Source: Stigmatella erecta
GTDB taxonomy: Bacteria; Myxococcota; Myxococcia; Myxococcales; Myxococcaceae
Assembly: GCF_900111745.1 (NCBI RefSeq)
Contig: NZ_FOIJ01000002.1
Span: 496,001-560,000, forward strand
Length of the DNA stretch: 64,000 bases
Reading direction: 5' to 3'
Shown here: one piece after another, positions 1 to 64,000 of the stretch
Layout: each line of letters starts with the position of its first letter
How positions within the stretch are numbered: the stretch's first letter is position 1
The notes under the pieces: generated by a model
Database searches by the model: none
What the model was told of the DNA's origin: nothing
Seen by the model: only the letters and a program-made list of their open reading frames with translations
Made by a program: the position numbers and the translations under genes

Positions 1-932
1 TCCAGCACGTGCCGCATCACCGTGAGCTGGGTGTTCAGGCCCCGGATGCGGTCCCCGTTGTCCGGGTTCTTGGAGGCCACCCGCTCCTGCACATAGGCGG
101 AGGACACTCCCAGGAAGCGCAGGATGAACCACGCCAGGGCGATGATGGTGAGCGAATAGCTCAGGCGCGCGAAGACGGTCTGCACCGGCTGGGGCAGCAG
201 CAGCAGGGAGGTCCCCACCGCCAGCAGCAGCGCGAAGTACGGCAGCCGCAGCGGGCCCCTTCCGGCCCCCACCAACGCATCGTCCCAGGTGAACTTCGTC
301 CACTTCGCCAGCCGCTGGGTGAAGCCCAGCGTCAGCCGCTCCAGCAGCAGCGACAGCGCCCAGCCCCCCACGAGCACCACGAGCAGCCCCAGCCACTGCC
401 ACGCCTCCAGCCCCAGCACCGTGCGCTTGAAGAAGAAGTCCGGCAGCACCTCCGTGAGCACCGGCCCGTAGGCGCCGAACAACCGGTCCACCTCCTTCAC
501 CGTGGACTCATTGAAGACCCACACCAGCGCACCCCCATTGTCCACCACGCGCTGGACGCGGATGGGCACCTCGGCCCCCTCCAGGGCGATGCTGCCCATC
601 TGATCAAAGCGCGCCTCCTTGGGGTCGCCCTCCGGCTCGGCGCTCAGCAGGGACAGGTCCACGGGCAGCTTGCGGTCCAGGACGAACTTCAACCGGCGGG
701 CCAGCTGGGCCCCGGCGGCCGCCTGCTTGTCACGCGGCAGGTAGTCCAGGTCCAGGTAGTGGGCCGCCACGGCGTAGTTGCCCGCGTGCGCCTCGGCCAG
801 GAAGCCCTTCACCGTGGCTTGAGGGGTCAGCCGGTCCACGGTGGGTGGAGGTGCTCCCAGACCCGCATTGAGGGCCCAGGCGGGGGAGCTGGCGAGGAGC
901 GCCGCGCAAATGGCCAGGAAGGCTCGAGACAT
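1..932 (-). CDS. MscS-like mechanosensitive channel, N-terminal part (truncated by window edge)
   Basis: The reading frame is open from an ATG at 932 to the window edge, giving about 310 residues without a stop. Residues 1-20 form a Sec signal peptide ending in SPAWA. A soluble periplasmic domain of about 150 residues follows, then hydrophobic helices around residues 172-195, 225-245 and 250-275, and an R-x-R-G-L-N-T stretch like the one that precedes the pore helix in MscS relatives. The pore helix and the cytoplasmic vestibule lie outside the window, so the family call rests on architecture and the partial match. It would gate ion and solute release across the inner membrane on membrane tension. 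It is divergent from the response regulator at 1110. Confidence 0.65.
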   Translation of the reverse strand, partial: MSRAFLAICAALLASSPAWALNAGLGAPPPTVDRLTPQATVKGFLAEAHAGNYAVAAHYLDLDYLPRDKQAAAGAQLARRLKFVLDRKLPVDLSLLSAEPEGDPKEARFDQMGSIALEGAEVPIRVQRVVDNGGALVWVFNESTVKEVDRLFGAYGPVLTEVLPDFFFKRTVLGLEAWQWLGLLVVLVGGWALSLLLERLTLGFTQRLAKWTKFTWDDALVGAGRGPLRLPYFALLLAVGTSLLLLPQPVQTVFARLSYSLTIIALAWFILRFLGVSSAYVQERVASKNPDNGDRIRGLNTQLTVMRHVL

Positions 933-1109
933 GGGCGCTTTCCTTACTCGGTTGCCCGGGGGCCGCCACAACCTTCGTTTCGGACGTTGGCCCCTCGACC
1001 GTACGCCCGTGGACACCTGGAAGTGGCCTCACGGGCCCCCCACCGGGAGGAAAGCCGTGGTACCTCGGGAGGCGGATAAGTTAGAACGGAACTCCAAGGG
1101 AAGGGCGCC

Positions 1110-1493
1110 GTGCAAGAGAAGCGAAAGATCCTCCTCATCGACGACAGCGAGATCACCCTCGCCATGGAGAAGGCCGTGCTGGAAGCGCGCGGCTATGAGG
1201 TCATCGCCACCTCGACGCTCATGGAGTTCGAGAAGACGCTCCGGACCTGGCGGCCGGACCTCATCCTCACCGACATCCACATGCCCGAGGCCAAGGGCAC
1301 CGACATCTGCCGCACCCTGAAGAACGAGTACGGCACGCAGGACATCCCCATCATCCTCTTCTCCAGCCTCCCGGACGACGAGCTGGCCAAGCTGGCCGAG
1401 CAGGTGGGCGCCGATGGGTCGCTCTCCAAGGTGAACGGCCTGGAGGCCATGGGCGAGCGCGTGGACGAGCTGGTGCAGAGCATCCTCTGGTGA
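1110..1493 (+). CDS. Single-domain response regulator (CheY-like receiver)
   Basis: This 127-residue protein is one receiver domain with no output domain. The acidic pair D11-D12, phosphoacceptor D55 (in LILTDIHMPE), S85/S86 and K107 (in LSKV) are all present, so phosphorylation should be possible. The start is a GTG preceded by a purine-rich AAGGGAAGGG. Its stop codon overlaps the ATG of the downstream cytochrome lipoprotein (TGATG at 1491-1495), so the two are probably translationally coupled. Stand-alone receivers usually pass phosphate or bind a partner protein; the cognate kinase is not in view. Confidence 0.93.
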   Translation: MQEKRKILLIDDSEITLAMEKAVLEARGYEVIATSTLMEFEKTLRTWRPDLILTDIHMPEAKGTDICRTLKNEYGTQDIPIILFSSLPDDELAKLAEQVGADGSLSKVNGLEAMGERVDELVQSILW

Positions 1494-3019
1494 TGCGGCT
1501 CGTCGCGCTCCTGGCGGTGCTGGCCTGCGGCCTCACGGGGTGCAAGCGCAGCCAGGAGCCCCGCCCCGAGCAAGCCCCCGCGCCGCGGGCGGCCCCGGGC
1601 GCGGTCCTCCTGCTGTCGGCCGACACGCGCGGGTACCTGGGCCCCTGCGGGTGCAGCGAGAACATGCGCGGCGGCATCGCCCGCGCCGCCTGGCAGGTGG
1701 AGGAGGCCCGGAAGGGCGCCCTGCCCCTCCTCTATATCGATGGGGGCGACAGCCTCTTCGGCCACGCCACACTCACCCCCTCCCAGGTGCCCCAGGAGGA
1801 GCTCAAGGCGAAGACGCTCGCGGAGGCGATGAAGCGCATGGGCGTGGCGGTGCGCGCCGCCGGGGAGCTCGACCGGGTGCGGGGCGAGGCCTTCCTCCAG
1901 GGGCTCGGCCTGCCGGAGCTGCCCGCGGGCGCGGTGAAGCTCCTGCCCGCCGGGGACCGGCAGGTGGGCGTGGTGGCCGCCCAGGACGCGGCCCAGCTCG
2001 TCCAGGCCAGCGCCCAGGCGCGCAAGGACGGCGCGGCCTTCGTGGTGGCGCTCTTCCACGGCACGGTGGAGGCCGCCCAGTCGGCGGTGGCCACGCCCGG
2101 CCTCGAGGCGGACCTCGTGCTGTCCACCCACACGGACACCGAGTTCAGCGGCGAGGAGAACCGGCTGGTGCGCGGCACCGTCCCCGTGGTGGGCCTCCAG
2201 AACAAGGGCCGCTCGCTGCTCCGGGTGGACCTCGCCTTCGGCCCTCCGAAAGGCCGGCTGAGCCTCCAGAAGTCCCAGGAGGACGCGGACCGCGAAGTGG
2301 CCCTGCTGGACCAGCGCATGGCCCTGCTCAACAAGGAGATCAACCTTCCGGACGCGGCCCCCGCCCGCAAGCAGCTCCAGCAGGGCAAGCTGGCCGAGCT
2401 GGTGGCGCGCAAGCAGCAACTGCTCACCGCCCCGGTGGCCGCCGCCCAGGGGACGCCTGGCTTCACCCTGCGGTTCCTCCCGCTGGAGGCCACCCTCCCG
2501 GACTCGCCCACCGTGAAGGCCTTGGTGACGGCATATGACCGGGACGTGGGGACCTTGAACCTCGCCTGGGCGAAGGAGCACGGCCAGGACTGCCCGCCCC
2601 CGAAGAAGGGCGAGGCCGCCTTCGTGGGCAATGGCGCCTGCCAGGAGTGCCACGCGGAGGCCTTCCCCGTCTGGGAGAAGTCCAAGCACCACCACGCCTG
2701 GCAGACGCTCGTGGACGTGGGCAAGCAGTTCCACCTCAACTGTGTGGGCTGCCACGTCACCGGCTACGAGCAGCCCGGGGGCGTGTGCCGCCTGGACAAG
2801 GTCTCCGGCCGCGAGGACGTTGGCTGCGAGAGCTGCCACGGCCCCGGCTCCCTCCACGCGGAGGACCCCACGCCCGAGAACGTCGTGGCCAAGCCGGGAC
2901 GCGAGCTGTGCGTCACCTGCCACAACCCGGAGAACTCGCCCCACTTCGACTTCGCCACCTACTTGCCCAAGGTGCTGGGCCCTGGCCACGGGCAGGCCGC
3001 AGCGAAGCCGTCTCCGTGA
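1493..3019 (+). CDS. Exported tetraheme cytochrome c lipoprotein with a UshA-like metallophosphoesterase-related N-domain
   Basis: A lipoprotein signal ends in LTGC near residue 17. Residues about 35-340 resemble the UshA/5'-nucleotidase fold: a strand with ADTRG, a PCGC motif, then GG and a YIDGGD strand. The usual D-x-H metal pair reads D-T-R, so phosphoesterase activity is doubtful. The C-terminal part carries four CxxCH heme-binding motifs at about residues 383 (CQECH), 417 (CVGCH), 445 (CESCH) and 473 (CVTCH), as in cytochrome c554-type multiheme proteins. The mature protein should sit on the periplasmic membrane face and carry electrons; donor and acceptor are unknown. An alternative GTG start lies 3 bp upstream. 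Confidence 0.85.
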   Translation: MRLVALLAVLACGLTGCKRSQEPRPEQAPAPRAAPGAVLLLSADTRGYLGPCGCSENMRGGIARAAWQVEEARKGALPLLYIDGGDSLFGHATLTPSQVPQEELKAKTLAEAMKRMGVAVRAAGELDRVRGEAFLQGLGLPELPAGAVKLLPAGDRQVGVVAAQDAAQLVQASAQARKDGAAFVVALFHGTVEAAQSAVATPGLEADLVLSTHTDTEFSGEENRLVRGTVPVVGLQNKGRSLLRVDLAFGPPKGRLSLQKSQEDADREVALLDQRMALLNKEINLPDAAPARKQLQQGKLAELVARKQQLLTAPVAAAQGTPGFTLRFLPLEATLPDSPTVKALVTAYDRDVGTLNLAWAKEHGQDCPPPKKGEAAFVGNGACQECHAEAFPVWEKSKHHHAWQTLVDVGKQFHLNCVGCHVTGYEQPGGVCRLDKVSGREDVGCESCHGPGSLHAEDPTPENVVAKPGRELCVTCHNPENSPHFDFATYLPKVLGPGHGQAAAKPSP

Positions 3020-3081
3020 AAAAGCCGTCAGTCGCCCCTGTCCCCGGGCGCGAAACCGGCGTCCGGGATGCTGGGCAAGGG

Positions 3082-3132
3082 AACAAGCGGTTGGTCTGCT
3101 TGTTTGACTGTCAAGAAATATCGCGAATACTG
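3082..3132 (+). promoter_or_regulatory. Candidate promoter with adjacent inverted repeat upstream of the lytic transglycosylase
   Basis: AACAAGC (3082-3088) and GCTTGTT (3098-3104) form a perfect 7-bp inverted repeat with a 9-nt loop. The repeat ends in a -35-like TTGACT (3104-3109), followed 17 bp later by ATACTG (3127-3132). The ATG of the downstream gene is 40 bp further on. The repeat could be an operator overlapping the -35 box, or a hairpin ending the preceding transcript, although it lacks a proper U-run. The -10 match is weak. Confidence 0.35.
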
Positions 3133-3171
3133 GCCCCTTCCTGATTCCGGGCCTGCGCCCACCGAGCCGCC

Positions 3172-5100
3172 ATGCCGTCTTTCTGCCTGCTGCTGGTCAC
3201 CCTCGCCTCGGTTCCCGCCACGCCCACGGCGTTGCCGATGCCGCCGCCGCCCCCGGGGATGCGGCTCGTGGCCGCCGAGGCCCGCCCGCAGGCGCTGGAC
3301 GGTGACGACGAGCCCAGGGCCGCCGAGGAGCCCGGGGCCGCCGAGGAGCCCGAGGAGGCCAGCGAAGAGGTGGAGGCCGAGTCCGCCGAGCTCGAGGAGC
3401 TGCGCGCGCTGGAGGGCGCCGAGCTGGACCCGGCCGCCCGCCCCAACGCGGAGGTGTTCCAGTCCCTGCGCCGCCTGGGCTTGGCCAACCCGCTGCGCCA
3501 GCGCATGCTCGACGCGATGGAGGAGGCCACCTTCCGCGAGGACGATGCCCTGCCGGAGATTCCCCTCATCACGGACCTGGCCAGCTTCGATGTGGGGCAG
3601 ATCCGCGACCGGTACGACATCCCCGTGGAGATGCAGCCGCTGGTGGCCCAGTACATCCAGTTCTTCCAGGGCCCGGGCCGCAAGTGGTTCCGCAAGTGGG
3701 TGTCCCGCTCCACGCGCTACCTGCCCATCATGCAGCCCATCCTGGAGGAGAAGGGGCTGCCGCGCGACACGGTGTACCTAGCGATGATCGAAAGCGGCTT
3801 CTCCGCGCACGCCTACTCCTGGGCGCACGCCGCCGGGCCCTGGCAGTTCATCTCCAGCACCGGCAAGCAGTACGGCCTGCGCCAGGACTTCTGGGTGGAT
3901 GAGCGCAGAGACCCCATCAAGGCCACCCACGCGGCCGCCGCGTACCTCAAGCAGCTGCACCGCGAGCTGGGCCACTGGTACCTCGCCTGGGCGGGCTACA
4001 ACACTGGCGGCGGACGGGTGCGGCGGCTGATGGAGCGCCATGGCACCTCCGACTTCTGGACCCTGTCCGAGGGCCGGGGCTTCGCCCAGGAGACGAAGCA
4101 CTACGTGCCCAAGCTCATCGCCGCGGCGCTCATCGCCAAGCACCCGGCCGCCTTCGGCTTCCGCGAGGAGGAGTTCGAGTACGAGCCGCCCCTGGCCTAC
4201 GACGAGGTGCCGCTGGTGGACGCCACGGACCTGGACGCCGTGGCCCGCGCCGCCGGGGTGCCCGTCAAGGACGTGTACGACTTGAACCCGGAGCTGAAGC
4301 GCTGGTGCACCCCGCCGGCCTCCGAGAAGGCGCCCTACCTGTTGCGGCTGCCCCAGGGCACCGGGCCGAAGTTCGCCGAGAACTTCAAGGCGCTCGCCCC
4401 CAACGAGCGGCTCACCTTCCGCATCCACAAGATCCGGCGCGGCGACACGCTCTCCCGCATCGCCCAGGCCTACGGCAGCGCGCCGGAGGCCATCCTCCAG
4501 TTCAACCGCCTCAAGAACGCGCGCGCCCTGCGCGTCAACGGCGAGCTGGCCATCCCCGTGCCCGGCGGGCGCGGCAGCGTGACGGCGCTGGAGCGCCACG
4601 TGGTGCAGGCGCGCCGCAGCGGCGTGAAGGCCCTGCGCCCCGAGGAGGAGATTCCCGCCGGCACCCCGAGCGCCCCCGTGGCCACCGGCCCCATCAAGAC
4701 GGAAGTCATCAACGGCCGCACCCGCGTCACCTACGGCGTGCAGTCCGGTGACAACCTGTGGGCCATCGCCCAGCGCTTCCACGTCACCGTGGAGGACCTG
4801 CGCGCGTGGAACGAGCTGCCCCGGCGCAAGCGCGGGCTCCAGGTGGGCACCCTCATCCAGGTGTTCCCCGGCACCCCGCCCGCCCAGGTCCAGGAGCGCG
4901 CGGGCACGGTGGTGGCCACCCACACCGTGTCCCAGGCCCCGGCCTCCCGCCCCGGCGTGCACACGCTGGCGGCCGGCGAGACGCTCTGGTCCGTGGCCCA
5001 GCGCTACGGCGTCAGCGTGGAGGACATCAAGCGGTGGAACCACATCAAGGACCACCGCGCCGTTCCCGCGGGCAAGCAGCTCCAGGTGGCCGCGCCCTGA
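3172..5100 (+). CDS. mltD: Membrane-bound lytic murein transglycosylase with three LysM domains (MltD-like)
   Basis: The 642-residue protein begins with a short signal-like segment and an acidic, Ala/Glu-rich linker. An SLT lysozyme-like domain occupies about residues 165-340, with the catalytic glutamate in AMIESGFS near 206 and the AGPWQF and AGYNTGGG motifs of MltD-type enzymes. Three LysM repeats follow at about 417-465, 520-566 and 595-640, each containing a GDTL/GDNL/GETL turn. It should cleave the MurNAc-GlcNAc bond of peptidoglycan to give 1,6-anhydro ends, with the LysM domains holding it to the wall. The call rests on domain order; no classical lipobox is evident, so membrane attachment is uncertain. 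Confidence 0.93.
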   Translation: MPSFCLLLVTLASVPATPTALPMPPPPPGMRLVAAEARPQALDGDDEPRAAEEPGAAEEPEEASEEVEAESAELEELRALEGAELDPAARPNAEVFQSLRRLGLANPLRQRMLDAMEEATFREDDALPEIPLITDLASFDVGQIRDRYDIPVEMQPLVAQYIQFFQGPGRKWFRKWVSRSTRYLPIMQPILEEKGLPRDTVYLAMIESGFSAHAYSWAHAAGPWQFISSTGKQYGLRQDFWVDERRDPIKATHAAAAYLKQLHRELGHWYLAWAGYNTGGGRVRRLMERHGTSDFWTLSEGRGFAQETKHYVPKLIAAALIAKHPAAFGFREEEFEYEPPLAYDEVPLVDATDLDAVARAAGVPVKDVYDLNPELKRWCTPPASEKAPYLLRLPQGTGPKFAENFKALAPNERLTFRIHKIRRGDTLSRIAQAYGSAPEAILQFNRLKNARALRVNGELAIPVPGGRGSVTALERHVVQARRSGVKALRPEEEIPAGTPSAPVATGPIKTEVINGRTRVTYGVQSGDNLWAIAQRFHVTVEDLRAWNELPRRKRGLQVGTLIQVFPGTPPAQVQERAGTVVATHTVSQAPASRPGVHTLAAGETLWSVAQRYGVSVEDIKRWNHIKDHRAVPAGKQLQVAAP

Positions 5101-5121
5101 GGCGCGGCGCCCCGGGGCCCC

Positions 5122-6879
5122 TCACTGCTCTTCGAGCAGCATCTTCAGCTCACGCACCCGGCGGGTGATGCTGTCGCGGTCGAGCTGGCGCAGCGGCTCG
5201 GGCAGCAGCTCGCGGCTGGTGCACTCCTGCACCGCCACCAGGTTCTGGAGTTCGATCTCCAGCGGGTAGCTGGGCGGCACGAAGTCCGCCAGCACCGCCT
5301 TCAGATCCTCCTCCGTCACCTCTTCCCGGCCGGCCGTGAGCGCGCGGAACTTCGAGCGCACCATCACCGCCTCGATGTCCGCGCCGCTGAGCTGGCTGGC
5401 GTGCTCCGGCAGCAGCTTCGAGAAGGAGGCCACCGGCACGCTGACGCCCGTCTTCTTCTGCATCACCTGGAAGAGCTCGTCGCGCTCGGCCTCGGTGGAC
5501 GGGTAGAAGAGCGCCAGGTGCTCCTCGGCGCGCCCCTGCCGCTTCAGGTCGATGGGCAGCAGGTCCGGCCGGGCCGTCATCAGGAACCAGACAATCTTGC
5601 CGCGGTACTGCGTGTTGCCCATGAAGGACGCGATGGAGCCGAACACGCGGCTGCTCGTGCCCGAGTCCCCGCCGGAGTCGCGGTTGCCCAGGAACGTGTC
5701 CGCCTCGTCCACCATCACCGCCACGGGCCACAGCGCCTTGAGCAGCGTGAAGATGCGCTCCAGGTTCGCCTCCGTCACGCCCTGCCACTGGCTGCGGAAG
5801 TTGAGGAACTTCACCACGGGGATGCCGATCTCCCCGGCGAAGCACGACACGAGGAACGTCTTGCCCGTGCCCACCGGGCCGCTGATGAGGTAGCCCATGG
5901 GCATCACCTCGTTGCGGCCCTTCTTCAGCGCGTTGGCCGCGGCCCTCAGCATCTCCTTCGCCTTGGCGTGCCCCGCCACGGCATCCAGCGTGTGCGCAGG
6001 CTCGATGAACTCCAGGAGCCCGTGGCACTCCGCCTGGATGAGCTCCTTCTTCTTCTCCTTGAGCAGCTCCGGGGTGATGCGCACCTCGCGCTCCAGCGCC
6101 TCGGTGAGCACCCGGTCCAGGTTGATGCGCGACAGGCCCGCGGTCATCTTCGCCAGCGCCGGCAGCGCCACGTCCGAGATGGACTGGAGCCGCTTGCCCT
6201 CCAGCTTCGAGCGCACGTAGTCCAGCCGCTCCTCCTCCAGGGGCAGCGGCAGCTCGATGGGCGCCACGTACGGGTTGCGGGCGATGCGCGGGGAGATGTC
6301 CGAGAGGTTCTCCGCCAGGAGCACCACGGAGATGTCGTTGGCCAGGAACTGCGGGTCGTGCGCCCACTTGTCCAGCGTGGCCACCACGAACCGGTCCTCC
6401 GAGGACAGGTGGCTCATCTCCCCACCGGGCACCAGCGTCTCGGCGAAGTCGATGACGAGCGCGATGGACTTGCCCTCGCTCAGGCGCAGCCGCAGGAAGT
6501 TCTCCAGAATCTGCAGCGCCCGGCCCGGATCCCTCGGCAGCGACTTGGCGTAGTCGGTGCCGTAGAGCGCGTCGTAGCCCGCCATGGCCCGCTGCAAGTC
6601 CTTCTGCGTCTCCGGCGCGGCGGCGCGGATGCCCGAGGACCGGTCATAGAAGATGACGTGGTCCCTCCCGCCGAACAGCTCCTCGGAGAGGAACGTCTTG
6701 AGGGTGCCGAACTCCCGGCCACCCTCCTCCGAGGTGAGGGGCTGCAAGTCCCTCACCGAGCCGTAGAGCAGGAAGGTGCAGACCGTCTTCGTGTAGTACT
6801 TCTGGGCGAGCTTCTGGGCCCAGCGCGGCAGATCCGCGAGTGGATCCGCCTTGCTGCTCTTGCGTGTTTTGGTCGTCAC
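5122..6879 (-). CDS. AAA family ATPase
   Basis: The protein has about 585 residues when started at the GTG at 6879, which has GGAGG 11 nt upstream; an ATG at 6924 would add 15 unconvincing residues. The N-terminal half (about 1-290) looks like a degenerate ATPase-like region with a LVIDFAE strand but no clear P-loop. The C-terminal half carries Walker A GPVGTGKTF near 333, Walker B AVMVDEAD near 386, and an arginine-finger-like RQGR region. It lies 64 bp downstream of the Ser/Thr kinase gene and may be co-transcribed with it. The remodelled substrate cannot be named from sequence. Confidence 0.85.
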   Translation of the reverse strand: MTTKTRKSSKADPLADLPRWAQKLAQKYYTKTVCTFLLYGSVRDLQPLTSEEGGREFGTLKTFLSEELFGGRDHVIFYDRSSGIRAAAPETQKDLQRAMAGYDALYGTDYAKSLPRDPGRALQILENFLRLRLSEGKSIALVIDFAETLVPGGEMSHLSSEDRFVVATLDKWAHDPQFLANDISVVLLAENLSDISPRIARNPYVAPIELPLPLEEERLDYVRSKLEGKRLQSISDVALPALAKMTAGLSRINLDRVLTEALEREVRITPELLKEKKKELIQAECHGLLEFIEPAHTLDAVAGHAKAKEMLRAAANALKKGRNEVMPMGYLISGPVGTGKTFLVSCFAGEIGIPVVKFLNFRSQWQGVTEANLERIFTLLKALWPVAVMVDEADTFLGNRDSGGDSGTSSRVFGSIASFMGNTQYRGKIVWFLMTARPDLLPIDLKRQGRAEEHLALFYPSTEAERDELFQVMQKKTGVSVPVASFSKLLPEHASQLSGADIEAVMVRSKFRALTAGREEVTEEDLKAVLADFVPPSYPLEIELQNLVAVQECTSRELLPEPLRQLDRDSITRRVRELKMLLEEQ

Positions 6880-6943
6880 GGACGAATGTCCCTCCGCCCC
6901 ACCGAGTGGGGCCCCCACGCCCACCGGGAACGGATGGGCGTGG

Positions 6944-9418
6944 CTACCTGCACCCCGGTTGTTTCCGCAGGGTCCCCTTCAACAGCGCCTGGGACTCGCC
7001 CGCGGCGGGCGCGGTCACCGCCACGGGGGTGTCCTGGAAGCAGCGCAGGCGCAGCATCACCTGCTTGACGTTGGGTGGCAGCTCGATGTCCGCGGGCGTG
7101 TTTCCCCAGGACTTGCCGCTGGCCATGATGCTGGCCCCCGCGGGCTCGGACTCCACCCGGACATTCACCAACTGGGACTTCAGCTGCTCGGACACCTCCA
7201 GGAGGTTGGAGCCATCGGGCGGCTGGTAGGACTTCGTGACGGGCTCGTGGCCCGGGGCACTCACCTCGATGGACAGGGGCCCGTTGAAGGCCATCTCGAA
7301 CGAGAGCGCGGTGCTGCCCTGCGGGCGGAGCACCTTGCCGTTCACCTTCACCTCCGCGTCCCGGGGCTGGGTGGACAGCACGATGAAGCCCTTGCGCTCC
7401 ATGGCCTCGAGCGCCGCGGCCACGCGCGTCACCTGCGTGCCCTCGGTGACCGTGACCGTCTGGGTGAAGGCCTTGTAGCCCTCCGCGCTGACCATCACCA
7501 CCACGGGGCCCGCAGGCATCTGCTGGAGGATGTCCCCGGTGGTGGAGGCCACCGGCTCGCCGTTGAGGGACACCTTGGCCGTGGCGCGCACCGCGGCCGG
7601 CAGCTCCACCATGATGAAGCCCAGGGCGGGCTTGGACGGCATCAGCAGCACCACCAGCAGGAGGATCAGCGCGACCGCCGCGCCCCCTGCGCCCAGGAAC
7701 AGCACCTTGCGGTTGCCGCCCATGGTGTTGAGGTCCGTGGAGTGCTCGGCCGACTTGGGCTCCGGGGGCAGCGCGGGCGCGGGCCGGGGCGCATGGCCCG
7801 CCGCCCCCAGCACGGGCGGCTCGCCGCGGGCAATGCGCGGCAGCCCATCCGAGCCCCGGCCCTGACGCGCGGACGGCGGGGACTCCTGGCCAGGCGGCGT
7901 CACCAGGGGCATGCCAATCATGGAGGCGCGCACCTGCACGCTGGGCGGCGAGGACACCGGGGGCAGGTTCGGCATCGAGGGCGCGCGCGGCATGGGCGGG
8001 TGCGTGGACGGCGGCGGCCCGATGACGGCCGTCTTGCCGGTGCTCGGCTCCTCGCCCTCGCCCAGCCGCTGGGCCGCGGGGGTCTCCAGCGGCGTGATGG
8101 CGCGCCCCACGGCGCCCGGCATCGTGGTGGGCTCCTCGGCGTCGTCGAAGTACTCCCCGGGCGACACCAGCATCGTCGCCACGCCCTCGTCGTCCTTGGG
8201 CGCGGGCACCGCCGCGGCGGCCGTCAGCTTGGGCAGCGCGGTGAGCGAGGCGGTGCGGCGGATGCCGCCGGCGGCCGTGAGGTTCGGGTTCGAGGGGGGG
8301 TGGATGGCCTTGGGGGGCTCCAGCGGCGCGAGGCTCGGCGGCGCGGTGGGCGCCGGTTGCACCACGGGCGCGGCCGCGGGCGCGGCGCCCGTGAAACCCG
8401 CCTCGATGGCGGCCAGCATGCCGTCGGGCGGCTTGATGGTGGAGTACTCCGTCAGCCGCTGCTTCTCGCGCTCCACCTCTTCGGCGAACGTGGACTTCAT
8501 GTACTGCATGAGGTCCTTGCGGCCGAAGATGGTCTCGCTGGTGATGAGGAAGCGCTGCAGGTCGTCGCCCAGCTCGCTGGCGTACTGGTAGCGCTCGTCC
8601 ACGTCCCGGGCGAGCGCCTTGAGGACGATCTTCTCCAGGTTCTCCGGGATGCGGCGGTTGTAGGTGGACGGCGGGGCCACCTCCGCCTTGCGCACCTTCT
8701 CCAGCACCGAGAAGTCGCTCTCGCCCACGAACAGGCGCTCGCCGGTGAGCATCTCGTAGAGGCACACGCCGATGGCGAATACGTCCGAGCGGCGGTCCAG
8801 GGGCAGGCCGCGGATCTGCTCCGGGCTCATGTAGCCGAACTTGCCCTTGAGGATGCCCGCCTGCGTCTTGGTCGCCTTGCCCGCGGCCTTGGCGATGCCG
8901 AAGTCGATGACCTTCACCTCACCCTCGTAGGACACGAGGATGTTCTGCGGCGAGATGTCGCGGTGGACGATGTTCATGTCCCGCCCCATCCCGTCCTTCT
9001 TCCGGTGGGCGTAGTCCAGCCCCTCGCACATCTTCGACACGCAGTAGGCCACGAGCGGGATCGGCGCCGGCTCGCCCTTCTTGCGGCAGCGGTCGAAGAT
9101 GGCCCGCATGTCCTTGCCGGGGATGTACTCCATCGCGATGAAGTAGCTGCTGGAGATCTGCCCCAGCTCGAAGATCTGCCCGATGTTGGCGTGCGTCAGC
9201 TGGACGCTGATCTTCGCCTCATCGATGAACATCGAGATGAACTCGTCGTCCTCGGCGATGTTCGGGAGGATGCGCTTGATGGCCACGAGCCGCTCGAAGC
9301 CACTGGCTCCGAATTGCTTGCCGCGCCACACCTCCGCCATGCCGCCAATGTTGATGCGGTCAAGAAGCAGGTACTTCCCAAATGGGATGGGCTGGCGCTT
9401 GGGTTGGCTTGTCGTCAC
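6944..9418 (-). CDS. Membrane-anchored Ser/Thr protein kinase with C-terminal PEGA-like repeats
   Basis: This is an 824-residue Hanks-type kinase. The kinase domain (about 14-290) has a glycine loop (NIGGMAEVWRG), the VAIK lysine, the catalytic loop VHRDISPQN near 147 and DFG in VIDFGIAKA near 168. A long Pro/Ala-rich linker leads to a single transmembrane helix at about 571-593. The extracytoplasmic part (about 600-820) contains repeated beta-rich PEGA-like units such as GFIMVELPAA, GFIVLSTQPRDAEV and VRVESEPAGASI. It fits the large myxobacterial family of receptor-like kinases that sense an envelope signal. The substrate is unknown. Confidence 0.95.
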   Translation of the reverse strand: MTTSQPKRQPIPFGKYLLLDRINIGGMAEVWRGKQFGASGFERLVAIKRILPNIAEDDEFISMFIDEAKISVQLTHANIGQIFELGQISSSYFIAMEYIPGKDMRAIFDRCRKKGEPAPIPLVAYCVSKMCEGLDYAHRKKDGMGRDMNIVHRDISPQNILVSYEGEVKVIDFGIAKAAGKATKTQAGILKGKFGYMSPEQIRGLPLDRRSDVFAIGVCLYEMLTGERLFVGESDFSVLEKVRKAEVAPPSTYNRRIPENLEKIVLKALARDVDERYQYASELGDDLQRFLITSETIFGRKDLMQYMKSTFAEEVEREKQRLTEYSTIKPPDGMLAAIEAGFTGAAPAAAPVVQPAPTAPPSLAPLEPPKAIHPPSNPNLTAAGGIRRTASLTALPKLTAAAAVPAPKDDEGVATMLVSPGEYFDDAEEPTTMPGAVGRAITPLETPAAQRLGEGEEPSTGKTAVIGPPPSTHPPMPRAPSMPNLPPVSSPPSVQVRASMIGMPLVTPPGQESPPSARQGRGSDGLPRIARGEPPVLGAAGHAPRPAPALPPEPKSAEHSTDLNTMGGNRKVLFLGAGGAAVALILLLVVLLMPSKPALGFIMVELPAAVRATAKVSLNGEPVASTTGDILQQMPAGPVVVMVSAEGYKAFTQTVTVTEGTQVTRVAAALEAMERKGFIVLSTQPRDAEVKVNGKVLRPQGSTALSFEMAFNGPLSIEVSAPGHEPVTKSYQPPDGSNLLEVSEQLKSQLVNVRVESEPAGASIMASGKSWGNTPADIELPPNVKQVMLRLRCFQDTPVAVTAPAAGESQALLKGTLRKQPGCR

Positions 9419-9524
9419 GAGATTCGAGGGTCTCGGGTTTGGAAGGAGGCGAGCCTATCGACCGCGCCTCCATAGGGTCAACCATGGGGCCACCCCTTCC
9501 AGAACAAGGCAAGCAGGCTTCCGG

Positions 9525-10283
9525 CTACGGCGCTCGCTTCCCGGGTCCGGCCCCGGCGCCCTCCCGGAAGGCCCCCCCGCGCTCAGGGGTCTCCGACTCA
9601 TCTTGTTTTACAGGTTGAACCAGTAAAAACCGTGTTTCACCCGCCTGTGAGAGCACCTCGGCCAGGCCGAAGCGCCGCTCGGCCGGCAGCCCCACGAGGG
9701 TGACCCAGGCGCCCTGGCGCCCGGGGGCGACGCAATAGAGAAGCGTGCCGGGCATCAGGCCGGCGGCGGAGCGGACCGGGCCCTCGCAGTTCTCGCGCAC
9801 CTGGAGGGTGTAGGCCGGCACGGGCTCCCCCCGAACGAGGTAGGGGGGCGCGCCCAGGTCCTTCAGCAGGGCGCCGAGGACGCGGGGATCCGCGGGAACG
9901 TTCCCGGCGGTGGCCTGCGCCTGGGCCTGCCCCGCGAAGTGCTGCAAGGCGAGGCTCGCCATGTCCCAGGAGCCCAGGGGCACCCGGCGCTCGGCGCTGA
10001 CCAGGTCCACGAACAGCGCGCCCACCAGGACCAGCGGCAGCAGCCGGTAGCCCTTGTAGTCCTCGCCCCGGCGGCGCAGCAGGCCCCACACCGCCCCACC
10101 CAGCGCTCCGGCGGCCACGGCCAGCACCACCCCGGGCAGCACGAGGGAGGGCAGCTGGGAGAAGGCGGCGGTCTCCGCGCTGCGGGCGCGCAGGGCATCG
10201 GCCAGGTCCCCGCCATAGAGCCAGGCCAGCAGCACCAGCGCGGCCCCATTGGCCAGGAGCGTCTTGCGCGACGGGCCCTTCAT
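9525..10283 (-). CDS. Membrane protein of unknown function, last gene of an ABC-transporter operon
   Basis: The start is the ATG at 10283 inside ATGA, which overlaps the stop of the upstream permease, so the pair is probably translationally coupled. The 252-residue protein has hydrophobic helices at about 11-27, 46-68 and 82-96. An extracytoplasmic C-terminal half of about 150 residues carries two cysteines (in RENCEG and LLYCVA) that could form a disulfide. No family is recognised. Its place after an ATPase and a permease suggests a role with a LolCDE/MacB-like transporter, but this is context only. Confidence 0.75.
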   Translation of the reverse strand: MKGPSRKTLLANGAALVLLAWLYGGDLADALRARSAETAAFSQLPSLVLPGVVLAVAAGALGGAVWGLLRRRGEDYKGYRLLPLVLVGALFVDLVSAERRVPLGSWDMASLALQHFAGQAQAQATAGNVPADPRVLGALLKDLGAPPYLVRGEPVPAYTLQVRENCEGPVRSAAGLMPGTLLYCVAPGRQGAWVTLVGLPAERRFGLAEVLSQAGETRFLLVQPVKQDESETPERGGAFREGAGAGPGKRAP

Positions 10284-11560
10284 CCGGCGAGGGTTCGGGC
10301 CGGGTCGGTGGCGGCGGCGCGGCGGCTGGGAAAGTAGGCGCCCGCGAGCGCCGCCACGAGCCCCAGCAGCACCCCTCCGAGCCCCACGGGCCACGGGAAG
10401 GCGAAGAAGCTGTCGGGCTTGAAGGGGAAGTTGGGCAGGGCCCCGGCGGCGAACCGGTCCACCGCCAGCGCGAGCGCCATGGCCACCGCCGTGCCCACGG
10501 CGCCCCCGGTGAGCCCCAGCACGCAGGCCTCCGCCAGGACGATGTTGCGCACATCCGCGCGCGAGGCGCCCACCGCCTGCATGACGCCGATCTCCCGCGC
10601 CCGGGCGCGCACGGAGGCGGACAGGGCGTGGGCGATGTTCACCGCGGCCAGCACGCAGATGAGGATGGACAGCAGCGCGAGCGCGGAGGTGGTGAGCGCC
10701 ACGGCCGCGCCGGCGTTCTCGGCCATCCGCCGCTCCTGGTCGTCGATCTCCAGGCCCATCTCCTTCACCGCGTCCATGAGGACGGGCACGTGCGAGGGGT
10801 CCTTGGCCACCAGCGTTACGGCGCTGAAGGTCTCCGCGTCCACGCCCGCGGCGCGGTTGAGGCGGATGGCGGTGTCCAGGGGGATGGTGATGCCGGCCAG
10901 CAGGGCCCGGTCCGAGGCCCCCACCACCTGGGCCTGCACGGGAAAGGTGGGGCCCGGCGCGGCCTGGGCCACGTACGAACGGTTGAACTCCACCGGAAAG
11001 CCGAAGCCCAGCAGCATCTGCGCGGAGAGCTGGGGCAGCTTGCGCGCCGGGGCGAACGTCTTGTTGTAGATCTCCAGGAGCCGCGAGGAGATGACCACGG
11101 GGATGGGCTGGTCCGGCGGCATGTCTTTGAAGGTCCCCAGCTTCACGTCGGCCTGGACGAAGTCCGGCTCCACGCCCACCGCCAGCACCTCCATGCCCAT
11201 GCGCAGCCGGGAGCCGAAGAAGGCACCCTCGTAGCGGCTGACGGCGGGCACGCGCACGTTCATCTTCCGGTAGACGCGCTCCACGCCGTCCAGCGCGCTC
11301 AGGCGCTCCACCGCCGCCGCGTCCAGCTTGCCGCCGCCCAGCAGCGAGCCGAGCGACACCGCCGGGGGCACCACATCCACCAGCCGGGCATCCGAGGGGA
11401 ACACCTTCTCGCGGATGACGCGGCCCACGCCCAGCCCCAGGCCCACGAAGAAGACGAGGGCCCCCACGCCCATGGCCACCCCGAACGCGGAGAAGAAGGC
11501 CCCCCGGCGCTCGCGGGCCAGGCTCAGCCGGACCAGCCGGGTCAGCGCCGGGAGCCTCAC
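10280..11560 (-). CDS. ABC transporter permease, MacB/LolC-FtsX type
   Basis: This 426-residue protein shows the FtsX/MacB layout: an N-terminal transmembrane helix at about 22-45, a large extracytoplasmic domain (about 45-270), and three clustered helices near 285-310, 335-360 and 385-415. A conserved ARAREIGVMQAVGASR segment follows the second helix, as in this superfamily. The GTG start at 11560 overlaps the stop of the ATPase gene by 4 bp. The family works as a mechanotransmission transporter for lipoproteins, macrolides or envelope signals. The substrate cannot be deduced. Confidence 0.92.
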   Translation of the reverse strand: MRLPALTRLVRLSLARERRGAFFSAFGVAMGVGALVFFVGLGLGVGRVIREKVFPSDARLVDVVPPAVSLGSLLGGGKLDAAAVERLSALDGVERVYRKMNVRVPAVSRYEGAFFGSRLRMGMEVLAVGVEPDFVQADVKLGTFKDMPPDQPIPVVISSRLLEIYNKTFAPARKLPQLSAQMLLGFGFPVEFNRSYVAQAAPGPTFPVQAQVVGASDRALLAGITIPLDTAIRLNRAAGVDAETFSAVTLVAKDPSHVPVLMDAVKEMGLEIDDQERRMAENAGAAVALTTSALALLSILICVLAAVNIAHALSASVRARAREIGVMQAVGASRADVRNIVLAEACVLGLTGGAVGTAVAMALALAVDRFAAGALPNFPFKPDSFFAFPWPVGLGGVLLGLVAALAGAYFPSRRAAATDPARTLAG

Positions 11561-12258
11561 GGGGCACCTCCCACGGACGGGCGCTCCGCGGTGGACTCCT
11601 CGACGAGCTTGCCCTCCTTCAGGCGCACCACCCGGCGCGCCGCCTCGCGCATCCGCTCCTCGTGGGTGACGGCCAGCACGGTGAGCCCGTCGCGGTGAAG
11701 ATCCTGGAAGAGCTGGATGACGCCGTCGCCGGTGGCCGCGTCGAGGTTGCCGGTGGGCTCATCGCACAGGAGCACCTTCGGCCCGGTGAAGAGCGCCCGG
11801 GCAATCGCCACGCGCTGCCGCTCCCCGCCCGACAGGCGCACCGGCTCGCGGTTCTTCTTGGCCAGGAGCCCCACGCGGTCCAGCAGGAACTCGGCGCGCT
11901 TGCGGCCCTCGGCCGTCACGGCCCCGAAGTGCGAGGGCAGGAGCACGTTCTCCACCGCGGACAGGTTGGGGATGAGGTGGAAGGACTGGAAGACGAAGCC
12001 CACGTGGAGGTTGCGGAAGCGCGCCAGCTGGCGGTCCTTCAGCCCGCGCAGCTTCACCCCGGCCACCTCCACCTCGCCCGTGTAGTGCACGTCCAGCCCG
12101 CCCAGCAGGTGCAGCAGCGTGGACTTGCCGCTGCCCGAGGAGCCCACCACGGCGACGAAATCTCCGGCGGCCACCTCCAGCGACAGGCCATCGAGCACCT
12201 TCACCCGCGAGCCGTCCCCGTCCACGTACTCCTTGACGATGTCCCGCGCGCGAATCAC
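11557..12258 (-). CDS. ABC transporter ATP-binding protein, LolD/MacB type
   Basis: The 233-residue ATPase has Walker A GSSGSGKST (about 40-48), a Q-loop in FVFQSFHL, the LSGGERQRVAIARAL signature and Walker B VLLCDEPTGNLD. This is the sequence style of the LolD/FtsE/MacB group. The GTG start at 12258 overlaps the stop of the upstream lipoprotein gene and its own stop overlaps the permease start, each by GTGA, so subunit synthesis is probably coupled. It powers the permease encoded at 10280-11560. Confidence 0.96.
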   Translation of the reverse strand: MIRARDIVKEYVDGDGSRVKVLDGLSLEVAAGDFVAVVGSSGSGKSTLLHLLGGLDVHYTGEVEVAGVKLRGLKDRQLARFRNLHVGFVFQSFHLIPNLSAVENVLLPSHFGAVTAEGRKRAEFLLDRVGLLAKKNREPVRLSGGERQRVAIARALFTGPKVLLCDEPTGNLDAATGDGVIQLFQDLHRDGLTVLAVTHEERMREAARRVVRLKEGKLVEESTAERPSVGGAP

Positions 12259-13892
12259 GGGGCCTCGCCGGAAGGCGCCGGAGGGGGCGTCAGCTGGAGC
12301 GACAGCTGGGCCTGAAGCGCCTTGTCCTTGCGCGACAGGCCGAACGTCACCGCGCGCAAGTCATCGGTGGCCTCCAGCCACCGCAGCGCCGTGGCGCGGA
12401 TGGCGAAGCCGCCGACGCCCCAGGCCGAGGAGGGCAGGTTCTTGATCGCCTCGGACATCTTGCGCAGGTCCAGCACCACGCCGAGCACGGGCTCCTTCAC
12501 CGCGTCCTCGAGCTCCTCCGCCACGGGACTCTTCCCGGGCGAGCCCGCCAGGGCCGTGAGCGCCGCCTCCAGCCGGGCCCGCGGCGCCGCGAGCACCAGC
12601 TTGCCGCCCACCTCCGCGAAGTGCGCCCCCTCCCCCGCCCGGTACGACGTCAGGTAGGCGCGCCGGCCCCCCACGTCCTCGGGGGCCACCTGGGCCCCGA
12701 AGCTGTCCGCCATCCCGGGCACCTTGTCCAGCGTGGCGCGGGCCTTGGCCGCATCCTTCGCCTCGCCCACCGACACCAGGTGCACGAAGCGGAAGGGGTT
12801 GGTGCGCCGAATGTCCAGGGAGGGCACGCCCCCGCCGAGCTGCGCCGTGGGCGCCAGGGCCACTCCTGCCACGAGCCCGCTCTGGAGGTTGTCCAGCAGC
12901 TCCGTCTTCGGGTCGAACCCGCTCTGCTGGAACGCGCGCGTGAGCCGGGGGCCCGCGAGGTACGGCCACACGGCGCCCAGCGTGGCGGGGTCCCCGCCAT
13001 AGCGCGCCACCAGGAAGCTGTCCGCGGGCAGATACCCGAGCAGCTCGGGCCCCTTCTGGGGCACGAACGGCGCCAGCGCCGCCTCCGTGTCGGGCCACGG
13101 CGCATCGGCGTGCACCGTCACCGACTTCTCCTCGATGCGGCCGGTGAGCGTCACCGCCTGCACCGTGCCCGCCGGGAGCAGCCCGGTACCGCCCGGGAAG
13201 TAGACGTGGAAGTCCGGGTCCTTCGGGAGGCGGGAGAGCGACGCGGCCAGCACGGGCTCCTCGGCCACGGACTTCTCCACGGGCAACGCGGCCAGCTCGG
13301 GCAGCCGGGCCACCGCGGCGCCCGGGGCCAGCAGCACGAAGTCCCCCACGAAGAGCAGCCCCAGCGCGGGCACCTCGGCGCCCTTGCGGCGGAAGGTGAC
13401 GAGGGTGCCGCCCGCCACCTTCTCCTCCTTGCGCTCGGAGGCCCCGAGCCGGTTGCGGGCCAGCGTGGCGAAGGTCTCCTCCAGCGTCTTCGCGTCCTTC
13501 ACGCCGAGCACGGTGAAGGCCTGGCCGCCGGCCAGGAACGCGGCCCCTGCCCCCTTGCCTGGAGCAATCCCCGCGGTCTCCATGGCCGTGCGGCTGCGCA
13601 GGTCCACCCCCACCTGCCGCATCACCGCGGAGACGAGCGCCTCGGCGGACTGGGCGTTCTGGAGCTGGGCGAGGAAGGAGGCGATCTTGAGGTTCTGAAA
13701 CCGGGCGAGCTTCTCCCCCAGCTCGCCGAGATCCTTCACGACGATGGCGGCCTGGGCATCCCGGGGAAGGTAGCGGCTGACGCTGGCCGCCTTGCCGGAG
13801 GGCCCCGCGGCGCCCTCGTCCTTTCCACAACGGGAGCAACCAGCGAGCGCGGCGAGCAGCAGGAGAAGCCAGGGAGAGGCGCGGCGGAACAT
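12255..13892 (-). CDS. Large lipoprotein of the DUF3352-like type, first gene of the ABC operon
   Basis: The 545-residue product has a lipoprotein signal ending in LAGC near residue 19, followed by CSRCG. The rest is a long soluble domain with alternating beta/alpha stretches such as YLPRDAQAAIVVKD, as in DUF3352 proteins of unknown function. It should be lipid-anchored in the periplasm. As first gene of an operon with a LolD-like ATPase and a MacB-like permease it may be a substrate or periplasmic partner of that transporter; this is inference from the tight coupling. Confidence 0.7.
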   Translation of the reverse strand: MFRRASPWLLLLLAALAGCSRCGKDEGAAGPSGKAASVSRYLPRDAQAAIVVKDLGELGEKLARFQNLKIASFLAQLQNAQSAEALVSAVMRQVGVDLRSRTAMETAGIAPGKGAGAAFLAGGQAFTVLGVKDAKTLEETFATLARNRLGASERKEEKVAGGTLVTFRRKGAEVPALGLLFVGDFVLLAPGAAVARLPELAALPVEKSVAEEPVLAASLSRLPKDPDFHVYFPGGTGLLPAGTVQAVTLTGRIEEKSVTVHADAPWPDTEAALAPFVPQKGPELLGYLPADSFLVARYGGDPATLGAVWPYLAGPRLTRAFQQSGFDPKTELLDNLQSGLVAGVALAPTAQLGGGVPSLDIRRTNPFRFVHLVSVGEAKDAAKARATLDKVPGMADSFGAQVAPEDVGGRRAYLTSYRAGEGAHFAEVGGKLVLAAPRARLEAALTALAGSPGKSPVAEELEDAVKEPVLGVVLDLRKMSEAIKNLPSSAWGVGGFAIRATALRWLEATDDLRAVTFGLSRKDKALQAQLSLQLTPPPAPSGEAP

Positions 13893-14009
13893 GGGGGCGG
13901 AGTGCAGACGGACGCGTGCCGAGAGTCAATTTCTTCCTGCGCAAGCGGTCGGGAGTGGACAGCGGCCCCCGGGGGTTGGGCAGGCCCGCCCCGTGCTATC
14001 CTGCGGCCC

Positions 14010-14228
14010 ATGAGCGACCCCACCGGAGGCTCCGAGTACGACTACGGCCGTTGCCCCTGCACGGGCCAATACGCTCAGCACCTCATCGAGGTGGAGCTGG
14101 CCGTGGCGCAGCGGACCGTGGTGCTCACGAACATTCCCCAGGGGGAGTGCGTCGTCTGCAGCTCGCAGGTCTACAAGATGCAAATCATGGAGCGGCTGGA
14201 GACGCTGATGCGCTCCGAGCAGAAGTAG
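14010..14228 (+). CDS. Small Cys-rich protein, possible zinc-binding
   Basis: An ATG at 14010 opens a 72-residue protein. It contains a CPC pair near residue 15 and a CVVC pair near 49, a spacing that could bind one zinc ion, with an amphipathic C-terminal helix (KMQIMERLETLMR). It resembles YgiT-type zinc-binding proteins only in general form, and no partner toxin gene is adjacent. It is divergent from the lipoprotein gene at 13892 and ends 10 bp before the convergent gene at 14238. Confidence 0.6.
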   Translation: MSDPTGGSEYDYGRCPCTGQYAQHLIEVELAVAQRTVVLTNIPQGECVVCSSQVYKMQIMERLETLMRSEQK

Positions 14229-14237
14229 GCCCGGCGC

Positions 14238-15056
14238 TCACCGCACCCGGGTGCCGTGCGGCAGGGGCCTGCCCACTTCCTCCTGGAAGTCCAGCAGGCG
14301 CTCCATCTCGCGCACCGTCTCGTCCGTGGCCTCCACCTCGGCGCTCACCACGTCGAGCTGCCGGTTCACCGTCTCCGGGTCTCGAATGGTGATGGACTGC
14401 TCGTGCGTCAGCCGCATCAGGTCCTCGATGCCCGCGAGCTGATGGCTCACCACCTCGCGGCTCTCCCCGGCCTGCTCGAAGCGCGACAGGCGCTTGCGCA
14501 GGATCTCCAGCCGCTTCTCCTTCACGTCCTTCAGCCGGGGGTTCGCCTCCTGGGCCACCTCGGCCTCCAGCTCGCGCAGCTCCTTCTCCAGCGGCTGGCG
14601 GTCGGCGCTGTTCAGGTAGGCGCGGTGGTGGTTGAGCGCGGACACCAGCCGCAGGAACGAGGTGAGCAGCGCGTCCAGCCGGGGCCCGCTGTCGGTGGAC
14701 AGCACGCGGCCTGCGGGCAGCCGGCGGTAGTTCTCGAGGATCTTCTCCTTGAGCCCCACGAGCGCCTGGTAGTGCTCGCGCTGGGAGGGCGCCAGCGCCG
14801 CGAGCAGCGTCTCCACTTCCTTGCGGCCCGCCTCCGGGGCCTCCTCGGCCGCGTGGTTGGCGCGGATGGCCCGCTGGAAGCGCTTCATGGACGGGACGAT
14901 GCCCAGGTAGAGCCCCTCCACGCCGAGCGCCACCAGCGCGGGCAGCGGCTCGCCCGTCATCAGCGCCGAGGCCCCCGCCGTGAGCAGGCCCACGAGGTTG
15001 GCGGGCAACAAGAAGGCGGCCTTGAGGTAGCTGGGAGAATCCGCCACGGCATGCAC
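14238..15056 (-). CDS. Membrane and coiled-coil protein of unknown function in the pspA operon
   Basis: The 272-residue protein has an N-terminal hydrophobic region with two likely membrane segments (about 12-33 and 38-55). The rest is long charged helices with heptad-like patterns (about 65-265), including a Glu-rich stretch near 155-185. It begins 19 bp after the substrate-binding-like gene and is the third gene of a run headed by pspA. No family is recognised; helix content and context suggest a membrane-associated scaffold. Confidence 0.7.
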
Positions 15057-15075
15057 TCCTGCCCGCGAAGGGGCG

Positions 15076-16263
15076 TCAGGGACCGCGGGCCTCCGAGACG
15101 TACTTCAACGCCCCCAGGTCCCGCGTGTCCTCCGCAGGGGGCGCCGGGGCGCGCTTGCGGAGCTTCTGAAAGAGCGCCGAGGCGCTCTGGAAGAGCTCGT
15201 CATAGGTGACGGGCGCCTCCCCGGAAAGACCGAAGAAGGAGCGATTGTCCGCCAGTGTCGCTGGCGGGGCCGAGCGGATCGCCTCCGTGGGGTCCCCCAG
15301 GTAGGGCGCCACGTCCCCCAGCAGCCGGGCCGCCTGGGCGGGGTCCTTCTGCACGGCCTGCCCGGCATCCAGGAGCCCGCGCAGCACCCGCCGCACCGCG
15401 TCCGGGTAGCGCGCGGCGAAGTCCCCGCGGGCCACCAGCACCGTGGCCAGCAGGTGGGGCGCATCGGCGGTGGTGGCCAGCACCGCGCCGCCCCGGTCCC
15501 GGGCCGCCAGCTCCACGTCGCCCCACAGCCCCACCACCGCGTCGGCCCGGCCCTCGCGCAGCGCGCGGCCCGCGTCCAGCGTGGAGGGCAGCTCCACCCA
15601 CGTCACATCCGACATCCGCAGGCCGATGCGCGACAGCAGCCACAGCGCGAAGTAGTGCGAGGCGCTCGCCGGATAGACGCCTAGGCGCTTGCCGCGCAGG
15701 GACGCCAGGTCCGGCACCCCCACCGCCGCGAGCGCCTCCTGCCCCCGGCTGCGGCCCACCAGCATCACCGTGCGGGGCGAGGCATCCCTCAGCGACGGAG
15801 TCCAATCCGCCAGCCGGTCCACGGAGAGCGCCGCCATGTCCACGCCCCCGTTCTCCGCGCCGATGGCCAGCGCATGCCGCAATTCCTCGTCCCGGGCGAA
15901 GAGCACCGCCCGGGCATCCAGCGCGTAGGCCGTCTTGAGCAGCCCCTGGGCCGCGCCCGGCGGGGCGCCCGGCGCATCCAGGGTGGTGGCCCCCCCGGTG
16001 GCGAGCAGCAGGGCGGCGGCCGAGCCCCGGGGGGAGAAGCCCACGAGCACGGGCCGCAGCGGCACCGAGGCCACATCCGCCACCGGGGCCGCCACCCCCG
16101 CGGGGAAGTCCCCGGGGGACAGGCGCACCGCCTCCTTGGCGGAGGGAAAGAAGCGCGCCTGGAGGCGGTTCAGGTAGCCCATCCGCGACGCGAGCGTGTA
16201 GCCCACGCCGGACACGCACAGGAGCAGAAACAGGAAGAGGCCGGGCCCGCGATGCAGCTTCAT
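15076..16263 (-). CDS. ABC-type substrate-binding protein (NMT1/SsuA-like) with N-terminal membrane anchor
   Basis: This 395-residue protein starts with an uncleaved-looking signal helix (about 8-27) and a linker. A periplasmic-binding-protein fold spans about 75-360, with typical elements such as [16 protein letters not shown], a WVELPS segment and [15 protein letters not shown]. Relatives bind nitrate, sulfonates, taurine or thiamine precursors. There is no adjacent permease or ATPase. It sits 27 bp downstream of pspA, which suggests a sensory or envelope-stress role rather than classical import. The ligand is unknown. Confidence 0.8.
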
Positions 16264-16290
16264 GGCAATGGCCTCTACCCGGGGGGAGGG

Positions 16291-17025
16291 CTACTTCACC
16301 TCCACCTTCTTGCCGATGGTCTTCTCCTGCCCGCCGCCCACGTCGGACACGGGCGCGGGGCTGTCCAGGCCCATCTCCATCTTGAACTGCTTGACCAGCT
16401 CGTTGGCCTGGATCTTCTCGGCCTCTTCCTCGATGGACAGCGCCTGGTGGTCCACCGACTCGAGCGCCATCTGCATGCGCGCCTCGTTCACGGCGGCGCG
16501 CTCGTTCACCTTGGCGATCATCTCGTCGTGGGTGGAGTCGATGCCCGCGACGGTGAAGCTCTCCATGGTGTCGGCCACCTTGGACTGCCACTTGGCGCGG
16601 CGCGCGTCCCGGATGGCGGTCATCGCCTCCTGGGTCTTGCGCTCCTTCTCGCGCATGAACGTCTTCTTGAGGTTCAGCGCCTTCTCGTACGCCATCTTCG
16701 CGGTGTCGAGCTGGGCCTGGTTGCGCTCGAGCGCCTGCTTCTCCATCTGCAGGCGCGAGGCGTACTGGGCGGCCAGGTCATCGCGGCCCGCCTGGATGGC
16801 GGCCTTCACCTTGGCGGTCAGCTCGCGCACGTCCTGCTGGTACTTGGCGTTCTCCTTCTCCAGCAGCGTCACGTTCGCCCGCACCATGGCGATGGACTCG
16901 TTCATCTTCGGGACCTGGTCGTTCAGGTCCCGCACGTTCTGCTCGAGGATGAGTTCCGGATCCTCGATGGAGGAGACAAAGAAGCCCGCGAAACTACGCA
17001 TTGCTCTCTTGAACCGTTGCCACAT
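16291..17025 (-). CDS. pspA: PspA/IM30 (Vipp1) family envelope-stress protein
   Basis: From the ATG at 17025, preceded by GGAGGAGGT at a good distance, the product is 244 residues. An upstream ATG at 17082 would add 19 residues that are not family-like. The N-terminus ([12 protein letters not shown]) is the amphipathic helix that contacts membranes, and nearly the whole protein is charged helix with coiled-coil character, as in ESCRT-III-related PspA proteins. It should assemble on the inner face of the cytoplasmic membrane under proton-leak stress. No PspF-type regulator is next to it. Confidence 0.93.
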
Positions 17026-17222
17026 GGCGGCTGCTACCTCCTCCAAGGATTCCGTCGCTTTGACCTTACACGATCCCGGCAACGCGAAGCGCTATCCAAC
17101 GCCCTCGTTCTACGCATGCCGGACAGGAAGGATTGCCTCCCCTGCCCCTTTCCGCCCGGGTGCCCGGACGCGGGGGGGCCTGCCGTGTCAGACCTTGCCG
17201 TACATGGCGGGGAGCCCCCGGC

Positions 17223-18572
17223 TCAGGGGCTCACCTGCTCGACGATGCGGCTGGCATGCCTGCGGGCGTTGTCCGCGACCTCGGCGGGCTCCAGGGTGAG
17301 GAGCTTGCCGTCCTTGAGCACCGGGCGGCCGTCGATGATGACGTGGGAGACATCGGTGGAGCGGGCGGCGTGCACCAGCGCGCCCATCACGTCGCGGGGC
17401 ACCGGGGTGACGTGCAGGCCGCGCAGGTCCACCACGGTGACATCCGCGCGCTTGCCCACTTCCAGGGAGCCCACCTCGGCCTCCAGCCCCAGCGCCCGGG
17501 CGCCCTCCAGGGTGGCCATCTCCAGCACGCGCAGGGCGGGCATGCCCAGGGGCCCCACCCGCGGCTTGTGCAGCAGCGCCGCCAGGCGCATCTCCACGAA
17601 GAGATCCAGGTTGTTGTTGCACGGGGCACCATCGGCCCCCAGGCACACATGCACCCCCGCATCCATCAGCTCGGGCACCTTGGCGATGCCGGAGGCCAGC
17701 TTGAGGTTGGAGCTGGGGCAGTGGCACACCACGGTGCCCGTCTCGCGCAACAGCCGCTGCTCCTCCGCGGTCAGCCACACGCAGTGGGCCAGCGTCACGT
17801 GCGGCCCGGTGAGCCCCAGCGAGTGGAAGTAAGCCACGTTGTCCTGGCCCACGCGCTGGCGCACCACGTCGCACTCGGTGGCGTTCTCGCTGGCGTGCGT
17901 GTGCACGCGCACGCCCTTCTCCCGGGCCAGGTGCGCCACCTGCTTGAGCAGCGGCTCGGAGCAGGACAGCACGAAGCGGGGGGCGAAGGCGTAGCGCAGC
18001 CGGTCCCCGTGCGTGCCGTGCCAGCGCTCCAGCAGGGCCACGCTCTCGGAAATCGAGGCCTTCGTCGTCTCGCGCAGCCCCGCGGGCAGCCCCTGCCCCG
18101 CGTCCATCATCGCCTTGCCGCCGGTGAGCCGGAAGCCGCAGTCGCGGGCGGACTCGAACACGGCGTCGTAGTGGCGCACCGAGCCCATGTCGAGCGCCGC
18201 CGTGGCCCCCGACTGGATGAGCTCCGCGAACGTCAGGTCCGCCGAGGCCCGCATCGAGTCCGCGTCATGCGCCGCCTCGAAGGGCCAGATGCGCTCGCGA
18301 AGCCAGTCCAGCAGCTCCATCCCATCCGCGTGGTTGCGGAACAGCGTCTGGCACGCGTGGATGTGGCCGTGGATGAGGCCGGGCATCACCACCTGCCCCG
18401 TCACATCCAGGGTGCGCCGCGCCGCCCCTCCCACCTTCAACCCCCGGCCAATGCGGGCGATGCGGCCATCCTGGATGAATACGTCCGCCCCCACGAGCAC
18501 CTCGCGCTCGCGGTTCATCGTGACGACGGTGCCATTGGTGAGGAGCAGATCCACGTCGGCGGGCTTTACCAC
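17223..18572 (-). CDS. Amidohydrolase, nucleoside/nucleobase deaminase type (MtaD/SsnA-like)
   Basis: A GTG at 18572, just after the cytidine deaminase gene, gives 449 residues, normal for the MtaD/TrzA group; upstream starts lie inside cdd. The HxH metal motif is in [10 protein letters not shown] near 64-72, a second HTH in VHTHASEN near 227, and a C-terminal [10 protein letters not shown] supplies the metal-binding aspartate. Family members deaminate S-adenosylhomocysteine, methylthioadenosine, guanine or related compounds. As last gene of a run with cdd and punA it probably deaminates a purine nucleoside or base. The exact substrate is open. Confidence 0.88.
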
Positions 18573-18586
18573 AGGGCCCGCCTGAC

Positions 18587-18991
18587 TCAGAGGAAGTCGC
18601 GCGTGAACGCGTACGGCAACAGCTCCCGGAGGCTGTAGCTCGCCTCCTGGTCCTGCAAAGTCCGGCTGCGGATGGGCAGCTCCGGCCCGGCGAACTCCGC
18701 CATCACCTGCCGGCACATGCCACACGGGGGGCACGGGGTGGGCGTGTCCACCACGATGGCCACCGCCACCGGCCGGGAGTGCCCCTGCGCCACCGCCGCC
18801 GCGAAGGCGTTGCGCTCGGCACACACCGTGAGTCCGTACGTGGCGTTCTCCACGTTACAGCCCGTCACCACCGAGCCGTCCGCGAAGAGGACGGCCGCCC
18901 CCACCGGGAAGCGCGAGTACGGCACATGGGCGCGCTCGCGCACCTTCGCCGCCTGCTGGAACAGCGACTCCCAGGGAATGTCCGTGGCCAT
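18587..18991 (-). CDS. cdd: Cytidine deaminase
   Basis: The 134-residue protein is full length for a homotetrameric cytidine deaminase. The zinc ligands C57 (in TVCAERNAF), C90 and C93 (in CPPCGMC) and the proton-shuttling E59 are present, as is the PYSRFPVGAA substrate loop. It converts cytidine and deoxycytidine to uridine and deoxyuridine, which the pyrimidine-nucleoside phosphorylase upstream in the same run can cleave. It lies 46 bp after the PilZ gene and 14 bp before the amidohydrolase. Confidence 0.97.
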   Translation of the reverse strand: MATDIPWESLFQQAAKVRERAHVPYSRFPVGAAVLFADGSVVTGCNVENATYGLTVCAERNAFAAAVAQGHSRPVAVAIVVDTPTPCPPCGMCRQVMAEFAGPELPIRSRTLQDQEASYSLRELLPYAFTRDFL

Positions 18992-19037
18992 GGGCCCTCC
19001 TTCAGGTTCAACGCTCCGGCGGGTTCAACGCTCCGGC

Positions 19038-19403
19038 CTACAGCTTGGGCCGGTTCAGCTCCAGGTCATCCAGGTGCCGCGCGATGGCCAGCTCCTCCTC
19101 GACGGAGAGATCGAGGAAGCGCACCCGCGCCGCCCCGCCAGCCTCCCCCGGCGTCCCCGGGAGCACCTCGCCCTTCACCTTCAGCTCATCCGGGGCGGAG
19201 GGCAGCAGCAGCCGCAGCTCCACCGGGGTGCCCCCCTCCAGCGTGCCGCCGCGAAGCGCGCACCCTCCCAACGACAGGTCCCCCTCGTAGGCCTCGAACC
19301 CGGCCTCGCTCCCGGCGCGCCGCACGAGGAAGCGCATGGGAACCCGGGGAGACTCTCGCCGCTCTTCCGCCCCGGAAACCGGGGAAATCTTGCTCTCCGC
19401 CAT
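19038..19403 (-). CDS. PilZ-domain protein
   Basis: This 121-residue protein is a single PilZ domain. The c-di-GMP-binding motifs R16xxxR20 and D42xS44xxG47 (in DLSLGG) are intact, so it should bind the nucleotide. It has no effector domain and would act as a stand-alone adaptor. It lies between punA (17 bp) and cdd (46 bp) on the same strand, an unusual place for a second-messenger receptor, and could link surface behaviour to nucleoside use or simply be carried along. Confidence 0.9.
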   Translation of the reverse strand: MAESKISPVSGAEERRESPRVPMRFLVRRAGSEAGFEAYEGDLSLGGCALRGGTLEGGTPVELRLLLPSAPDELKVKGEVLPGTPGEAGGAARVRFLDLSVEEELAIARHLDDLELNRPKL

Positions 19404-19420
19404 CGCAGTCGAATCCTTGC

Positions 19421-20251
19421 TCAGGTGCGTGCCACTCCGGGAAGAAAATCCGTGAGCAGCCGGGAAAAGATACCCGCTACGCGCTGGGCCGTCTCGGCCA
19501 CCTCGTCGTGCGTGAGCAGCGCGGTGCCCACCCCCGCCGCCAGGTTGGTGATGCAGCTGATGCCCACCACGGGCACGCCCATGTGGCGGGCGGCCACCAC
19601 CTCGGGCACGGTGCTCATGCCCACCGCGTCGGCCCCCAGGGTGCGCAGCATGCGAATCTCCGCGGGCGTCTCATAGGAGGGGCCCGCCACCATGGCGTAC
19701 ACCCCCTCGCGCAGGGGCACGGCCACCCGGCGGGAGGACGCCAGCAGGTGCGCGCGGAGCGCCGGGGCGTACGCCTGGGACATGTCCGGAAAGCGCGTGC
19801 CCCAGCGGTCCTCGTTGGGCCCCGCCAGCACGTTCCACCCGGAGAGGTTGATATGGTCGGTGATGACCATCAAATCCCCGGGGGCGAACTGGGGGTGGAT
19901 GCCCCCCGCGGCGTTCGTCACCACCAGGGCGCGGATGCCCAGCGAGCACAGCACCCGCGCGGGCAAGGCCACCTGCGCGGGCGAGTACCCCTCGTAGGCA
20001 TGCACGCGGCCCTGCATCGCCACCACCGGGGCGCCGCCCACCTCGCCGAGCACCAGCCGGCCCGCGTGGCCGGGCACCGAGGCGTGGGGAAAGTGGGGCA
20101 GCTCCGCGTAGGGAATGACCACCTGGCGCGCGAAGCTCTCGGCGAACGCCCCCAGACCACTGCCCAGGATGAGGCCCACCTGGGGCACCAGGCCGCCCGC
20201 GCGCTGCCGGACCGCCTGCACCGTCTCCTGGATTTGCTCGTAAAGTCCCAT
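19421..20251 (-). CDS. punA: Purine-nucleoside phosphorylase (trimeric class I)
   Basis: The 276-residue enzyme has the class I PNP hallmarks: a phosphate-binding ILGSGLGAF near 28-36, GRVHAYEGYSPAQV near 82-94, TNAAGGI near 113, and AGPSYETPAEIRM with GADAVGMSTVPEV toward the C-terminus. It phosphorolyses inosine, guanosine and their deoxy forms to base plus (deoxy)ribose-1-phosphate. It belongs to the minus-strand run deoA, tsx-like, punA, pilZ, cdd, amidohydrolase, with gaps of 14-83 bp. Confidence 0.97.
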   Translation of the reverse strand: MGLYEQIQETVQAVRQRAGGLVPQVGLILGSGLGAFAESFARQVVIPYAELPHFPHASVPGHAGRLVLGEVGGAPVVAMQGRVHAYEGYSPAQVALPARVLCSLGIRALVVTNAAGGIHPQFAPGDLMVITDHINLSGWNVLAGPNEDRWGTRFPDMSQAYAPALRAHLLASSRRVAVPLREGVYAMVAGPSYETPAEIRMLRTLGADAVGMSTVPEVVAARHMGVPVVGISCITNLAAGVGTALLTHDEVAETAQRVAGIFSRLLTDFLPGVART

Positions 20252-20315
20252 TCCCCCGCCAGCATACCCCAGCCGGCGGGGGGCCGGGCAGCCGCCCTTC
20301 AGCGGCGCGTGCCGA

Positions 20316-21182
20316 TTAGATGTTCCAGCGGATCATCCCCTGGAGCACGTTCTCGGTCTTGCCCTCGATGAGGTAGCGGTTCCAGGCCACCTGCCACTCG
20401 AAGCCCGCGTAGAGCTTGCCGGGGGTGAAGTGCAGGGGCTTGCCGAAGTCCCACAGGAACTGCGGCTGGGCGAGGAAGAACTGGTTGCCCTCGCTGCCCG
20501 CGTTGGCGCCCTTGCCGGCGCCCTCGCCGAACAGGCCCGTCTGGAAGAAGCCCGAGAGGATGAAGTCCTGGCTCAGGATGGAGAAGGACTTCTGGAACGC
20601 CGCGCCCACCTGGAAGTCGATGCCCTCGAACGAGGCGTCATCGCGAATCACGGTCGTCACGTTCATGAAGTCCAGCACCGGCACCGCCAGGTCCCACTGC
20701 AGGCCGTAGTAGCTGAGCATGCCGAACTTCGACACGTGCTCGGCCTCGTACTTGAGCGACACGTCGGACAGCAGTCCCCACTGGAACTGACGGCCCGTGG
20801 CCTTCTCGGCGATCCGCTTGGGCGACAGCGTCACGGTGATGCCGCCGAAGAAGCCGTTGCGCTCGTTGGGGATGAGATCGCTGGCGGCGCCGCTGTTGAA
20901 GGGCCCGGTGATGTCGTAATACAGGAACATCGTCCCGTACTCCCACGCCTGGAACGCCTTGATGGACAGGATGGTGCGGGAGCCATCCCCGTTGAAGTCC
21001 TTGTTGAAACAGTCGATGGCGCCCCGGTAACGGCCAATCACGCCGTTGTCCTGCTTGATGTCATCTCCGTTGCCCGTCAGGCAGGGAGCGCGCAGCAGTT
21101 CGAACCAGACGCCCGCGTGGGCGTTGAGCGGGGACAGGAAGACGGCGAAGAGCGTGGCGGCAAGTAGGGCGCTGCGAAACAT
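20316..21182 (-). CDS. Tsx-like outer-membrane nucleoside channel
   Basis: A signal peptide (about 1-23, ending NAHA) precedes a 265-residue beta-barrel with alternating hydrophobic strands and an aromatic-rich end (GKLYAGFEWQVAWNRY, then MIRWNI). This pattern resembles Tsx/DUF5020-type outer-membrane channels. Tsx proteins let nucleosides diffuse through the outer membrane. Its place between a pyrimidine- and a purine-nucleoside phosphorylase gene strongly supports that role, though the Tsx call is a remote resemblance judged by eye. Confidence 0.7.
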   Translation of the reverse strand: MFRSALLAATLFAVFLSPLNAHAGVWFELLRAPCLTGNGDDIKQDNGVIGRYRGAIDCFNKDFNGDGSRTILSIKAFQAWEYGTMFLYYDITGPFNSGAASDLIPNERNGFFGGITVTLSPKRIAEKATGRQFQWGLLSDVSLKYEAEHVSKFGMLSYYGLQWDLAVPVLDFMNVTTVIRDDASFEGIDFQVGAAFQKSFSILSQDFILSGFFQTGLFGEGAGKGANAGSEGNQFFLAQPQFLWDFGKPLHFTPGKLYAGFEWQVAWNRYLIEGKTENVLQGMIRWNI

Positions 21183-21265
21183 GGAGGGGCCTCCCGGTGG
21201 CCCCCCGATCTCGCACGAGACCCGTCAGGTCTTCAAGAAATGTGACAGACAGTTTGGAAAGGACT

Positions 21266-22570
21266 TTATTCCAGCCGCTCCACGACGAGCGGCCGGGGCG
21301 CGGGGATTTGAGCCCCAAACGAATACGCGGCCAGCAGGCGCTCCTCCACGTCCTTCAGGGGGCCCTCGTTGTTGTAGTGCACGCGCACCACGGGCTCTCC
21401 GGCCTTCACGGGTTCGCCCACCTTGCGCAGCAGGGTGAAGCCCACCGCCGGATCAATGAGGCTGTCCACCCGCTGCCGCCCCGCCCCCAGGGCCACCGCC
21501 GCCAGCCCCACCGCCTCGGTGTCGATGGCGGTGACGAAGCCGTCCCCGGGGGCCGGCACGTCGCGCGTGGCCCGGGCCTGGGGCAGCCGGGAGTAATCGT
21601 CGATGGCGCGCGGGTCCCCGCCCTGCGCCTGGACAATCTCCTTGAGCTTGCGCAGGGCGCTGCCATCCGCCACGGCGCGCTGCAGCAATTCGCGGGCCTG
21701 CTCCGGCGTGGCGGCCTTGCCGCCGAGCACCAGCATCTCCGCGGTGAGCGCCAGCGTCACCTCGGTGTAGTCCTCCGGGGCGCGCCCGCGCAGCATCTCG
21801 ACGGCCTCCACCACCTCCAGCGCGTTGCCCACCGCGCGCCCCAGCGGCTGATCCATGTCCGTCAGCAGCGCCGTCACCTTGCGGTTCATCGCCGTGCCCA
21901 GGGCAATCATGGTCCGCGCCAGGGCCCGCGCATCCTCCAGGCGCTTCATGAAGGCCCCGCTGCCCACCTTCACGTCCAGCACCAGCGCGTCGATGCCCTC
22001 GGCCAGCTTCTTGCTCATGATGGAGCTGGCGATGAGCGGCAGGCAGTCCACCGTGGCCGTCACGTCCCGGAGCGCGTAGAGCTTCTTGTCCGCGGGGGCC
22101 AGCGTCGCCGTCTGGCCGATGAGGCACACGCCCACGTCCCGCACCAGCCGCCGGTAGTCCGCCACGGACAGGTCCACCCGGAACCCGGGGATGGACTCCA
22201 GCTTGTCCAGGGTGCCCCCGGTGTGCCCCAGCCCGCGGCCGGAGATCATCGGCACGGGCACCCCGCAGGCGGCCGCCAGCGGCGCCAGGCTCAGGGAGAC
22301 CTTGTCCCCCACCCCGCCCGTGGAGTGCTTGTCCACCTTGATGCCCGGCGTCTCGGACAGGTCCAGCACCTCGCCGGACTCGAGCATGGCCTGCGTCCAG
22401 GCGCCCAGCTCCTCGGCGTTCAGCCCCCGGAAGACGACCGCCATGCACAGCGCGGACATCTGGTAATCGGGAACATCACCCCGGGTGTAGGCAGCAATGA
22501 ATTCCCGGATGCTCCCGGGGGGCAGGGGGTGGCCGTCGCGCTTGGCCTTGATGAGCTCGTAGGGTCTCAC
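21266..22570 (-). CDS. deoA: Thymidine/pyrimidine-nucleoside phosphorylase
   Basis: The GTG at 22570 with AGGA about 8 nt upstream gives 434 residues, the usual length; an ATG at 22615 would add 15 atypical residues. Family motifs include DKHSTGGVGDKVS, SGRGLGHTGGTLDKLE, LIASSIMSKKLA and DVKVGSGAFMK. The enzyme cleaves thymidine, deoxyuridine and possibly uridine with phosphate. It heads the minus-strand nucleoside run and is divergent from bmpA across 92 bp, so one short region probably controls both directions. Confidence 0.96.
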   Translation of the reverse strand: MRPYELIKAKRDGHPLPPGSIREFIAAYTRGDVPDYQMSALCMAVVFRGLNAEELGAWTQAMLESGEVLDLSETPGIKVDKHSTGGVGDKVSLSLAPLAAACGVPVPMISGRGLGHTGGTLDKLESIPGFRVDLSVADYRRLVRDVGVCLIGQTATLAPADKKLYALRDVTATVDCLPLIASSIMSKKLAEGIDALVLDVKVGSGAFMKRLEDARALARTMIALGTAMNRKVTALLTDMDQPLGRAVGNALEVVEAVEMLRGRAPEDYTEVTLALTAEMLVLGGKAATPEQARELLQRAVADGSALRKLKEIVQAQGGDPRAIDDYSRLPQARATRDVPAPGDGFVTAIDTEAVGLAAVALGAGRQRVDSLIDPAVGFTLLRKVGEPVKAGEPVVRVHYNNEGPLKDVEERLLAAYSFGAQIPAPRPLVVERLE

Positions 22571-22662
22571 GGGTCCTGGCCATAGCAGGAACCCGGGCGG
22601 TGGGGTACCCATCACGAGCCAATCTCTTCCCTCACGTCCGTCATCTGGTAGATACGAGCCCC

Positions 22663-23874
22663 ATGACCCGAACCCTCCGCCTCTCAGTGCTGGCCGCCGC
22701 CGCGATCCTGGGCGCGTGCAAGAAGGAACAGCCCGCCGCCCCCGCCCCTGCCGCCGGACAGCAGCAGGCGCAGGGCCAGGCCGCCCCCCCCGCCGCGAAG
22801 ACCCGCAAGGTGGGCCTCATCACGGACGTGGGCGGGCGCGGGGACAACTCCTTCAATGACGCCGGGTTGCGCGGCCTGGAGCTCTGGGCCTCGGGCAAGA
22901 AGTACGAGGGCGGCAAGTACGTCACCGCCTCGCCAGAGGACATCCAGAAGACCCTGACCCCGGACCTGCGCGCGCTCCAGTCCCCCATCGCCCCGCAGCC
23001 CATCGAGCCGCTGGTCATCCAGAGCAAGTCCCCGGAAGACTACGAGCCCAACCTGCAGCTCCTGGTGGACCAGGGCGCCGACCTGTCCGTGGGCAACGGC
23101 TTCATGCTGGAGACGGCGGTGGAGACCGTCGCCAAGCGCAACCCCAGCTCCCAGTTCCTGCTCATCGACAGCCCCCTGCTGGACGCGGCCGCGGGCAACA
23201 AGCCCTACACGCTGCCCAACGTGCGCACCGTCACGTTCAAGGAGCACGAGGGCAGCTTCCTGGTCGGCGCGCTGGCGGGCCTGGTGACGAAGACGGGCAA
23301 GGTCGGCTTCGTGGGCGGCATGGAGGTGCCCCTCATCAAGCGCTTCGAGGCGGGCTACCGCGCGGGCGTGAAGGCCACCCAGCCGAAGGCCTCCGAGACG
23401 CTGCTGGCCGTCTACTCGGGCAGCTTCGACAACGTGGCGGCCGGCAAGCAGGTGGCGCAGGACCTCATCTCCAAGGGCGCGGACGTCATCTACCACGCCG
23501 CGGGCGCCGACGGGCTGGGCGTCATCAAGGCGGTGGAGGAGGCGCGCGCCGCGGGCAAGTCCGTCTACGCCATCGGCGTGGACTCGGATCAGTCGCACCT
23601 GGCCCCCGAGGCGGTGCTGACCTCCATGCTCAAGCACGTGGACCTGGCCGTGTACGAGGCGGCCAAGGACCTGGCCGCGGGCAAGTTCACCTCGGGTGAC
23701 CGGGTGCTGGGCCTCAAGGAGGGCGGCGTGGGCTACGCCGAGGTGCGCGTGGACTTCCCCGGCAAGGCCGAGGCCCTGCAGAAGGTGGAGGCGCTGCGCC
23801 AGCGCATCGTGTCGGGAGACCTGAAGGTTCCCGCATCCGTGGACGAAGTCTCCTCCTTCCAAGTCACCCCCTGA
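22663..23874 (+). CDS. bmpA: BMP-family nucleoside-binding lipoprotein of an ABC importer
   Basis: The 403-residue protein has a lipobox ending in ILGAC19. A BMP/PnrA domain follows with GGRGDNSFNDAG near 60, SQFLLIDSP, an EHEGSFLVGALAG segment and GFVGGMEVPLIKRFEAGY, typical of purine-nucleoside receptors. It should deliver nucleosides to the ATPase and two permeases encoded immediately downstream. Its TGA at 23872-23874 overlaps the proposed non-AUG start of the ATPase gene. A weak Shine-Dalgarno precedes the ATG. Confidence 0.95.
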   Translation: MTRTLRLSVLAAAAILGACKKEQPAAPAPAAGQQQAQGQAAPPAAKTRKVGLITDVGGRGDNSFNDAGLRGLELWASGKKYEGGKYVTASPEDIQKTLTPDLRALQSPIAPQPIEPLVIQSKSPEDYEPNLQLLVDQGADLSVGNGFMLETAVETVAKRNPSSQFLLIDSPLLDAAAGNKPYTLPNVRTVTFKEHEGSFLVGALAGLVTKTGKVGFVGGMEVPLIKRFEAGYRAGVKATQPKASETLLAVYSGSFDNVAAGKQVAQDLISKGADVIYHAAGADGLGVIKAVEEARAAGKSVYAIGVDSDQSHLAPEAVLTSMLKHVDLAVYEAAKDLAAGKFTSGDRVLGLKEGGVGYAEVRVDFPGKAEALQKVEALRQRIVSGDLKVPASVDEVSSFQVTP

Positions 23875-25379
23875 TTTCCCTTCGCCACATCCACAAGCAG
23901 TTCGGTGGCGTCGCCGCGCTGGACGACGTGTCGCTCGAGATCCGCGCGGGGGAGCTGCTCGCGCTGGTCGGTGAGAACGGCGCGGGCAAGTCCAGCCTGA
24001 TGAACGTCCTGTACGGGCTCTACCACCCGGACGCGGGCGACATCCTGCTCGACGGCAAGCCGGTCCGCTTCAAGAGCCCCCGGGACGCCATCGCCCGGGG
24101 CATCGGCATGGTGCACCAGCACTTCATGCTGGTGCCCACGTTGACGGTGGCCGAGAACGTGGTGCTCGGCCGCGAGCCCTCGCGCTGGGGGCGCATGGAC
24201 CCGGAGCGCGCGTGCGCCGAGGTGGCCGCCACGTGCCAGCGCTTCGGGTTCCAGCTGGATCCGCGCGCCCGCGTGGACTCGCTCACCGTGGGCTCGCAGC
24301 AGAAGGTGGAGATCGTCAAGGCGCTGCACCGCGGCGCCAAGGTGCTCATCCTGGATGAGCCCACCGCGGTGCTGACGCCCCAGGAGTCCGATGACCTGTT
24401 CCGCGTGGCGCGGGGCCTGGCGGCCCAGGGCCACACGGTGGTCTTCATCAGCCACAAGCTGCGCGAGGTGCTCAGCGTGGCCGAGCGCATCGCGGTGATG
24501 CGGCGCGGCAAGCTCGTCGCCGAGGTGAAGGCGGCGGAGACCTCGGCGAGCGTCCTGGCGAACCTCATGGTGGGCGAGGGCCGCACCGGGACCTCGGTGT
24601 CCGAGCCCTACCACCCGCCCACCGGCGGCGTGGTGCTCTCGGTGGAGGGCCTCACGGCGCGCACCGGCGAGGGGCGCCCGGCGCTGCAAGGGGTGACGCT
24701 CGAGGTACACACCGGGGAAATCGTCGGCATCGCCGGCGTGGACGGCAACGGCCAGAGCGAGCTGGCCGAGGTGCTCACCGGCCTGCGCCCCATCGAGGGC
24801 GGCCAGGGCACGCTCCTGGGAGGGCCGCTGCGACACCTCACGCCCGCCGAGGCCCGGCGCCGCGGGGTGGGCCACATCCCGGAGGACCGGCTCCGGCGCG
24901 CGGTCGTCAAGGGCATGAGCGTGGAGGAGAACGTGTCGCTGGGCCGACAGGACCAGCCGCCCTTCACGCGCGGCCTCTGGCTGGACTTCGCCGGGCGGCG
25001 CGAGCGCACGCGGGCGCTGCTGGCCGCCTATGACGTGCGGCCCCAGGACCCCCAGGTGGCCATCCAGGGGCTGTCGGGCGGCAACCAGCAGAAGGTGGTG
25101 GTGGCGCGCGAGCTGGACACCCGGCCGAAGCTGGTGGTGGCGGTGCAGCCCACGCGCGGGCTGGACATCAGCGCGGTGGCCCAGGTGCAGGCCCGGCTGC
25201 GCGAGGAGCGGGCCCTGGGCGCGGGCGTGCTGCTCATCTCGCTGGACCTGGAAGAGGTGCTGGCCCTGTCGGACCGCGTCTACGTGCTCTTCGAGGGGCG
25301 CGTGACGGGAACCTTCACCCGGCCCGAGTTCGACGAACAGGAGATGGGCCGGCGCATGATGGGAGCGGACCATGGGTGA
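23871..25379 (+). CDS. Nucleoside ABC transporter ATP-binding protein (double-ABC, NupA/YufO-like), non-AUG start
   Basis: Two ABC domains are fused. The first has Walker A GENGAGKSSL and a degenerate signature LTVGSQQKVEIVKAL with Walker B VLILDEPTAVL. The second has GVDGNGQSEL and LSGGNQQKVVVAREL. The first in-frame GTG is at 23928, but homology (SLRHIHKQFGGVAALDDV) runs upstream to a CTG at 23871 or ATT at 23874, overlapping the bmpA stop. No ATG, GTG or TTG is available close upstream, so a rare start codon coupled to bmpA termination is likely. The stop overlaps the next gene by 8 bp. Confidence 0.93.
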   Translation: MISLRHIHKQFGGVAALDDVSLEIRAGELLALVGENGAGKSSLMNVLYGLYHPDAGDILLDGKPVRFKSPRDAIARGIGMVHQHFMLVPTLTVAENVVLGREPSRWGRMDPERACAEVAATCQRFGFQLDPRARVDSLTVGSQQKVEIVKALHRGAKVLILDEPTAVLTPQESDDLFRVARGLAAQGHTVVFISHKLREVLSVAERIAVMRRGKLVAEVKAAETSASVLANLMVGEGRTGTSVSEPYHPPTGGVVLSVEGLTARTGEGRPALQGVTLEVHTGEIVGIAGVDGNGQSELAEVLTGLRPIEGGQGTLLGGPLRHLTPAEARRRGVGHIPEDRLRRAVVKGMSVEENVSLGRQDQPPFTRGLWLDFAGRRERTRALLAAYDVRPQDPQVAIQGLSGGNQQKVVVARELDTRPKLVVAVQPTRGLDISAVAQVQARLREERALGAGVLLISLDLEEVLALSDRVYVLFEGRVTGTFTRPEFDEQEMGRRMMGADHG

Positions 25380-26484
25380 GCGCTGGCGCTCGGCGGTACC
25401 GTCCCTGCTCTCCGTGGCGCTCGCCCTGGGGGTGTGCTGGGTGGCCATCGCGCTCACGCGGGACGCGGAGGTGGCGGGCGAGGCCTACCTGCAGATGCTC
25501 TACGGCGGCCTGGGCCAGTGGCCCCGGTTCCTGGAGACCGGGGACGTGGGCACCCTCACCCGCCCCCTGGGCGAAGCGGCCATCAAGGCCGCCATCCTGC
25601 TGCTGACGGGCCTGTCGGTGGCGGTGGCCTTCAAGGCGGGCCTGTTCAACATCGGCGCCCAGGGCCAGATGCTGCTGGGCGCGCTCATGGCGGCCCTGGC
25701 CGGCGCGCACCTCTCCCTGCCCTCGGTGCTGCACGTGCCCGTGGCGCTGCTGGCCGCGGCGGTGGCCGGCGCGGCCTGGGCCCTCATCGCCGCGGCGCTC
25801 AAGCTGATGCGCGGCGTGCACGAGGTCATCAGCACCATCATGCTCAACTGGGTGGCGGTGAGCCTGGTGGACAACTGGCTGGCCGTGGGCCCCCTGCGCG
25901 CGAGCGTCAGCGGGGGCCACTCCATCTCCGGCACGGCGGAAATCCTCCCCAGCGCGCAGCTGCCCCGGATGCTCGGGGACTTGTCGCGGCTCAACCTGGG
26001 CTTCGTGCTGGCGCTCCTCATCGCCCTGCTCGTGTGGGTGGGGCTGTTCCGGACGCGCCGGGGCTTCGAGATCCGCGCGGCGGGCCTGGGCGCCGAGGCG
26101 GCCCGGACGGCGGGCATCGCCGTGAAGCAGCGCACGGCGGAGGCCATGGGCCTGGCGGGCGCGCTGGCGGGCCTGGCGGGCGCGCTGCTGGTGCTGGGCA
26201 CCGAGTTCCGCTACCCCGGCTCGCTGGGGGCCCCCTACGGCTTCGACGGCATCGCCATCGCCCTCATCGGCAACAGCCACCCGGTGGGCGTCACCCTGTC
26301 GGCCCTGTTCTTCGGCATCCTGCGCGCGGGCGGCACGCGGATGCAGCTTTTGGGCGTCCACAAGAGCTTCCCGGAGCTCATCCAGGGGCTCGCGCTGCTG
26401 TTCGTCGCGGGCCGCCTGGTGTGGCTGACCCTGCTGCGCAAGCGCCGCGCCGTGGCCGCTTCCACCGAGGTGCCCCGTGCTTGA
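25372..26484 (+). CDS. Nucleoside ABC transporter permease 1 (NupB/YufP-like)
   Basis: The 370-residue membrane protein has about nine hydrophobic helices and the NIGAQGQMLLGA motif of the BPD_transp_2/RbsC branch, where the ATPase docks. The ATG at 25372 overlaps the end of the ATPase gene by 8 bp and its own end overlaps the second permease by 8 bp. With the second permease it should form the membrane channel of the BmpA-dependent nucleoside importer. Confidence 0.95.
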   Translation: MGERWRSAVPSLLSVALALGVCWVAIALTRDAEVAGEAYLQMLYGGLGQWPRFLETGDVGTLTRPLGEAAIKAAILLLTGLSVAVAFKAGLFNIGAQGQMLLGALMAALAGAHLSLPSVLHVPVALLAAAVAGAAWALIAAALKLMRGVHEVISTIMLNWVAVSLVDNWLAVGPLRASVSGGHSISGTAEILPSAQLPRMLGDLSRLNLGFVLALLIALLVWVGLFRTRRGFEIRAAGLGAEAARTAGIAVKQRTAEAMGLAGALAGLAGALLVLGTEFRYPGSLGAPYGFDGIAIALIGNSHPVGVTLSALFFGILRAGGTRMQLLGVHKSFPELIQGLALLFVAGRLVWLTLLRKRRAVAASTEVPRA

Positions 26485-27406
26485 GCTGCTCGAGGCCCTG
26501 CTGTTCTCCACCCTGGACGCGGCGCCCGCGCTCATCTTCGCGGCGCTCGGGGGGGTGCTCTCCGAGCGCGCCGGCGTGGTGAACGTGGGCCTGGAAGGCC
26601 AGATGCGCGTGGGCGCCTTCTGCGCGGCGGTGGCGGCCCTGTCGATGCCCACCCCCCTGGCGGTGCTGGTGGGCATGGTGGCCGGCGCGGCCCTGGCCTC
26701 GGTGCATGGCTACCTGAGCATCCGGTGGCGCTCGGATCAGGTGGTGTCCGGCATGGCCATCAACCTGGTGGCCATGGCGGGGGGCACCTTCCTCCTGGAG
26801 GCGCTCTACAGCCCCAACGGAACGCCGCCCATCGCGCAGCTGCCGCGCTGGAGCCTGCCAGGGCTCGCCGAGGTGCCCCTGCTGCGCGCCCTCTCGAACC
26901 ACCCGAGCCTGGCGTACCTGGCGCTGCTGCTGCCCTTCGTCTTCCATGCCGTGCTGCACCACACCCCCGTGGGCCTGCGGCTGCGCGCCGTGGGCGAGAA
27001 GCCGCACGCGGTGGCCACCCTGGGGCTGAGCGTGGCGGCCCTGCGCTGGGGCGCGGTGGTGGGCGGGGGCCTGCTGGCGGGCCTGGGCGGCGCGGTGCTC
27101 TCCACCGCGGTGCTGGACCGCTTCGAGCAGCACACCCCCGCGGGCCTGGGCTTCATGGCCCTGGCGGCCGTGGTGTTCGGCCGGTGGACCCCCCTGGGGG
27201 CCTTCGCCGCCGCCCTGTTCTTCTCCTTCGGCAACGCCCTGCGCATCGGCCTGGCCTCCAGCGCCCCGGGCCTGCTCGACGTCATCCCTCAAGGCTTCCT
27301 GCTTGCCCTGCCCTACCTGCTCACGTTGATTCTCCTGGCCGTCCAGGGACAGCGCAGCAGCGCCCCGGCGGCCCTGGGCACCCCCTACGAGCAAGAGTCG
27401 CGCTGA
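26477..27406 (+). CDS. Nucleoside ABC transporter permease 2 (NupC/YufQ-like)
   Basis: The 309-residue protein has about eight hydrophobic helices and the motif NVGLEGQMRVGAF, the second-subunit version of the ATPase-contact motif. It starts at a GTG inside the end of the first permease (8-bp overlap). Together the four genes bmpA, ATPase, permease 1 and permease 2 form a complete importer transcribed on the plus strand. Confidence 0.95.
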   Translation: MLELLEALLFSTLDAAPALIFAALGGVLSERAGVVNVGLEGQMRVGAFCAAVAALSMPTPLAVLVGMVAGAALASVHGYLSIRWRSDQVVSGMAINLVAMAGGTFLLEALYSPNGTPPIAQLPRWSLPGLAEVPLLRALSNHPSLAYLALLLPFVFHAVLHHTPVGLRLRAVGEKPHAVATLGLSVAALRWGAVVGGGLLAGLGGAVLSTAVLDRFEQHTPAGLGFMALAAVVFGRWTPLGAFAAALFFSFGNALRIGLASSAPGLLDVIPQGFLLALPYLLTLILLAVQGQRSSAPAALGTPYEQESR

Positions 27407-27680
27407 AGGCGCACCCCTCCCCAGGCGTTGGGGTCGAGGCGACCTGGGTCGTTTGAGCCCAAGGGTTGGCTTTGACCCCTGCGCTTTTGCCTACCTTTCA
27501 CGCCCTTTTCAAATTCTAAGAATAAGTGACTTTCCCAACCCTTTGCCGTTGCTTGGGAATCTCCCCCTAGCTTCAAAACTCGGGAAAAAATTAAGACGCC
27601 GAAAACTAGGCACGCATCTGGCAGGTGGGATGATTCCTCACGGAACTTCGACCAACCTGGGTCCCTCAAGGGGGTGCGAG
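27407..27680. other. Intergenic leader, locally AT-rich
   Basis: These 274 bases hold no convincing gene. The stretch around 27500-27610 is clearly richer in A and T than its neighbours, as expected for a promoter region of the following HATPase gene, but no clear -35/-10 or sigma-54 element was found. A short CCCCA/TGGGG stem at about 27420-27434 follows the permease stop and lacks a U-run. Confidence 0.4.
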
Positions 27681-28247
27681 ATGATGGCGACGACGGCAAC
27701 GACGGCAACCCCTCGCAAGGCCCTGTCCGTGGATTCCCAGGCGCTCCACCGGATGCGTTCCTTCCCGGTGGAAGGCGGCGAGGCCACCAACAACGTGGTT
27801 TCCCTGGAAGCCTACCTGCGCGAGTCCCTGCCGGTGGAGCTGGGCCGCGTGGCCGAGGAAGTCATCGGGCAGATGGCGGGCGAGGGCCTCCTGGCGGGCA
27901 TCGAGGTGCTCTACCACCTGGCCGAGGAGACCGTGCAGGTGGATCTGCCCCGGCGCCCGTTCGAGCAGGTGGTGGAGCTGCTCGTGGCCGCCTCCGCCCA
28001 GGCGATGCAGGGGGTGGCCGGCAAGCCCCACGTGCTGCGCGTCATCATCGAGGCGGCGGACGCGTTCGGTGACTACGGCCCGCGCCTGCGGCTGCAGGAC
28101 ACCGGCGAGGCCGTCTCCGCCGCCACGCTCGAGGCGGTGGCCGAGCGCGTGGAGAAGCTGGGCGCGAAGCTGACGGTGAAGAACCGGCCCTCGGGCGGGA
28201 ACATCTTCGTGGTGGAACTGCCGCCCGAGGAGCTCGCTTCCTGGTAG
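27681..28247 (+). CDS. Stand-alone histidine-kinase-type ATPase domain protein
   Basis: The ATG at 27681 (ATGATG) gives 188 residues; the frame is open further upstream, but that part is AT-rich and not protein-like. The protein resembles a HATPase_c fold, with a long helix near 50-90, an N-box-like segment (VVELLVAASAQAMQG) and a C-terminal SGGNIFVVELP strand. No phosphoacceptor histidine domain or sensor is present. It may be an anti-sigma-like or kinase-like regulator. The G-boxes are weak, so ATP binding is uncertain. Confidence 0.65.
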   Translation: MMATTATTATPRKALSVDSQALHRMRSFPVEGGEATNNVVSLEAYLRESLPVELGRVAEEVIGQMAGEGLLAGIEVLYHLAEETVQVDLPRRPFEQVVELLVAASAQAMQGVAGKPHVLRVIIEAADAFGDYGPRLRLQDTGEAVSAATLEAVAERVEKLGAKLTVKNRPSGGNIFVVELPPEELASW

Positions 28248-28250
28248 CCG

Positions 28251-28925
28251 TTAGAACTTCACCGCCACGCCCAGCAACGTCTCCAGCGTGAAGTAGGCCT
28301 CCTCGCCGCCCAGACCCTTGCCCGCCCCCGGCACCAGCGAGGGGCCCATGCGGACATGGGCGGTCACCGCGAGGTTGCGGTCGAAGAAGTACTCCAGCCC
28401 GCCGCCCACCAGCACGGGCACCACCGCCCCGCCCCCCTCACCGAAGTAGACGTGGAAGGGCACATCCACCCCCACGTTGACCATCAGGGTGCTGCCCACG
28501 GGGACGCCCACCACGAGCCCCACCGGCAGCGTCAGCCCCACCTGGGTGTCGCCCTCGTGGAAGTAGAAGAGCAGCCCCGGCTGGAAGGTGGCCGCCAGGG
28601 CCACCTTCTCCAGTTGCAGCAGCTTCAGCCGCGAGGAGCCCTGGAACTTGAGGCCCGGCTCGACGATTTCGACGAGGCCCTCCTGGCCGTAGTTGAAGGT
28701 GAACCGGCCGCCCAGGTCCACGTTGGGCAGCACGCCCCGGAGCACCGCCAGCGACAGCCCGGGCCAACCGGCCTGGCCGGAGAACACGGTGTTGCCCTCG
28801 CCCACGGTGTCCGCGGCGAGCGCGGACCATCCCTGGCCCCGGCCATAGGAGGTGGGCTCCTGCGCGAGCGAGACGGACGAAGCCAGGACACAACCAAGAA
28901 CGAGCACGGGAGCAAACCGCTTCAC
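28251..28925 (-). CDS. Outer-membrane beta-barrel protein of unknown function
   Basis: The GTG at 28925, preceded by GAGGG, gives 224 residues starting with a clean signal peptide (VLVLGCVLASSVSLAQ). An ATG at 28976 would place 17 polar residues before it and is less likely. The mature part shows alternating beta strands with many Gly and aromatic residues and ends in GVAVKF, a C-terminal Phe signal for barrel insertion. It is the last gene of the deoC, dksA-like, phosphomutase run (58-bp gap) and may be another nutrient porin. Confidence 0.7.
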   Translation of the reverse strand: MKRFAPVLVLGCVLASSVSLAQEPTSYGRGQGWSALAADTVGEGNTVFSGQAGWPGLSLAVLRGVLPNVDLGGRFTFNYGQEGLVEIVEPGLKFQGSSRLKLLQLEKVALAATFQPGLLFYFHEGDTQVGLTLPVGLVVGVPVGSTLMVNVGVDVPFHVYFGEGGGAVVPVLVGGGLEYFFDRNLAVTAHVRMGPSLVPGAGKGLGGEEAYFTLETLLGVAVKF

Positions 28926-28983
28926 GAAGCCCTCTGCGAAAAGGGCCGCGCACGGGCGCGGCCGGTGGGAAGACACGGCGGAC

Positions 28984-30711
28984 TCAGGCGGGCTGTCCCC
29001 GCTCCCGCGCGAGCGCCACGAAGGCGTCGATGCACGTGCGCAGGTGCGCCTCGGCCCGCGCGCGGGCCTGCACCAGCGGCTCCCCCCCGGCGGGGGTCTC
29101 CTTCAGCTCGAAGTAGTATTTGATCTTCGGCTCGGTGCCCGAGGGCCGCAGGGTGACCCGCCCCCCGCCCTCCAGCTCGAAGGCGATGACGTTCGAGGGC
29201 GGCAGCCCCTGCACGCCCTGCTTGTAGTCCTTGACGTTCTGGACGGCGTAGGCGCCGACCCGCGGGGGCGGCTGCTTCCGGAAGCCGTCCATGATGCGCG
29301 AGATGGTCTGAGCCCCCTCGGCGCCCGGGAAGGTGAAGTTGCGCTGGGCCCCGACGAACAGGCCATGGCGGCGCTGGATCTCCTCCAGGTAGCCGGGCAC
29401 CGTCACCCCGCGGGACTGGCACCAGGCGGCCAGGTCCGCGAACACCAGCGCCGCGCTCACGCCGTCCTTGTCCCGCACCACCGGGCCCACCGTGTAGCCC
29501 AGGGCCTCCTCGTAGCCGAAGACGAACTGCGTGCCCTCGTCGCGCTCGCGCTCCAGCGCGCGGTTGGCGATCCACTTGAAGCCGGTGAGCACCTCGTCGA
29601 ACGCCACGCCCAGGTCGCGGGCGATCTGCCCGAGCTGCACGGACGAGACGATGGTGGTGGCCACGTGGGGCTTGGCATGCTTCGGCCCCTGGGTGAGCAG
29701 GTAGTGCCCCAGCAGCACGCCGATCTCGTTGCCGGTGAACATGCGCAACGTCCCATCCTTGGCCCGCGCCATCACCGCCAGCCGGTCCGCGTCCGGATCA
29801 TTGGCGAGCACGAGGTCCGCCTTGTGGCGCTCGGCGGCAGCGATGGACAGGTCCATCGCGCCCGGCTCCTCGGGGTTGGGAAAGCGCACGGTGGGAAAGG
29901 TGCCGTCCGGCCGCTGCTGCTCGGCCACCGGGTGGAAGCGCGAGAACCCCGCGGCCTTCATGACCCGCTCCATCCACGCCCCGCCCACCCCGTGCATGGC
30001 GGTGTAGACGATGGAGAGCGCGTCCGCCCCCTTGCCGAACACGCGCAGCCCGAGCAGGGCCTGGAGGTACGCCTCGCCCATCGACTCGGGGATGTCGCGC
30101 CAGAGCCCCCGCTGCCGGGCCTCGGCGGGGCTGAGCAGCCGCACCTGGTTGGCAGGCTCCACCGCCTCGATGGCGGCGGCGATGCCCTGGTCATGGGGCG
30201 GGACAATCTGCGCGCCGTTGCCCCAGTAGACCTTGTAGCCGTTGTACTCGGGCGGGTTGTGGCTGGCGGTGACCATCACCGCGGCGCACGCGCCCAGGCG
30301 CAGCGTGGCGAACGCCGTCAGGGGCGTGGGCACGAGCCCCGGAAACACGAGCGCGGGAATGCCCTCGGCGGCCAGCACGCAGGCGGTGTCCTCGGCGAAC
30401 TCGGCGCTCATGCGGCGCCCATCCCGGCCGATGACGACCCCGCGCGAGGCGGCCTCGGGCACCTGGGCCTTGAGGTAGCGCGCCAGCCCCGCCGAGGTGC
30501 GGCGCACCACGGCCCGGTTCATCCGGTTGGGGCCCGCGCCCAGCACGCCGCGCAGGCCCGCGGTGCCGAACTCCAGGTTGCCCGCGAAGCGGTCGGCCAG
30601 GTCCGCCGTGTCCCCCTGGGCCAGCACCCGGCCCAGCTCCTCGGCCGTCGTGGGGTCCGGGTCCGCCTTGCGCCACGCCTCTGCCTGCTCTCTCAGTCCC
30701 ATGGTGCTCAT
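28984..30711 (-). CDS. Phosphohexomutase/phosphopentomutase of the PGM2 type
   Basis: The ATG at 30711 has GGAGG 6 nt upstream and gives 575 residues. Motifs of the alpha-D-phosphohexomutase superfamily are present: the phosphoserine loop TASHNPPEYNGYK, metal loop NDPDADRL, sugar loop GYEEALGYTVG and the C-terminal phosphate loop LRPSGTEPKIKYY. The length and TASHNPPEYNGYK are typical of the PGM2 branch, some members of which are phosphopentomutases. Because the operon includes deoC and no deoB is visible, conversion of (deoxy)ribose-1-phosphate to the 5-phosphate is the likely role; glucose-1-phosphate mutase is the alternative. Confidence 0.9.
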   Translation of the reverse strand: MSTMGLREQAEAWRKADPDPTTAEELGRVLAQGDTADLADRFAGNLEFGTAGLRGVLGAGPNRMNRAVVRRTSAGLARYLKAQVPEAASRGVVIGRDGRRMSAEFAEDTACVLAAEGIPALVFPGLVPTPLTAFATLRLGACAAVMVTASHNPPEYNGYKVYWGNGAQIVPPHDQGIAAAIEAVEPANQVRLLSPAEARQRGLWRDIPESMGEAYLQALLGLRVFGKGADALSIVYTAMHGVGGAWMERVMKAAGFSRFHPVAEQQRPDGTFPTVRFPNPEEPGAMDLSIAAAERHKADLVLANDPDADRLAVMARAKDGTLRMFTGNEIGVLLGHYLLTQGPKHAKPHVATTIVSSVQLGQIARDLGVAFDEVLTGFKWIANRALERERDEGTQFVFGYEEALGYTVGPVVRDKDGVSAALVFADLAAWCQSRGVTVPGYLEEIQRRHGLFVGAQRNFTFPGAEGAQTISRIMDGFRKQPPPRVGAYAVQNVKDYKQGVQGLPPSNVIAFELEGGGRVTLRPSGTEPKIKYYFELKETPAGGEPLVQARARAEAHLRTCIDAFVALARERGQPA

Positions 30712-30759
30712 ATGCCCCTCCGCTCCCCCAAGGGCGCACGCGCCCCGTGCGCCACGCGT

Positions 30760-31152
30760 TCAGGTGTAATCGGTGAGCTTGCGCCGCGTGGGCCCGCCCT
30801 TGGGCTTGTCCTTGTTACCCTGGCAGTCCACGCAGAACTCCACGTAGGGCACGGCCTTGAGCCGGCCATAGGGCAGCTCGTCCCCGCACTCCTCGCACTC
30901 GCCGAAGCTGTCCGGATCATTGCGCAGCTTGCCCAGCGCCTTCACCACGCGCGCCAGCATCCCGTCCGTGTTCCGGTTCCGGCTGGAGGCGATGGCCTGC
31001 ATCATCTCGTTGAGGGGCTGCTCGTCCTCATCCCCGCCAATGCGCGCATCGTCGGTGCGGTTGGGTTCGATCTTCAACGGCACCTTGCCCGTCAATTCCG
31101 CATGCAGGGCCAACAGCAGGGTCCGCATTTCCTCTCGCTGAGCGTCCGTCAC
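30760..31152 (-). CDS. TraR/DksA-family zinc-finger protein
   Basis: The 130-residue protein has a helical N-terminal half and a C4 zinc finger (CEECGDELPYGR and FCVDCQ) at about 86-110, as in DksA and TraR regulators that reach into the RNA-polymerase secondary channel. The coiled-coil tip lacks an obvious DxxDxA motif, so its effect on transcription is hard to predict. It lies 35 bp after deoC and 48 bp before the mutase gene. The start is GTG at 31152. Confidence 0.88.
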   Translation of the reverse strand: MTDAQREEMRTLLLALHAELTGKVPLKIEPNRTDDARIGGDEDEQPLNEMMQAIASSRNRNTDGMLARVVKALGKLRNDPDSFGECEECGDELPYGRLKAVPYVEFCVDCQGNKDKPKGGPTRRKLTDYT

Positions 31153-31187
31153 AGGGGCTCCCGGGCCTCACGGGTTGCGTAGGAGGT

Positions 31188-32018
31188 TCAATACTTCGCG
31201 GTGGACTTCTGGCCGCTGACGATGGCCACCGAGGCCGACGCGCCCAGCCGGTTGGCCCCCGCCTGAATCATCTTCATCGCGTCCTCGGCGGAGCGCACCC
31301 CGCCGGAGGCCTTCACGCCCACGTCGTCGCCCACCACCTCGCGCATGAGCGCCACGTCCTCCACGGTGGCCCCGCCGGAGCTGAAGCCCGTGGAGGTCTT
31401 CACGAAGGCGGCCCCCGCGGCCTTGGCCAGCACGCAGCCGATGATCTTCTCCTCGCGCGTGAGCTGGCTCGTCTCCAGGATGACCTTCACGGGGTACGGG
31501 CGGCTCGCGCCCACCACCTGGGCGATGTCCTCGTGCACCTGCGCGTAGTCCCGGGACTTGAGCGCCCCGAGGTTGATGACCATGTCGATCTCCCGCGCCC
31601 CGGCGCGGATGGCCTCGCGGGCCTCGAAGGCCTTGGCGCTGGAGAGCGCGGCGCCCAGCGGGAAGCCCACCACGGCGATGGGCACCGTCTTCGAGCCCTC
31701 CAGCACGCGCGCCACCAGCGCCACGTTGGACGAGTTCACGCACACGGTGGCGAAGCCGTGCTGCCGGGCCTCCTCGGCCACCTTGAGGAGATCCTCGCGG
31801 CTGGCCTCGGGCTTGAGCAGCGTGTGGTCGATGTACGGCGCCAGGTCCGCGCCCGTGCGCAGGGCCTCCGGGGACACCCGCGCCGTGGCCACCTTCACCG
31901 AAGGCCCGGGGCCTTCGCCCGGGAGTGAAGGCCGCCCGCCGTCCGAGGGAGCGCCTGGAGGGGTGAGAGGGACTTCGTTCATGCCTGCCCGCGCGGAGAT
32001 GGTGTCAGCCTCGGCCAT
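31188..32018 (-). CDS. deoC: Deoxyribose-phosphate aldolase with N-terminal extension
   Basis: The catalytic core from about residue 58 (APYIDHTLLKPEA) is a full class I aldolase barrel, with the Schiff-base lysine in VGVKASGGVR, the second lysine in VKVILETSQL and the DMVINLG strand. It splits deoxyribose-5-phosphate into glyceraldehyde-3-phosphate and acetaldehyde. The 276-residue frame from ATG 32018 has about 57 extra residues; an ATG at 31982 is an alternative, and neither has a strong Shine-Dalgarno. It heads the run deoC, dksA-like, mutase, barrel, and is divergent from the MBL gene at 32128. Confidence 0.95.
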   Translation of the reverse strand: MAEADTISARAGMNEVPLTPPGAPSDGGRPSLPGEGPGPSVKVATARVSPEALRTGADLAPYIDHTLLKPEASREDLLKVAEEARQHGFATVCVNSSNVALVARVLEGSKTVPIAVVGFPLGAALSSAKAFEAREAIRAGAREIDMVINLGALKSRDYAQVHEDIAQVVGASRPYPVKVILETSQLTREEKIIGCVLAKAAGAAFVKTSTGFSSGGATVEDVALMREVVGDDVGVKASGGVRSAEDAMKMIQAGANRLGASASVAIVSGQKSTAKY

Positions 32019-32127
32019 GGCGGCGGATGTAGCCTAGATGGGGCCCCCTCGGGAAGCGCCCGGACGCGGCGGGGCCCCCATGCGCCCAGTGCCGCACACC
32101 CGGGGCAGGCGGTAGAGTCGCCGGGTG

Positions 32128-33231
32128 ATGGTTCTCCCACCGCGGCTCTGTCTGCTTTTCATCCTCCTGCTGGCCTCGGTGGGGCTGGCGGCCCCCGCGC
32201 CCGCGCCCCCGGGCAAACCCCTCACCGTGCACTTCTTCGACGTGGGCCAGGGGGACGCGGCGCTCGTCATCTCGCCCACCGGCAAGACGGTCCTCATCGA
32301 TGGCGGCCCCCCGGAGGCCGGCCCGCGGCTGGTGGAGCGGCTGCGCCAGCTCGTCCACGCCCCGTTGGATCTCGTCATCCTGACCCACCCGCACCTGGAT
32401 CACCTGGGGAGCATGCGGGACGCCATCCAGGCCGTGGGGGCGCGGCGCTTCATGGACCCGGCGTTCGACCATCCGAGCGCCGCGTACCGGGACCTGCTGG
32501 AGTTCGTGGGTAAGGAGGTGGGCCAGGTGATGACCGCCAGCCCCAACCCGAAGGCGCCCAGCACGTTCCTCACCATCGGGCTGGGCGAGGGCGTGCAGCT
32601 GACGCTCTACTGGCCCCGCCATCCGCTGGAGCCCTTCCTGAAGGACACCCGGTCCGATGCGAACTCCAACTCCATCGTCGCCCGGCTCTCCTATGGAAAG
32701 ACGTCCTTCCTCTTCACCGGCGATGCGGAGCCGGACACCGAGCAGGCCCTGCTCCAGAAGAACCTCCCCCTGGCCTCCACCGTGCTGAAGGTGGCGCACC
32801 ATGGCGGAAGACACTCCTCCACGGCGCCCTTCCTGGCCGCGGTGAGCCCCCAGGCGGCCGTCATCTCCTGCGGCGCGAACAACGAGTACGGCCACCCCAA
32901 CCCCGAAGCGCTGGAGCGCCTGGCGGGCGTGGGCGCGCGCATCTTCCGGACGGACTTGCAGGGGGACATCCAGGCCCTCAGCGACGGCACCACCGTCACC
33001 TTCCAGACCGGCCGCCCGGCGGCCCCCGCCAGGCCCGCCCCCTCCCCGGAGCGCCCCGCCGCCACCGCCGCCCCGGAGGCCCCGCGCTACATCAGCCTCA
33101 AGGGCAGCCAGGTCTTCCACCGGGAGGACTGCGCCACGCTCAGGCGGGCGAAGACGAAGGAGCGGAAAATCTATACCCGCCGCGCGGACGCCCTCCGGGA
33201 ACGCCGGGCCGCCGAGGACTGCCACCCATGA
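32128..33231 (+). CDS. Exported ComEC-like metallo-beta-lactamase-fold protein with C-terminal Ada-like zinc domain
   Basis: The 367-residue protein has a signal peptide (about 1-23). Its MBL domain is closest in style to the C-terminal domain of ComEC: HFFDVGQGDAALV, the metal motif H87-P-H89-L-D91-H92, FTGDAEPDTE and AHHGGRHSS (H224, H225). All key ligands are present. After a Pro/Ala linker, a 45-residue C-terminal domain (VFHREDCATLRRAK, ending AEDCHP) resembles the Ada-like zinc-binding tail on some thermonucleases, missing one of four expected ligands. A secreted or periplasmic nuclease or phosphodiesterase role is plausible. The stop overlaps the next start (ATGA). Confidence 0.88.
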   Translation: MVLPPRLCLLFILLLASVGLAAPAPAPPGKPLTVHFFDVGQGDAALVISPTGKTVLIDGGPPEAGPRLVERLRQLVHAPLDLVILTHPHLDHLGSMRDAIQAVGARRFMDPAFDHPSAAYRDLLEFVGKEVGQVMTASPNPKAPSTFLTIGLGEGVQLTLYWPRHPLEPFLKDTRSDANSNSIVARLSYGKTSFLFTGDAEPDTEQALLQKNLPLASTVLKVAHHGGRHSSTAPFLAAVSPQAAVISCGANNEYGHPNPEALERLAGVGARIFRTDLQGDIQALSDGTTVTFQTGRPAAPARPAPSPERPAATAAPEAPRYISLKGSQVFHREDCATLRRAKTKERKIYTRRADALRERRAAEDCHP

Positions 33232-34568
33232 ACGCGCGCCTGCTGCCCCTGCTGGCCCTGCTCCTCGCCACCGCGTGCCAGGAGCCGCCCGCGCCCCCCG
33301 CCCCGCCCCCGGCGCCCCCGCCCCCCGCGGCGAAGCGCTACTTCGCGAAGCCCGCAGATGGAAAGCTCCACGTCTACTTCCTGGACGTGGGCGCCGGGGA
33401 TGCCGCGCTCATCGTCTCGCCCGAGGGCCACACCGTCCTCATCGACACGGGCCCGGCCGCCTCCCTCAACTACCTGGTCAACCGGCTGCCGGAGCTGCTC
33501 GCCACCCGGTTGGATCTCGCCATCCTCACCCACCCCGCCCCGGACCATTACGGCGCGCTCGAGGCGGTGCAGAAGGTGGCGGACATGCGCCGGCTGCTCG
33601 AGCCCCAGCTGCCCGGCACGGCCCCCGAGTACGACGCCCTGCTCACGGCCCTGGGCACCCGGGGCGTGGAGATCTTCTCCCCGGCCCCCAACCCCAGCCA
33701 CCCCAACGAGCCGATGCGCCTGCCCCTCGGCGGGGGCGCGGAGCTGACCGTGCTCTGGCCGCGCGCGCCCACCGAGCCCCTGCTGGCCGTGGAGGGCGCC
33801 GGGCACGCCGCCAACTCCATCGTCCTGCGGCTCACCTATGGGGAGACCTCGGTGCTCTTCATGGGGGATGCCCGCGCCGAGACGGAGGCCCTGCTGCTCA
33901 AGCGCCAGGAGCCCCTGCGCGCCATGCTCCTCAAGGTGGGCGCGCACGGCGCGGCGCTCGCCACGAGCGCGGAGTTCCTCCAGGAGGTCCACCCCCAGGC
34001 CGCCATCCTGAGCCTGGGCACGCAGGGCCCCCCGGACCTGCCCGCGCCAGACACGCTGGCGAGGCTGGAGGCCGCCAAGGCCACCGTGTTCCGCACGGAC
34101 AGGGATGGAGAGATTCACGCGGTGAGCGACGGCAAGCAGTTCGTGCTCACCCCGCAGCGGCTCCCGCCCGGGAAGAGCACCCTCGCCGAGCACGTCTTCG
34201 TGCCCGAGGAAGAGGAAGCGCCCCTGGCCGTGCCGCTCGTCGCGCCCTCCAAGCCGGAGCCCGTGAAGGCCCCCCCGGTCCCCGCCAAGACCGTCTCCGG
34301 GAAGACACGCGAGGGCGAGGACCTCTCCCGCTTCGGGCAGGTGGTGGACATCGATCAGCTGCCCAAGGCGGAGCGCACCTCCCGGCAGCCCGCGAAGCCC
34401 AAGGCCACCGCGGCCACGGAGCGCTATGTCGCCAGCCGCAAGAGTGACGTCTTCCATGTCCCGGAGTGCCGCAATGCCAAGCGAATCTCGCCGGAAAACC
34501 TCATCACGTTCCGCACCCGCGAAGAGGCCGCCAAAGAGCGGCGGCCCGCCCGGGACTGCAACCCCTAG
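33228..34568 (+). CDS. Exported MBL-fold lipoprotein, paralogue of the preceding gene with degenerate metal site
   Basis: This 446-residue protein has a lipobox-like LLATAC near residue 17 and the same two-domain layout as its neighbour. The metal motif reads H102-P-A-P-D-H107 instead of HxHxDH, and the later AHHG reads GAHG, so two histidine ligands are lost while FMGDAR is kept. The C-terminal tail (VFHVPECRNAKRI, ending ARDCNP) is conserved, after a longer Pro/Lys linker. It is probably catalytically weak or dead and may pair with the upstream active copy as a regulatory or binding subunit; this is inference. Confidence 0.87.
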   Translation: MNARLLPLLALLLATACQEPPAPPAPPPAPPPPAAKRYFAKPADGKLHVYFLDVGAGDAALIVSPEGHTVLIDTGPAASLNYLVNRLPELLATRLDLAILTHPAPDHYGALEAVQKVADMRRLLEPQLPGTAPEYDALLTALGTRGVEIFSPAPNPSHPNEPMRLPLGGGAELTVLWPRAPTEPLLAVEGAGHAANSIVLRLTYGETSVLFMGDARAETEALLLKRQEPLRAMLLKVGAHGAALATSAEFLQEVHPQAAILSLGTQGPPDLPAPDTLARLEAAKATVFRTDRDGEIHAVSDGKQFVLTPQRLPPGKSTLAEHVFVPEEEEAPLAVPLVAPSKPEPVKAPPVPAKTVSGKTREGEDLSRFGQVVDIDQLPKAERTSRQPAKPKATAATERYVASRKSDVFHVPECRNAKRISPENLITFRTREEAAKERRPARDCNP

Positions 34569-34587
34569 GAAAGCCAAGGGCCGCGCC

Positions 34588-34824
34588 ATGAGCCACGCCA
34601 CCGTGGATCGCTTCGAGGAGGACCTCGCCGTGCTCATCGTGGACGGCCGCGAGGTGACGCGTCCCCGGGCCGGGCTGGCCGCCGGCGTGCGCGAGGGAGA
34701 CGTCATCGATCTGGCCACGGGCCAGGTGGACGCGAAGGCCACCGAGGCCCTGCGGGAGGAGGTGCGGCAGGCCCGCCAGCGCGCGAGCCGCTCATCGCCT
34801 CCCCCCGGAGACTTCGACCTCTAG
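34588..34824 (+). CDS. DUF3006-like small protein
   Basis: From the ATG at 34588 the product is 78 residues. It begins ATVDRFEEDLAVLIVDGRE and continues with AGVREGDVIDL, the pattern of DUF3006 proteins. From general knowledge, this family often lies beside ComEC-like MBL-fold genes in other bacteria, as here, 19 bp after the second MBL gene. Its function is unknown. It ends 2 bp before the convergent GltJ-like gene. Confidence 0.75.
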   Translation: MSHATVDRFEEDLAVLIVDGREVTRPRAGLAAGVREGDVIDLATGQVDAKATEALREEVRQARQRASRSSPPPGDFDL

Positions 34825-34826
34825 GG

Positions 34827-36569
34827 CTACAGCGCCCCGGAGGACAGAACGAGCGGAATCTCCAGGTCCACGTCCTCCCCTGCCTCGAAGGGGGGGAAGA
34901 CCATCCGCTTGGCGCTCTTCTTGATGCAGTCGCCCACCGGGGACTTGTCCAGCTCCTTGCGGTCCAGCGAGGCCTTCTTCACGGTGCCCGAGGTGCCCAC
35001 GGTGGCCGTGAGCAGCACCTTGCCGCCCCGGAACGAGGGGTTCTTGCGGAGCTCGCGCTCCACACACCCCTGGATGGCGCCCTGGGAGCTCTCCACCACC
35101 CGCTTCACCTCTTCCTGAGGAGGCCCCCCCTTGCCCGCGGCGCCCTTCGCCGCCGCGTCCTCCCGGACGGCGGGCCCCTCATCCTCCTTCTCAGAGTCCG
35201 CATAGATGGCCTCCAGCCCTCCAGTGGCCTTGCCCGTCTCCGGGTTGGCGGGCGGCGGCGGGCCACCCTCCGGCTTCTGCGCCCCCTGGGGCTTCTTCTC
35301 CGCGGGGGGCACGGGGGCGCTCTGAGACTTGCGGCCCATGAGCCGGTCCCGCAGCTCGCTGACGCCCTCGCCCGAGAAGAACAGGGACTTCTCGACGGTC
35401 TCGCCCTTGGCGTTCACCACCTTCACCTTGGGCACGAAGTTCAGACGGTCCGCTGCGAAGACGCCGCCGACTACCAGCGCCACCGGCACCAGGATGAAGA
35501 GCGCCACCTTCCAGATGGGATTCCGCCGGGTGACGCCCGACTGCACCATGAAGTGGCGCGTGTCCTCGACGGGTTTGCCGTCATTGCCCTTGCCGCCCGG
35601 CACGCTGGCCAGCGGGTCCGCGTCCTGCGAGCCCTCCGGCGGATAGGGGCCCGTCTCGTCCCCATCGCCCTTGAGCGGCAGGTCCAGGTCGGAGAAGAGG
35701 TCTCCCATGCCCGCGTCCTTGCGCTGCGGGGCGGTGGGCTGCTCGGCCTCGTCGTTCCAGGGCTGCTCCGGCTGACCGGGCTCGTCCTCCTCGAACCGGG
35801 ACTCTGCGGCGGGCGCGTCGTCCCAGGGCGCCTGCTCCTGCGGCTCGGGCTCCGGGACGGGCTCCGGCGTGGACCGGGCGTGCCGGGGCTGCTCGGCCTC
35901 CTCGGGCGGATCCAGATCCCACGGCGCGCGGCCACCGTCGGAGGCGGCCGGAGCGGGCGCTTCCTCCCAGGGCGGGTCCGCCTGGGGGGCGGGCTCGGGT
36001 TGCGCCCGGGACGCGGCCCCGCCCCGGTTCCCACGGGCCTGCGTCGTCACGGGCTCCGAGGACAGGATGGGCGCGGGGGTGGGCGCCACGGGCGCGGGCG
36101 CCGGAGGCGGGGCGAAGACGCCCGCGAGCTCCGGGACATCCGAGCCCCGCTTCCAATCCGCCATGCCCTGCTGCCAGAAGAAGCTGCGCGGGGAGACGGC
36201 GCCGCTGGCGACGAGCGCGCTCAGCCCCGCCTCGTCCAGCGGGCCCTCCTGCTTGCTCTTCACCATCACGAACCACTGCACGCCCGACGAGCGGCCGGGC
36301 GCGGCGCGGGTGGGCTCCTCCTCCCCCCAGGGCCCTTCGGAGGCGGCGGGGGCCGCGGCCTGGGAGGCCGCCAGGGAGCGCTCTTGCTCCCGGAGCCGCT
36401 CCACGTCCGCGAGCGACACCACGCGGGTGCTCTCCTCCATCTCCTGGGGAGGCCCCTGGACGGAGATGACGTTCTGGCAGTTCTTGCAACGGACCTTGAC
36501 GGTCTTCCCACGGACCTTTTCATCCGCGATGGAGTACCGCCGCTGACACTTGTCACATGAGAAGTTCAA
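34827..36569 (-). CDS. GltJ/AgmX-like protein: zinc ribbon, GYF domain, single TM, TonB-like C-domain
   Basis: The 580-residue protein starts with an MJ0042-type zinc ribbon (C5xxC8 and C28xxC31). A GYF-type domain (WFVMVKSKQEGPLDE, about 98-150) follows, then a long Pro/Glu-rich linker with repeated PWE/PWD segments. One transmembrane helix lies near 349-371, and the periplasmic C-domain (about 480-575) resembles TonB-like/AgmX modules with a conserved Cys pair. This order matches the gliding-motility protein GltJ (AgmX) of Myxococcus. Myxobacteria carry several paralogues, so a motility role is likely but not certain. Confidence 0.82.
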   Translation of the reverse strand: MNFSCDKCQRRYSIADEKVRGKTVKVRCKNCQNVISVQGPPQEMEESTRVVSLADVERLREQERSLAASQAAAPAASEGPWGEEEPTRAAPGRSSGVQWFVMVKSKQEGPLDEAGLSALVASGAVSPRSFFWQQGMADWKRGSDVPELAGVFAPPPAPAPVAPTPAPILSSEPVTTQARGNRGGAASRAQPEPAPQADPPWEEAPAPAASDGGRAPWDLDPPEEAEQPRHARSTPEPVPEPEPQEQAPWDDAPAAESRFEEDEPGQPEQPWNDEAEQPTAPQRKDAGMGDLFSDLDLPLKGDGDETGPYPPEGSQDADPLASVPGGKGNDGKPVEDTRHFMVQSGVTRRNPIWKVALFILVPVALVVGGVFAADRLNFVPKVKVVNAKGETVEKSLFFSGEGVSELRDRLMGRKSQSAPVPPAEKKPQGAQKPEGGPPPPANPETGKATGGLEAIYADSEKEDEGPAVREDAAAKGAAGKGGPPQEEVKRVVESSQGAIQGCVERELRKNPSFRGGKVLLTATVGTSGTVKKASLDRKELDKSPVGDCIKKSAKRMVFPPFEAGEDVDLEIPLVLSSGAL

Positions 36570-36642
36570 GGGGACGATCGATAGCGCGTGAGAAACACGG
36601 CCCGGAATCTACCCCTATACGCTTCGTGCGCAAAACGTCCCG

Positions 36643-36671
36643 TTGACTCCTAGTCACGAGCCAACTATGCA
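36643..36671 (+). promoter_or_regulatory. Candidate sigma-70 promoter of the FYDLN-type gene
   Basis: TTGACT (36643-36648) and TATGCA (36666-36671) are separated by 17 bp, in the intergenic gap between the divergent GltJ-like and FYDLN-type genes. The ATG at 36726 lies about 48 nt downstream of the expected start site. Confidence 0.45.
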
Positions 36672-36725
36672 CCCGCGCCTCAGTTAGGATTCAGCTTTCC
36701 CTCGTCTCCCCCGAAAGGTGGCGCG

Positions 36726-37013
36726 ATGCCGGCGAAGGACCTCGGGAACAAGTACGTCTGCTTCAAGTGCAGCACGAAGTTCTACGACATGAAGAAGCCG
36801 GATCCCCTCTGCCCCAAGTGCGGAGCGGATCAGCGCGAGAGCCCGGCCCTCAAGCCGGCCACGGAAGGGCGCCGGGGCCGCTTGGCCTCCACCCCGAAGG
36901 TCATCGAGCCCATTGAGCCCGAGGAGCCGGAGGCCGCCGAGTCCGAGGAGGAGGAGGACCTGGACTCCTTCGACGAGGAGCCCGTCGAGTCCGAACAGGA
37001 AGAGGAGATTTAG
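36726..37013 (+). CDS. FYDLN-acid family protein with N-terminal zinc ribbon
   Basis: The 95-residue protein has a zinc ribbon (CFKC near 12 and CPKCG near 30) with the family motif KFYDM just after the first pair, and a strongly acidic C-terminal tail rich in Glu and Ser. This is the TIGR02300/FYDLN_acid layout, common in proteobacteria with no established function. The acidic tail suggests a protein- or RNA-associated adaptor. Confidence 0.85.
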   Translation: MPAKDLGNKYVCFKCSTKFYDMKKPDPLCPKCGADQRESPALKPATEGRRGRLASTPKVIEPIEPEEPEAAESEEEEDLDSFDEEPVESEQEEEI

Positions 37014-37101
37014 GCACCGGCAGTACCGGGTGGGTCGTTTTACACCCAGCCGAAGGGGCCTCCGCTCATGGGCGCGAGGTCCCTTCTCCTTTGCGGGCCC
37101 T

Positions 37102-37269
37102 TCAGTTCCCGGCGACGAGCTTCATCTCGACTTCCAGCGCGGCCACGGCCTGGCGGATCTGCTCGTAGAGCATGGGCCCCATGGTCTGCATCCCCACGGG
37201 GCGCACGGTGGGCTTCGGGCCGGTCAGACGGACGTCAGCCACCCCATGGACTCGCTTCTTGGTGTGCAT
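37102..37269 (-). CDS. Small 55-residue protein of unknown function behind a sigma-54 type promoter
   Basis: An ATG at 37269 is preceded by a perfect AGGAGGTGA (37276-37284) with 6 nt between. The frame runs to TGA at 37102 and encodes 55 residues. The product begins MHTKKRVHGVADV, has a basic, Met-containing middle, and ends in an amphipathic helix (YEQIRQAVAALEVEMKL). No signal peptide, membrane segment or known family is visible. A near-consensus sigma-54 element lies 41 bp upstream. The Shine-Dalgarno, promoter and correctly placed frame make this a real gene candidate. Confidence 0.75.
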   Translation of the reverse strand: MHTKKRVHGVADVRLTGPKPTVRPVGMQTMGPMLYEQIRQAVAALEVEMKLVAGN

Positions 37270-37309
37270 CGGCAGTCACCTCCTGTCTGACGTTGCAAAC
37301 CCGGACATA

Positions 37310-37325
37310 AGCAATTTTGTCGCCA
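37310..37325 (-). promoter_or_regulatory. Sigma-54 (RpoN) promoter, -24/-12 type
   Basis: On the minus strand these 16 bases read TGGCGACAAAATTGCT. The GG and GC doublets are separated by exactly 10 bases, as in the TGGCACG-N4-TTGCW consensus, and the TTGC box is exact. The predicted start site is near 37299, giving a leader of about 30 nt that contains the strong Shine-Dalgarno of the 55-residue gene. Confidence 0.7.
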
Positions 37326-37398
37326 CGCCCGCTCTTTTTTTGCCTTCTTCACATTTCAGCCACTTGCGCGGCCCGCGGGCACGGCCTGGAGCCAGCAG

Positions 37399-37416
37399 TG
37401 GGACGAATGTGTCCCA
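37399..37416. promoter_or_regulatory. 18-bp dyad, possible enhancer-binding-protein site
   Basis: TGGGAC and GTCCCA flank a 6-nt spacer, giving a perfect 6-bp dyad. It is centred about 108 bp upstream of the predicted sigma-54 start site, the range where bacterial enhancer-binding proteins usually act. No U-run follows on either strand, so it is not a good terminator. A second 10-bp palindrome, GCCCGCGGGC, lies at 37371-37380. Confidence 0.35.
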
Positions 37417-37453
37417 GAAGGTCTCTTTTTCGTCATTTGTGACCCAGGCGGGC

Positions 37454-38224
37454 TCAGTGCAGCGCGCTCACGGGCCAGGACTGGTCGGCCTGCTGCGTCT
37501 GGCCCCCCTCGATGGAGAAGGAGCGCGTGGCGTCGGGCAGCCGGGGGTGCCAGAAGAGCACCGTGTGGGTGCCCTCGGGCACCTCCAGGCGGAAGCGGCC
37601 CTTCTCGTCCGTCGTCGTGAAGTAGGGATGGTCGAACGTGCGAACCACGGCCCGCATCCACGGGTGGACGTCGCACTTCACCTGCAGCGTCCCGGGGGTG
37701 GCCGGCAAGGGCCTGCGCAAGCTGGTGCCCTCCAGCGGCATGGCCACATTGAAGAGCGGCTGGGAGCCCGCGACCGCGCGCACATTGTGCATCACCGGGT
37801 CCGAGTTGCGCACCTCCAGGGTAGCGCCCACCCGCGCGGCGAGGATGGGGGGCTCGTAGGCGCACTTGCGCTGGTCCAGCACCGGGACCGGCGGCGTGAG
37901 CCCCTCCGCGGGCAGCGAGGCGCCCTCCACGAGCGCCACCACCACATGGGCCAGGGCGCCCTCTTCGCCCACGGAGAGCGAACGGTCGGGCACCGTGTCC
38001 CCGCATACGGAGGCCACCGAGGCGGTGGTCTCCCGCATCTCCACCGGAGGCGGCGTGCCGAGCAGCCGGACCTGGCCGGTGAGGAGGCCGCGTCCGGCCG
38101 GGGAGGCGGCCGCTCCCGCCTTGGCGGGAGGGGAAGCAGGCGGCACAGGGCTTTTCGGAGAAGGCCGGCACGCAGGAAGGGCCACGCCGAACACGAGAGG
38201 AGCCAGGAGCAGGAGCTTGCGCAC
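37454..38224 (-). CDS. Plastocyanin/cupredoxin-like lipoprotein
   Basis: The 256-residue protein has a lipobox (ALPAC near 19). Its beta-rich body includes VRNSDPVMHNVRA near 140 and KCDVHPWMRAVVRTFDHPYF near 185, the His/Cys/His/Met pattern of cupredoxin-type copper sites. A C-terminal segment (EKGRFRLEVPEGTHTVLFWHP) resembles carboxypeptidase-regulatory-like folds. It probably binds copper in the periplasm or at the cell surface. Electron partners are unknown. Confidence 0.75.
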   Translation of the reverse strand: MRKLLLLAPLVFGVALPACRPSPKSPVPPASPPAKAGAAASPAGRGLLTGQVRLLGTPPPVEMRETTASVASVCGDTVPDRSLSVGEEGALAHVVVALVEGASLPAEGLTPPVPVLDQRKCAYEPPILAARVGATLEVRNSDPVMHNVRAVAGSQPLFNVAMPLEGTSLRRPLPATPGTLQVKCDVHPWMRAVVRTFDHPYFTTTDEKGRFRLEVPEGTHTVLFWHPRLPDATRSFSIEGGQTQQADQSWPVSALH

Positions 38225-38388
38225 GAGCCCCCTCTAATGGGTCTGCGGGAGCGTTTCAAATGGCGCCCACCCAGCGGCTCTCATAAAGGAGAGGGAAAAG
38301 GGCACTTTGGGCGTTGGACCCCAATGCATTTTATTGGTAGAGGTGCGCTGGCCACACGCCGATGTGGTCCTCGTGGGAGGCAGCAACT

Positions 38389-39117
38389 TTGCGGGAGAAA
38401 CTGAAGGCGCTGGCGAACCTCCAAAAGGTGGACATGGAGGCGGCAGCCCTGCGTAAGGCCGCGGACGTCCATCCCAAGCAGATCGCCGAGTTGGAGCGTG
38501 AGCTGGGTGCCGCTCGCAGCGCGATCGAAGCCGAACGCAGCCGGGTTGCGGACATCGAGCGCCAGAAGGCGCAGCTCGAGCAGAACATCACCGACGACAA
38601 GGACAAGGTGAAGAAGTGGGAGGCGCGCCTGGCAGAGCAGCGCTCCACCCGCGAGTACTCCGCCCTGGCCCGTGAAATCGACATCGCCAAGAAGGCGAAC
38701 CTCACCATGGCGGACGAGCTGGTCGAGCTGACCAAGACGCTCGGCGCCGCGCGCGAGACGGTGAAGGGCAAGGAGGTCGAGTTCTCCACCCGGCAGCAGC
38801 AGCTCGGCGCACGCATGAGCGAGCTGCGCGCCAAGCTGGCCGAGTCCGAGACCCAGGTGAAGCAGCTGGAGGGCCAGCGCTCCAACGTGGCCGAGGGCGT
38901 GGACTCCAACCTGCTGCGCCGCTACGAGACCATCCGCAAGAAGAAGCTTCCTGCGCTGGTGGGCGTGGTGGCCGGCACCTGCCAGGGCTGCAACATGAAC
39001 GTGCCCCCTCAGCTCTACAACCAGCTGAGGACCTCGCTGGGAACCGACGTGTGTCCTTCGTGCAACCGCATCATCTATGCGGTCGAAGCGCTCGCCGACC
39101 CCACGGCGTCGAAATAA
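38389..39117 (+). CDS. C4 zinc-ribbon coiled-coil protein
   Basis: The likely start is the TTG at 38389, with GGGAGG 8 nt upstream, giving 242 residues; an ATG at 38362 would add 9 residues ahead of the conserved LREKLKALANLQK. Residues about 1-180 are a long coiled coil, and a zinc ribbon (CQGCNMNVPP and CPSCNRI) closes the protein at about 200-230. This is the zf-RING_7/C4-type zinc ribbon family, possibly nucleic-acid binding. It lies 5 bp upstream of the RNase H gene and is surely co-transcribed with it. Confidence 0.9.
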   Translation: MREKLKALANLQKVDMEAAALRKAADVHPKQIAELERELGAARSAIEAERSRVADIERQKAQLEQNITDDKDKVKKWEARLAEQRSTREYSALAREIDIAKKANLTMADELVELTKTLGAARETVKGKEVEFSTRQQQLGARMSELRAKLAESETQVKQLEGQRSNVAEGVDSNLLRRYETIRKKKLPALVGVVAGTCQGCNMNVPPQLYNQLRTSLGTDVCPSCNRIIYAVEALADPTASK

Positions 39118-39122
39118 CCCTC

Positions 39123-39749
39123 ATGCCGACGCCCACCGAGGCTGAAATCCTTCGCCACATCGCGCGGGAGGAGCCTCTGACGGCGACCGTCCGTGCCTTC
39201 CGGGGCATGACGCGCGAGCGCCTGGGGCAGCTCCTGGAGCAGGCCGCCGAGCAATTGGCGCCCTCCGCGCCCCCGGCCGCCGCGGCGGCCCCCGTCCCCC
39301 CCGAGTCCCCGGGAACGCCTGCCTCCGACGAGGCGAAGGGGACGGTTCCGCGCCTGCGGCTGTACTCGGATGGCGCGGCCCGGGGCAATCCAGGGCCCGC
39401 CGGGGCCGGCGCGGTGCTCATCGAGCCCGGCGGCCAGGTGGTGGCGCGGATCGGCAAGTTCCTCGGCCAGCAGACGAACAACTACGCCGAGTACATGGGG
39501 CTGCTGATTGGCCTCAAGCACGCGCGGAGCCTGGGGACGAAGGAGATTGAAATCTTCGCCGACAGCGAGCTGCTCATCCGCCAGCTGGGCGGGCGCTACC
39601 AGGTGAAGAGCCCCATCCTGCGCCCTCTGTATGAGGAGGCGGTGAAGCTGCTCAACGACTTCTCCCGCGTGAAGCTCGTCCACGTGCCCCGCGAAATGAA
39701 CGCCGAGGCCGACGAGATGAGCAACCGGGCCATCGACGAGCGCCTGTAG
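39123..39749 (+). CDS. rnhA: Ribonuclease HI with N-terminal extension
   Basis: The 208-residue protein starts at ATG 39123. Residues about 1-75 are a helical, Ala/Pro-rich extension. The RNase H domain begins near 78 with LYSDGAARGNPGPAGAG, and the catalytic acidic residues are in SDGA, NNYAEYMGL, IFADSELL and NAEADEMSN. It removes RNA from RNA/DNA hybrids. The extension does not look like a eukaryotic hybrid-binding domain. rnpB follows 46 bp downstream. Confidence 0.94.
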   Translation: MPTPTEAEILRHIAREEPLTATVRAFRGMTRERLGQLLEQAAEQLAPSAPPAAAAAPVPPESPGTPASDEAKGTVPRLRLYSDGAARGNPGPAGAGAVLIEPGGQVVARIGKFLGQQTNNYAEYMGLLIGLKHARSLGTKEIEIFADSELLIRQLGGRYQVKSPILRPLYEEAVKLLNDFSRVKLVHVPREMNAEADEMSNRAIDERL

Positions 39750-39795
39750 CGAAGCCGGAGTGGCCCCGGGTGCCCCACTGTTGTAAGAGGCGGGT

Positions 39796-40193
<398 letters not shown>

Positions 40194-40198
40194 TTTTT

Positions 40199-40750
40199 TC
40201 ACGAACCCACGGGAATCTGCGCCAGCAGGATGCGGCTCTGCCCGTCGTTGCGCACCGCCTCCGGGTTGGTGAGCTGCATGCGCTTGTCCCCCCGGGGCTC
40301 CCACAGGCCCATCCACACGTTGACCTGCGGCGAGGCCAGGCCTGGCGGCAGGAAGAGCGAGAACTCGTCCTTCACCGTCTCGCCTGGCTTCCACTGGGTG
40401 GTGGCGTACAGGCCGCTGGCGGGCTTGTGGTCCAGGTTCATCCGCTCCATGCGGCCCGCCGGGTCCTCCACGTGCACGAAGACGATGTAGTCCTCTTCGA
40501 TGGGCGCCAGCACCTTGAAGAAGACGGTGATGCGGGCCTGCTCTCCGGGCTTCACCCGGCCGGGCAGCACCGAGGCCCCCACGACTTCCACCTTGCCGCC
40601 CAGGTTCGCCCCGCTCTTGATGGACACCGCGGGCACCTGGGTCACCGTGGCCTGCCGCCGCTCGTTCTCGGTGGCCCCTCCGGGCGCCTCGACGATGCAG
40701 GCGCAGAGCAGAAACAGCGGCGAGAGGCGGAACGGGAGCGGGACGCGCAT
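40199..40750 (-). CDS. Lipoprotein of unknown function
   Basis: The 183-residue protein has a lipobox (LFLLCAC near 18), then a beta-rich domain (about 45-170) with a conserved-looking IVFVHVEDPAGR segment and KPGETVKDEFSLFLP, resembling Ig-like folds. No family is recognised. It is divergent from ftsY across about 70 bp and convergent with rnpB. Confidence 0.7.
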   Translation of the reverse strand: MRVPLPFRLSPLFLLCACIVEAPGGATENERRQATVTQVPAVSIKSGANLGGKVEVVGASVLPGRVKPGEQARITVFFKVLAPIEEDYIVFVHVEDPAGRMERMNLDHKPASGLYATTQWKPGETVKDEFSLFLPPGLASPQVNVWMGLWEPRGDKRMQLTNPEAVRNDGQSRILLAQIPVGS

Positions 40751-40819
40751 GGTGAAGGGGGTTTTTACCGGTCCTCGGGCGCTGCATCCACCAGCGGATT
40801 GTTATAAGCGGTGCGCCCT

Positions 40820-42385
40820 ATGACGACTCCGCCGCTCCTGGACGTCCTCGCCGCGCAGGTGCCCGCCCCTTCTCCCCTGCCCCCGCCGCCGGGCACGCCC
40901 CCAGGCACCGAGACCGGGGTTCCCCCAGCCCCCGAGGCCAGCCCCGTGAGCACGGTGGTGGGCTACGGCGTCATCGGGCTCTTCGTCCTGCTGATGCTGC
41001 TGGCGATGCGCAAGCTCCTCTTCAAGCCCGCCCGGGCGCCGGAGCTTCCCAGCAAACCCACGCAGGCGCCGGACAAGCCCGCCCTGCCCGAGCAGGCACC
41101 CCAGCTCCGCGTGGAGCTGCCCCCGTCCGAGGCGGAGCGGGCCCGGCTCCGCGAGGCCGACGAGGCCCACGCCCGGGTCCAGGAGCTGGCCCGCCAGCGC
41201 GAGGAGGCCACCCGCGCGGCCCGGCAGGCCCGGGACGCCACCGAGCGCACCCGCCTGGAGGCCGAGGCCGAGGCCCTCAAAGCGCGCGAGGAAGAGGAGA
41301 AGCGCGCCGAGTACCGCGCCAAGAAGGCCGCCGAGGAGGAAGCCCGGGAGCGCCGCAAGCGTGAGCGCGAGGAGGCCGAGCGGCTCGTGGCGGAGCAGAA
41401 GGCCCGCGAGGCCGCCGAGGCCGAGGAGGCCCGGCGCGCCGTGGAGGCCGCCGAGCGCGCGAAGATTCAGGCCGAGGCGGGCCGCACGCTCGCGCAGGGC
41501 CTGGACAAGACCAAGAGCCAGGGCTTCATGGCCCGCCTCAACGGCCTGTTCGGCCAGAGCCGCCAGGTGGACGAGTCCGTGCTGGCCGAGCTGGAGGAGA
41601 TCCTCTTCACCGCGGACATCGGGGTGCGCACCGCCTCGAACCTGGTGGAGCTGGCGCGCGAGAAGCTCAAGCGCAACGAGCTGAGCAACCCCGAGCGCAT
41701 CAAGGCCCTCATCCGCGACGAGGTGGCCCGCATCGTCGACCTGCCCGTGCCGCGCTCGCTGGAGGGCGGCGGGCCGCCGCACGTGGTGATGGTGGTGGGC
41801 GTCAACGGCGCCGGGAAGACCACCACCATCGGCAAGCTGGCCGCGCAGCTCACCGGCCAGGGCAAGAAGGTGGTGCTCGCCGCGGGAGACACCTTCCGCG
41901 CCGCCGCCACCGAGCAGCTCGACGTGTGGGCCCAGCGCGCCGGGGCCGAGCTGGTCCAGGGCGCGGACGGTGGTGACCCCGGGGCGGTGGTGTTCAACGC
42001 GGTGAAGCGGGCCCAGGAGGTGGGCGCCAGCGTCGTCATCGCGGACACGGCGGGACGGCTCCACACCCAGGCGCCGCTCATGGAGGAGCTCAAGAAGGTC
42101 AAGCGCGTGCTGGGCAAGGCCCTGGAGGGCGCGCCCCACGAGGTGCTGCTGGTGCTCGACTCCACCAACGGCCAGAACGCCATCCAGCAGGCCAAGCAGT
42201 TCCACGAGGCGGTGGGCGTCAGCGCCATCGCGCTCACCAAGCTGGACGGCACCGCCAAGGGCGGCGTCATCATCGGCATCTGCGACGAGCTGAAGCTGCC
42301 CGTGGTGTGGGTGGGCGTCGGCGAGAAGATCGCCGACCTGCGCCGCTTCGAGCCGCGCGACTTCGTGAAGGCCCTGTTCGACTGA
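40820..42385 (+). CDS. ftsY: Signal-recognition-particle receptor FtsY
   Basis: The 521-residue protein has a transmembrane helix near 43-62, an unusual direct anchor for FtsY, then a long charged Ala/Glu/Arg-rich linker (about 80-225). The NG GTPase domain (about 230-520) has GVNGAGKTTTIGKLA, AAGDTFRAAATEQL, DTAGR, TKLDGTAKGG and a C-terminal GVGEKIADLRRF. It docks SRP-ribosome complexes at the membrane. An upstream GTG at 40811 would add 3 residues. Confidence 0.96.
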   Translation: MTTPPLLDVLAAQVPAPSPLPPPPGTPPGTETGVPPAPEASPVSTVVGYGVIGLFVLLMLLAMRKLLFKPARAPELPSKPTQAPDKPALPEQAPQLRVELPPSEAERARLREADEAHARVQELARQREEATRAARQARDATERTRLEAEAEALKAREEEEKRAEYRAKKAAEEEARERRKREREEAERLVAEQKAREAAEAEEARRAVEAAERAKIQAEAGRTLAQGLDKTKSQGFMARLNGLFGQSRQVDESVLAELEEILFTADIGVRTASNLVELAREKLKRNELSNPERIKALIRDEVARIVDLPVPRSLEGGGPPHVVMVVGVNGAGKTTTIGKLAAQLTGQGKKVVLAAGDTFRAAATEQLDVWAQRAGAELVQGADGGDPGAVVFNAVKRAQEVGASVVIADTAGRLHTQAPLMEELKKVKRVLGKALEGAPHEVLLVLDSTNGQNAIQQAKQFHEAVGVSAIALTKLDGTAKGGVIIGICDELKLPVVWVGVGEKIADLRRFEPRDFVKALFD

Positions 42386-42398
42386 CGGGCCCCGGGCC

Positions 42399-44165
42399 CT
42401 ACGGAGCCATGGGGCCCAGGAAGTCCTCCAGCAGCTTCAGCGTCTCCTTGTCGAGCTGAGTGGCATCCATGCCCCCCATCAGGGCGCCCAGGCTGGGCTT
42501 GCCCAGGTCCTCGTCCCCGTGGGCCTCCTCCCACCAGCGCGCCTGGAGGCGCCCCAGCTCCCGCGCATGCGCGGGGGCCGCCTTGCTCAGCTCGCGCAGG
42601 AACCCATCCGCGCGGGCCCACTTGTAGCGGTAGGTGTCCACGTACGTGCGCATGGCGCGCTGGAACGTCTCCTCCCCCACCCGCTTGCGCGCCGCATCGA
42701 ACATCAACGGCGCCTTGCCGTAGACGATGGCGCCGTACTCCATGGAGCTGGAGAACTGCTCGGTGGGCCGGTGCGCCGGGCCATCCTCGCCTCCGGACAT
42801 CCGGTACAGGTGGTAGGCGGACACCAGCGCCTCGGCCTTGAGGGACTCGGCGGCGGGCTTGCCGTGGGCCCACTCGAAGTAGAGCACCGCCGCGTACTGG
42901 GTGAGCGCCTCGTCGGCCACCGGCTCCTGGATGGGGTCCGAGCCCACCAGGCCCGCGAAGTACTGGTGCCCCACCTCGTGCGCCACGGTGAACTCCACCG
43001 TGCGCTCCAGCGTCTTGGCCAGGTTCGCGAACGGCCCGCCGCCCAGATCGCCCAGGCCCTGCGCGGACAGCCCCTTCATCATCTCCTGGAGCATCTCCAT
43101 GCCCTGCACCCCGGCCAGGATGCTGTTCGGGTCCGTGACGCCCCGGTACAGCGAGGAGCCCACGGTGATGAGGCCCTGGAACTCCATGCCGCCGGCGCCA
43201 TCGGACAGCGGCGCCTCCAGGACGCGGAAGGACCGGTAGGGCAGCGGCCCGAGCCGCTGCTCGAACTCCGAGAGCGCCGAGGCGGTGTACTTCAGCACGC
43301 GCTTGCCCACCGCCGCGTCCGGGGCCGTGAAGAAGCTCTCGACGGTGATGCCATTCACCGTCGTGGAGGCCATCTGGTACCCGCGCGAGACGAACACGGG
43401 GAAGTCCCGCACCAGCGCCGCGGCGAACGAGTAGCGCGGCCGGCCATCCTTGCCGGGCACCTCGCCCAGGGCCTCGCCCGTGGCGTGCACCTGCCACCCG
43501 GACGGCACCCCGATGGAGCCCAGCACGTTCGAGGGCTCATAGAGCGCCAGGTCTCCAATGCCCGAGGGGCCTGCCCACGGCTGGCCGTCCTCATCCAGCG
43601 GGGGCATCATCGGCACCACGCCCACCAGGCTCAGGAAGTCCGGTGACGCGGCGAAGGCGCCGTAGTCACCCGCGGGCCCGGTGGCACCGATGGCCCCCAG
43701 CAGCGAGCCCGCGTTCTTCTTCCCCGGCATCACCTTGGCCTGGAGCGCCACCTCGATGCGCACCACGGTGCCCGGCTCCGCGGGGGGCTCCAGCGCAATC
43801 CGGAACAGCGTCGGCTCGGGCCGCTCCAGCGCCACCGGCTCGCCGTTGAACTTCGCCTCCGAGAGCGTCACCTGCCGCCCCTGCGCATTGGGCGTCACGC
43901 GCAGGAACAGCTCGGAGCGGGTGCGCCCCTTCACCGTCAGCTCCACCTGCACCTTGCCCCGCACCTCGCGCTTGGCGGGGTCCGCGTCGAGCTGAACCCG
44001 GTACAGCGGCAGCTCCTCCAGGGGCCCGAGCCACTTGACGGCCCGCTCCCGCTCGGCGGGCTTGAGGTGCTGCAAGCACAGCTGCACCTCGGGCGAGGTG
44101 GCCGCCCGCGCGGGCACGGCCAGAAGCAGCGACAGCAGGGGCAGCCACCGGAGAGCGAGCGCCAT
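42399..44165 (-). CDS. M1-family metallopeptidase, exported
   Basis: A signal peptide (about 1-21) is followed by a 560-residue gluzincin. The HEVGH motif near 390-395 and a glutamate exactly 18 residues later (in ADEALTQYAA) give the HExxH-x18-E zinc site of M1 peptidases. GGMEFQGLIT upstream matches the GAMEN exopeptidase motif in degenerate form. It should cleave peptides in the periplasm or outside the cell, consistent with a proteolytic predator. Confidence 0.92.
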   Translation of the reverse strand: MALALRWLPLLSLLLAVPARAATSPEVQLCLQHLKPAERERAVKWLGPLEELPLYRVQLDADPAKREVRGKVQVELTVKGRTRSELFLRVTPNAQGRQVTLSEAKFNGEPVALERPEPTLFRIALEPPAEPGTVVRIEVALQAKVMPGKKNAGSLLGAIGATGPAGDYGAFAASPDFLSLVGVVPMMPPLDEDGQPWAGPSGIGDLALYEPSNVLGSIGVPSGWQVHATGEALGEVPGKDGRPRYSFAAALVRDFPVFVSRGYQMASTTVNGITVESFFTAPDAAVGKRVLKYTASALSEFEQRLGPLPYRSFRVLEAPLSDGAGGMEFQGLITVGSSLYRGVTDPNSILAGVQGMEMLQEMMKGLSAQGLGDLGGGPFANLAKTLERTVEFTVAHEVGHQYFAGLVGSDPIQEPVADEALTQYAAVLYFEWAHGKPAAESLKAEALVSAYHLYRMSGGEDGPAHRPTEQFSSSMEYGAIVYGKAPLMFDAARKRVGEETFQRAMRTYVDTYRYKWARADGFLRELSKAAPAHARELGRLQARWWEEAHGDEDLGKPSLGALMGGMDATQLDKETLKLLEDFLGPMAP

Positions 44166-44178
44166 GGGCCCATGCTAG

Positions 44179-44207
44179 TTGACCCCCGCTCGAACCGCTC
44201 GCTACAA
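44179..44207 (+). promoter_or_regulatory. Possible promoter between the M1 peptidase and lipoprotein genes
   Basis: TTGACC (44179-44184) and CTACAA (44202-44207) are 17 bp apart in a 53-bp divergent gap. The predicted start site would fall about 5 nt before the ATG at 44219, inside the GGAGG Shine-Dalgarno, which weakens the call. Confidence 0.28.
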
Positions 44208-44218
44208 CCCGGAGGCGC

Positions 44219-44806
44219 ATGCTGCCTCGCCGACTCTTTCTGGCCGTCACCGCTGCATCCTTCCTCGCCTGCGTGAAACAGGTACCCGTTTCGCCCACAC
44301 GCACCAGCCTCCAGGCGGTGCCCTTGCTGGCGGAGACGCCGGAGCAAGAGACGGAGCAGTTCGCACAGCGGCGCGAGGACGTGGAGATCGACACGCGCAA
44401 CTTCGATCGCACCCCGCGCGTGGTGGCCACGGGGGAGACGCCGCTGCTGCGCCTGGAGGGCTCCCGGGCGCGCCTCGCGGGCGACGCGGCGGGCACCACG
44501 GGCTTCTCGGTGGACAACTTCATCCTGCTGGAGGTGCTCGACGAGCGCGGCAAGGTGCTGAACCGGGGCGCGGTGGGGTTCACCGACAGCGTGCTGATGG
44601 GCAAGGAGCAGGTGGACAGCGTGGGGCGGATGTCCTTCGCCTTCGAGCCCGGGGAGGTGGACCTCACCTCCCTGCTGCCCGAGAGCCAGCCGTTCAAGCT
44701 GCGCGCCACGGTGCTGGACTACTCCGGCGTGGGCCGGGTGAGCCCTGTGTTCCTGCGGCTCGAGCCCCGCGGCCCGAGCGCCGAGGACGACCTGCGCGGC
44801 CAGTAA
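44219..44806 (+). CDS. Lipoprotein of unknown function
   Basis: The 195-residue protein has a lipobox ending FLAC near residue 18 and GGAGG directly before the start. The mature part is a compact beta-rich domain (about 70-185). No family is recognised. It is divergent from the M1 peptidase gene and convergent with the MshEN gene. Confidence 0.7.
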   Translation: MLPRRLFLAVTAASFLACVKQVPVSPTRTSLQAVPLLAETPEQETEQFAQRREDVEIDTRNFDRTPRVVATGETPLLRLEGSRARLAGDAAGTTGFSVDNFILLEVLDERGKVLNRGAVGFTDSVLMGKEQVDSVGRMSFAFEPGEVDLTSLLPESQPFKLRATVLDYSGVGRVSPVFLRLEPRGPSAEDDLRGQ

Positions 44807-44820
44807 CCGCCCACGGCGCC

Positions 44821-45852
44821 TCAGCCCACCTGGCGCAGGGACTCGCGGCCGGCGCGAAGCTGCTCGTGGACCGCGTCAATCAAGCAGTCGGCGCGCAACG
44901 GGCCGGACAGGTACTCCTGGGCCCCCAGGGCCCACGCCCGGTCCGTGTCGCGCGAGCGGCCGGCCAGCAGCAGCCGGGCCTGGACGCCGCGCCGCTTCAC
45001 GCTCTCCACGGAGAGCAGCGGCGCCAGCACCACCGTGCACGCGCTCGCCGTGCGCACATCCTCGGTCCTCGCCACCTGGGCGCGCACGCCGGCGCTCTCC
45101 AGCAGGTCCATCAGCCCCTGCGTGGCCTGGCGGCCCCAGCCATACACCCACACCTCGGGCTCGGCCGGCGCCGGGGGCCTGCGGGACACGGGCACCGCCG
45201 GCAGCTCGCGCTCGGTGATGCGGGCGGACACCGGCAGCTCCTCCGTCAGCGGCTTCATCACCGGCAGCCCGTTCTTGAAGGAGTACGCCGAGTCCCGGCG
45301 CCGCAGGAGCCCATCGAGCATCAGGCACTCCGCGCGCTCCGTCACCAGCGGCAGCACCTCGTCGGCCTCGGGAAGGGGAATGGGCTCCACGGGGCGATGC
45401 GCCCCATCCAGGTGCGGGTAATAGAGCCGCTCGATGGCCTGGGCGATGGCCGCATCGGTGGCCAGCAAGGACACCACGCGCGTCTTGCCGGTGATGCGGG
45501 CCACCTCGTCCAGGGCGTCCGGATGGCCGGGCGCCGCGGTGGCCACCACCAGCACCGAGTCCCGCGGCCCTTCCTGGCGCAGGGGGATGACGCGGTAGGT
45601 CTCCGCGGCCCACACGGGCACCACCTCGATGAGCTGGGAGTCCAGCGGCTCGGCCTCCAGGTCCACCGTGGGCAGCTGCGACTGCTCGGCCAGCACCTCG
45701 AGCACCTGCTGCGCGGTGCAGAACCCCAGGTCCACCACCACCTGGCCCAGCGGCGTGCCCCACTTGTGGTGGAACCCCAGGGCCGCGCGCAGCTGCAGCT
45801 CGTCCACGAGCCCAACCGCCTGAAGCAGATCTCCCAGCCGTTTCTTCCGCAT
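44821..45852 (-). CDS. MshEN (GspE N-terminal) domain protein with receiver-like C-domain
   Basis: The ATG at 45852 (MRKKRLGDLLQ) gives 343 residues. Residues about 1-140 match the MshEN/T2SSE_N module (GDLLQAVGLVDELQLRAAL, then GTPLGQVVVDLG), which binds c-di-GMP in some pilus ATPases. There is no ATPase domain. The C-terminal part (about 232-340) has the alternating strands of a receiver domain but lacks the canonical phosphorylated Asp pattern. It looks like a regulatory adaptor, as seen in several myxobacterial paralogues. Confidence 0.78.
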   Translation of the reverse strand: MRKKRLGDLLQAVGLVDELQLRAALGFHHKWGTPLGQVVVDLGFCTAQQVLEVLAEQSQLPTVDLEAEPLDSQLIEVVPVWAAETYRVIPLRQEGPRDSVLVVATAAPGHPDALDEVARITGKTRVVSLLATDAAIAQAIERLYYPHLDGAHRPVEPIPLPEADEVLPLVTERAECLMLDGLLRRRDSAYSFKNGLPVMKPLTEELPVSARITERELPAVPVSRRPPAPAEPEVWVYGWGRQATQGLMDLLESAGVRAQVARTEDVRTASACTVVLAPLLSVESVKRRGVQARLLLAGRSRDTDRAWALGAQEYLSGPLRADCLIDAVHEQLRAGRESLRQVG

Positions 45853-45968
45853 TGACCGTGCCCTCGGGTGGTACCGCCGCGGGCACGCCATTGCGCGCCA
45901 CGTGCCAGCGCTCGGGCCTCCTCATACACCAGCGCTCAAGGGTTTACATCCCCCCTCAAGCACCCAGG

Positions 45969-46009
45969 GTGGTGACTGTTGCCTACAGTGTGGTGACACC
46001 CGTCACCAC
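45969..46009. promoter_or_regulatory. Operator candidate: three copies of GTGGTGAC
   Basis: GTGGTGAC occurs at 45969-45976 and again 21 bp later at 45990-45997. The second copy pairs with an exact inverted copy GTCACCAC at 46002-46009 after 4 nt. Two helical turns between direct copies plus a dyad is typical of a multi-site operator. It lies in the 240-bp gap between the divergent MshEN and PI-PLC genes. Confidence 0.45.
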
Positions 46010-46092
46010 CTCTTTTACCAAGAATACCGTGAAAGCCATTTTACAGGGCCATGTTAAGGGGCCGTCCCGGTGTGACTCCCAGGGAGGTTTCC

Positions 46093-47553
46093 ATGACTCA
46101 GTTCCAGCGGCTCCTGCCCGGCCTCACGGCCCTTCTCCTGCTCGGTGCCTGTGGGGTGACGGACGAGGCCGAGCTGCCCTCCCTCGGCCTCCAGGAGCAG
46201 CCGGCGCTGGCGGACACCTGGGCGGCGAAGGCCGCGCGCATCCAGCAGCGGGATCTCCAGTCCAACGTCCCGCTCAACCGCTGGCAGCGGCTGGGCACCC
46301 ACAACTCCCACGTCAGCACCACGTACACGAAGTGCGGCGCGGGGCTCTGCTACTACGCGCGCGCCAACCAGCACCGGAGCCTCTCGGCCCAGCTCGACAT
46401 GGGCATCCGGACCCTGATGCTGGACGTCTACGACCATGGCTGCCAGTGGGGCTGGAGCGTGTGCTTCGGCCACGAGGGCGAGCAGTTCGTCCAGTGGAGC
46501 GTGTCGCTGGAGGACGAGATCGCCCAGTGGATCAACGCGCCCCAGAACCAGGACGAGGTGCTGTTCCTCATCCTCGAGGACTACTTCAACGACGACGCCA
46601 ACAAGCGCCGGTTCTTCGGCGAGCTCCGGTACCGGCTCGACCGGGACTACATGCCGGGCGCGCCGGTGAGCACCACCTCGGGAGACCTGATCTTCCGCCC
46701 CGTGGACAAGGAGCGCCTGTTCCCGTCCCGGTGGCCCACCCCGGCGGAGCTGGTCCAGCAGGGCAAGCGCATCGTCATCGCCGTCAAGGATCGCTCGAAG
46801 TACGAGGTGTCCCTGAGCGCCGAGGGCTACGCGGGCCCCATGAAGGACTGGCTCTTCTCGGTCAACAGCGTGGGCTACCCCTCGGTGCAATACCCCTGGT
46901 ACAGCGCCAACTTCGCGCCCTCGTTCGACGGGGCGCGCTGTGGCTCGGCGGACATCCGGGATGGCGCAGGCAACGTGCAGCCCCTGGGGCTCCAGTTCAC
47001 CCAGTTCGAGGAGCTGAAGATCTGCGATCACTTCGAGGCGTGCTCGGGACTGTACGACACGAGCCTCTTCAGCAAGCGGCTCGACGTCAAAGCCGCCGTG
47101 GACTGCGGCTTCAGCGTGGCGATGGACCAGGCCGAGGGAGACCCGGGCTACACGGGCCAGGGGTACGACTATTACTCCCGCACGCTGAAGCAGGCCATCT
47201 GGAGCTTCGCGGAGGGCGAGCCCAACAACGCGGGCGGCGACGAGGACTGCGCGCAGATGAGGCCGGACGGCCGCTGGAACGACCTGCCCTGTGGCGGCGC
47301 CTCCCGCCGCCATGCGTGCAAGAAGAAGGACACCCTGTGCGATGCGGCCGCGTGCCCCTCGGACTTCTGGCTCCTGTCGTCCTCCGCGGGCGTCTGGTCC
47401 GCCGGGCAGACCGCCTGTCCCCAGGGCTACGCCTTCGGCGTGCCGCAGAACGGCTACGAGAACCGGAAGCTGCGGGAGCGCATCGGCAACGAGGATGTCT
47501 GGCTGAACTTCACGGACCGGGACGTGGAGGGCCGCTGGAAGATCGTCCCGTAG
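46093..47553 (+). CDS. Secreted PI-PLC-like lipoprotein fused to C-type-lectin-like domain(s)
   Basis: The 486-residue protein starts after AGGGAGG and has a lipobox LLGAC near 20. The PLC X-like domain (about 55-330) contains GTHNSH near 69, LDVYDHG and FGHEGE near 125, giving the paired histidines of PI-specific phospholipase C. The C-terminal part holds a C-type-lectin fold end (GEPNN near 375, EDCAQM, RWNDLPC), with EPN and WND as in calcium-dependent mannose-type sites, and then a second, incomplete lectin-like unit (VWLNFTDRD). It may bind surface glycans and attack phosphoinositide-like lipids. Confidence 0.82.
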   Translation: MTQFQRLLPGLTALLLLGACGVTDEAELPSLGLQEQPALADTWAAKAARIQQRDLQSNVPLNRWQRLGTHNSHVSTTYTKCGAGLCYYARANQHRSLSAQLDMGIRTLMLDVYDHGCQWGWSVCFGHEGEQFVQWSVSLEDEIAQWINAPQNQDEVLFLILEDYFNDDANKRRFFGELRYRLDRDYMPGAPVSTTSGDLIFRPVDKERLFPSRWPTPAELVQQGKRIVIAVKDRSKYEVSLSAEGYAGPMKDWLFSVNSVGYPSVQYPWYSANFAPSFDGARCGSADIRDGAGNVQPLGLQFTQFEELKICDHFEACSGLYDTSLFSKRLDVKAAVDCGFSVAMDQAEGDPGYTGQGYDYYSRTLKQAIWSFAEGEPNNAGGDEDCAQMRPDGRWNDLPCGGASRRHACKKKDTLCDAAACPSDFWLLSSSAGVWSAGQTACPQGYAFGVPQNGYENRKLRERIGNEDVWLNFTDRDVEGRWKIVP

Positions 47554-47599
47554 GGAAAACCTCGGCGGCCTCCGGGGCGCATGGCATCGTTCAGGCGCC

Positions 47600-48385
47600 A
47601 TGCACCGCCCCCTGACCCGGCTGTCCTCCGATGCCCCCCGGCTCCACCGCTTCATCCATGAGCTGGCGAGCTGGGGCCTGAATCACTCCGAGGTTTACTG
47701 GAAGCTCGCCCAGGCGTTGGCCCCGGCTCCCGGCGCCGCAGGACTCCTCATCAACGAGCGGTACTCCCTGCGCTTGAACCTGGCGGCCCAGACCGAGCAG
47801 CGCATGTATGAAGGAGAGGAGCAGAATGGGCTGCTCCTTGTCTCCCGGTTGGTGACGCCTGGCGGGCACTGCATCGACCTGGGGGCGCACATCGGCCTGT
47901 ACACGGTGCTGATGGCCTCGCGCGTGGGGGCCCAGGGCCGGGTCATCACCTTCGAGCCCTGCACCCCCGTGGGCGAGCGGCTTCTGGCGCATACGCGCGA
48001 GCTGCCCCAGGTGACGGCCGTCCACGGCCTGGAGGCGCTGTCCGAAGCGCAGGGCCCCGCGCCCATCGAGCTGCTCCGGTTGGAGGGAGCGGACTGGGGC
48101 CCGCGGGTGTTCGAGGAAGCGCCAGAGCTGCTCCGCGCTCACCGCGTCCAGGCGCTGCTCACCACCGTGGGGCCCGGCGCCATTCCTCTCCGCCTCCTGG
48201 CCCCCCACTTCCCCTTGAAGGAGTACGCCCACTTCCAGGTGGGCGAACGGCCTTCCCGGACCCACCTGAGGCGGCGGCCTGCGCTGGCCCCCGTGGACCT
48301 TCAGCGCAGGGACGCTTCACGGTTCACCCTGCTGGCGATTCGCCGGGACTGCATTGGGCGAATCGTGGACCTCTTGGCCCCCTGA
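47600..48385 (+). CDS. FkbM-like SAM-dependent methyltransferase
   Basis: The 261-residue protein has the SAM-binding motif IDLGAHIGLYTVLMA near 92-106 followed by GRVITFEPCTPV, the FkbM pattern. The C-terminal half is less conserved and lacks a clear FkbM ending, so the target (often a sugar or polyketide hydroxyl) is unknown. It follows the PI-PLC gene by 46 bp and may be co-transcribed. Confidence 0.8.
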   Translation: MHRPLTRLSSDAPRLHRFIHELASWGLNHSEVYWKLAQALAPAPGAAGLLINERYSLRLNLAAQTEQRMYEGEEQNGLLLVSRLVTPGGHCIDLGAHIGLYTVLMASRVGAQGRVITFEPCTPVGERLLAHTRELPQVTAVHGLEALSEAQGPAPIELLRLEGADWGPRVFEEAPELLRAHRVQALLTTVGPGAIPLRLLAPHFPLKEYAHFQVGERPSRTHLRRRPALAPVDLQRRDASRFTLLAIRRDCIGRIVDLLAP

Positions 48386-48423
48386 CACGGCGCTTCCTCA
48401 GACAGCCAGCCTGCCGACAGGGG

Positions 48424-49095
48424 TCAGGACCGGACGAGCCGAGCGTCCTGGGCAGAGGCCTTCGGCGACAAGGCCTCGAGGCCCACCGAAGGACCCTCGG
48501 CCCCTGTGCCAAAGCCCTTGGCGCCAGGCTCCAGCGGCTGTGTCCCCGCGAAGAGACGCTTCGCCCTGCCGAACAGCCAGCGCACGCCCTGGAGCGCATC
48601 GCTCACGAGCGCCCGGGGGGCATCCTTGGACAGAAGCGCGGGCCCCTTCGACGTCCCCGACACGGCGTCCACGGGCATCGGGTTGATGCCCACGCCCAGC
48701 TCGTAGACCATCTTCCCACCGAGCGTGGCGGTGTACAGCGCCGCCGTGTTGGCGAGCAGCCCCAGCACCACCTGGCCAGGCGACGGCGGGCGGCGCAACC
48801 GCCACAACGTCACGCCCACGGCTCCCGCCATGATGAAGGCATTGCCCAGCCCATGGAGGAACGCCATGTCGCGTGCCCGAGGCTCGTCGAGCTTGACCTC
48901 CTGGGAGGCAGCCAGCCCCGCCAGCCCCGTGAAGAGGCCACTCAGGGAGCCGGCGATCCACAACCGGCGGCCCACCTTGGCCCAGGCCCGGTCACCGCTC
49001 GTGACCGCGATCAGGTCCGCCACCGCGGCCGTGGGCAGCAAGGCCAGGGGGACGTGGACCACGGAAGGATGCAGTTCGTGAAGGAGCATCTTCAT
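48424..49095 (-). CDS. DUF2231-like four-helix membrane protein
   Basis: The 223-residue protein begins LHELHPSVVHVPLALLP, the histidine-rich opening of DUF2231 membrane proteins, and has four hydrophobic helices (about 12-30, 46-62, 80-97, 110-128) followed by a soluble tail of about 90 residues. The conserved histidines suggest heme or metal contact. Function is unknown. Confidence 0.8.
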   Translation of the reverse strand: MKMLLHELHPSVVHVPLALLPTAAVADLIAVTSGDRAWAKVGRRLWIAGSLSGLFTGLAGLAASQEVKLDEPRARDMAFLHGLGNAFIMAGAVGVTLWRLRRPPSPGQVVLGLLANTAALYTATLGGKMVYELGVGINPMPVDAVSGTSKGPALLSKDAPRALVSDALQGVRWLFGRAKRLFAGTQPLEPGAKGFGTGAEGPSVGLEALSPKASAQDARLVRS

Positions 49096-49191
49096 GGCAG
49101 AAGGCTATGCACGCGGGGTCCCAGCGCTCATGGCTCGCCTCCTCGCTCGGCCCTCCCCACACCCCAGCGGGCGAGCAGGCGCGAAGCTTCC

Positions 49192-50136
49192 TCAGGAATG
49201 AGGTTCGCGAGGCACCCCGGAGCCTGACAGCAGCCGGCGGATCCACTGCTCCGAGTTGACCAGAAAGATGCCCAGCAGCACCAACACGGCCCCGGCGACG
49301 AAGTTCAGGCTGAGCGGCTCATCCAGCAACACCACGCCGAAGGTGACGCCGAAGAGGGGCGTCATGAAGGAGAGCACCGCCAGGTGCGACGCCAGGTAGC
49401 GGCGCATCAGCCAGAACCAGATGAGGTAGCTGGCGAATGACACCAGCACGCCCTGGAACAGCACGCTGCCCACGCCCAGGGGGGTGAGCGACACCTGATG
49501 GACCTGCCCGGTCACGGCGGCGAGGACCAGCAGCGCCACGAAGGCGATGGCCAACTGGTAGAACAGCGTCAGGGTGGGCGGAGCCTCGGACAACCGGGAG
49601 GCCCGGATGGCCACGGTGGTGGCGCCCCAGGCCGCGCCGCCCAGAATGCCCAGCGCATCCCCGAGGAGCATCCGCGCATCCATCTGGTCCAGCGACACCC
49701 CGCCGCTGAAGGCCAGCGCGATGCCGCCAAAGCACAGGGCGATACCCAGCCATTGCAAACGCCGCAGGCGCTCGCTGGGCAGGAGCAGGTGCAGGCCGAG
49801 CGCGGAGAAGATGGGCGAGGTGTAAAGGAACACCGAGATGTGGGACGCCAGGGTGTACTGCAGGCCGAGCGCGATGAAGAGGAACTCGAGGGCGAACAGC
49901 ACGCCGGTCAGCAGTCCCGCGGGCAGCGTGCCCCCGGCCAGCTTCCAGTCGCCGCGCCAGCTCATCATGAGCCCCACCAGCAGCGCGGCGATGCCGGAGC
50001 GGGCCATGGCCTGCATCATCGGCACGATGTCGGGCGCCGCGGCCTTGATGGCCACCTGCTGCACGCCCCAGAAGGTGCACAGGCCGAGCATCACCTGAAA
50101 CAGGAAGGCATCAGCCCCCCGCCGGAGAGCGCTCAT
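49192..50136 (-). CDS. EamA/DMT-family transporter
   Basis: The 314-residue protein has ten hydrophobic helices arranged as two EamA repeats, with the second ending in TPLFGVTFGVVLLDEPLSLNFVAGAVLVLLGI, typical of drug/metabolite transporters. It exports an unknown small metabolite. It stands alone, divergent from the glycosylase gene. Confidence 0.93.
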   Translation of the reverse strand: MSALRRGADAFLFQVMLGLCTFWGVQQVAIKAAAPDIVPMMQAMARSGIAALLVGLMMSWRGDWKLAGGTLPAGLLTGVLFALEFLFIALGLQYTLASHISVFLYTSPIFSALGLHLLLPSERLRRLQWLGIALCFGGIALAFSGGVSLDQMDARMLLGDALGILGGAAWGATTVAIRASRLSEAPPTLTLFYQLAIAFVALLVLAAVTGQVHQVSLTPLGVGSVLFQGVLVSFASYLIWFWLMRRYLASHLAVLSFMTPLFGVTFGVVLLDEPLSLNFVAGAVLVLLGIFLVNSEQWIRRLLSGSGVPREPHS

Positions 50137-50349
50137 GGACGGAGGGTCTCAGCGGGCAGGACAGGACAGGGCAACGCGGGAGTCACGAGGGCGGCTTCTC
50201 TCCCAAACGCCCTCCTCCGTCAACGCGCGCTGGCGCGCGGCGGCCTGCCTCCCCTGCGGCCCTCCTTGCCCACACGGCGTCCGCTCCACTGCGTCACGGC
50301 CCCCCCTTCGAACGTGGCAGGTTGGCTCCCACCGCATTAACTCCCCAGG

Positions 50350-51162
50350 GTGCCCGAAGGAAACATCATCCACCGGCTCGCGCGCGTCCACCATCGCTGG
50401 CTGGTGGGCCGCCCGTTCACCGCCGACTCGCCCCAGGGGCGCTTCTCCCAGGACGCTCGTCGGCTGTCAGGGCGGACGCTGCTGGCCGTGGAGGCGCACG
50501 GCAAGCACCTCTTCCACCACTTCGAGGGGGGCGTGCACCTCCACCTGCACCTGGGGCTCTTCGGCAACATCCGGCACTTCCGCGCCGGGGCCCCGCCCCC
50601 TTCCGCCGCCTGCCGGCTGCGGCTGGCCTCCCCCCATGCCACCCTTCACCTCTCGGGCCCGCACTGCTGTGAGCTGCTGAGCCCGGAGGCCGAGCGGGCC
50701 CTGCGCGCCCGGCTGGGGGAGGATCCGCTGCGGCCCGAGGCCTCCCCGGCACGCGCCTTCGAGGCGCTGCGCCGGAGCCGTGCGCCGCTGGCCACCGTGC
50801 TGCTGGACCAGGAGCGCATCTCGGGCGTGGGCAACATCCTGCGCGCCGAGGCACTCTTCCTGGCGAACCTGCCGCCCCAGCTCCCTGCCTCCGAGCTGCG
50901 GCCCGAGGACTTCGAGCGCCTGTGGGCGGCGCTCCGCCTGCTGCTGGAGGACGCGGCGCGCGATGGCCGCATCGTCACGCCCCACGCACCGCCCACCGCC
51001 CTCACCCGTCCCGGCAAGCGGCGCGAGGACCGGTTCACCGTCTATGACCGCGAGGGCCTGCCCTGCCCCCGGTGCGCCACCCCCATTGTCCGCCTGCCGC
51101 TCTCCGGGCGGGGCCTGTTCTTTTGTCCATGTTGTCAGGCGCCTCGCGGCAAGAAGCGCTGA
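50350..51162 (+). CDS. nei: Fpg/Nei-family DNA glycosylase (endonuclease VIII-like)
   Basis: The GTG start gives 270 residues with the obligatory N-terminal PEG (P2 nucleophile, E3) in PEGNIIHRLA. The helix-two-turn-helix motif (ISGVGNILRAEAL, about 155-168) and a C-terminal zinc finger (CPRC and CPCC, about 237-260) are intact. It excises oxidised pyrimidines and nicks the strand. The PEGxxIHRLA opening is closer to Nei2-type enzymes than to MutM. Confidence 0.92.
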   Translation: MPEGNIIHRLARVHHRWLVGRPFTADSPQGRFSQDARRLSGRTLLAVEAHGKHLFHHFEGGVHLHLHLGLFGNIRHFRAGAPPPSAACRLRLASPHATLHLSGPHCCELLSPEAERALRARLGEDPLRPEASPARAFEALRRSRAPLATVLLDQERISGVGNILRAEALFLANLPPQLPASELRPEDFERLWAALRLLLEDAARDGRIVTPHAPPTALTRPGKRREDRFTVYDREGLPCPRCATPIVRLPLSGRGLFFCPCCQAPRGKKR

Positions 51163-51203
51163 GTTCCCCCATCATGAGGCCCTTGAGAGGAGACGAAGAC
51201 CCC

Positions 51204-53012
51204 ATGAATGAACCCACTCAGGCGCCCAAGCCAATGGCCAAGGCCTTCACTTCGGCGTCCATCCTCCTGTGGCTGCGCCCGGAACTCCCACGCGAATCGG
51301 CCCTGGAATACTGGCGAGGCCCTCACGCGCAACGGATGGCAAGAACGCCGGGCCTTTTCGAGTACCGGCAGCACCACTTCTCTGCCGGGGGCCAGGGCCT
51401 GTGGCCCAACATCCTCGGGGCCGAGCCCCCCCAGCCTGAGACCAGGCGCATCGACGGCATGCAGGAGCTCACCTTCGCCGGGGCACTGAGCCCCCTGAGG
51501 GGCGCCAAGCAGCGCAGGCGGATTCACCAGGACGAAGCCAACGTGTTCCAGCGCACCCTCCTCCACCTGGGCGGACCGGGCTGGGGCCGCTGGTATGGCA
51601 GCGGCAACGGCGAAAAGGTGGGCGACAGGTGCGCCGTGCTGTTGCGGCGGAAGCCCGGTCTCCACCGTCGCACGTTCCACCAGTTCGTGAACCACACGCT
51701 GGGTCCCTCCCTTGCCGGCATTCCCCAGGTGAAGGAACTGCGCAGCCAGGTGTTCCTGCCCTGGCTGAAGGAACTCTGGAACACCCCGGGGGTGGCCCAT
51801 GCCAACCCGCCCGAGGACCGCTTCGATGCCTCGCTCGTGCTGGGCTTCGCCAGCGAAGAGGACATGGGGGCATTCTTCGCCTCACCGCAGGTCAACGGCC
51901 TGGCCGGGGAACTGAGGCATCACTGCTCCGCCCTCCAGGCCTACCGGATCTCGCGCACCTATACCTATGTGGTGGAGGGGCGCCCGGCGCTGCCTCAGGT
52001 CAAACCCGAGCGGAAGCCTTCCCTGGCCCCCCTCAAGCGTGCCCTTCCCACGCCTCCCGCGCGGGCGGCCCGGACCGCCGGGTCCCATCCCTTTCCCGAA
52101 GCGCGGCTGCTCCGCTTGAGTGGGGAGGCCCCGGAAGACGTCGTGGCGGACAGCGAGGGACGGCTGGTGTGCGGGGTGAAAGGCGGCCGGATCCTCCGGC
52201 TCGACCCTGTCACCGGGAAGGAGGAGGTGCTGGGCAACACGGGCGGGCGCCCCCTCGGCCTGGAGCTGCTCGCGGATGGGACGGTGCTCGTCTGCGATGC
52301 CCATCGCGGTTTACTGAAGCTCGACCCGCGCACCGCATCCATCGAAACCCTGGTGCAATTCGTCGGGGAGACGCCCCTGCGCTTCTGTTCGAACGTGACC
52401 GCGGCGCGGGATGGAACGCTCTGGTTCACCGAGTCGACCCACCGCTTCGACTTCGAGCACTTCGTGGGGGCGATGTACGAGCATCGCCCGTCGGGGCGGC
52501 TGTTCCGCCGTGACCCGGACGGCCATGTGGAGACCGTGCTCGAAGACCTGTTCTTCGCGAACGGTGTCACCCTGACGGAGGATGAATCCGCGCTGATCTT
52601 CGCCGAGACCGACGGCTACCGGCTGTCGCGCTACTGGCTGAAGGGGCCGAAGCGAGGACAGACAGACATCCTCGCCGGCAACCTGCCTGGCTTCCCGGAC
52701 AACCTCTCGAGAAGCCAGGACGGAAAGTTCTGGGTGGCCCTCGTGACGCCCCGGAACCCGCTGCTGGACCGTCTGGGGACGAGCCCAGGCTGGATTCGGA
52801 AGGCATTGTGGCGGGTTCCCGACGCCCTCCAGCCAGAGCCCGCCAAGACCGTCTGGGCCCTGGCGTTCGATGAACAAGGGCGCCCGCTCGCGGACCTTCA
52901 AACACAGCGTGACGACTTCTACGGCGCTACCGGCGCCGCCGAGTCGAAGGGCGCCCTGTACCTGGCCAGCATCTATGGCAACGGCCTGCTCCAGGTTCAG
53001 CTCCCCCGCTGA
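51204..53012 (+). CDS. EthD-like domain fused to SMP-30/APMAP-like beta-propeller
   Basis: The ATG at 51204 (MNEPTQAPKP) gives 602 residues. The N-terminal 270 residues contain two EthD/ferredoxin-like units (YWRGPHAQRMARTPG near 38 and VNHTLGPSLAGIPQVK near 170). Residues about 300-600 form a six-bladed SMP-30/strictosidine-synthase-like propeller (RILRLDPVTGKEEVL, LWFTESTHRFDF, FANGVTLTEDESALIFAETD, GFPDNLSRSQDGKFWVAL), as in APMAP lactonases. It may combine a dimerising small-molecule domain with a lactonase-like one. The end overlaps the convergent SDR gene by 16 bp. Confidence 0.8.
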   Translation: MNEPTQAPKPMAKAFTSASILLWLRPELPRESALEYWRGPHAQRMARTPGLFEYRQHHFSAGGQGLWPNILGAEPPQPETRRIDGMQELTFAGALSPLRGAKQRRRIHQDEANVFQRTLLHLGGPGWGRWYGSGNGEKVGDRCAVLLRRKPGLHRRTFHQFVNHTLGPSLAGIPQVKELRSQVFLPWLKELWNTPGVAHANPPEDRFDASLVLGFASEEDMGAFFASPQVNGLAGELRHHCSALQAYRISRTYTYVVEGRPALPQVKPERKPSLAPLKRALPTPPARAARTAGSHPFPEARLLRLSGEAPEDVVADSEGRLVCGVKGGRILRLDPVTGKEEVLGNTGGRPLGLELLADGTVLVCDAHRGLLKLDPRTASIETLVQFVGETPLRFCSNVTAARDGTLWFTESTHRFDFEHFVGAMYEHRPSGRLFRRDPDGHVETVLEDLFFANGVTLTEDESALIFAETDGYRLSRYWLKGPKRGQTDILAGNLPGFPDNLSRSQDGKFWVALVTPRNPLLDRLGTSPGWIRKALWRVPDALQPEPAKTVWALAFDEQGRPLADLQTQRDDFYGATGAAESKGALYLASIYGNGLLQVQLPR

Positions 53013-53791
53013 TAGCGGGGCGCCACGCGATCACGCGAGACCTGGGGAGTGAGGGCACGCTCGGCGGCGACATAAGCGTCCCAGTCCTTGATGTCGGGCA
53101 GCGAGGGAATACAGACGGGCTCGTTCATCTCCAACGCACGCAGCGAGGCGGCGACCAGGTCGCCGGCCTGCATGACCCGCTCCGGCGGAAAGTTGGAGAG
53201 ATTGTTGCCCGCCACCTCGTGGAACTCGGTGGCGATCACGCCCGGAATCAAGAGCTGCACCTGCACGCCGGTGCCCTGGGCCTCCGCCTGCATCGTCCGG
53301 GTGAAACCCATGACGTAGTTCTTGGACGCGCCGTAGCCGGCATTGCCGGGCAACTGCATGAACACGGTGCCCGACGCCACGTTGATGATCCGGCCACGTC
53401 CCAGCTCCACCATGCGCTTCATCGCGGCCACGGAGAGACGGCTGAGGGCAATGATGTTGACGCGCAGCATCTCTTCGAGCGCGTCCGCGTTCAACTCCGC
53501 GACCCGGCCGCGCGATGCGTAGCCCGCGTTGTTGACGAGAAGATCGATGGGTGGCTCGCCCCCGATCCGTGCGGCGACCACGCCCACCCCCTCGGCGGTC
53601 GAAAGGTCCGCCGGGAGCACCTCCACCTCGACGCCATGGCCACGCCGCAGCTCATCGGCGAGCGCATTCAGCCGGTCAGCACGGCGGGCGACCAGCACGA
53701 GGGAATGGCCGGTTTTGGCGAGCTGCTCGGCATAGCTGCGCCCGATGCCAGCAGAGGCACCTGTGATCAACGCGCGGGGAGTGGGGGGCAT
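52997..53791 (-). CDS. Short-chain dehydrogenase/reductase
   Basis: The 264-residue protein has the Rossmann TGASAGIG motif, NNAG near 89, a catalytic Ser in VASGTV and the YGASK tyrosine-lysine pair. It is a classical SDR with NADP preference suggested by ARRADR after the second strand. The substrate is unknown. It converges on the EthD/SMP-30 gene with a 16-bp overlap of coding ends. Confidence 0.95.
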   Translation of the reverse strand: MPPTPRALITGASAGIGRSYAEQLAKTGHSLVLVARRADRLNALADELRRGHGVEVEVLPADLSTAEGVGVVAARIGGEPPIDLLVNNAGYASRGRVAELNADALEEMLRVNIIALSRLSVAAMKRMVELGRGRIINVASGTVFMQLPGNAGYGASKNYVMGFTRTMQAEAQGTGVQVQLLIPGVIATEFHEVAGNNLSNFPPERVMQAGDLVAASLRALEMNEPVCIPSLPDIKDWDAYVAAERALTPQVSRDRVAPRYQRGS

Positions 53792-53824
53792 GGAAACCTC
53801 GAAGGAGCAGATGGGACCGTCTCT

Positions 53825-54328
53825 TCACACTTCTCCCCATATACCCCGGCGCATGCGCCCACCGTCCGTCATCCCCCAGGGCCCCGCCCATCTGCCAGCT
53901 TCCCAACCTTCCGCGGGCTTCGCACGCAGCGCCGGTGGTCTGCCCGGCCGGCGCTCCGTAGCGGCCGGCGTGGACCAGGTCGAGATCGGCGTTGGCACGT
54001 CGCGTGGCCACGTCCGTGACTCCGCGTCCCACGTACACACGAGGAGCAGACTCCGGCCGTCGTTCGACACGAATACCAGGAGGAGCTGGCCGTTGTAGCG
54101 CACCAACGCCAGCCCATGCGATGAGGACTGACCCGTAATGGTCGCGAACGACCATCCGGTGGCGGGCTCGTAGGGCCCATGGCGCAGGCTCCCACCGCTC
54201 GTTTCCCGGAAGACCCTGTGCAGCCGGCCATCATGGCTCGCGAGCGCCGGGACCGTCGTGCTCGCAGGCTGACCGAGAGACTGCTTTGTGGACCACTGCG
54301 TGGTGCTCACCCAATTCCGCGGAAACAA
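53825..54328 (-). pseudogene. Possible remnant of a repeat (beta-propeller or lectin-like) protein
   Basis: About 95 residues from 54328 downward look protein-like, with two repeat-like units (VPALASHDGRLHRVFRE and GLALVRYNGQLLLVFVS) of the kind found in secreted propeller or lectin proteins. There is no signal peptide, no good start (TTG without Shine-Dalgarno), and the last 70 residues are Arg/Pro/Gly-rich and look like out-of-frame sequence. The rest of the 637-bp gap between the SDR and phosphatase genes holds nothing else recognisable. Confidence 0.35.
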
Positions 54329-54428
54329 CGCCTGAGCCCGCGAGAGTCAGGCTTTTCAGAGGGAAGCACTTCGAAATCTTCGGCGAAAGCGCGCCGTGCA
54401 GGGGGCCGCACGCGGCCAGGTGCCGGGC

Positions 54429-55196
54429 TTACGCCAGGAGACGGTCCTTGAGCTTCCGCAGCGTGTCTTGCTCAATCCCGCAGGCTTCGCGGAGGTAGGT
54501 CTCGACCGAGCCATACCGCTTCATGAGGGTGCCGTACACCTCGTCCAGGAAATCGGGGTGCGCCATCAGGATCAACCGCATGCGCTCCGGTGAGACCTGC
54601 GACAGCGTCAAGACCCGCATCACCTTGAGAAACTTCTCCAGCTGCGGGGCGAAGAAATCGTTGGTCCGCAGGTAGTCCTCCATCACCTCCTCGTAGCGGA
54701 CGCCGGCCAGCAACTGGATCAGGGCCGCCAGGAAGCCGGTACGGTCCTTGCCCGCCGTGCAGTGGATCACCGCCGGAAGATTCCGCTCCCCGGCGAGCAA
54801 CGTGATGACCTCACGGATGCGGGCTGTCTGCTCGAATGCGATGTGGTGATAATACGCTCTGCTGAACTCCCGGAACCGCTCGCCGCCGGCCTTGCCGAAC
54901 AGGAAGCCGAGCAGCTTCCTGCGGCTGCCGTCCTGGGTCGCTTGCTCGTGGATGGGAATGTTGACCACCCGGATCGACGCGTCCGTCAGGCGCAGGCGCC
55001 TCTTCTGGCTCTCGCCTGGAGAACGAAGATCGCAGATCAACTGGATGCCGAGCCCGCGCAGCGTGACCCAATCTTCAGCGTTCATGCGGGACAGCTCACC
55101 CGAGCGGAACAGCACACCGGTCCGGAACGTCCTTCCGTCCGCCGTCTTCAGGCCACCAACGTCGCGGAAATTCGCCAACCGCCGAGCAACTTCCAT
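54429..55196 (-). CDS. Protein tyrosine/lipid phosphatase (Y_phosphatase3 type)
   Basis: The 255-residue protein has the P-loop HCTAGKDRTG (catalytic Cys near 145) with the lysine-aspartate form found in bacterial LipA/MptpB-like phosphatases. The N-terminal NFRDVGGLKTADGRTFRTGVLFRS is also typical. These dephosphorylate phosphotyrosine, and sometimes phosphoinositides. Its partner kinase is not evident. Confidence 0.92.
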   Translation of the reverse strand: MEVARRLANFRDVGGLKTADGRTFRTGVLFRSGELSRMNAEDWVTLRGLGIQLICDLRSPGESQKRRLRLTDASIRVVNIPIHEQATQDGSRRKLLGFLFGKAGGERFREFSRAYYHHIAFEQTARIREVITLLAGERNLPAVIHCTAGKDRTGFLAALIQLLAGVRYEEVMEDYLRTNDFFAPQLEKFLKVMRVLTLSQVSPERMRLILMAHPDFLDEVYGTLMKRYGSVETYLREACGIEQDTLRKLKDRLLA

Positions 55197-55318
55197 GGCC
55201 CCCGTCTCTCACCAAAGCGCCCGGGAGACAAGCCAACCGCTGGGAGGGCGGGGCTCTGGGGCGCAAGGCCACGGCCCTGCGCCAGGCAGCCGTGGCCCAC
55301 AAGCCCACCCCTGGCCGT

Positions 55319-56228
55319 TCAGGTGAGCGGAAGCTCCAGCGTGGCCACGGCACCCTTGCCCGGTCCTTCGCTGCTGAGCGTGAGGCTGCCATTCAAGAGC
55401 TGCACCGCCAGCGCGCTGGAGTGCAGCCCGACGCCGTGTCCGTCCTTGCGCGTGGTGAAGCCGTGCGAGAACAGCTTGTCTTGCACCTCGGGGGTGATTC
55501 CCATCTCATTGTCCACCACCTGGATGCGAGCAGCCCGTCCCTCCACCCACAACTTCACCCACAGCTTGCGGCTGCCCTCGGGCATCGGGTCCAACGCGTA
55601 CTTGGCATTGTTGAGCAGGTTGATGAGGACCTGCAGCACCTTGTGCTTGTCCACCCTCACCTTGGGCACGAAGGACAGCTCCCTCTGGACGGCCACGCCG
55701 TGACGCTGGAGCGCCGGCAGTTGGATGCTCAGGGCATCCTCGATGAGGTGGGCCAGATCGCACTCCTCCGTTATCAACGTGTTCCTGGCATACGTCTGCT
55801 GAACCTAGACGATGGCCCGGATGTGCTCGATGTGACGGCCCATGGCGCCCATGTTCTCCATGAGGCGCGTCTGCTCGTGTACCAACTCCTTCGCCAGCGC
55901 CGACAGGTAGTCCGGGAGCCTTCCGCCACGAGCGCCTTCCGCCAGGAAGTGGGCCAGGCCTGCCCGGTGCTCCTGCCGCAGGGCCGTGGCCCGCTTCAAC
56001 CGGCCCACGCGCGAGGCGCTCAAGACCTGACGCATCATCTCCAGGCTGACGACGGCGCTGGTGAGCACATTGCCCACGTTGTGCAGCACGTTCGCTGGAA
56101 CTGGGCGAGGGAGCCATGGGCGTCTTGATGATGACGGGCAGGCCGTCGGCCTCGCGCACCGCTTGGAACAGGACGTTCGAACCCGTGGCTCGGATGGTAC
56201 CAAGAAGCCTGTATCCTGGGATGTTCAA
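55319..56228 (-). pseudogene. Decayed Ser/Thr-kinase/ATPase/sensor-histidine-kinase hybrid: internal deletion, frameshift and in-frame TAG
   Basis: Reading down from a TTG at 56228, about 40 residues (LNIPGYRLLGTIRATGSN, then LPVIIKTPMAPSP) match the start of large myxobacterial kinase/ATPase/histidine-kinase hybrids. The frame then shifts near 56100 directly into a histidine-kinase dimerisation region (NVLHNVGNVLTSAVVSLEMM). That frame is interrupted by TAG at 55805, where the expected codon is CAG (IV-Q-VQQTYARN). It resumes with an intact HATPase domain (LLNNAKYALDP, VVDNEMGI, HGFTTRKDGHGVGLHSS) ending at 55319. Over a thousand codons of the usual protein are missing, so the gene is dead. 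Confidence 0.8.
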
Positions 56229-56479
56229 CCTGGAGAAGAGTCCTTGGTGAAAACAGCCCGAGCGTACGCGGTATTGACCGGCCCTTGGCACTGGCCAGGG
56301 AGGCAGGCGGTCCCATGGATCTTCCGGCGCACGGGCGGGACAGGAGCACGGATGCGTGCGGAGGAATGGCAGCTTCAGCAGCCCTCCACGTGCCACAGTG
56401 CGGCCATCCAGCCGCCAAGGTTCAGGGCGTGCGCCTCGCGACCTTCCTCGCGGCACAGACTGGACGGAGCCTTTTCAGA

Positions 56480-56932
56480 ATGATCCTCCGCAACGTCTCC
56501 GATGAGGACCTTCCCATCTTCTTCGAACACCAGCGCGACCCAGAAGCGCTGCGCATGGCCGCATTTCCATCACGGGAGCAGGATGCGTTCATGACCCACT
56601 GGCGCACCACGGTTCTCCGCCCCGAGAACGTCACCCGCACCATCGTGAGGGGCCACGTGGCCGTTGGGTACATCGGCAGTTGGGAACAGGAGGCCAAGCG
56701 CCTCGTCGGCTACTGGATTGGCCGCGAGCATTGGGGCCAAGGCCTCGCCACTCGGGCCCTCTCTGAGTTTCTCGTGCTCGAGCCCGCCCGGCCGCTTCAT
56801 GCGTGGGTCGCTCGCCACAACCTCGCGTCGATCCGCGTCCTGGAGAAGTGTGGCTTCCACCCCCTCATCAACGAGAACCCGCATCCCCCGGGTGAAGTCG
56901 CCGAAGTCCTCATGAGGCTTGGTTCAACGTAG
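56480..56932 (+). CDS. GNAT-family N-acetyltransferase (RimJ/RimL-like)
   Basis: From the ATG at 56480 (MILRNVSDEDLP) the product is 150 residues. It has the acetyl-CoA loop GREHWGQGLATRAL near 92-105 and a closing SIRVLEKCGFHPL. The frame is open upstream, but that part is not family-like. It may acetylate a small molecule or a protein N-terminus. Confidence 0.87.
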   Translation: MILRNVSDEDLPIFFEHQRDPEALRMAAFPSREQDAFMTHWRTTVLRPENVTRTIVRGHVAVGYIGSWEQEAKRLVGYWIGREHWGQGLATRALSEFLVLEPARPLHAWVARHNLASIRVLEKCGFHPLINENPHPPGEVAEVLMRLGST

Positions 56933-57069
56933 CGCGTGTGGCTCGCACGACGACGGCCGCTGGTCCAAACTCCAGCGCTTCGTCATCAGGGAGCCGCAGC
57001 GTGCCCTGGGAAGGAGGACACGGCAAGAGCGAGTCCTCCAACGGTTCCAGCGGACGCGGGCTCACCCGT

Positions 57070-57795
57070 TCAGGCGGAGCCCGTCGCCTTGCGCCACGCT
57101 CCGAGGATGTGGTCGATGACCTCTTGCAGCCCCACGCCTTTCGTCACCTGGGTGAAGACGAAGGGCCCGTCACCGCGCATCTTCCGCGCGTCGCGGTCCA
57201 TCACCGACAGGTCCGCGCCCACGTGCGGCGCCAGGTCCGTCTTGTTGATGATCAGCAGGTCCGATTGGGTGATGCCCGGTCCACCCTTGCGGGGCACCTT
57301 GTCTCCGCCCGCCACGTCGATGACGTAGATCGTGTAATCCGCCAGCTCGCGGCTGTACTGCGCCGCCAGGTTGTCGCCGCCGCTCTCCACGATGAGCAAC
57401 TGCGGCTTGAGCTCTTCCATCAGCTCTTCGAGCGCGAGCAGGTTGTGGCTGATGTCCTCACGGATGGCTGCGTGAGGGCACCCCCCCGTTTCCACCGCCT
57501 TGATGCGCTCAGGAGACAGCGCCTTGTTGCGGACCAGGAACTCGGCATCTTCCTTGGTGAAGATGTCGTTGGTCACCACGCCAAGCCGGTAGCCATCCCT
57601 CAGCGCGCGGCACAGCGCCAGCACCAGCGCCGTCTTCCCGCTGCCCACCGGTCCTCCAATCCCGATGGTGAAGGAACGCGCGGCGAAGTCGCGGAGCTGG
57701 CTCGGCTCGCGCTCGTGGAAGTGGCCGGGGTGCTCCATCTCCTCATGGGTGTGGTCGTGATCGTCATGGCCGTGGCCGCGGTGGTCGTCGTGCAT
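57070..57795 (-). CDS. ureG: Urease accessory GTPase UreG with His-rich N-terminus
   Basis: The 241-residue protein has a P-loop [25 protein letters not shown], the metal-binding ETGGCPHAA (Cys-Pro-His) and NKTDLAP, all diagnostic of UreG. The first 28 residues contain ten histidines, a likely nickel-storage tail. It delivers nickel to the UreABC-UreDF complex using GTP. It is last in the operon, 9 bp after ureF. Confidence 0.97.
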
Positions 57796-57804
57796 GGGTT
57801 CACC

Positions 57805-58467
57805 TCAGGAAAGAAAGAGCCGTGAATAGAGCCGGTCGTGTGTGGCGCTGAGCAGGTCCATCAGCGGTGAGGTCTGGCTCAGCGCCTCGACGCCCAGCTC
57901 GGAACAAGCAGTGAAGACCTCATCCAACAAAGGGGCACACTGGTGCTGAATCTGGTGGGACTCGTGGGTGCCCACCATGCCCATCCGGACCGCCGCGGAG
58001 AGCGTTCCGCGCAGGGTCAGCGACAGGAAGAGCTGCTGGGCATCGAGCCGCTCGACCTCCAAGGCACGCAGCACCGCGCCGAAGAGGGGGGCATGGTGGT
58101 AGCGCAGCCCCGCTTTCCGGGCGGTGTGCTGCAAGGGGCCCACGGGCCCGGGGAAGATGCGCGCGCACGTCCCCAGGAACGCCCGCCCCTGGGTGCGGCT
58201 TGCCCGATTGGCCACGTGGTTGGTGAGGAACGCCTCCATCCGGGCGTCCAGCACGGGAAGCGAGGAGGGCTCGCCGTGCGCGGCGCCCAGGATGGGCAGG
58301 GCGCCATGCCCCGTCTGCCAGAGCAGCTCCCGTGCGAAGCGCTCCAGCCCCTCGCGGCCGCGCACCTCACCTTGCTGCAGTGCCGCCTCCAGTCCCCCCG
58401 AGTGCGCGAAGCCCCCGGTGGGAAAGCCCGAGTCCGCCAGCTGTAGCACCCTCCAGGGGACGCCCAT
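57805..58467 (-). CDS. ureF: Urease accessory protein UreF
   Basis: The ATG at 58467 gives 220 residues starting VPWRVLQLADSGFPTGGFAHSGGLEAAL, the UreF signature; the frame extends upstream into ureC and is not used. It is largely helical and, with UreD and UreG, forms the nickel-insertion complex. It follows ureC by 10 bp. Confidence 0.95.
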   Translation of the reverse strand: MGVPWRVLQLADSGFPTGGFAHSGGLEAALQQGEVRGREGLERFARELLWQTGHGALPILGAAHGEPSSLPVLDARMEAFLTNHVANRASRTQGRAFLGTCARIFPGPVGPLQHTARKAGLRYHHAPLFGAVLRALEVERLDAQQLFLSLTLRGTLSAAVRMGMVGTHESHQIQHQCAPLLDEVFTACSELGVEALSQTSPLMDLLSATHDRLYSRLFLS

Positions 58468-58477
58468 GGCCCGTGCC

Positions 58478-60189
<1,712 letters not shown>

Positions 60190-60193
<4 letters not shown>

Positions 60194-60963
60194 GTTTCCT
60201 CCTGGTGCCCAAACCCGCGGGCGATCACCTGCTCCATGGCGCGCTGCTGGTTCTCCGGTGTCACAGGCCCCGAGGCCAGGTTATTGCCGCCTCGAATGAT
60301 CTGCGCGCCGGCAATGGGCACCAACGAGACCGTCTTCTCCTGATCTTTCTCGAAGCGCTCCGCCGTCCCCGCCTTGATGTTCAGCCGCCGCCCATACGCC
60401 CGGGCCCGGTCGAAGACGAGATCCTTGTTCGTCTCGATGAAGTGATAATGGCTGCCCACCTGGATGGGGCGGTCTCCCCGGTTGACGACTTTCAGGGTGA
60501 TGGCATCCCGGCCTGGGTTGATCACAATGGGCTCGGACTGGAAGAGCACCTGGCCCGGCACCATCCGCGCCTCTTTCGTGGAGCGCTCCTGCGGCCAGCG
60601 CAGCGGCAACACCGGCAGGAAGCTGCCATAGAGGGCCAGCGACATGTCCCCCTGCTCGAGCTCGATGGGGTGCTGCACCGCTACCAGCTTCGTGCCATCC
60701 GGGAAGGTTCCCTCGACCAGGACCTCCGAGACCATCTCCGGCACGCCCTCCATCACCTGCGCGCGGCCCAGCAGCTTGCGCCCCAGGTCCATCAGCTCGG
60801 ATACGCTCATCTGGCCATCGCGGATGAACTCGAGCAATTGGGTGGAGATGAGCGCCACCGCCTCGGGGTAGTTGAGTTGCAGGCCCCGCGCCAGACGCTT
60901 CTGAGCCAGGAATCCCGCTTGGTGCAACATCAGCTTCTCGATGTCACGCGGCGACAGGTGCAT
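60190..60963 (-). CDS. ureAB: Fused urease gamma-beta subunit
   Basis: The ATG at 60963 with AGGAGGACC upstream gives 257 residues. Residues 1-100 are the gamma subunit ([40 protein letters not shown]). Residues about 130-257 are the beta subunit ([43 protein letters not shown]). The fusion resembles the arrangement in Helicobacter and some other bacteria. It pairs with UreC in the holoenzyme. Confidence 0.96.
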
Positions 60964-61059
60964 GGTCCTCCTCCAAGTCAAACTTTGCTGGCTGGAGCAA
61001 CCCCTCCAGGGCGCAGCGGCACTCTACTGTTTTCGACGCGCCGTGTTACGTGAAATTGC

Positions 61060-61893
61060 TCAGCTGCCGTGAGACCAGGGGTCATCGCCCAGCAGGGCGG
61101 GCAAAAAAGACAGCCAATCCGTGGCCGTGTGCATCAGCAGTTCGGGTGAGGTGGCGGCCGCCCGGAGGACCAGCCCATCGCTTCCGATCGGGCTGGCGGA
61201 GCAGACGAGCCGAGCGCCTGGAGTGATGGGCAGGGCACCCACGCGCCCGGCGAGCGCCTCGCGGGCCGCAGCGGACGCAGGCCCTACCAGGAGCACGGTT
61301 CCCAGCGCGTCGAACCGGCCCAGCCGCTCGGAGAGCGGCCCCTGGGCAGGATCCAGCAGCCAACGCTCGTCGAACAACGCGCGGCCCTCCCGGTAGACGC
61401 CGAGCGACGAGGAGAAGTGGGAGAAGTCCCAGCGCTCGCCAGTGGCGCGGCGGCCCGTGGTGACGAGATCCATCAGGATGAGGGAGGCCTCGGGGGCCAG
61501 ATGGATGTCCTGGCGTTGCTCGAACCGGGCGCCCGTGTAGCAGGTGGTGGGATCTGGAACCAAGATGAGCAAGGCCCCCTTCTCCACCCGGGCGGACAAC
61601 ACACTCCGGCAGCCTTGCGGCGAGCGGTAGATCCGGGTGTTGCCCCGGCTGGACAGGAGAGCGGTGGCGCCCGCGGCCACGCGCATCTCCAGGGAGAGCT
61701 GGTCTCCATCCACCAAGCCGTCACCGAACAGGCTGGTGTAGACCCAGGCGGCGTGCCCGTGGTTGCGCGGTGTTAACAGCCGCATCGGACTGTGGGCGAG
61801 GGCCGTGCTCACCACGGTGCGTGCCCCCACCCGTTCGAAGGCAAGCCGTGCCGCTCCATCGTGTCTGCCGCGAGCGGGTTGACGCTGAATCAT
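61060..61893 (-). CDS. ureD: Urease accessory protein UreD
   Basis: The ATG at 61893 gives 277 residues with the UreD pattern: ARLAFERVGARTVVSTALAHSPMRLLTPRNHGHAAWVY in split conserved blocks, QLSLEMRVAAGATALL, PDPTTCYTGARFEQ and DLVTTGRRATGE. An upstream ATG at 62079 would add 62 unrelated residues. It is the first gene of the operon, 96 bp before ureAB, and acts as scaffold for UreF/UreG on apo-urease. Confidence 0.93.
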   Translation of the reverse strand: MIQRQPARGRHDGAARLAFERVGARTVVSTALAHSPMRLLTPRNHGHAAWVYTSLFGDGLVDGDQLSLEMRVAAGATALLSSRGNTRIYRSPQGCRSVLSARVEKGALLILVPDPTTCYTGARFEQRQDIHLAPEASLILMDLVTTGRRATGERWDFSHFSSSLGVYREGRALFDERWLLDPAQGPLSERLGRFDALGTVLLVGPASAAAREALAGRVGALPITPGARLVCSASPIGSDGLVLRAAATSPELLMHTATDWLSFLPALLGDDPWSHGS

Positions 61894-62083
61894 GCGCCAC
61901 GAGACTGCCGCAAACGTGGCGGAGAAGCCACGAATACGCGGGTGAGTGCGGGCGCAGAGGGGCCGAGGTGGGCCGCTGACAGGTGCCGCCCAGCCGAAGC
62001 AGCGGCCGTGCAGACCCTGCGGGCGCCGCCGGCAGGCACTGAGCGGACAAGCCATCGCGCCGCACCGATTTTCTTCCAAACGC

Positions 62084-62113
62084 TTGACGCGTAAGCATCA
62101 CCTTACGCATTAT
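62084..62113 (+). promoter_or_regulatory. Promoter overlapping a GCGTAAG-N6-CTTACGC operator
   Basis: TTGACG (62084-62089) and CATTAT (62108-62113) are 18 bp apart. Between and overlapping them, GCGTAAG (62089-62095) and CTTACGC (62102-62108) form a perfect 7-bp dyad. A repressor bound there would block RNA polymerase. The ATG of the ArsR-type gene lies only 9 nt after the -10, so the mRNA is nearly leaderless if this promoter is used. Confidence 0.6.
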
Positions 62114-62122
62114 CTGCGGGCG

Positions 62123-62446
62123 ATGATGCACACGGAACCCGGGGTGTTTGGAGCGATCAGCCATCCGGCGCGGCGCCGCATGCTCGACCTGCTGGCCGGC
62201 GGCGACCGCCCGGTGAATGCGATCGCCGAGAACTTCGAGATGAGCCGCCCGGCGGTGTCTCAGCACCTGCGCGTGCTCCTGGATGCGGGCCTCGTCACCG
62301 AGCAACGGCACGGCAGGGAACGGCGGTACCGCCTCGTGCCGGAGCAACTGGGGCCGGTGCGCGACTGGCTCGCTCACTACGAGCGGTTCTGGGACGACAA
62401 CTTCACCCGCCTGCGGCGGCACCTCGAGAAGGGCAACGAGCGATGA
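62123..62446 (+). CDS. ArsR-family winged-helix repressor
   Basis: The 107-residue protein is a winged helix with the recognition segment MSRPAVSQHLRVLLDAGLV near 42-60 and a wing ERRYRLVPEQ. It has no cysteine pair for metals and belongs to the ArsR group commonly linked with SRPBCC (AHSA1) genes. The dyad in its promoter suggests autorepression. An ATG 3 bp downstream is an alternative start. Its stop overlaps the next ATG (ATGA). Confidence 0.93.
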   Translation: MMHTEPGVFGAISHPARRRMLDLLAGGDRPVNAIAENFEMSRPAVSQHLRVLLDAGLVTEQRHGRERRYRLVPEQLGPVRDWLAHYERFWDDNFTRLRRHLEKGNER

Positions 62447-62913
62447 TAACGAAGACGATCCGGCGGGAGCTGAAGTTCACCCAGCCGCCCGCCGCCGTGT
62501 GGCGCGCGCTCGCGACTCGCGAGGCGCTCGCCGACTGGATGTACCCGAACGACTTCGAGCCGCGCGTCGGGCATCGCTTCACGTTCCGCGTGCCTCCGGA
62601 CCCTCGGGCCCAGTTCGACGGACTCGTCGTGCACTGCGAGGTGCTCCGGTGCGTTCCTCCCTCCGAACTCGAGTTCACGTGGGTCGTTGGCGAGGGCTGG
62701 CTGGATACGCGCGTCACCTACCGCCTCGAGGCCGATGGCGAGGGGACGCGCGTGCTCTTCGAGCACTCCGGCTTCAAGGAGGACCAGGCGTTCCACGGCG
62801 CCGAGTACGGCTGGAAGATGATGCACGGAAAGCTCGACAAGACGCTCAAGAAGGCGTCGGGCGGCGCCGCTCTGCCCTCTCCCGTCAGCGACAACCCGGC
62901 CCTCAAGGCCTAA
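62443..62913 (+). CDS. SRPBCC/AHSA1-family protein
   Basis: The 156-residue protein has the START-like opening (IRRELKFTQPPAAVWRAL, then TREALADWMYP) and the C-terminal helix (GWKMMHGKLDKTL) of the AHSA1 family. These bind hydrophobic ligands; the ArsR-AHSA1 pair is a widespread but poorly understood unit. Translation is coupled to the repressor by a 4-bp overlap. Confidence 0.93.
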   Translation: MITKTIRRELKFTQPPAAVWRALATREALADWMYPNDFEPRVGHRFTFRVPPDPRAQFDGLVVHCEVLRCVPPSELEFTWVVGEGWLDTRVTYRLEADGEGTRVLFEHSGFKEDQAFHGAEYGWKMMHGKLDKTLKKASGGAALPSPVSDNPALKA

Positions 62914-62930
62914 TCACCGAGCCACCACAT

Positions 62931-63317
62931 ATGAACATCGTCTTCTGGGGCCTTCAGGCCATCCTCGCGCTGCTGTTCCTCGCAGGCGGGGCGTACAAGG
63001 CGTTCTCGTTTCAGCAGCTCGCGAGCCAGTTCAGCGAGTTCCCCCATGGGGGATGGCGGGCGCTCGGTTTCCTCGAGATGGCCGGTGGCGTGCTGCTGAT
63101 CGTTCCGGCGGCGTTGAAGTGGATGCCCAGTCTCACCGCGCACGCGGCCGCAGTGCTCGCGCTCGAGACGTTTGCGCTCGCTGCGCTGTACGCGCGTCAT
63201 TCGGTGAAGCTGACGCCCGAGAACCCGATGATCTGGGCGCTCGTGATGGGTGTTCTGACCGCCTTCGTGGCGTACGGCCGCTACGTCCTCCAGCCGGTGG
63301 TGTCAGCCGCCGCGTGA
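62931..63317 (+). CDS. DoxX-like small membrane protein
   Basis: The 128-residue protein has four hydrophobic helices (about 5-20, 45-62, 68-87, 98-118) with FLAGGAYKAFSF in the first loop, typical of DoxX_2-like proteins. It follows the SRPBCC gene by 17 bp and completes a three-gene operon. Function is unknown. Confidence 0.85.
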   Translation: MNIVFWGLQAILALLFLAGGAYKAFSFQQLASQFSEFPHGGWRALGFLEMAGGVLLIVPAALKWMPSLTAHAAAVLALETFALAALYARHSVKLTPENPMIWALVMGVLTAFVAYGRYVLQPVVSAAA

Positions 63318-63608
63318 CGGAGTGAAGGACAATGCCTGCGAAGCCGCCCCCGAAGCCGGGACGGTCTCGAACCGCCTGCCCTGGAGCCTGCTGAGCAGGC
63401 CGCATGGGCACTGTGTAGCCTCGGCGTATAGCGAAGGAGCTGGGCAAGTCCGTGTCTGGCCAAGGGGTGGACGCGATCATGCCCGGGGGCGCCACGGTAT
63501 CCTTCGCCGGGCCAACGCGGCCGCGGAGACTTGGAACGCGGCTCACGGATAGGTCAACAGAGTCGGCAAAGCAACAAAAAATCGACTCTCCCGACAATCC
63601 GGGAAACT
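63318..63608. other. Intergenic region before the Coq4-like gene
   Basis: These 291 bases contain short frames on both strands but none with a Shine-Dalgarno, family resemblance or sensible composition. The only clear structure is the inverted repeat near its end. The last 80 bases are A-rich compared with the rest of the window. Confidence 0.45.
63559..63589. repeat. Inverted repeat AGAGTCG-N17-CGACTCT
   Basis: Perfect 7-bp arms (63559-63565 and 63583-63589) flank an A-rich 17-nt spacer, ending 19 bp before the ATG at 63609. It may be an operator or a leader hairpin of the Coq4-like gene. Confidence 0.4.
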
Positions 63609-64000
63609 ATGACTACCTCTCTGCGCTATGACAACAGCTTGTCTGTGGGTGAAGGCCTCGACCGCTATTTCGAGGCCTCGGGCATTGATGCATCGAGCTA
63701 CGGCAAGAATTGGATCAAGGGGTCCATTGGACCCTTGACGGTCTACACGTGGAATTCGCCCGCCCGGAAACGGACCCTGCCCCTGCACGACATCCACCAC
63801 CTGGTGACCGAATATGGTGTGGATTGGCAGGGAGAAACGCAGGTAGCGGGCTGGGAGTTGGGCAGCAATTGCGCCAACTGCCTCGTGGGCTGGTACTTTG
63901 ATCTCTTCGTGCTCTTCCAGAGCATGTTCTTCGCACCGCGCAAGGCGCTGCAAGCCTTCCTTCGCGGCCGCCGCAGCCGGAACCTCTTCCAGCAGACCTA
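63609..64000 (+). CDS. Coq4-like protein (truncated by window edge)
   Basis: The ATG at 63609 opens a frame that continues past the window; 130 residues are visible. The zinc motif HDxxH-x11-E of the Coq4 family is exact: H60, D61, H64 and E76 (in LHDIHHLVTEYG and GETQVAGWELGS). Coq4 proteins act in ubiquinone biosynthesis, where recent work on the human protein assigns oxidative decarboxylation. Bacterial relatives are often of unknown role. The codon choice is less GC-biased than in most of the window. Confidence 0.65.
   Translation, partial: MTTSLRYDNSLSVGEGLDRYFEASGIDASSYGKNWIKGSIGPLTVYTWNSPARKRTLPLHDIHHLVTEYGVDWQGETQVAGWELGSNCANCLVGWYFDLFVLFQSMFFAPRKALQAFLRGRRSRNLFQQT

Follow-up and report, generated by a model that had tools for sequence, protein, structure and literature searches.

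A conserved 55-residue protein gene with a predicted sigma-54 promoter in Stigmatella erecta and related Myxococcaceae

A 55-codon gene of Stigmatella erecta is conserved among its relatives together with its place and its promoter. In seven related clades a palindrome lies upstream of the promoter, and palindrome and promoter recur as a compound element in front of other genes. The gene was found in the window, the 64,000-nucleotide stretch of contig NZ_FOIJ01000002.1 analysed here. Its predicted promoter is most likely sigma-54-dependent, as judged from conserved letters and spacing. We regard it as quite probable that the gene stands alone and encodes a small soluble protein which docks by a helix, and that it is controlled by sigma-54 and an enhancer-binding protein (EBP) acting at the palindrome, within an envelope-related circuit.

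The small gene, its product and its address

As shown in Table 1, the gene is read from the minus strand and converges on a gene with a FYDLN_acid domain. The promoter, the GG-N10-GC spacing, the leader of about 30 nt (given the predicted transcription start), the Shine-Dalgarno sequence AGGAGGTGA and the 55-codon frame all lie as the initial annotation had described them. The segment 37005-37104 has a folding energy of −43.7 kcal/mol (z −2.49), which was equalled by 2 of 200 shuffles. Elsewhere in the window, at 32125-34568, two adjacent genes encode similar products with the motifs HPHLDH and HPAPDH, which we take to be of the metallo-beta-lactamase kind.

Table 1. Features of the small gene and its surroundings (positions in the window).
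Feature	Position	Strand	Basis or remark
Small protein gene	37102-37269	minus	55 codons; ATG at 37269, stop codon ends at 37102
Shine-Dalgarno AGGAGGTGA	37276-37284	minus	Read from the sequence
Predicted transcription start	37299	minus	Inferred from the position of the −12 element
Predicted sigma-54 −24/−12 promoter TGGCGACAAAATTGCT	37310-37325	minus	Sequence and conservation in relatives
Putative degenerate IHF-like site CAAGTGGCTGAAAT	37353-37366	minus	Sequence and by-eye comparison
18-bp inverted repeat TGGGACACATTCGTCCCA, candidate enhancer	37399-37416	minus	7/10 letters of TGACA-N4-TGTCA
Intergenic hairpins between two convergent stops, likely shared terminator	37014-37101	minus	Folding
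FYDLN_acid (PF09538) gene, convergent neighbour, synteny marker	36726-37013	plus	E 8.6e-13
Gene 5' of the small gene, same strand	37454-38224	minus	Sub-threshold CarboxypepD_reg match

A single-sequence query found relatives of the small protein in 14 of 59 related genomes, and a second query (E up to 0.01) found the gene in 58 of the 96 genomes of the taxonomic family. Using a 17-row profile at E<1e-3, we detected it in 73 of these 96 genomes and in one genome of each of two other families, which makes 75 of 195 genomes of the phylum, leaving out five further genomes with E between 1e-3 and 0.02. When genome contigs were scanned, the single sequence gave no relative and the profile gave 16 loci. 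The gene is single-copy in nearly all genomes, with weak second matches in a few. Genome G036, from another family, holds a possible second, unlinked copy (L232 near 1415-1565; G036:C254), and no FYDLN_acid match was found near it. A record titled Comamonas sp. KCTC 72670 (L114) carries the myxobacterial locus of the gene; its name looks wrong.

Residues K5, R23, P24, G26, Q28 and Y35 are invariant across 40 aligned rows. The deeper 17-row set has no invariant column, its amino-acid identity falls to 22-46%, and P24, G26 and Q28 are present in at least 90% of its rows. One member from clade g5 lacks the RPxGxQ motif and retains the helix. The synonymous bias by which the initial annotation proposed to judge the frame was found: dN was lower than dS in 18 of 19 close pairs, the sole exception being G094/G104 with four changes. 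Between G001 and G006, nine of ten substitutions were synonymous; the bias was weaker between the window's gene and that of G003 (dN 0.10, dS 0.16, dN/dS about 0.64). This pattern points to purifying selection on a frame that is conserved and, by this evidence, protein-coding.

No model in Pfam or NCBIfam credibly describes the family, the matches being isolated, from single members and at E 0.006 to 0.09. PHROGs gave zero matches, and a profile search of the PDB gave one meaningless match (E 0.68). LYEQIR is the start of the GntR winged helix, and a similar stretch is held in the helix of the small protein; a GntR-type regulator was rejected, as none of 40 members had a GntR match in Pfam and the protein is shorter than the domain needs. 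No paper in the open-access literature, outside which most subscription papers lie, was recognised as dealing with the gene. Judged by these comparisons, the gene appears to encode a protein of a new family, while the kind of control is a known one.

AlphaFold2, run with 17 sequences, predicted one helix at residues 28-53 (pTM 0.40). Block means of pLDDT were 73-84 for residues 21-50, 65 at the end and near 50 for residues 1-20. The protein most likely consists, according to this model, of a disordered basic N-terminal tail, the RPxGxQ motif and one C-terminal helix. This combination of a basic, unstructured tail with a conserved turn motif and just one helix suggests the build of a partner-binding adaptor or inhibitor.

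The convergent FYDLN_acid gene lies directly 3' of the stop codon in 58 of 58 first-round loci, and in 8 of 8 and 6 of 8 loci of two deeper sets, the exceptions among the deeper loci being G007 and the second copy of G036, both away from FYDLN_acid. The same convergence is seen in G035, from another family. The same-strand gene 5' of the small gene is missing from 8 of 58 loci, that is, tblastn gave no match at 1e-4 in the fetched stretch, which argues that the small gene is its own transcription unit. FYDLN_acid is present and the small gene undetected in G012, G014, G024, G026 and G027; in G014 the flanking genes directly adjoin each other. Eight genomes of clades g43 and g23 in which the small gene was not found also had no FYDLN_acid match, so that assembly gaps are more likely than loss. 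Next to the small gene, no gene for an activator was noticed. Family, synteny and the promoter conservation described below bear out the reading that a real gene for a small protein is present, with a sigma-54-type promoter of its own.

The promoter and the upstream palindrome

The promoter letters are TGGCGAC-AAAA-TTGCT at 37325-37310 of the minus strand, with GG at 37324-37323 and GC at 37312-37311, an exact GG-N10-GC. Nine of the 12 specified letters of TGGCACG-N4-TTGC(T/A), the consensus printed in the portion of PMC9765219 consulted, are matched, with GAC in place of ACG. In the 64-kb window TGGC-N7-TTGCW occurs once against 0.97 expected from shuffles, and for bare GG-N10-GC the 1969 occurrences compare with 1924 expected. 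Since the motif on its own is no more frequent than chance would give and so lacks significance, the case for the promoter comes from conservation.

GG-N8-TTGC, with its C at 22-48 nt before the start codon, was present in 47 of 75 genomes, where 0.93 would be expected, and in all seven genomes of the window's genus, where 0.12 would be. For this count, start codons were assigned from a motif or by inspection; G036's unlinked second copy was excluded, and a GTG was taken as the start in G016. The motif is kept in 9/10 genomes of g43, 6/6 of g5, 5/5 of g16 and 1/1 each of f2, g2, g3, g4, g11, g14, g15, g18 and g24. It is kept in part or not at all in g23 (9/25), which we take to be the genus Myxococcus, and in g8 (2/6), g12 (0/4) and g17 (0/2). 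Outside these four clades 36 of 38 genomes have it; it is not intact in G077 and G036 (f3). Near-consensus TGGCA[AG]G[CG]-N3-TTGCT was seen in the loci read from g2, g5, g14, g16 and g18. A count of TGGCAAGCNNNTTGCT across the phylum gave 70 occurrences, spread over 47 of 195 genomes, where the reversed control gave 23; of the 70 occurrences, seven are promoters of the small gene. Frame and promoter, whose loss in close relatives would have spoken against the initial annotation, are thus both conserved there, and the promoter appears from these counts to be as old as the protein. Since the protein persists where GG-N8-TTGC is not intact, sigma-54 control is not needed to keep it.

A promoter of another type, for example a housekeeping extended −10 (TGnTATaaT) incorporating the TTGC block, is an unlikely explanation for the small gene as a whole. 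Many g23 genomes read TTGCTATAAG or TTGTTATG with a degenerate −24, and these are also extended −10-like. However, g43 retains GG-N8-TTGC in nine of ten genomes with variable letters after TTGC (TTTCAG, TTTAGC, TTTGTC and others), and distant genera preserve the −24 half TGGCA best of all and have the palindrome at an enhancer position. A promoter of another type may operate in parts of g23, g17, g8 and g12. Many leaders of g23, g17 and g8 have, some 45-65 nt ahead of the start, a palindrome resembling TTTCCG-N6-CGGAAA superimposed on the −24 (L054, L056, L076, L096 and similar); it could be either a new operator or a replacement promoter.

TGACA-N4-TGTCA, at no fewer than 8 of 10 letters, is present 78-113 bp upstream of the −24 in 24 of 25 genomes of seven clades (g2, g3, g5, g14, g16, g18 and g43). 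Over all genomes the count is 24 of 75 against 1.66 expected; the clades in the palindrome and promoter counts are not independent. In g23 the palindrome of the small gene is missing from 25 of 25 genomes. In relatives TGACA-N4-TGTCA is, by its sequence and place, a putative enhancer.

In the window's genus, 8 of 10 letters are reached in none of seven genomes. An inverted repeat matching 7 of 10 letters is present in the window's genome (G000) and in G003; G004 and G005 show a similar, less symmetric sequence, and G001, G002 and G006 have none. Shuffles also reach 7 of 10 letters in about 30% of cases, so the assignment of 37399-37416 rests on position and symmetry. The palindrome positions (about 80, 91, 100 and 111) differ by about whole helical turns. 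The phasing had R 0.75 at 10.5 bp (p about 0.005) in a post hoc test of ten hand-picked values, which included sites with 7 or 8 of 10 letters (own genus, G035, g3, g2, g18, g14) and left out those from g4, g11, g15, g24, g8, g12, g17 and g23.

Between palindrome and promoter lies the IHF-like site. The consensus for IHF is YAANNNNTTGATW, to which CAAGTGGCTGAAAT is presumably a weak fit. CAAGTG blocks resembling CAAGTGGCTGAAAT are also found, compared by eye, in the promoters of pxr and of the sRNA-like unit described below.

The compound element, other genes and the candidate activator

The compound element, TGACA-N4-TGTC followed after N66-96 by TGG-N8-TTGC, has 90 sites in 57 of the 96 family genomes, and the reversed control has one. 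By position, 13 of the 90 sites are promoters of the small gene. Eight sites are in g23 genomes, where the element as such persists. Among the 30 matches read as loci, the element precedes, apart from the small gene, an sRNA-like unit, predicted outer-membrane barrels, a secreted protein and lipoprotein genes, the lipoproteins being judged by eye from their N-termini. Two Corallococcus-like barrel targets lie above (L248) and just below (L258) the Pfam cut-off for OMP_b-brl. The genes at L257, L258, L248 and L236 encode predicted barrels, a secreted protein and a 485-residue lipoprotein-like protein.

The sRNA-like unit is composed of the palindrome, an IHF-like TAAGGTGTTGATTT, TGGCACCCGCCTTGC and a core with GGGGGTTCCATTGGGGAACCCTCGACGCCC, and ends in a strong T-run terminator. 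The window's own genome has a copy (L264 1501-1700; G000:C27:47773 onward). Rfam gave no match for six loci carrying the compound element, and the unit appears from its sequence to be an undescribed one of sigma-54 type. Identity with Pxr was rejected: the unit is without the Pxr 3' sequence implied by the primers printed in the part of PMC5684412 consulted, and loci with that sequence lie elsewhere. The core was found in 44 of 96 family genomes and in none of 27 from g23, by a search with one pattern and one mismatch that would miss diverged copies (G020 has a compound site and no pattern match). As g23 lacks both the sRNA-like core and the palindrome of the small gene, their joint loss fits one shared regulator. 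The sharing of the element by barrels, lipoproteins and the sRNA-like unit suggests, with low confidence, that the circuit of the small gene concerns envelope homeostasis rather than development.

A gene for an FHA-GAF-sigma-54 activator is kept in 90 of 96 family genomes, and in some loci, from several genera, a lipoprotein gene with the compound element stands behind it (for example L295 1514-4112, and loci of g8 and g12). Between the activator and lipoprotein genes, a palindrome of 8-10 letters with a sigma-54 site is present in three of six g8 loci and four of four g12 loci, and one of 7-9 letters with a sigma-54 site in G001, G006 and G020; in this gap in most other loci read the combination was not found. 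In the window's genome, G003 and G004 the lipoprotein gene follows the activator, and the 420 nt read held no 8-letter palindrome and no sigma-54 site. The activator is kept in all 27 g23 genomes and so does not track the loss of the palindrome, which leaves it a candidate. We tentatively propose, at somewhat below even probability, that the small gene has from ancient times belonged to a so far undescribed sigma-54 regulon of the Myxococcaceae, in which one EBP, for which this FHA-GAF-AAA activator is the best candidate, also drives the sRNA and outer-membrane proteins, and that Myxococcus lost the sRNA and the palindrome of this gene. If this is true, that loss may be the reason why studies of M. 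xanthus have not come across the circuit.

The initial annotation had taken the gene for a possible developmental one, and this was not borne out. Myxococcus is the genus whose development has been studied most, and 16 of 25 genomes from it have no intact GG-N8-TTGC. The Nla28 half-site is CT(C/G)CG(C/G)AG in the portion of PMC9765219 consulted; the 231 nt before the start codon hold none with up to one mismatch and three with two. The portions consulted of PMC5684412, PMC5568312 and PMC10217877 describe pxr as having a PxrR-dependent sigma-54 promoter. We found pxr loci in 48 of 96 family genomes, scanned 30 and printed eight in full. All eight have TTTCAG/CTGAAA repeats upstream of the promoter. 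Such repeats, which occur in several genera (L280, L281, L286, L288, L292 and other pxr loci), are a candidate PxrR site.

Membership of the small gene in the PxrR-Pxr developmental checkpoint has rather less to commend it than a promoter of another type. The two share a promoter class and a CAAGTG block similarly placed in both promoters, the leader in the window has a lone CTGAAAT half-site, and the Corallococcus-like pxr loci L267, L269, L270 and L275 have a version of the small gene's palindrome with 7 or 8 of 10 letters. Against this, TGACA-N4-TGTCA reaches 8 of 10 letters at most in the 30 pxr loci and its position is not constant, while TTTCAG-N2-CTGAAA at 9 or more of 12 letters was not found upstream of the window's gene. 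Control by PxrR is, on these repeats, unlikely. Given the other upstream repeats and the absence of Nla28 half-sites within one mismatch, little beyond promoter class ties the small gene to development, and a developmental role is not supported.

That the transcript is a regulatory RNA with an incidental frame, as the short gene, the hairpins 3' of its stop and the compound element before an sRNA-like unit might suggest, is very improbable in view of the synonymous bias, the conserved start and the amino-acid conservation that reaches down to the most distant rows.

Proposed mechanism and comparison with known systems

Returning to a small protein under sigma-54 control, we infer the identity of the EBP, a part for IHF, a role of the palindrome in the window's species and the action of the protein as follows. 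RNA polymerase with sigma-54 would transcribe the gene from the −24/−12 site, activated by an EBP on the palindrome about 80-110 bp upstream of the −24, and a DNA bend at the IHF-like site would probably bring the EBP round to the promoter. The protein would most likely dock its helix on one partner, as adaptor or inhibitor, and would act in an envelope-related sigma-54 circuit that elsewhere drives the sRNA-like unit, lipoproteins and outer-membrane barrels.

For myxobacterial genetics, the gene adds a protein that is very small, has long been conserved and comes with a regulatory handle already in place. Its function can be approached by way of the regulator, starting from the promoter, the palindrome and the other genes that have it. 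What has decayed in Myxococcus offers a natural experiment on how a sigma-54 circuit is dismantled while the protein is retained. An old, conserved promoter and a protein outside the known families suggest a regulatory circuit that is so far undescribed.

Among the Myxococcus sigma-54 genes treated in the portion of PMC9765219 consulted, pilA and the Nla28 targets resemble the small gene in having a GG-N10-GC promoter of TGGCACG type with an enhancer upstream, which for the small gene is a candidate one. They differ in that the Nla28 targets have the half-site CT(C/G)CG(C/G)AG, whereas relatives of the small gene have TGACA-N4-TGTCA, and in that the small gene's product has 55 residues and no known family. 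The likeness of pxr with PxrK/PxrR, as far as the consulted portions of its literature describe it, consists of a sigma-54 promoter, the CAAGTG block and, on the 5' side, an enhancer region that is putative for the small gene; in contrast to the small gene, pxr has other upstream repeats and an RNA product, and it adjoins the gene of its activator.
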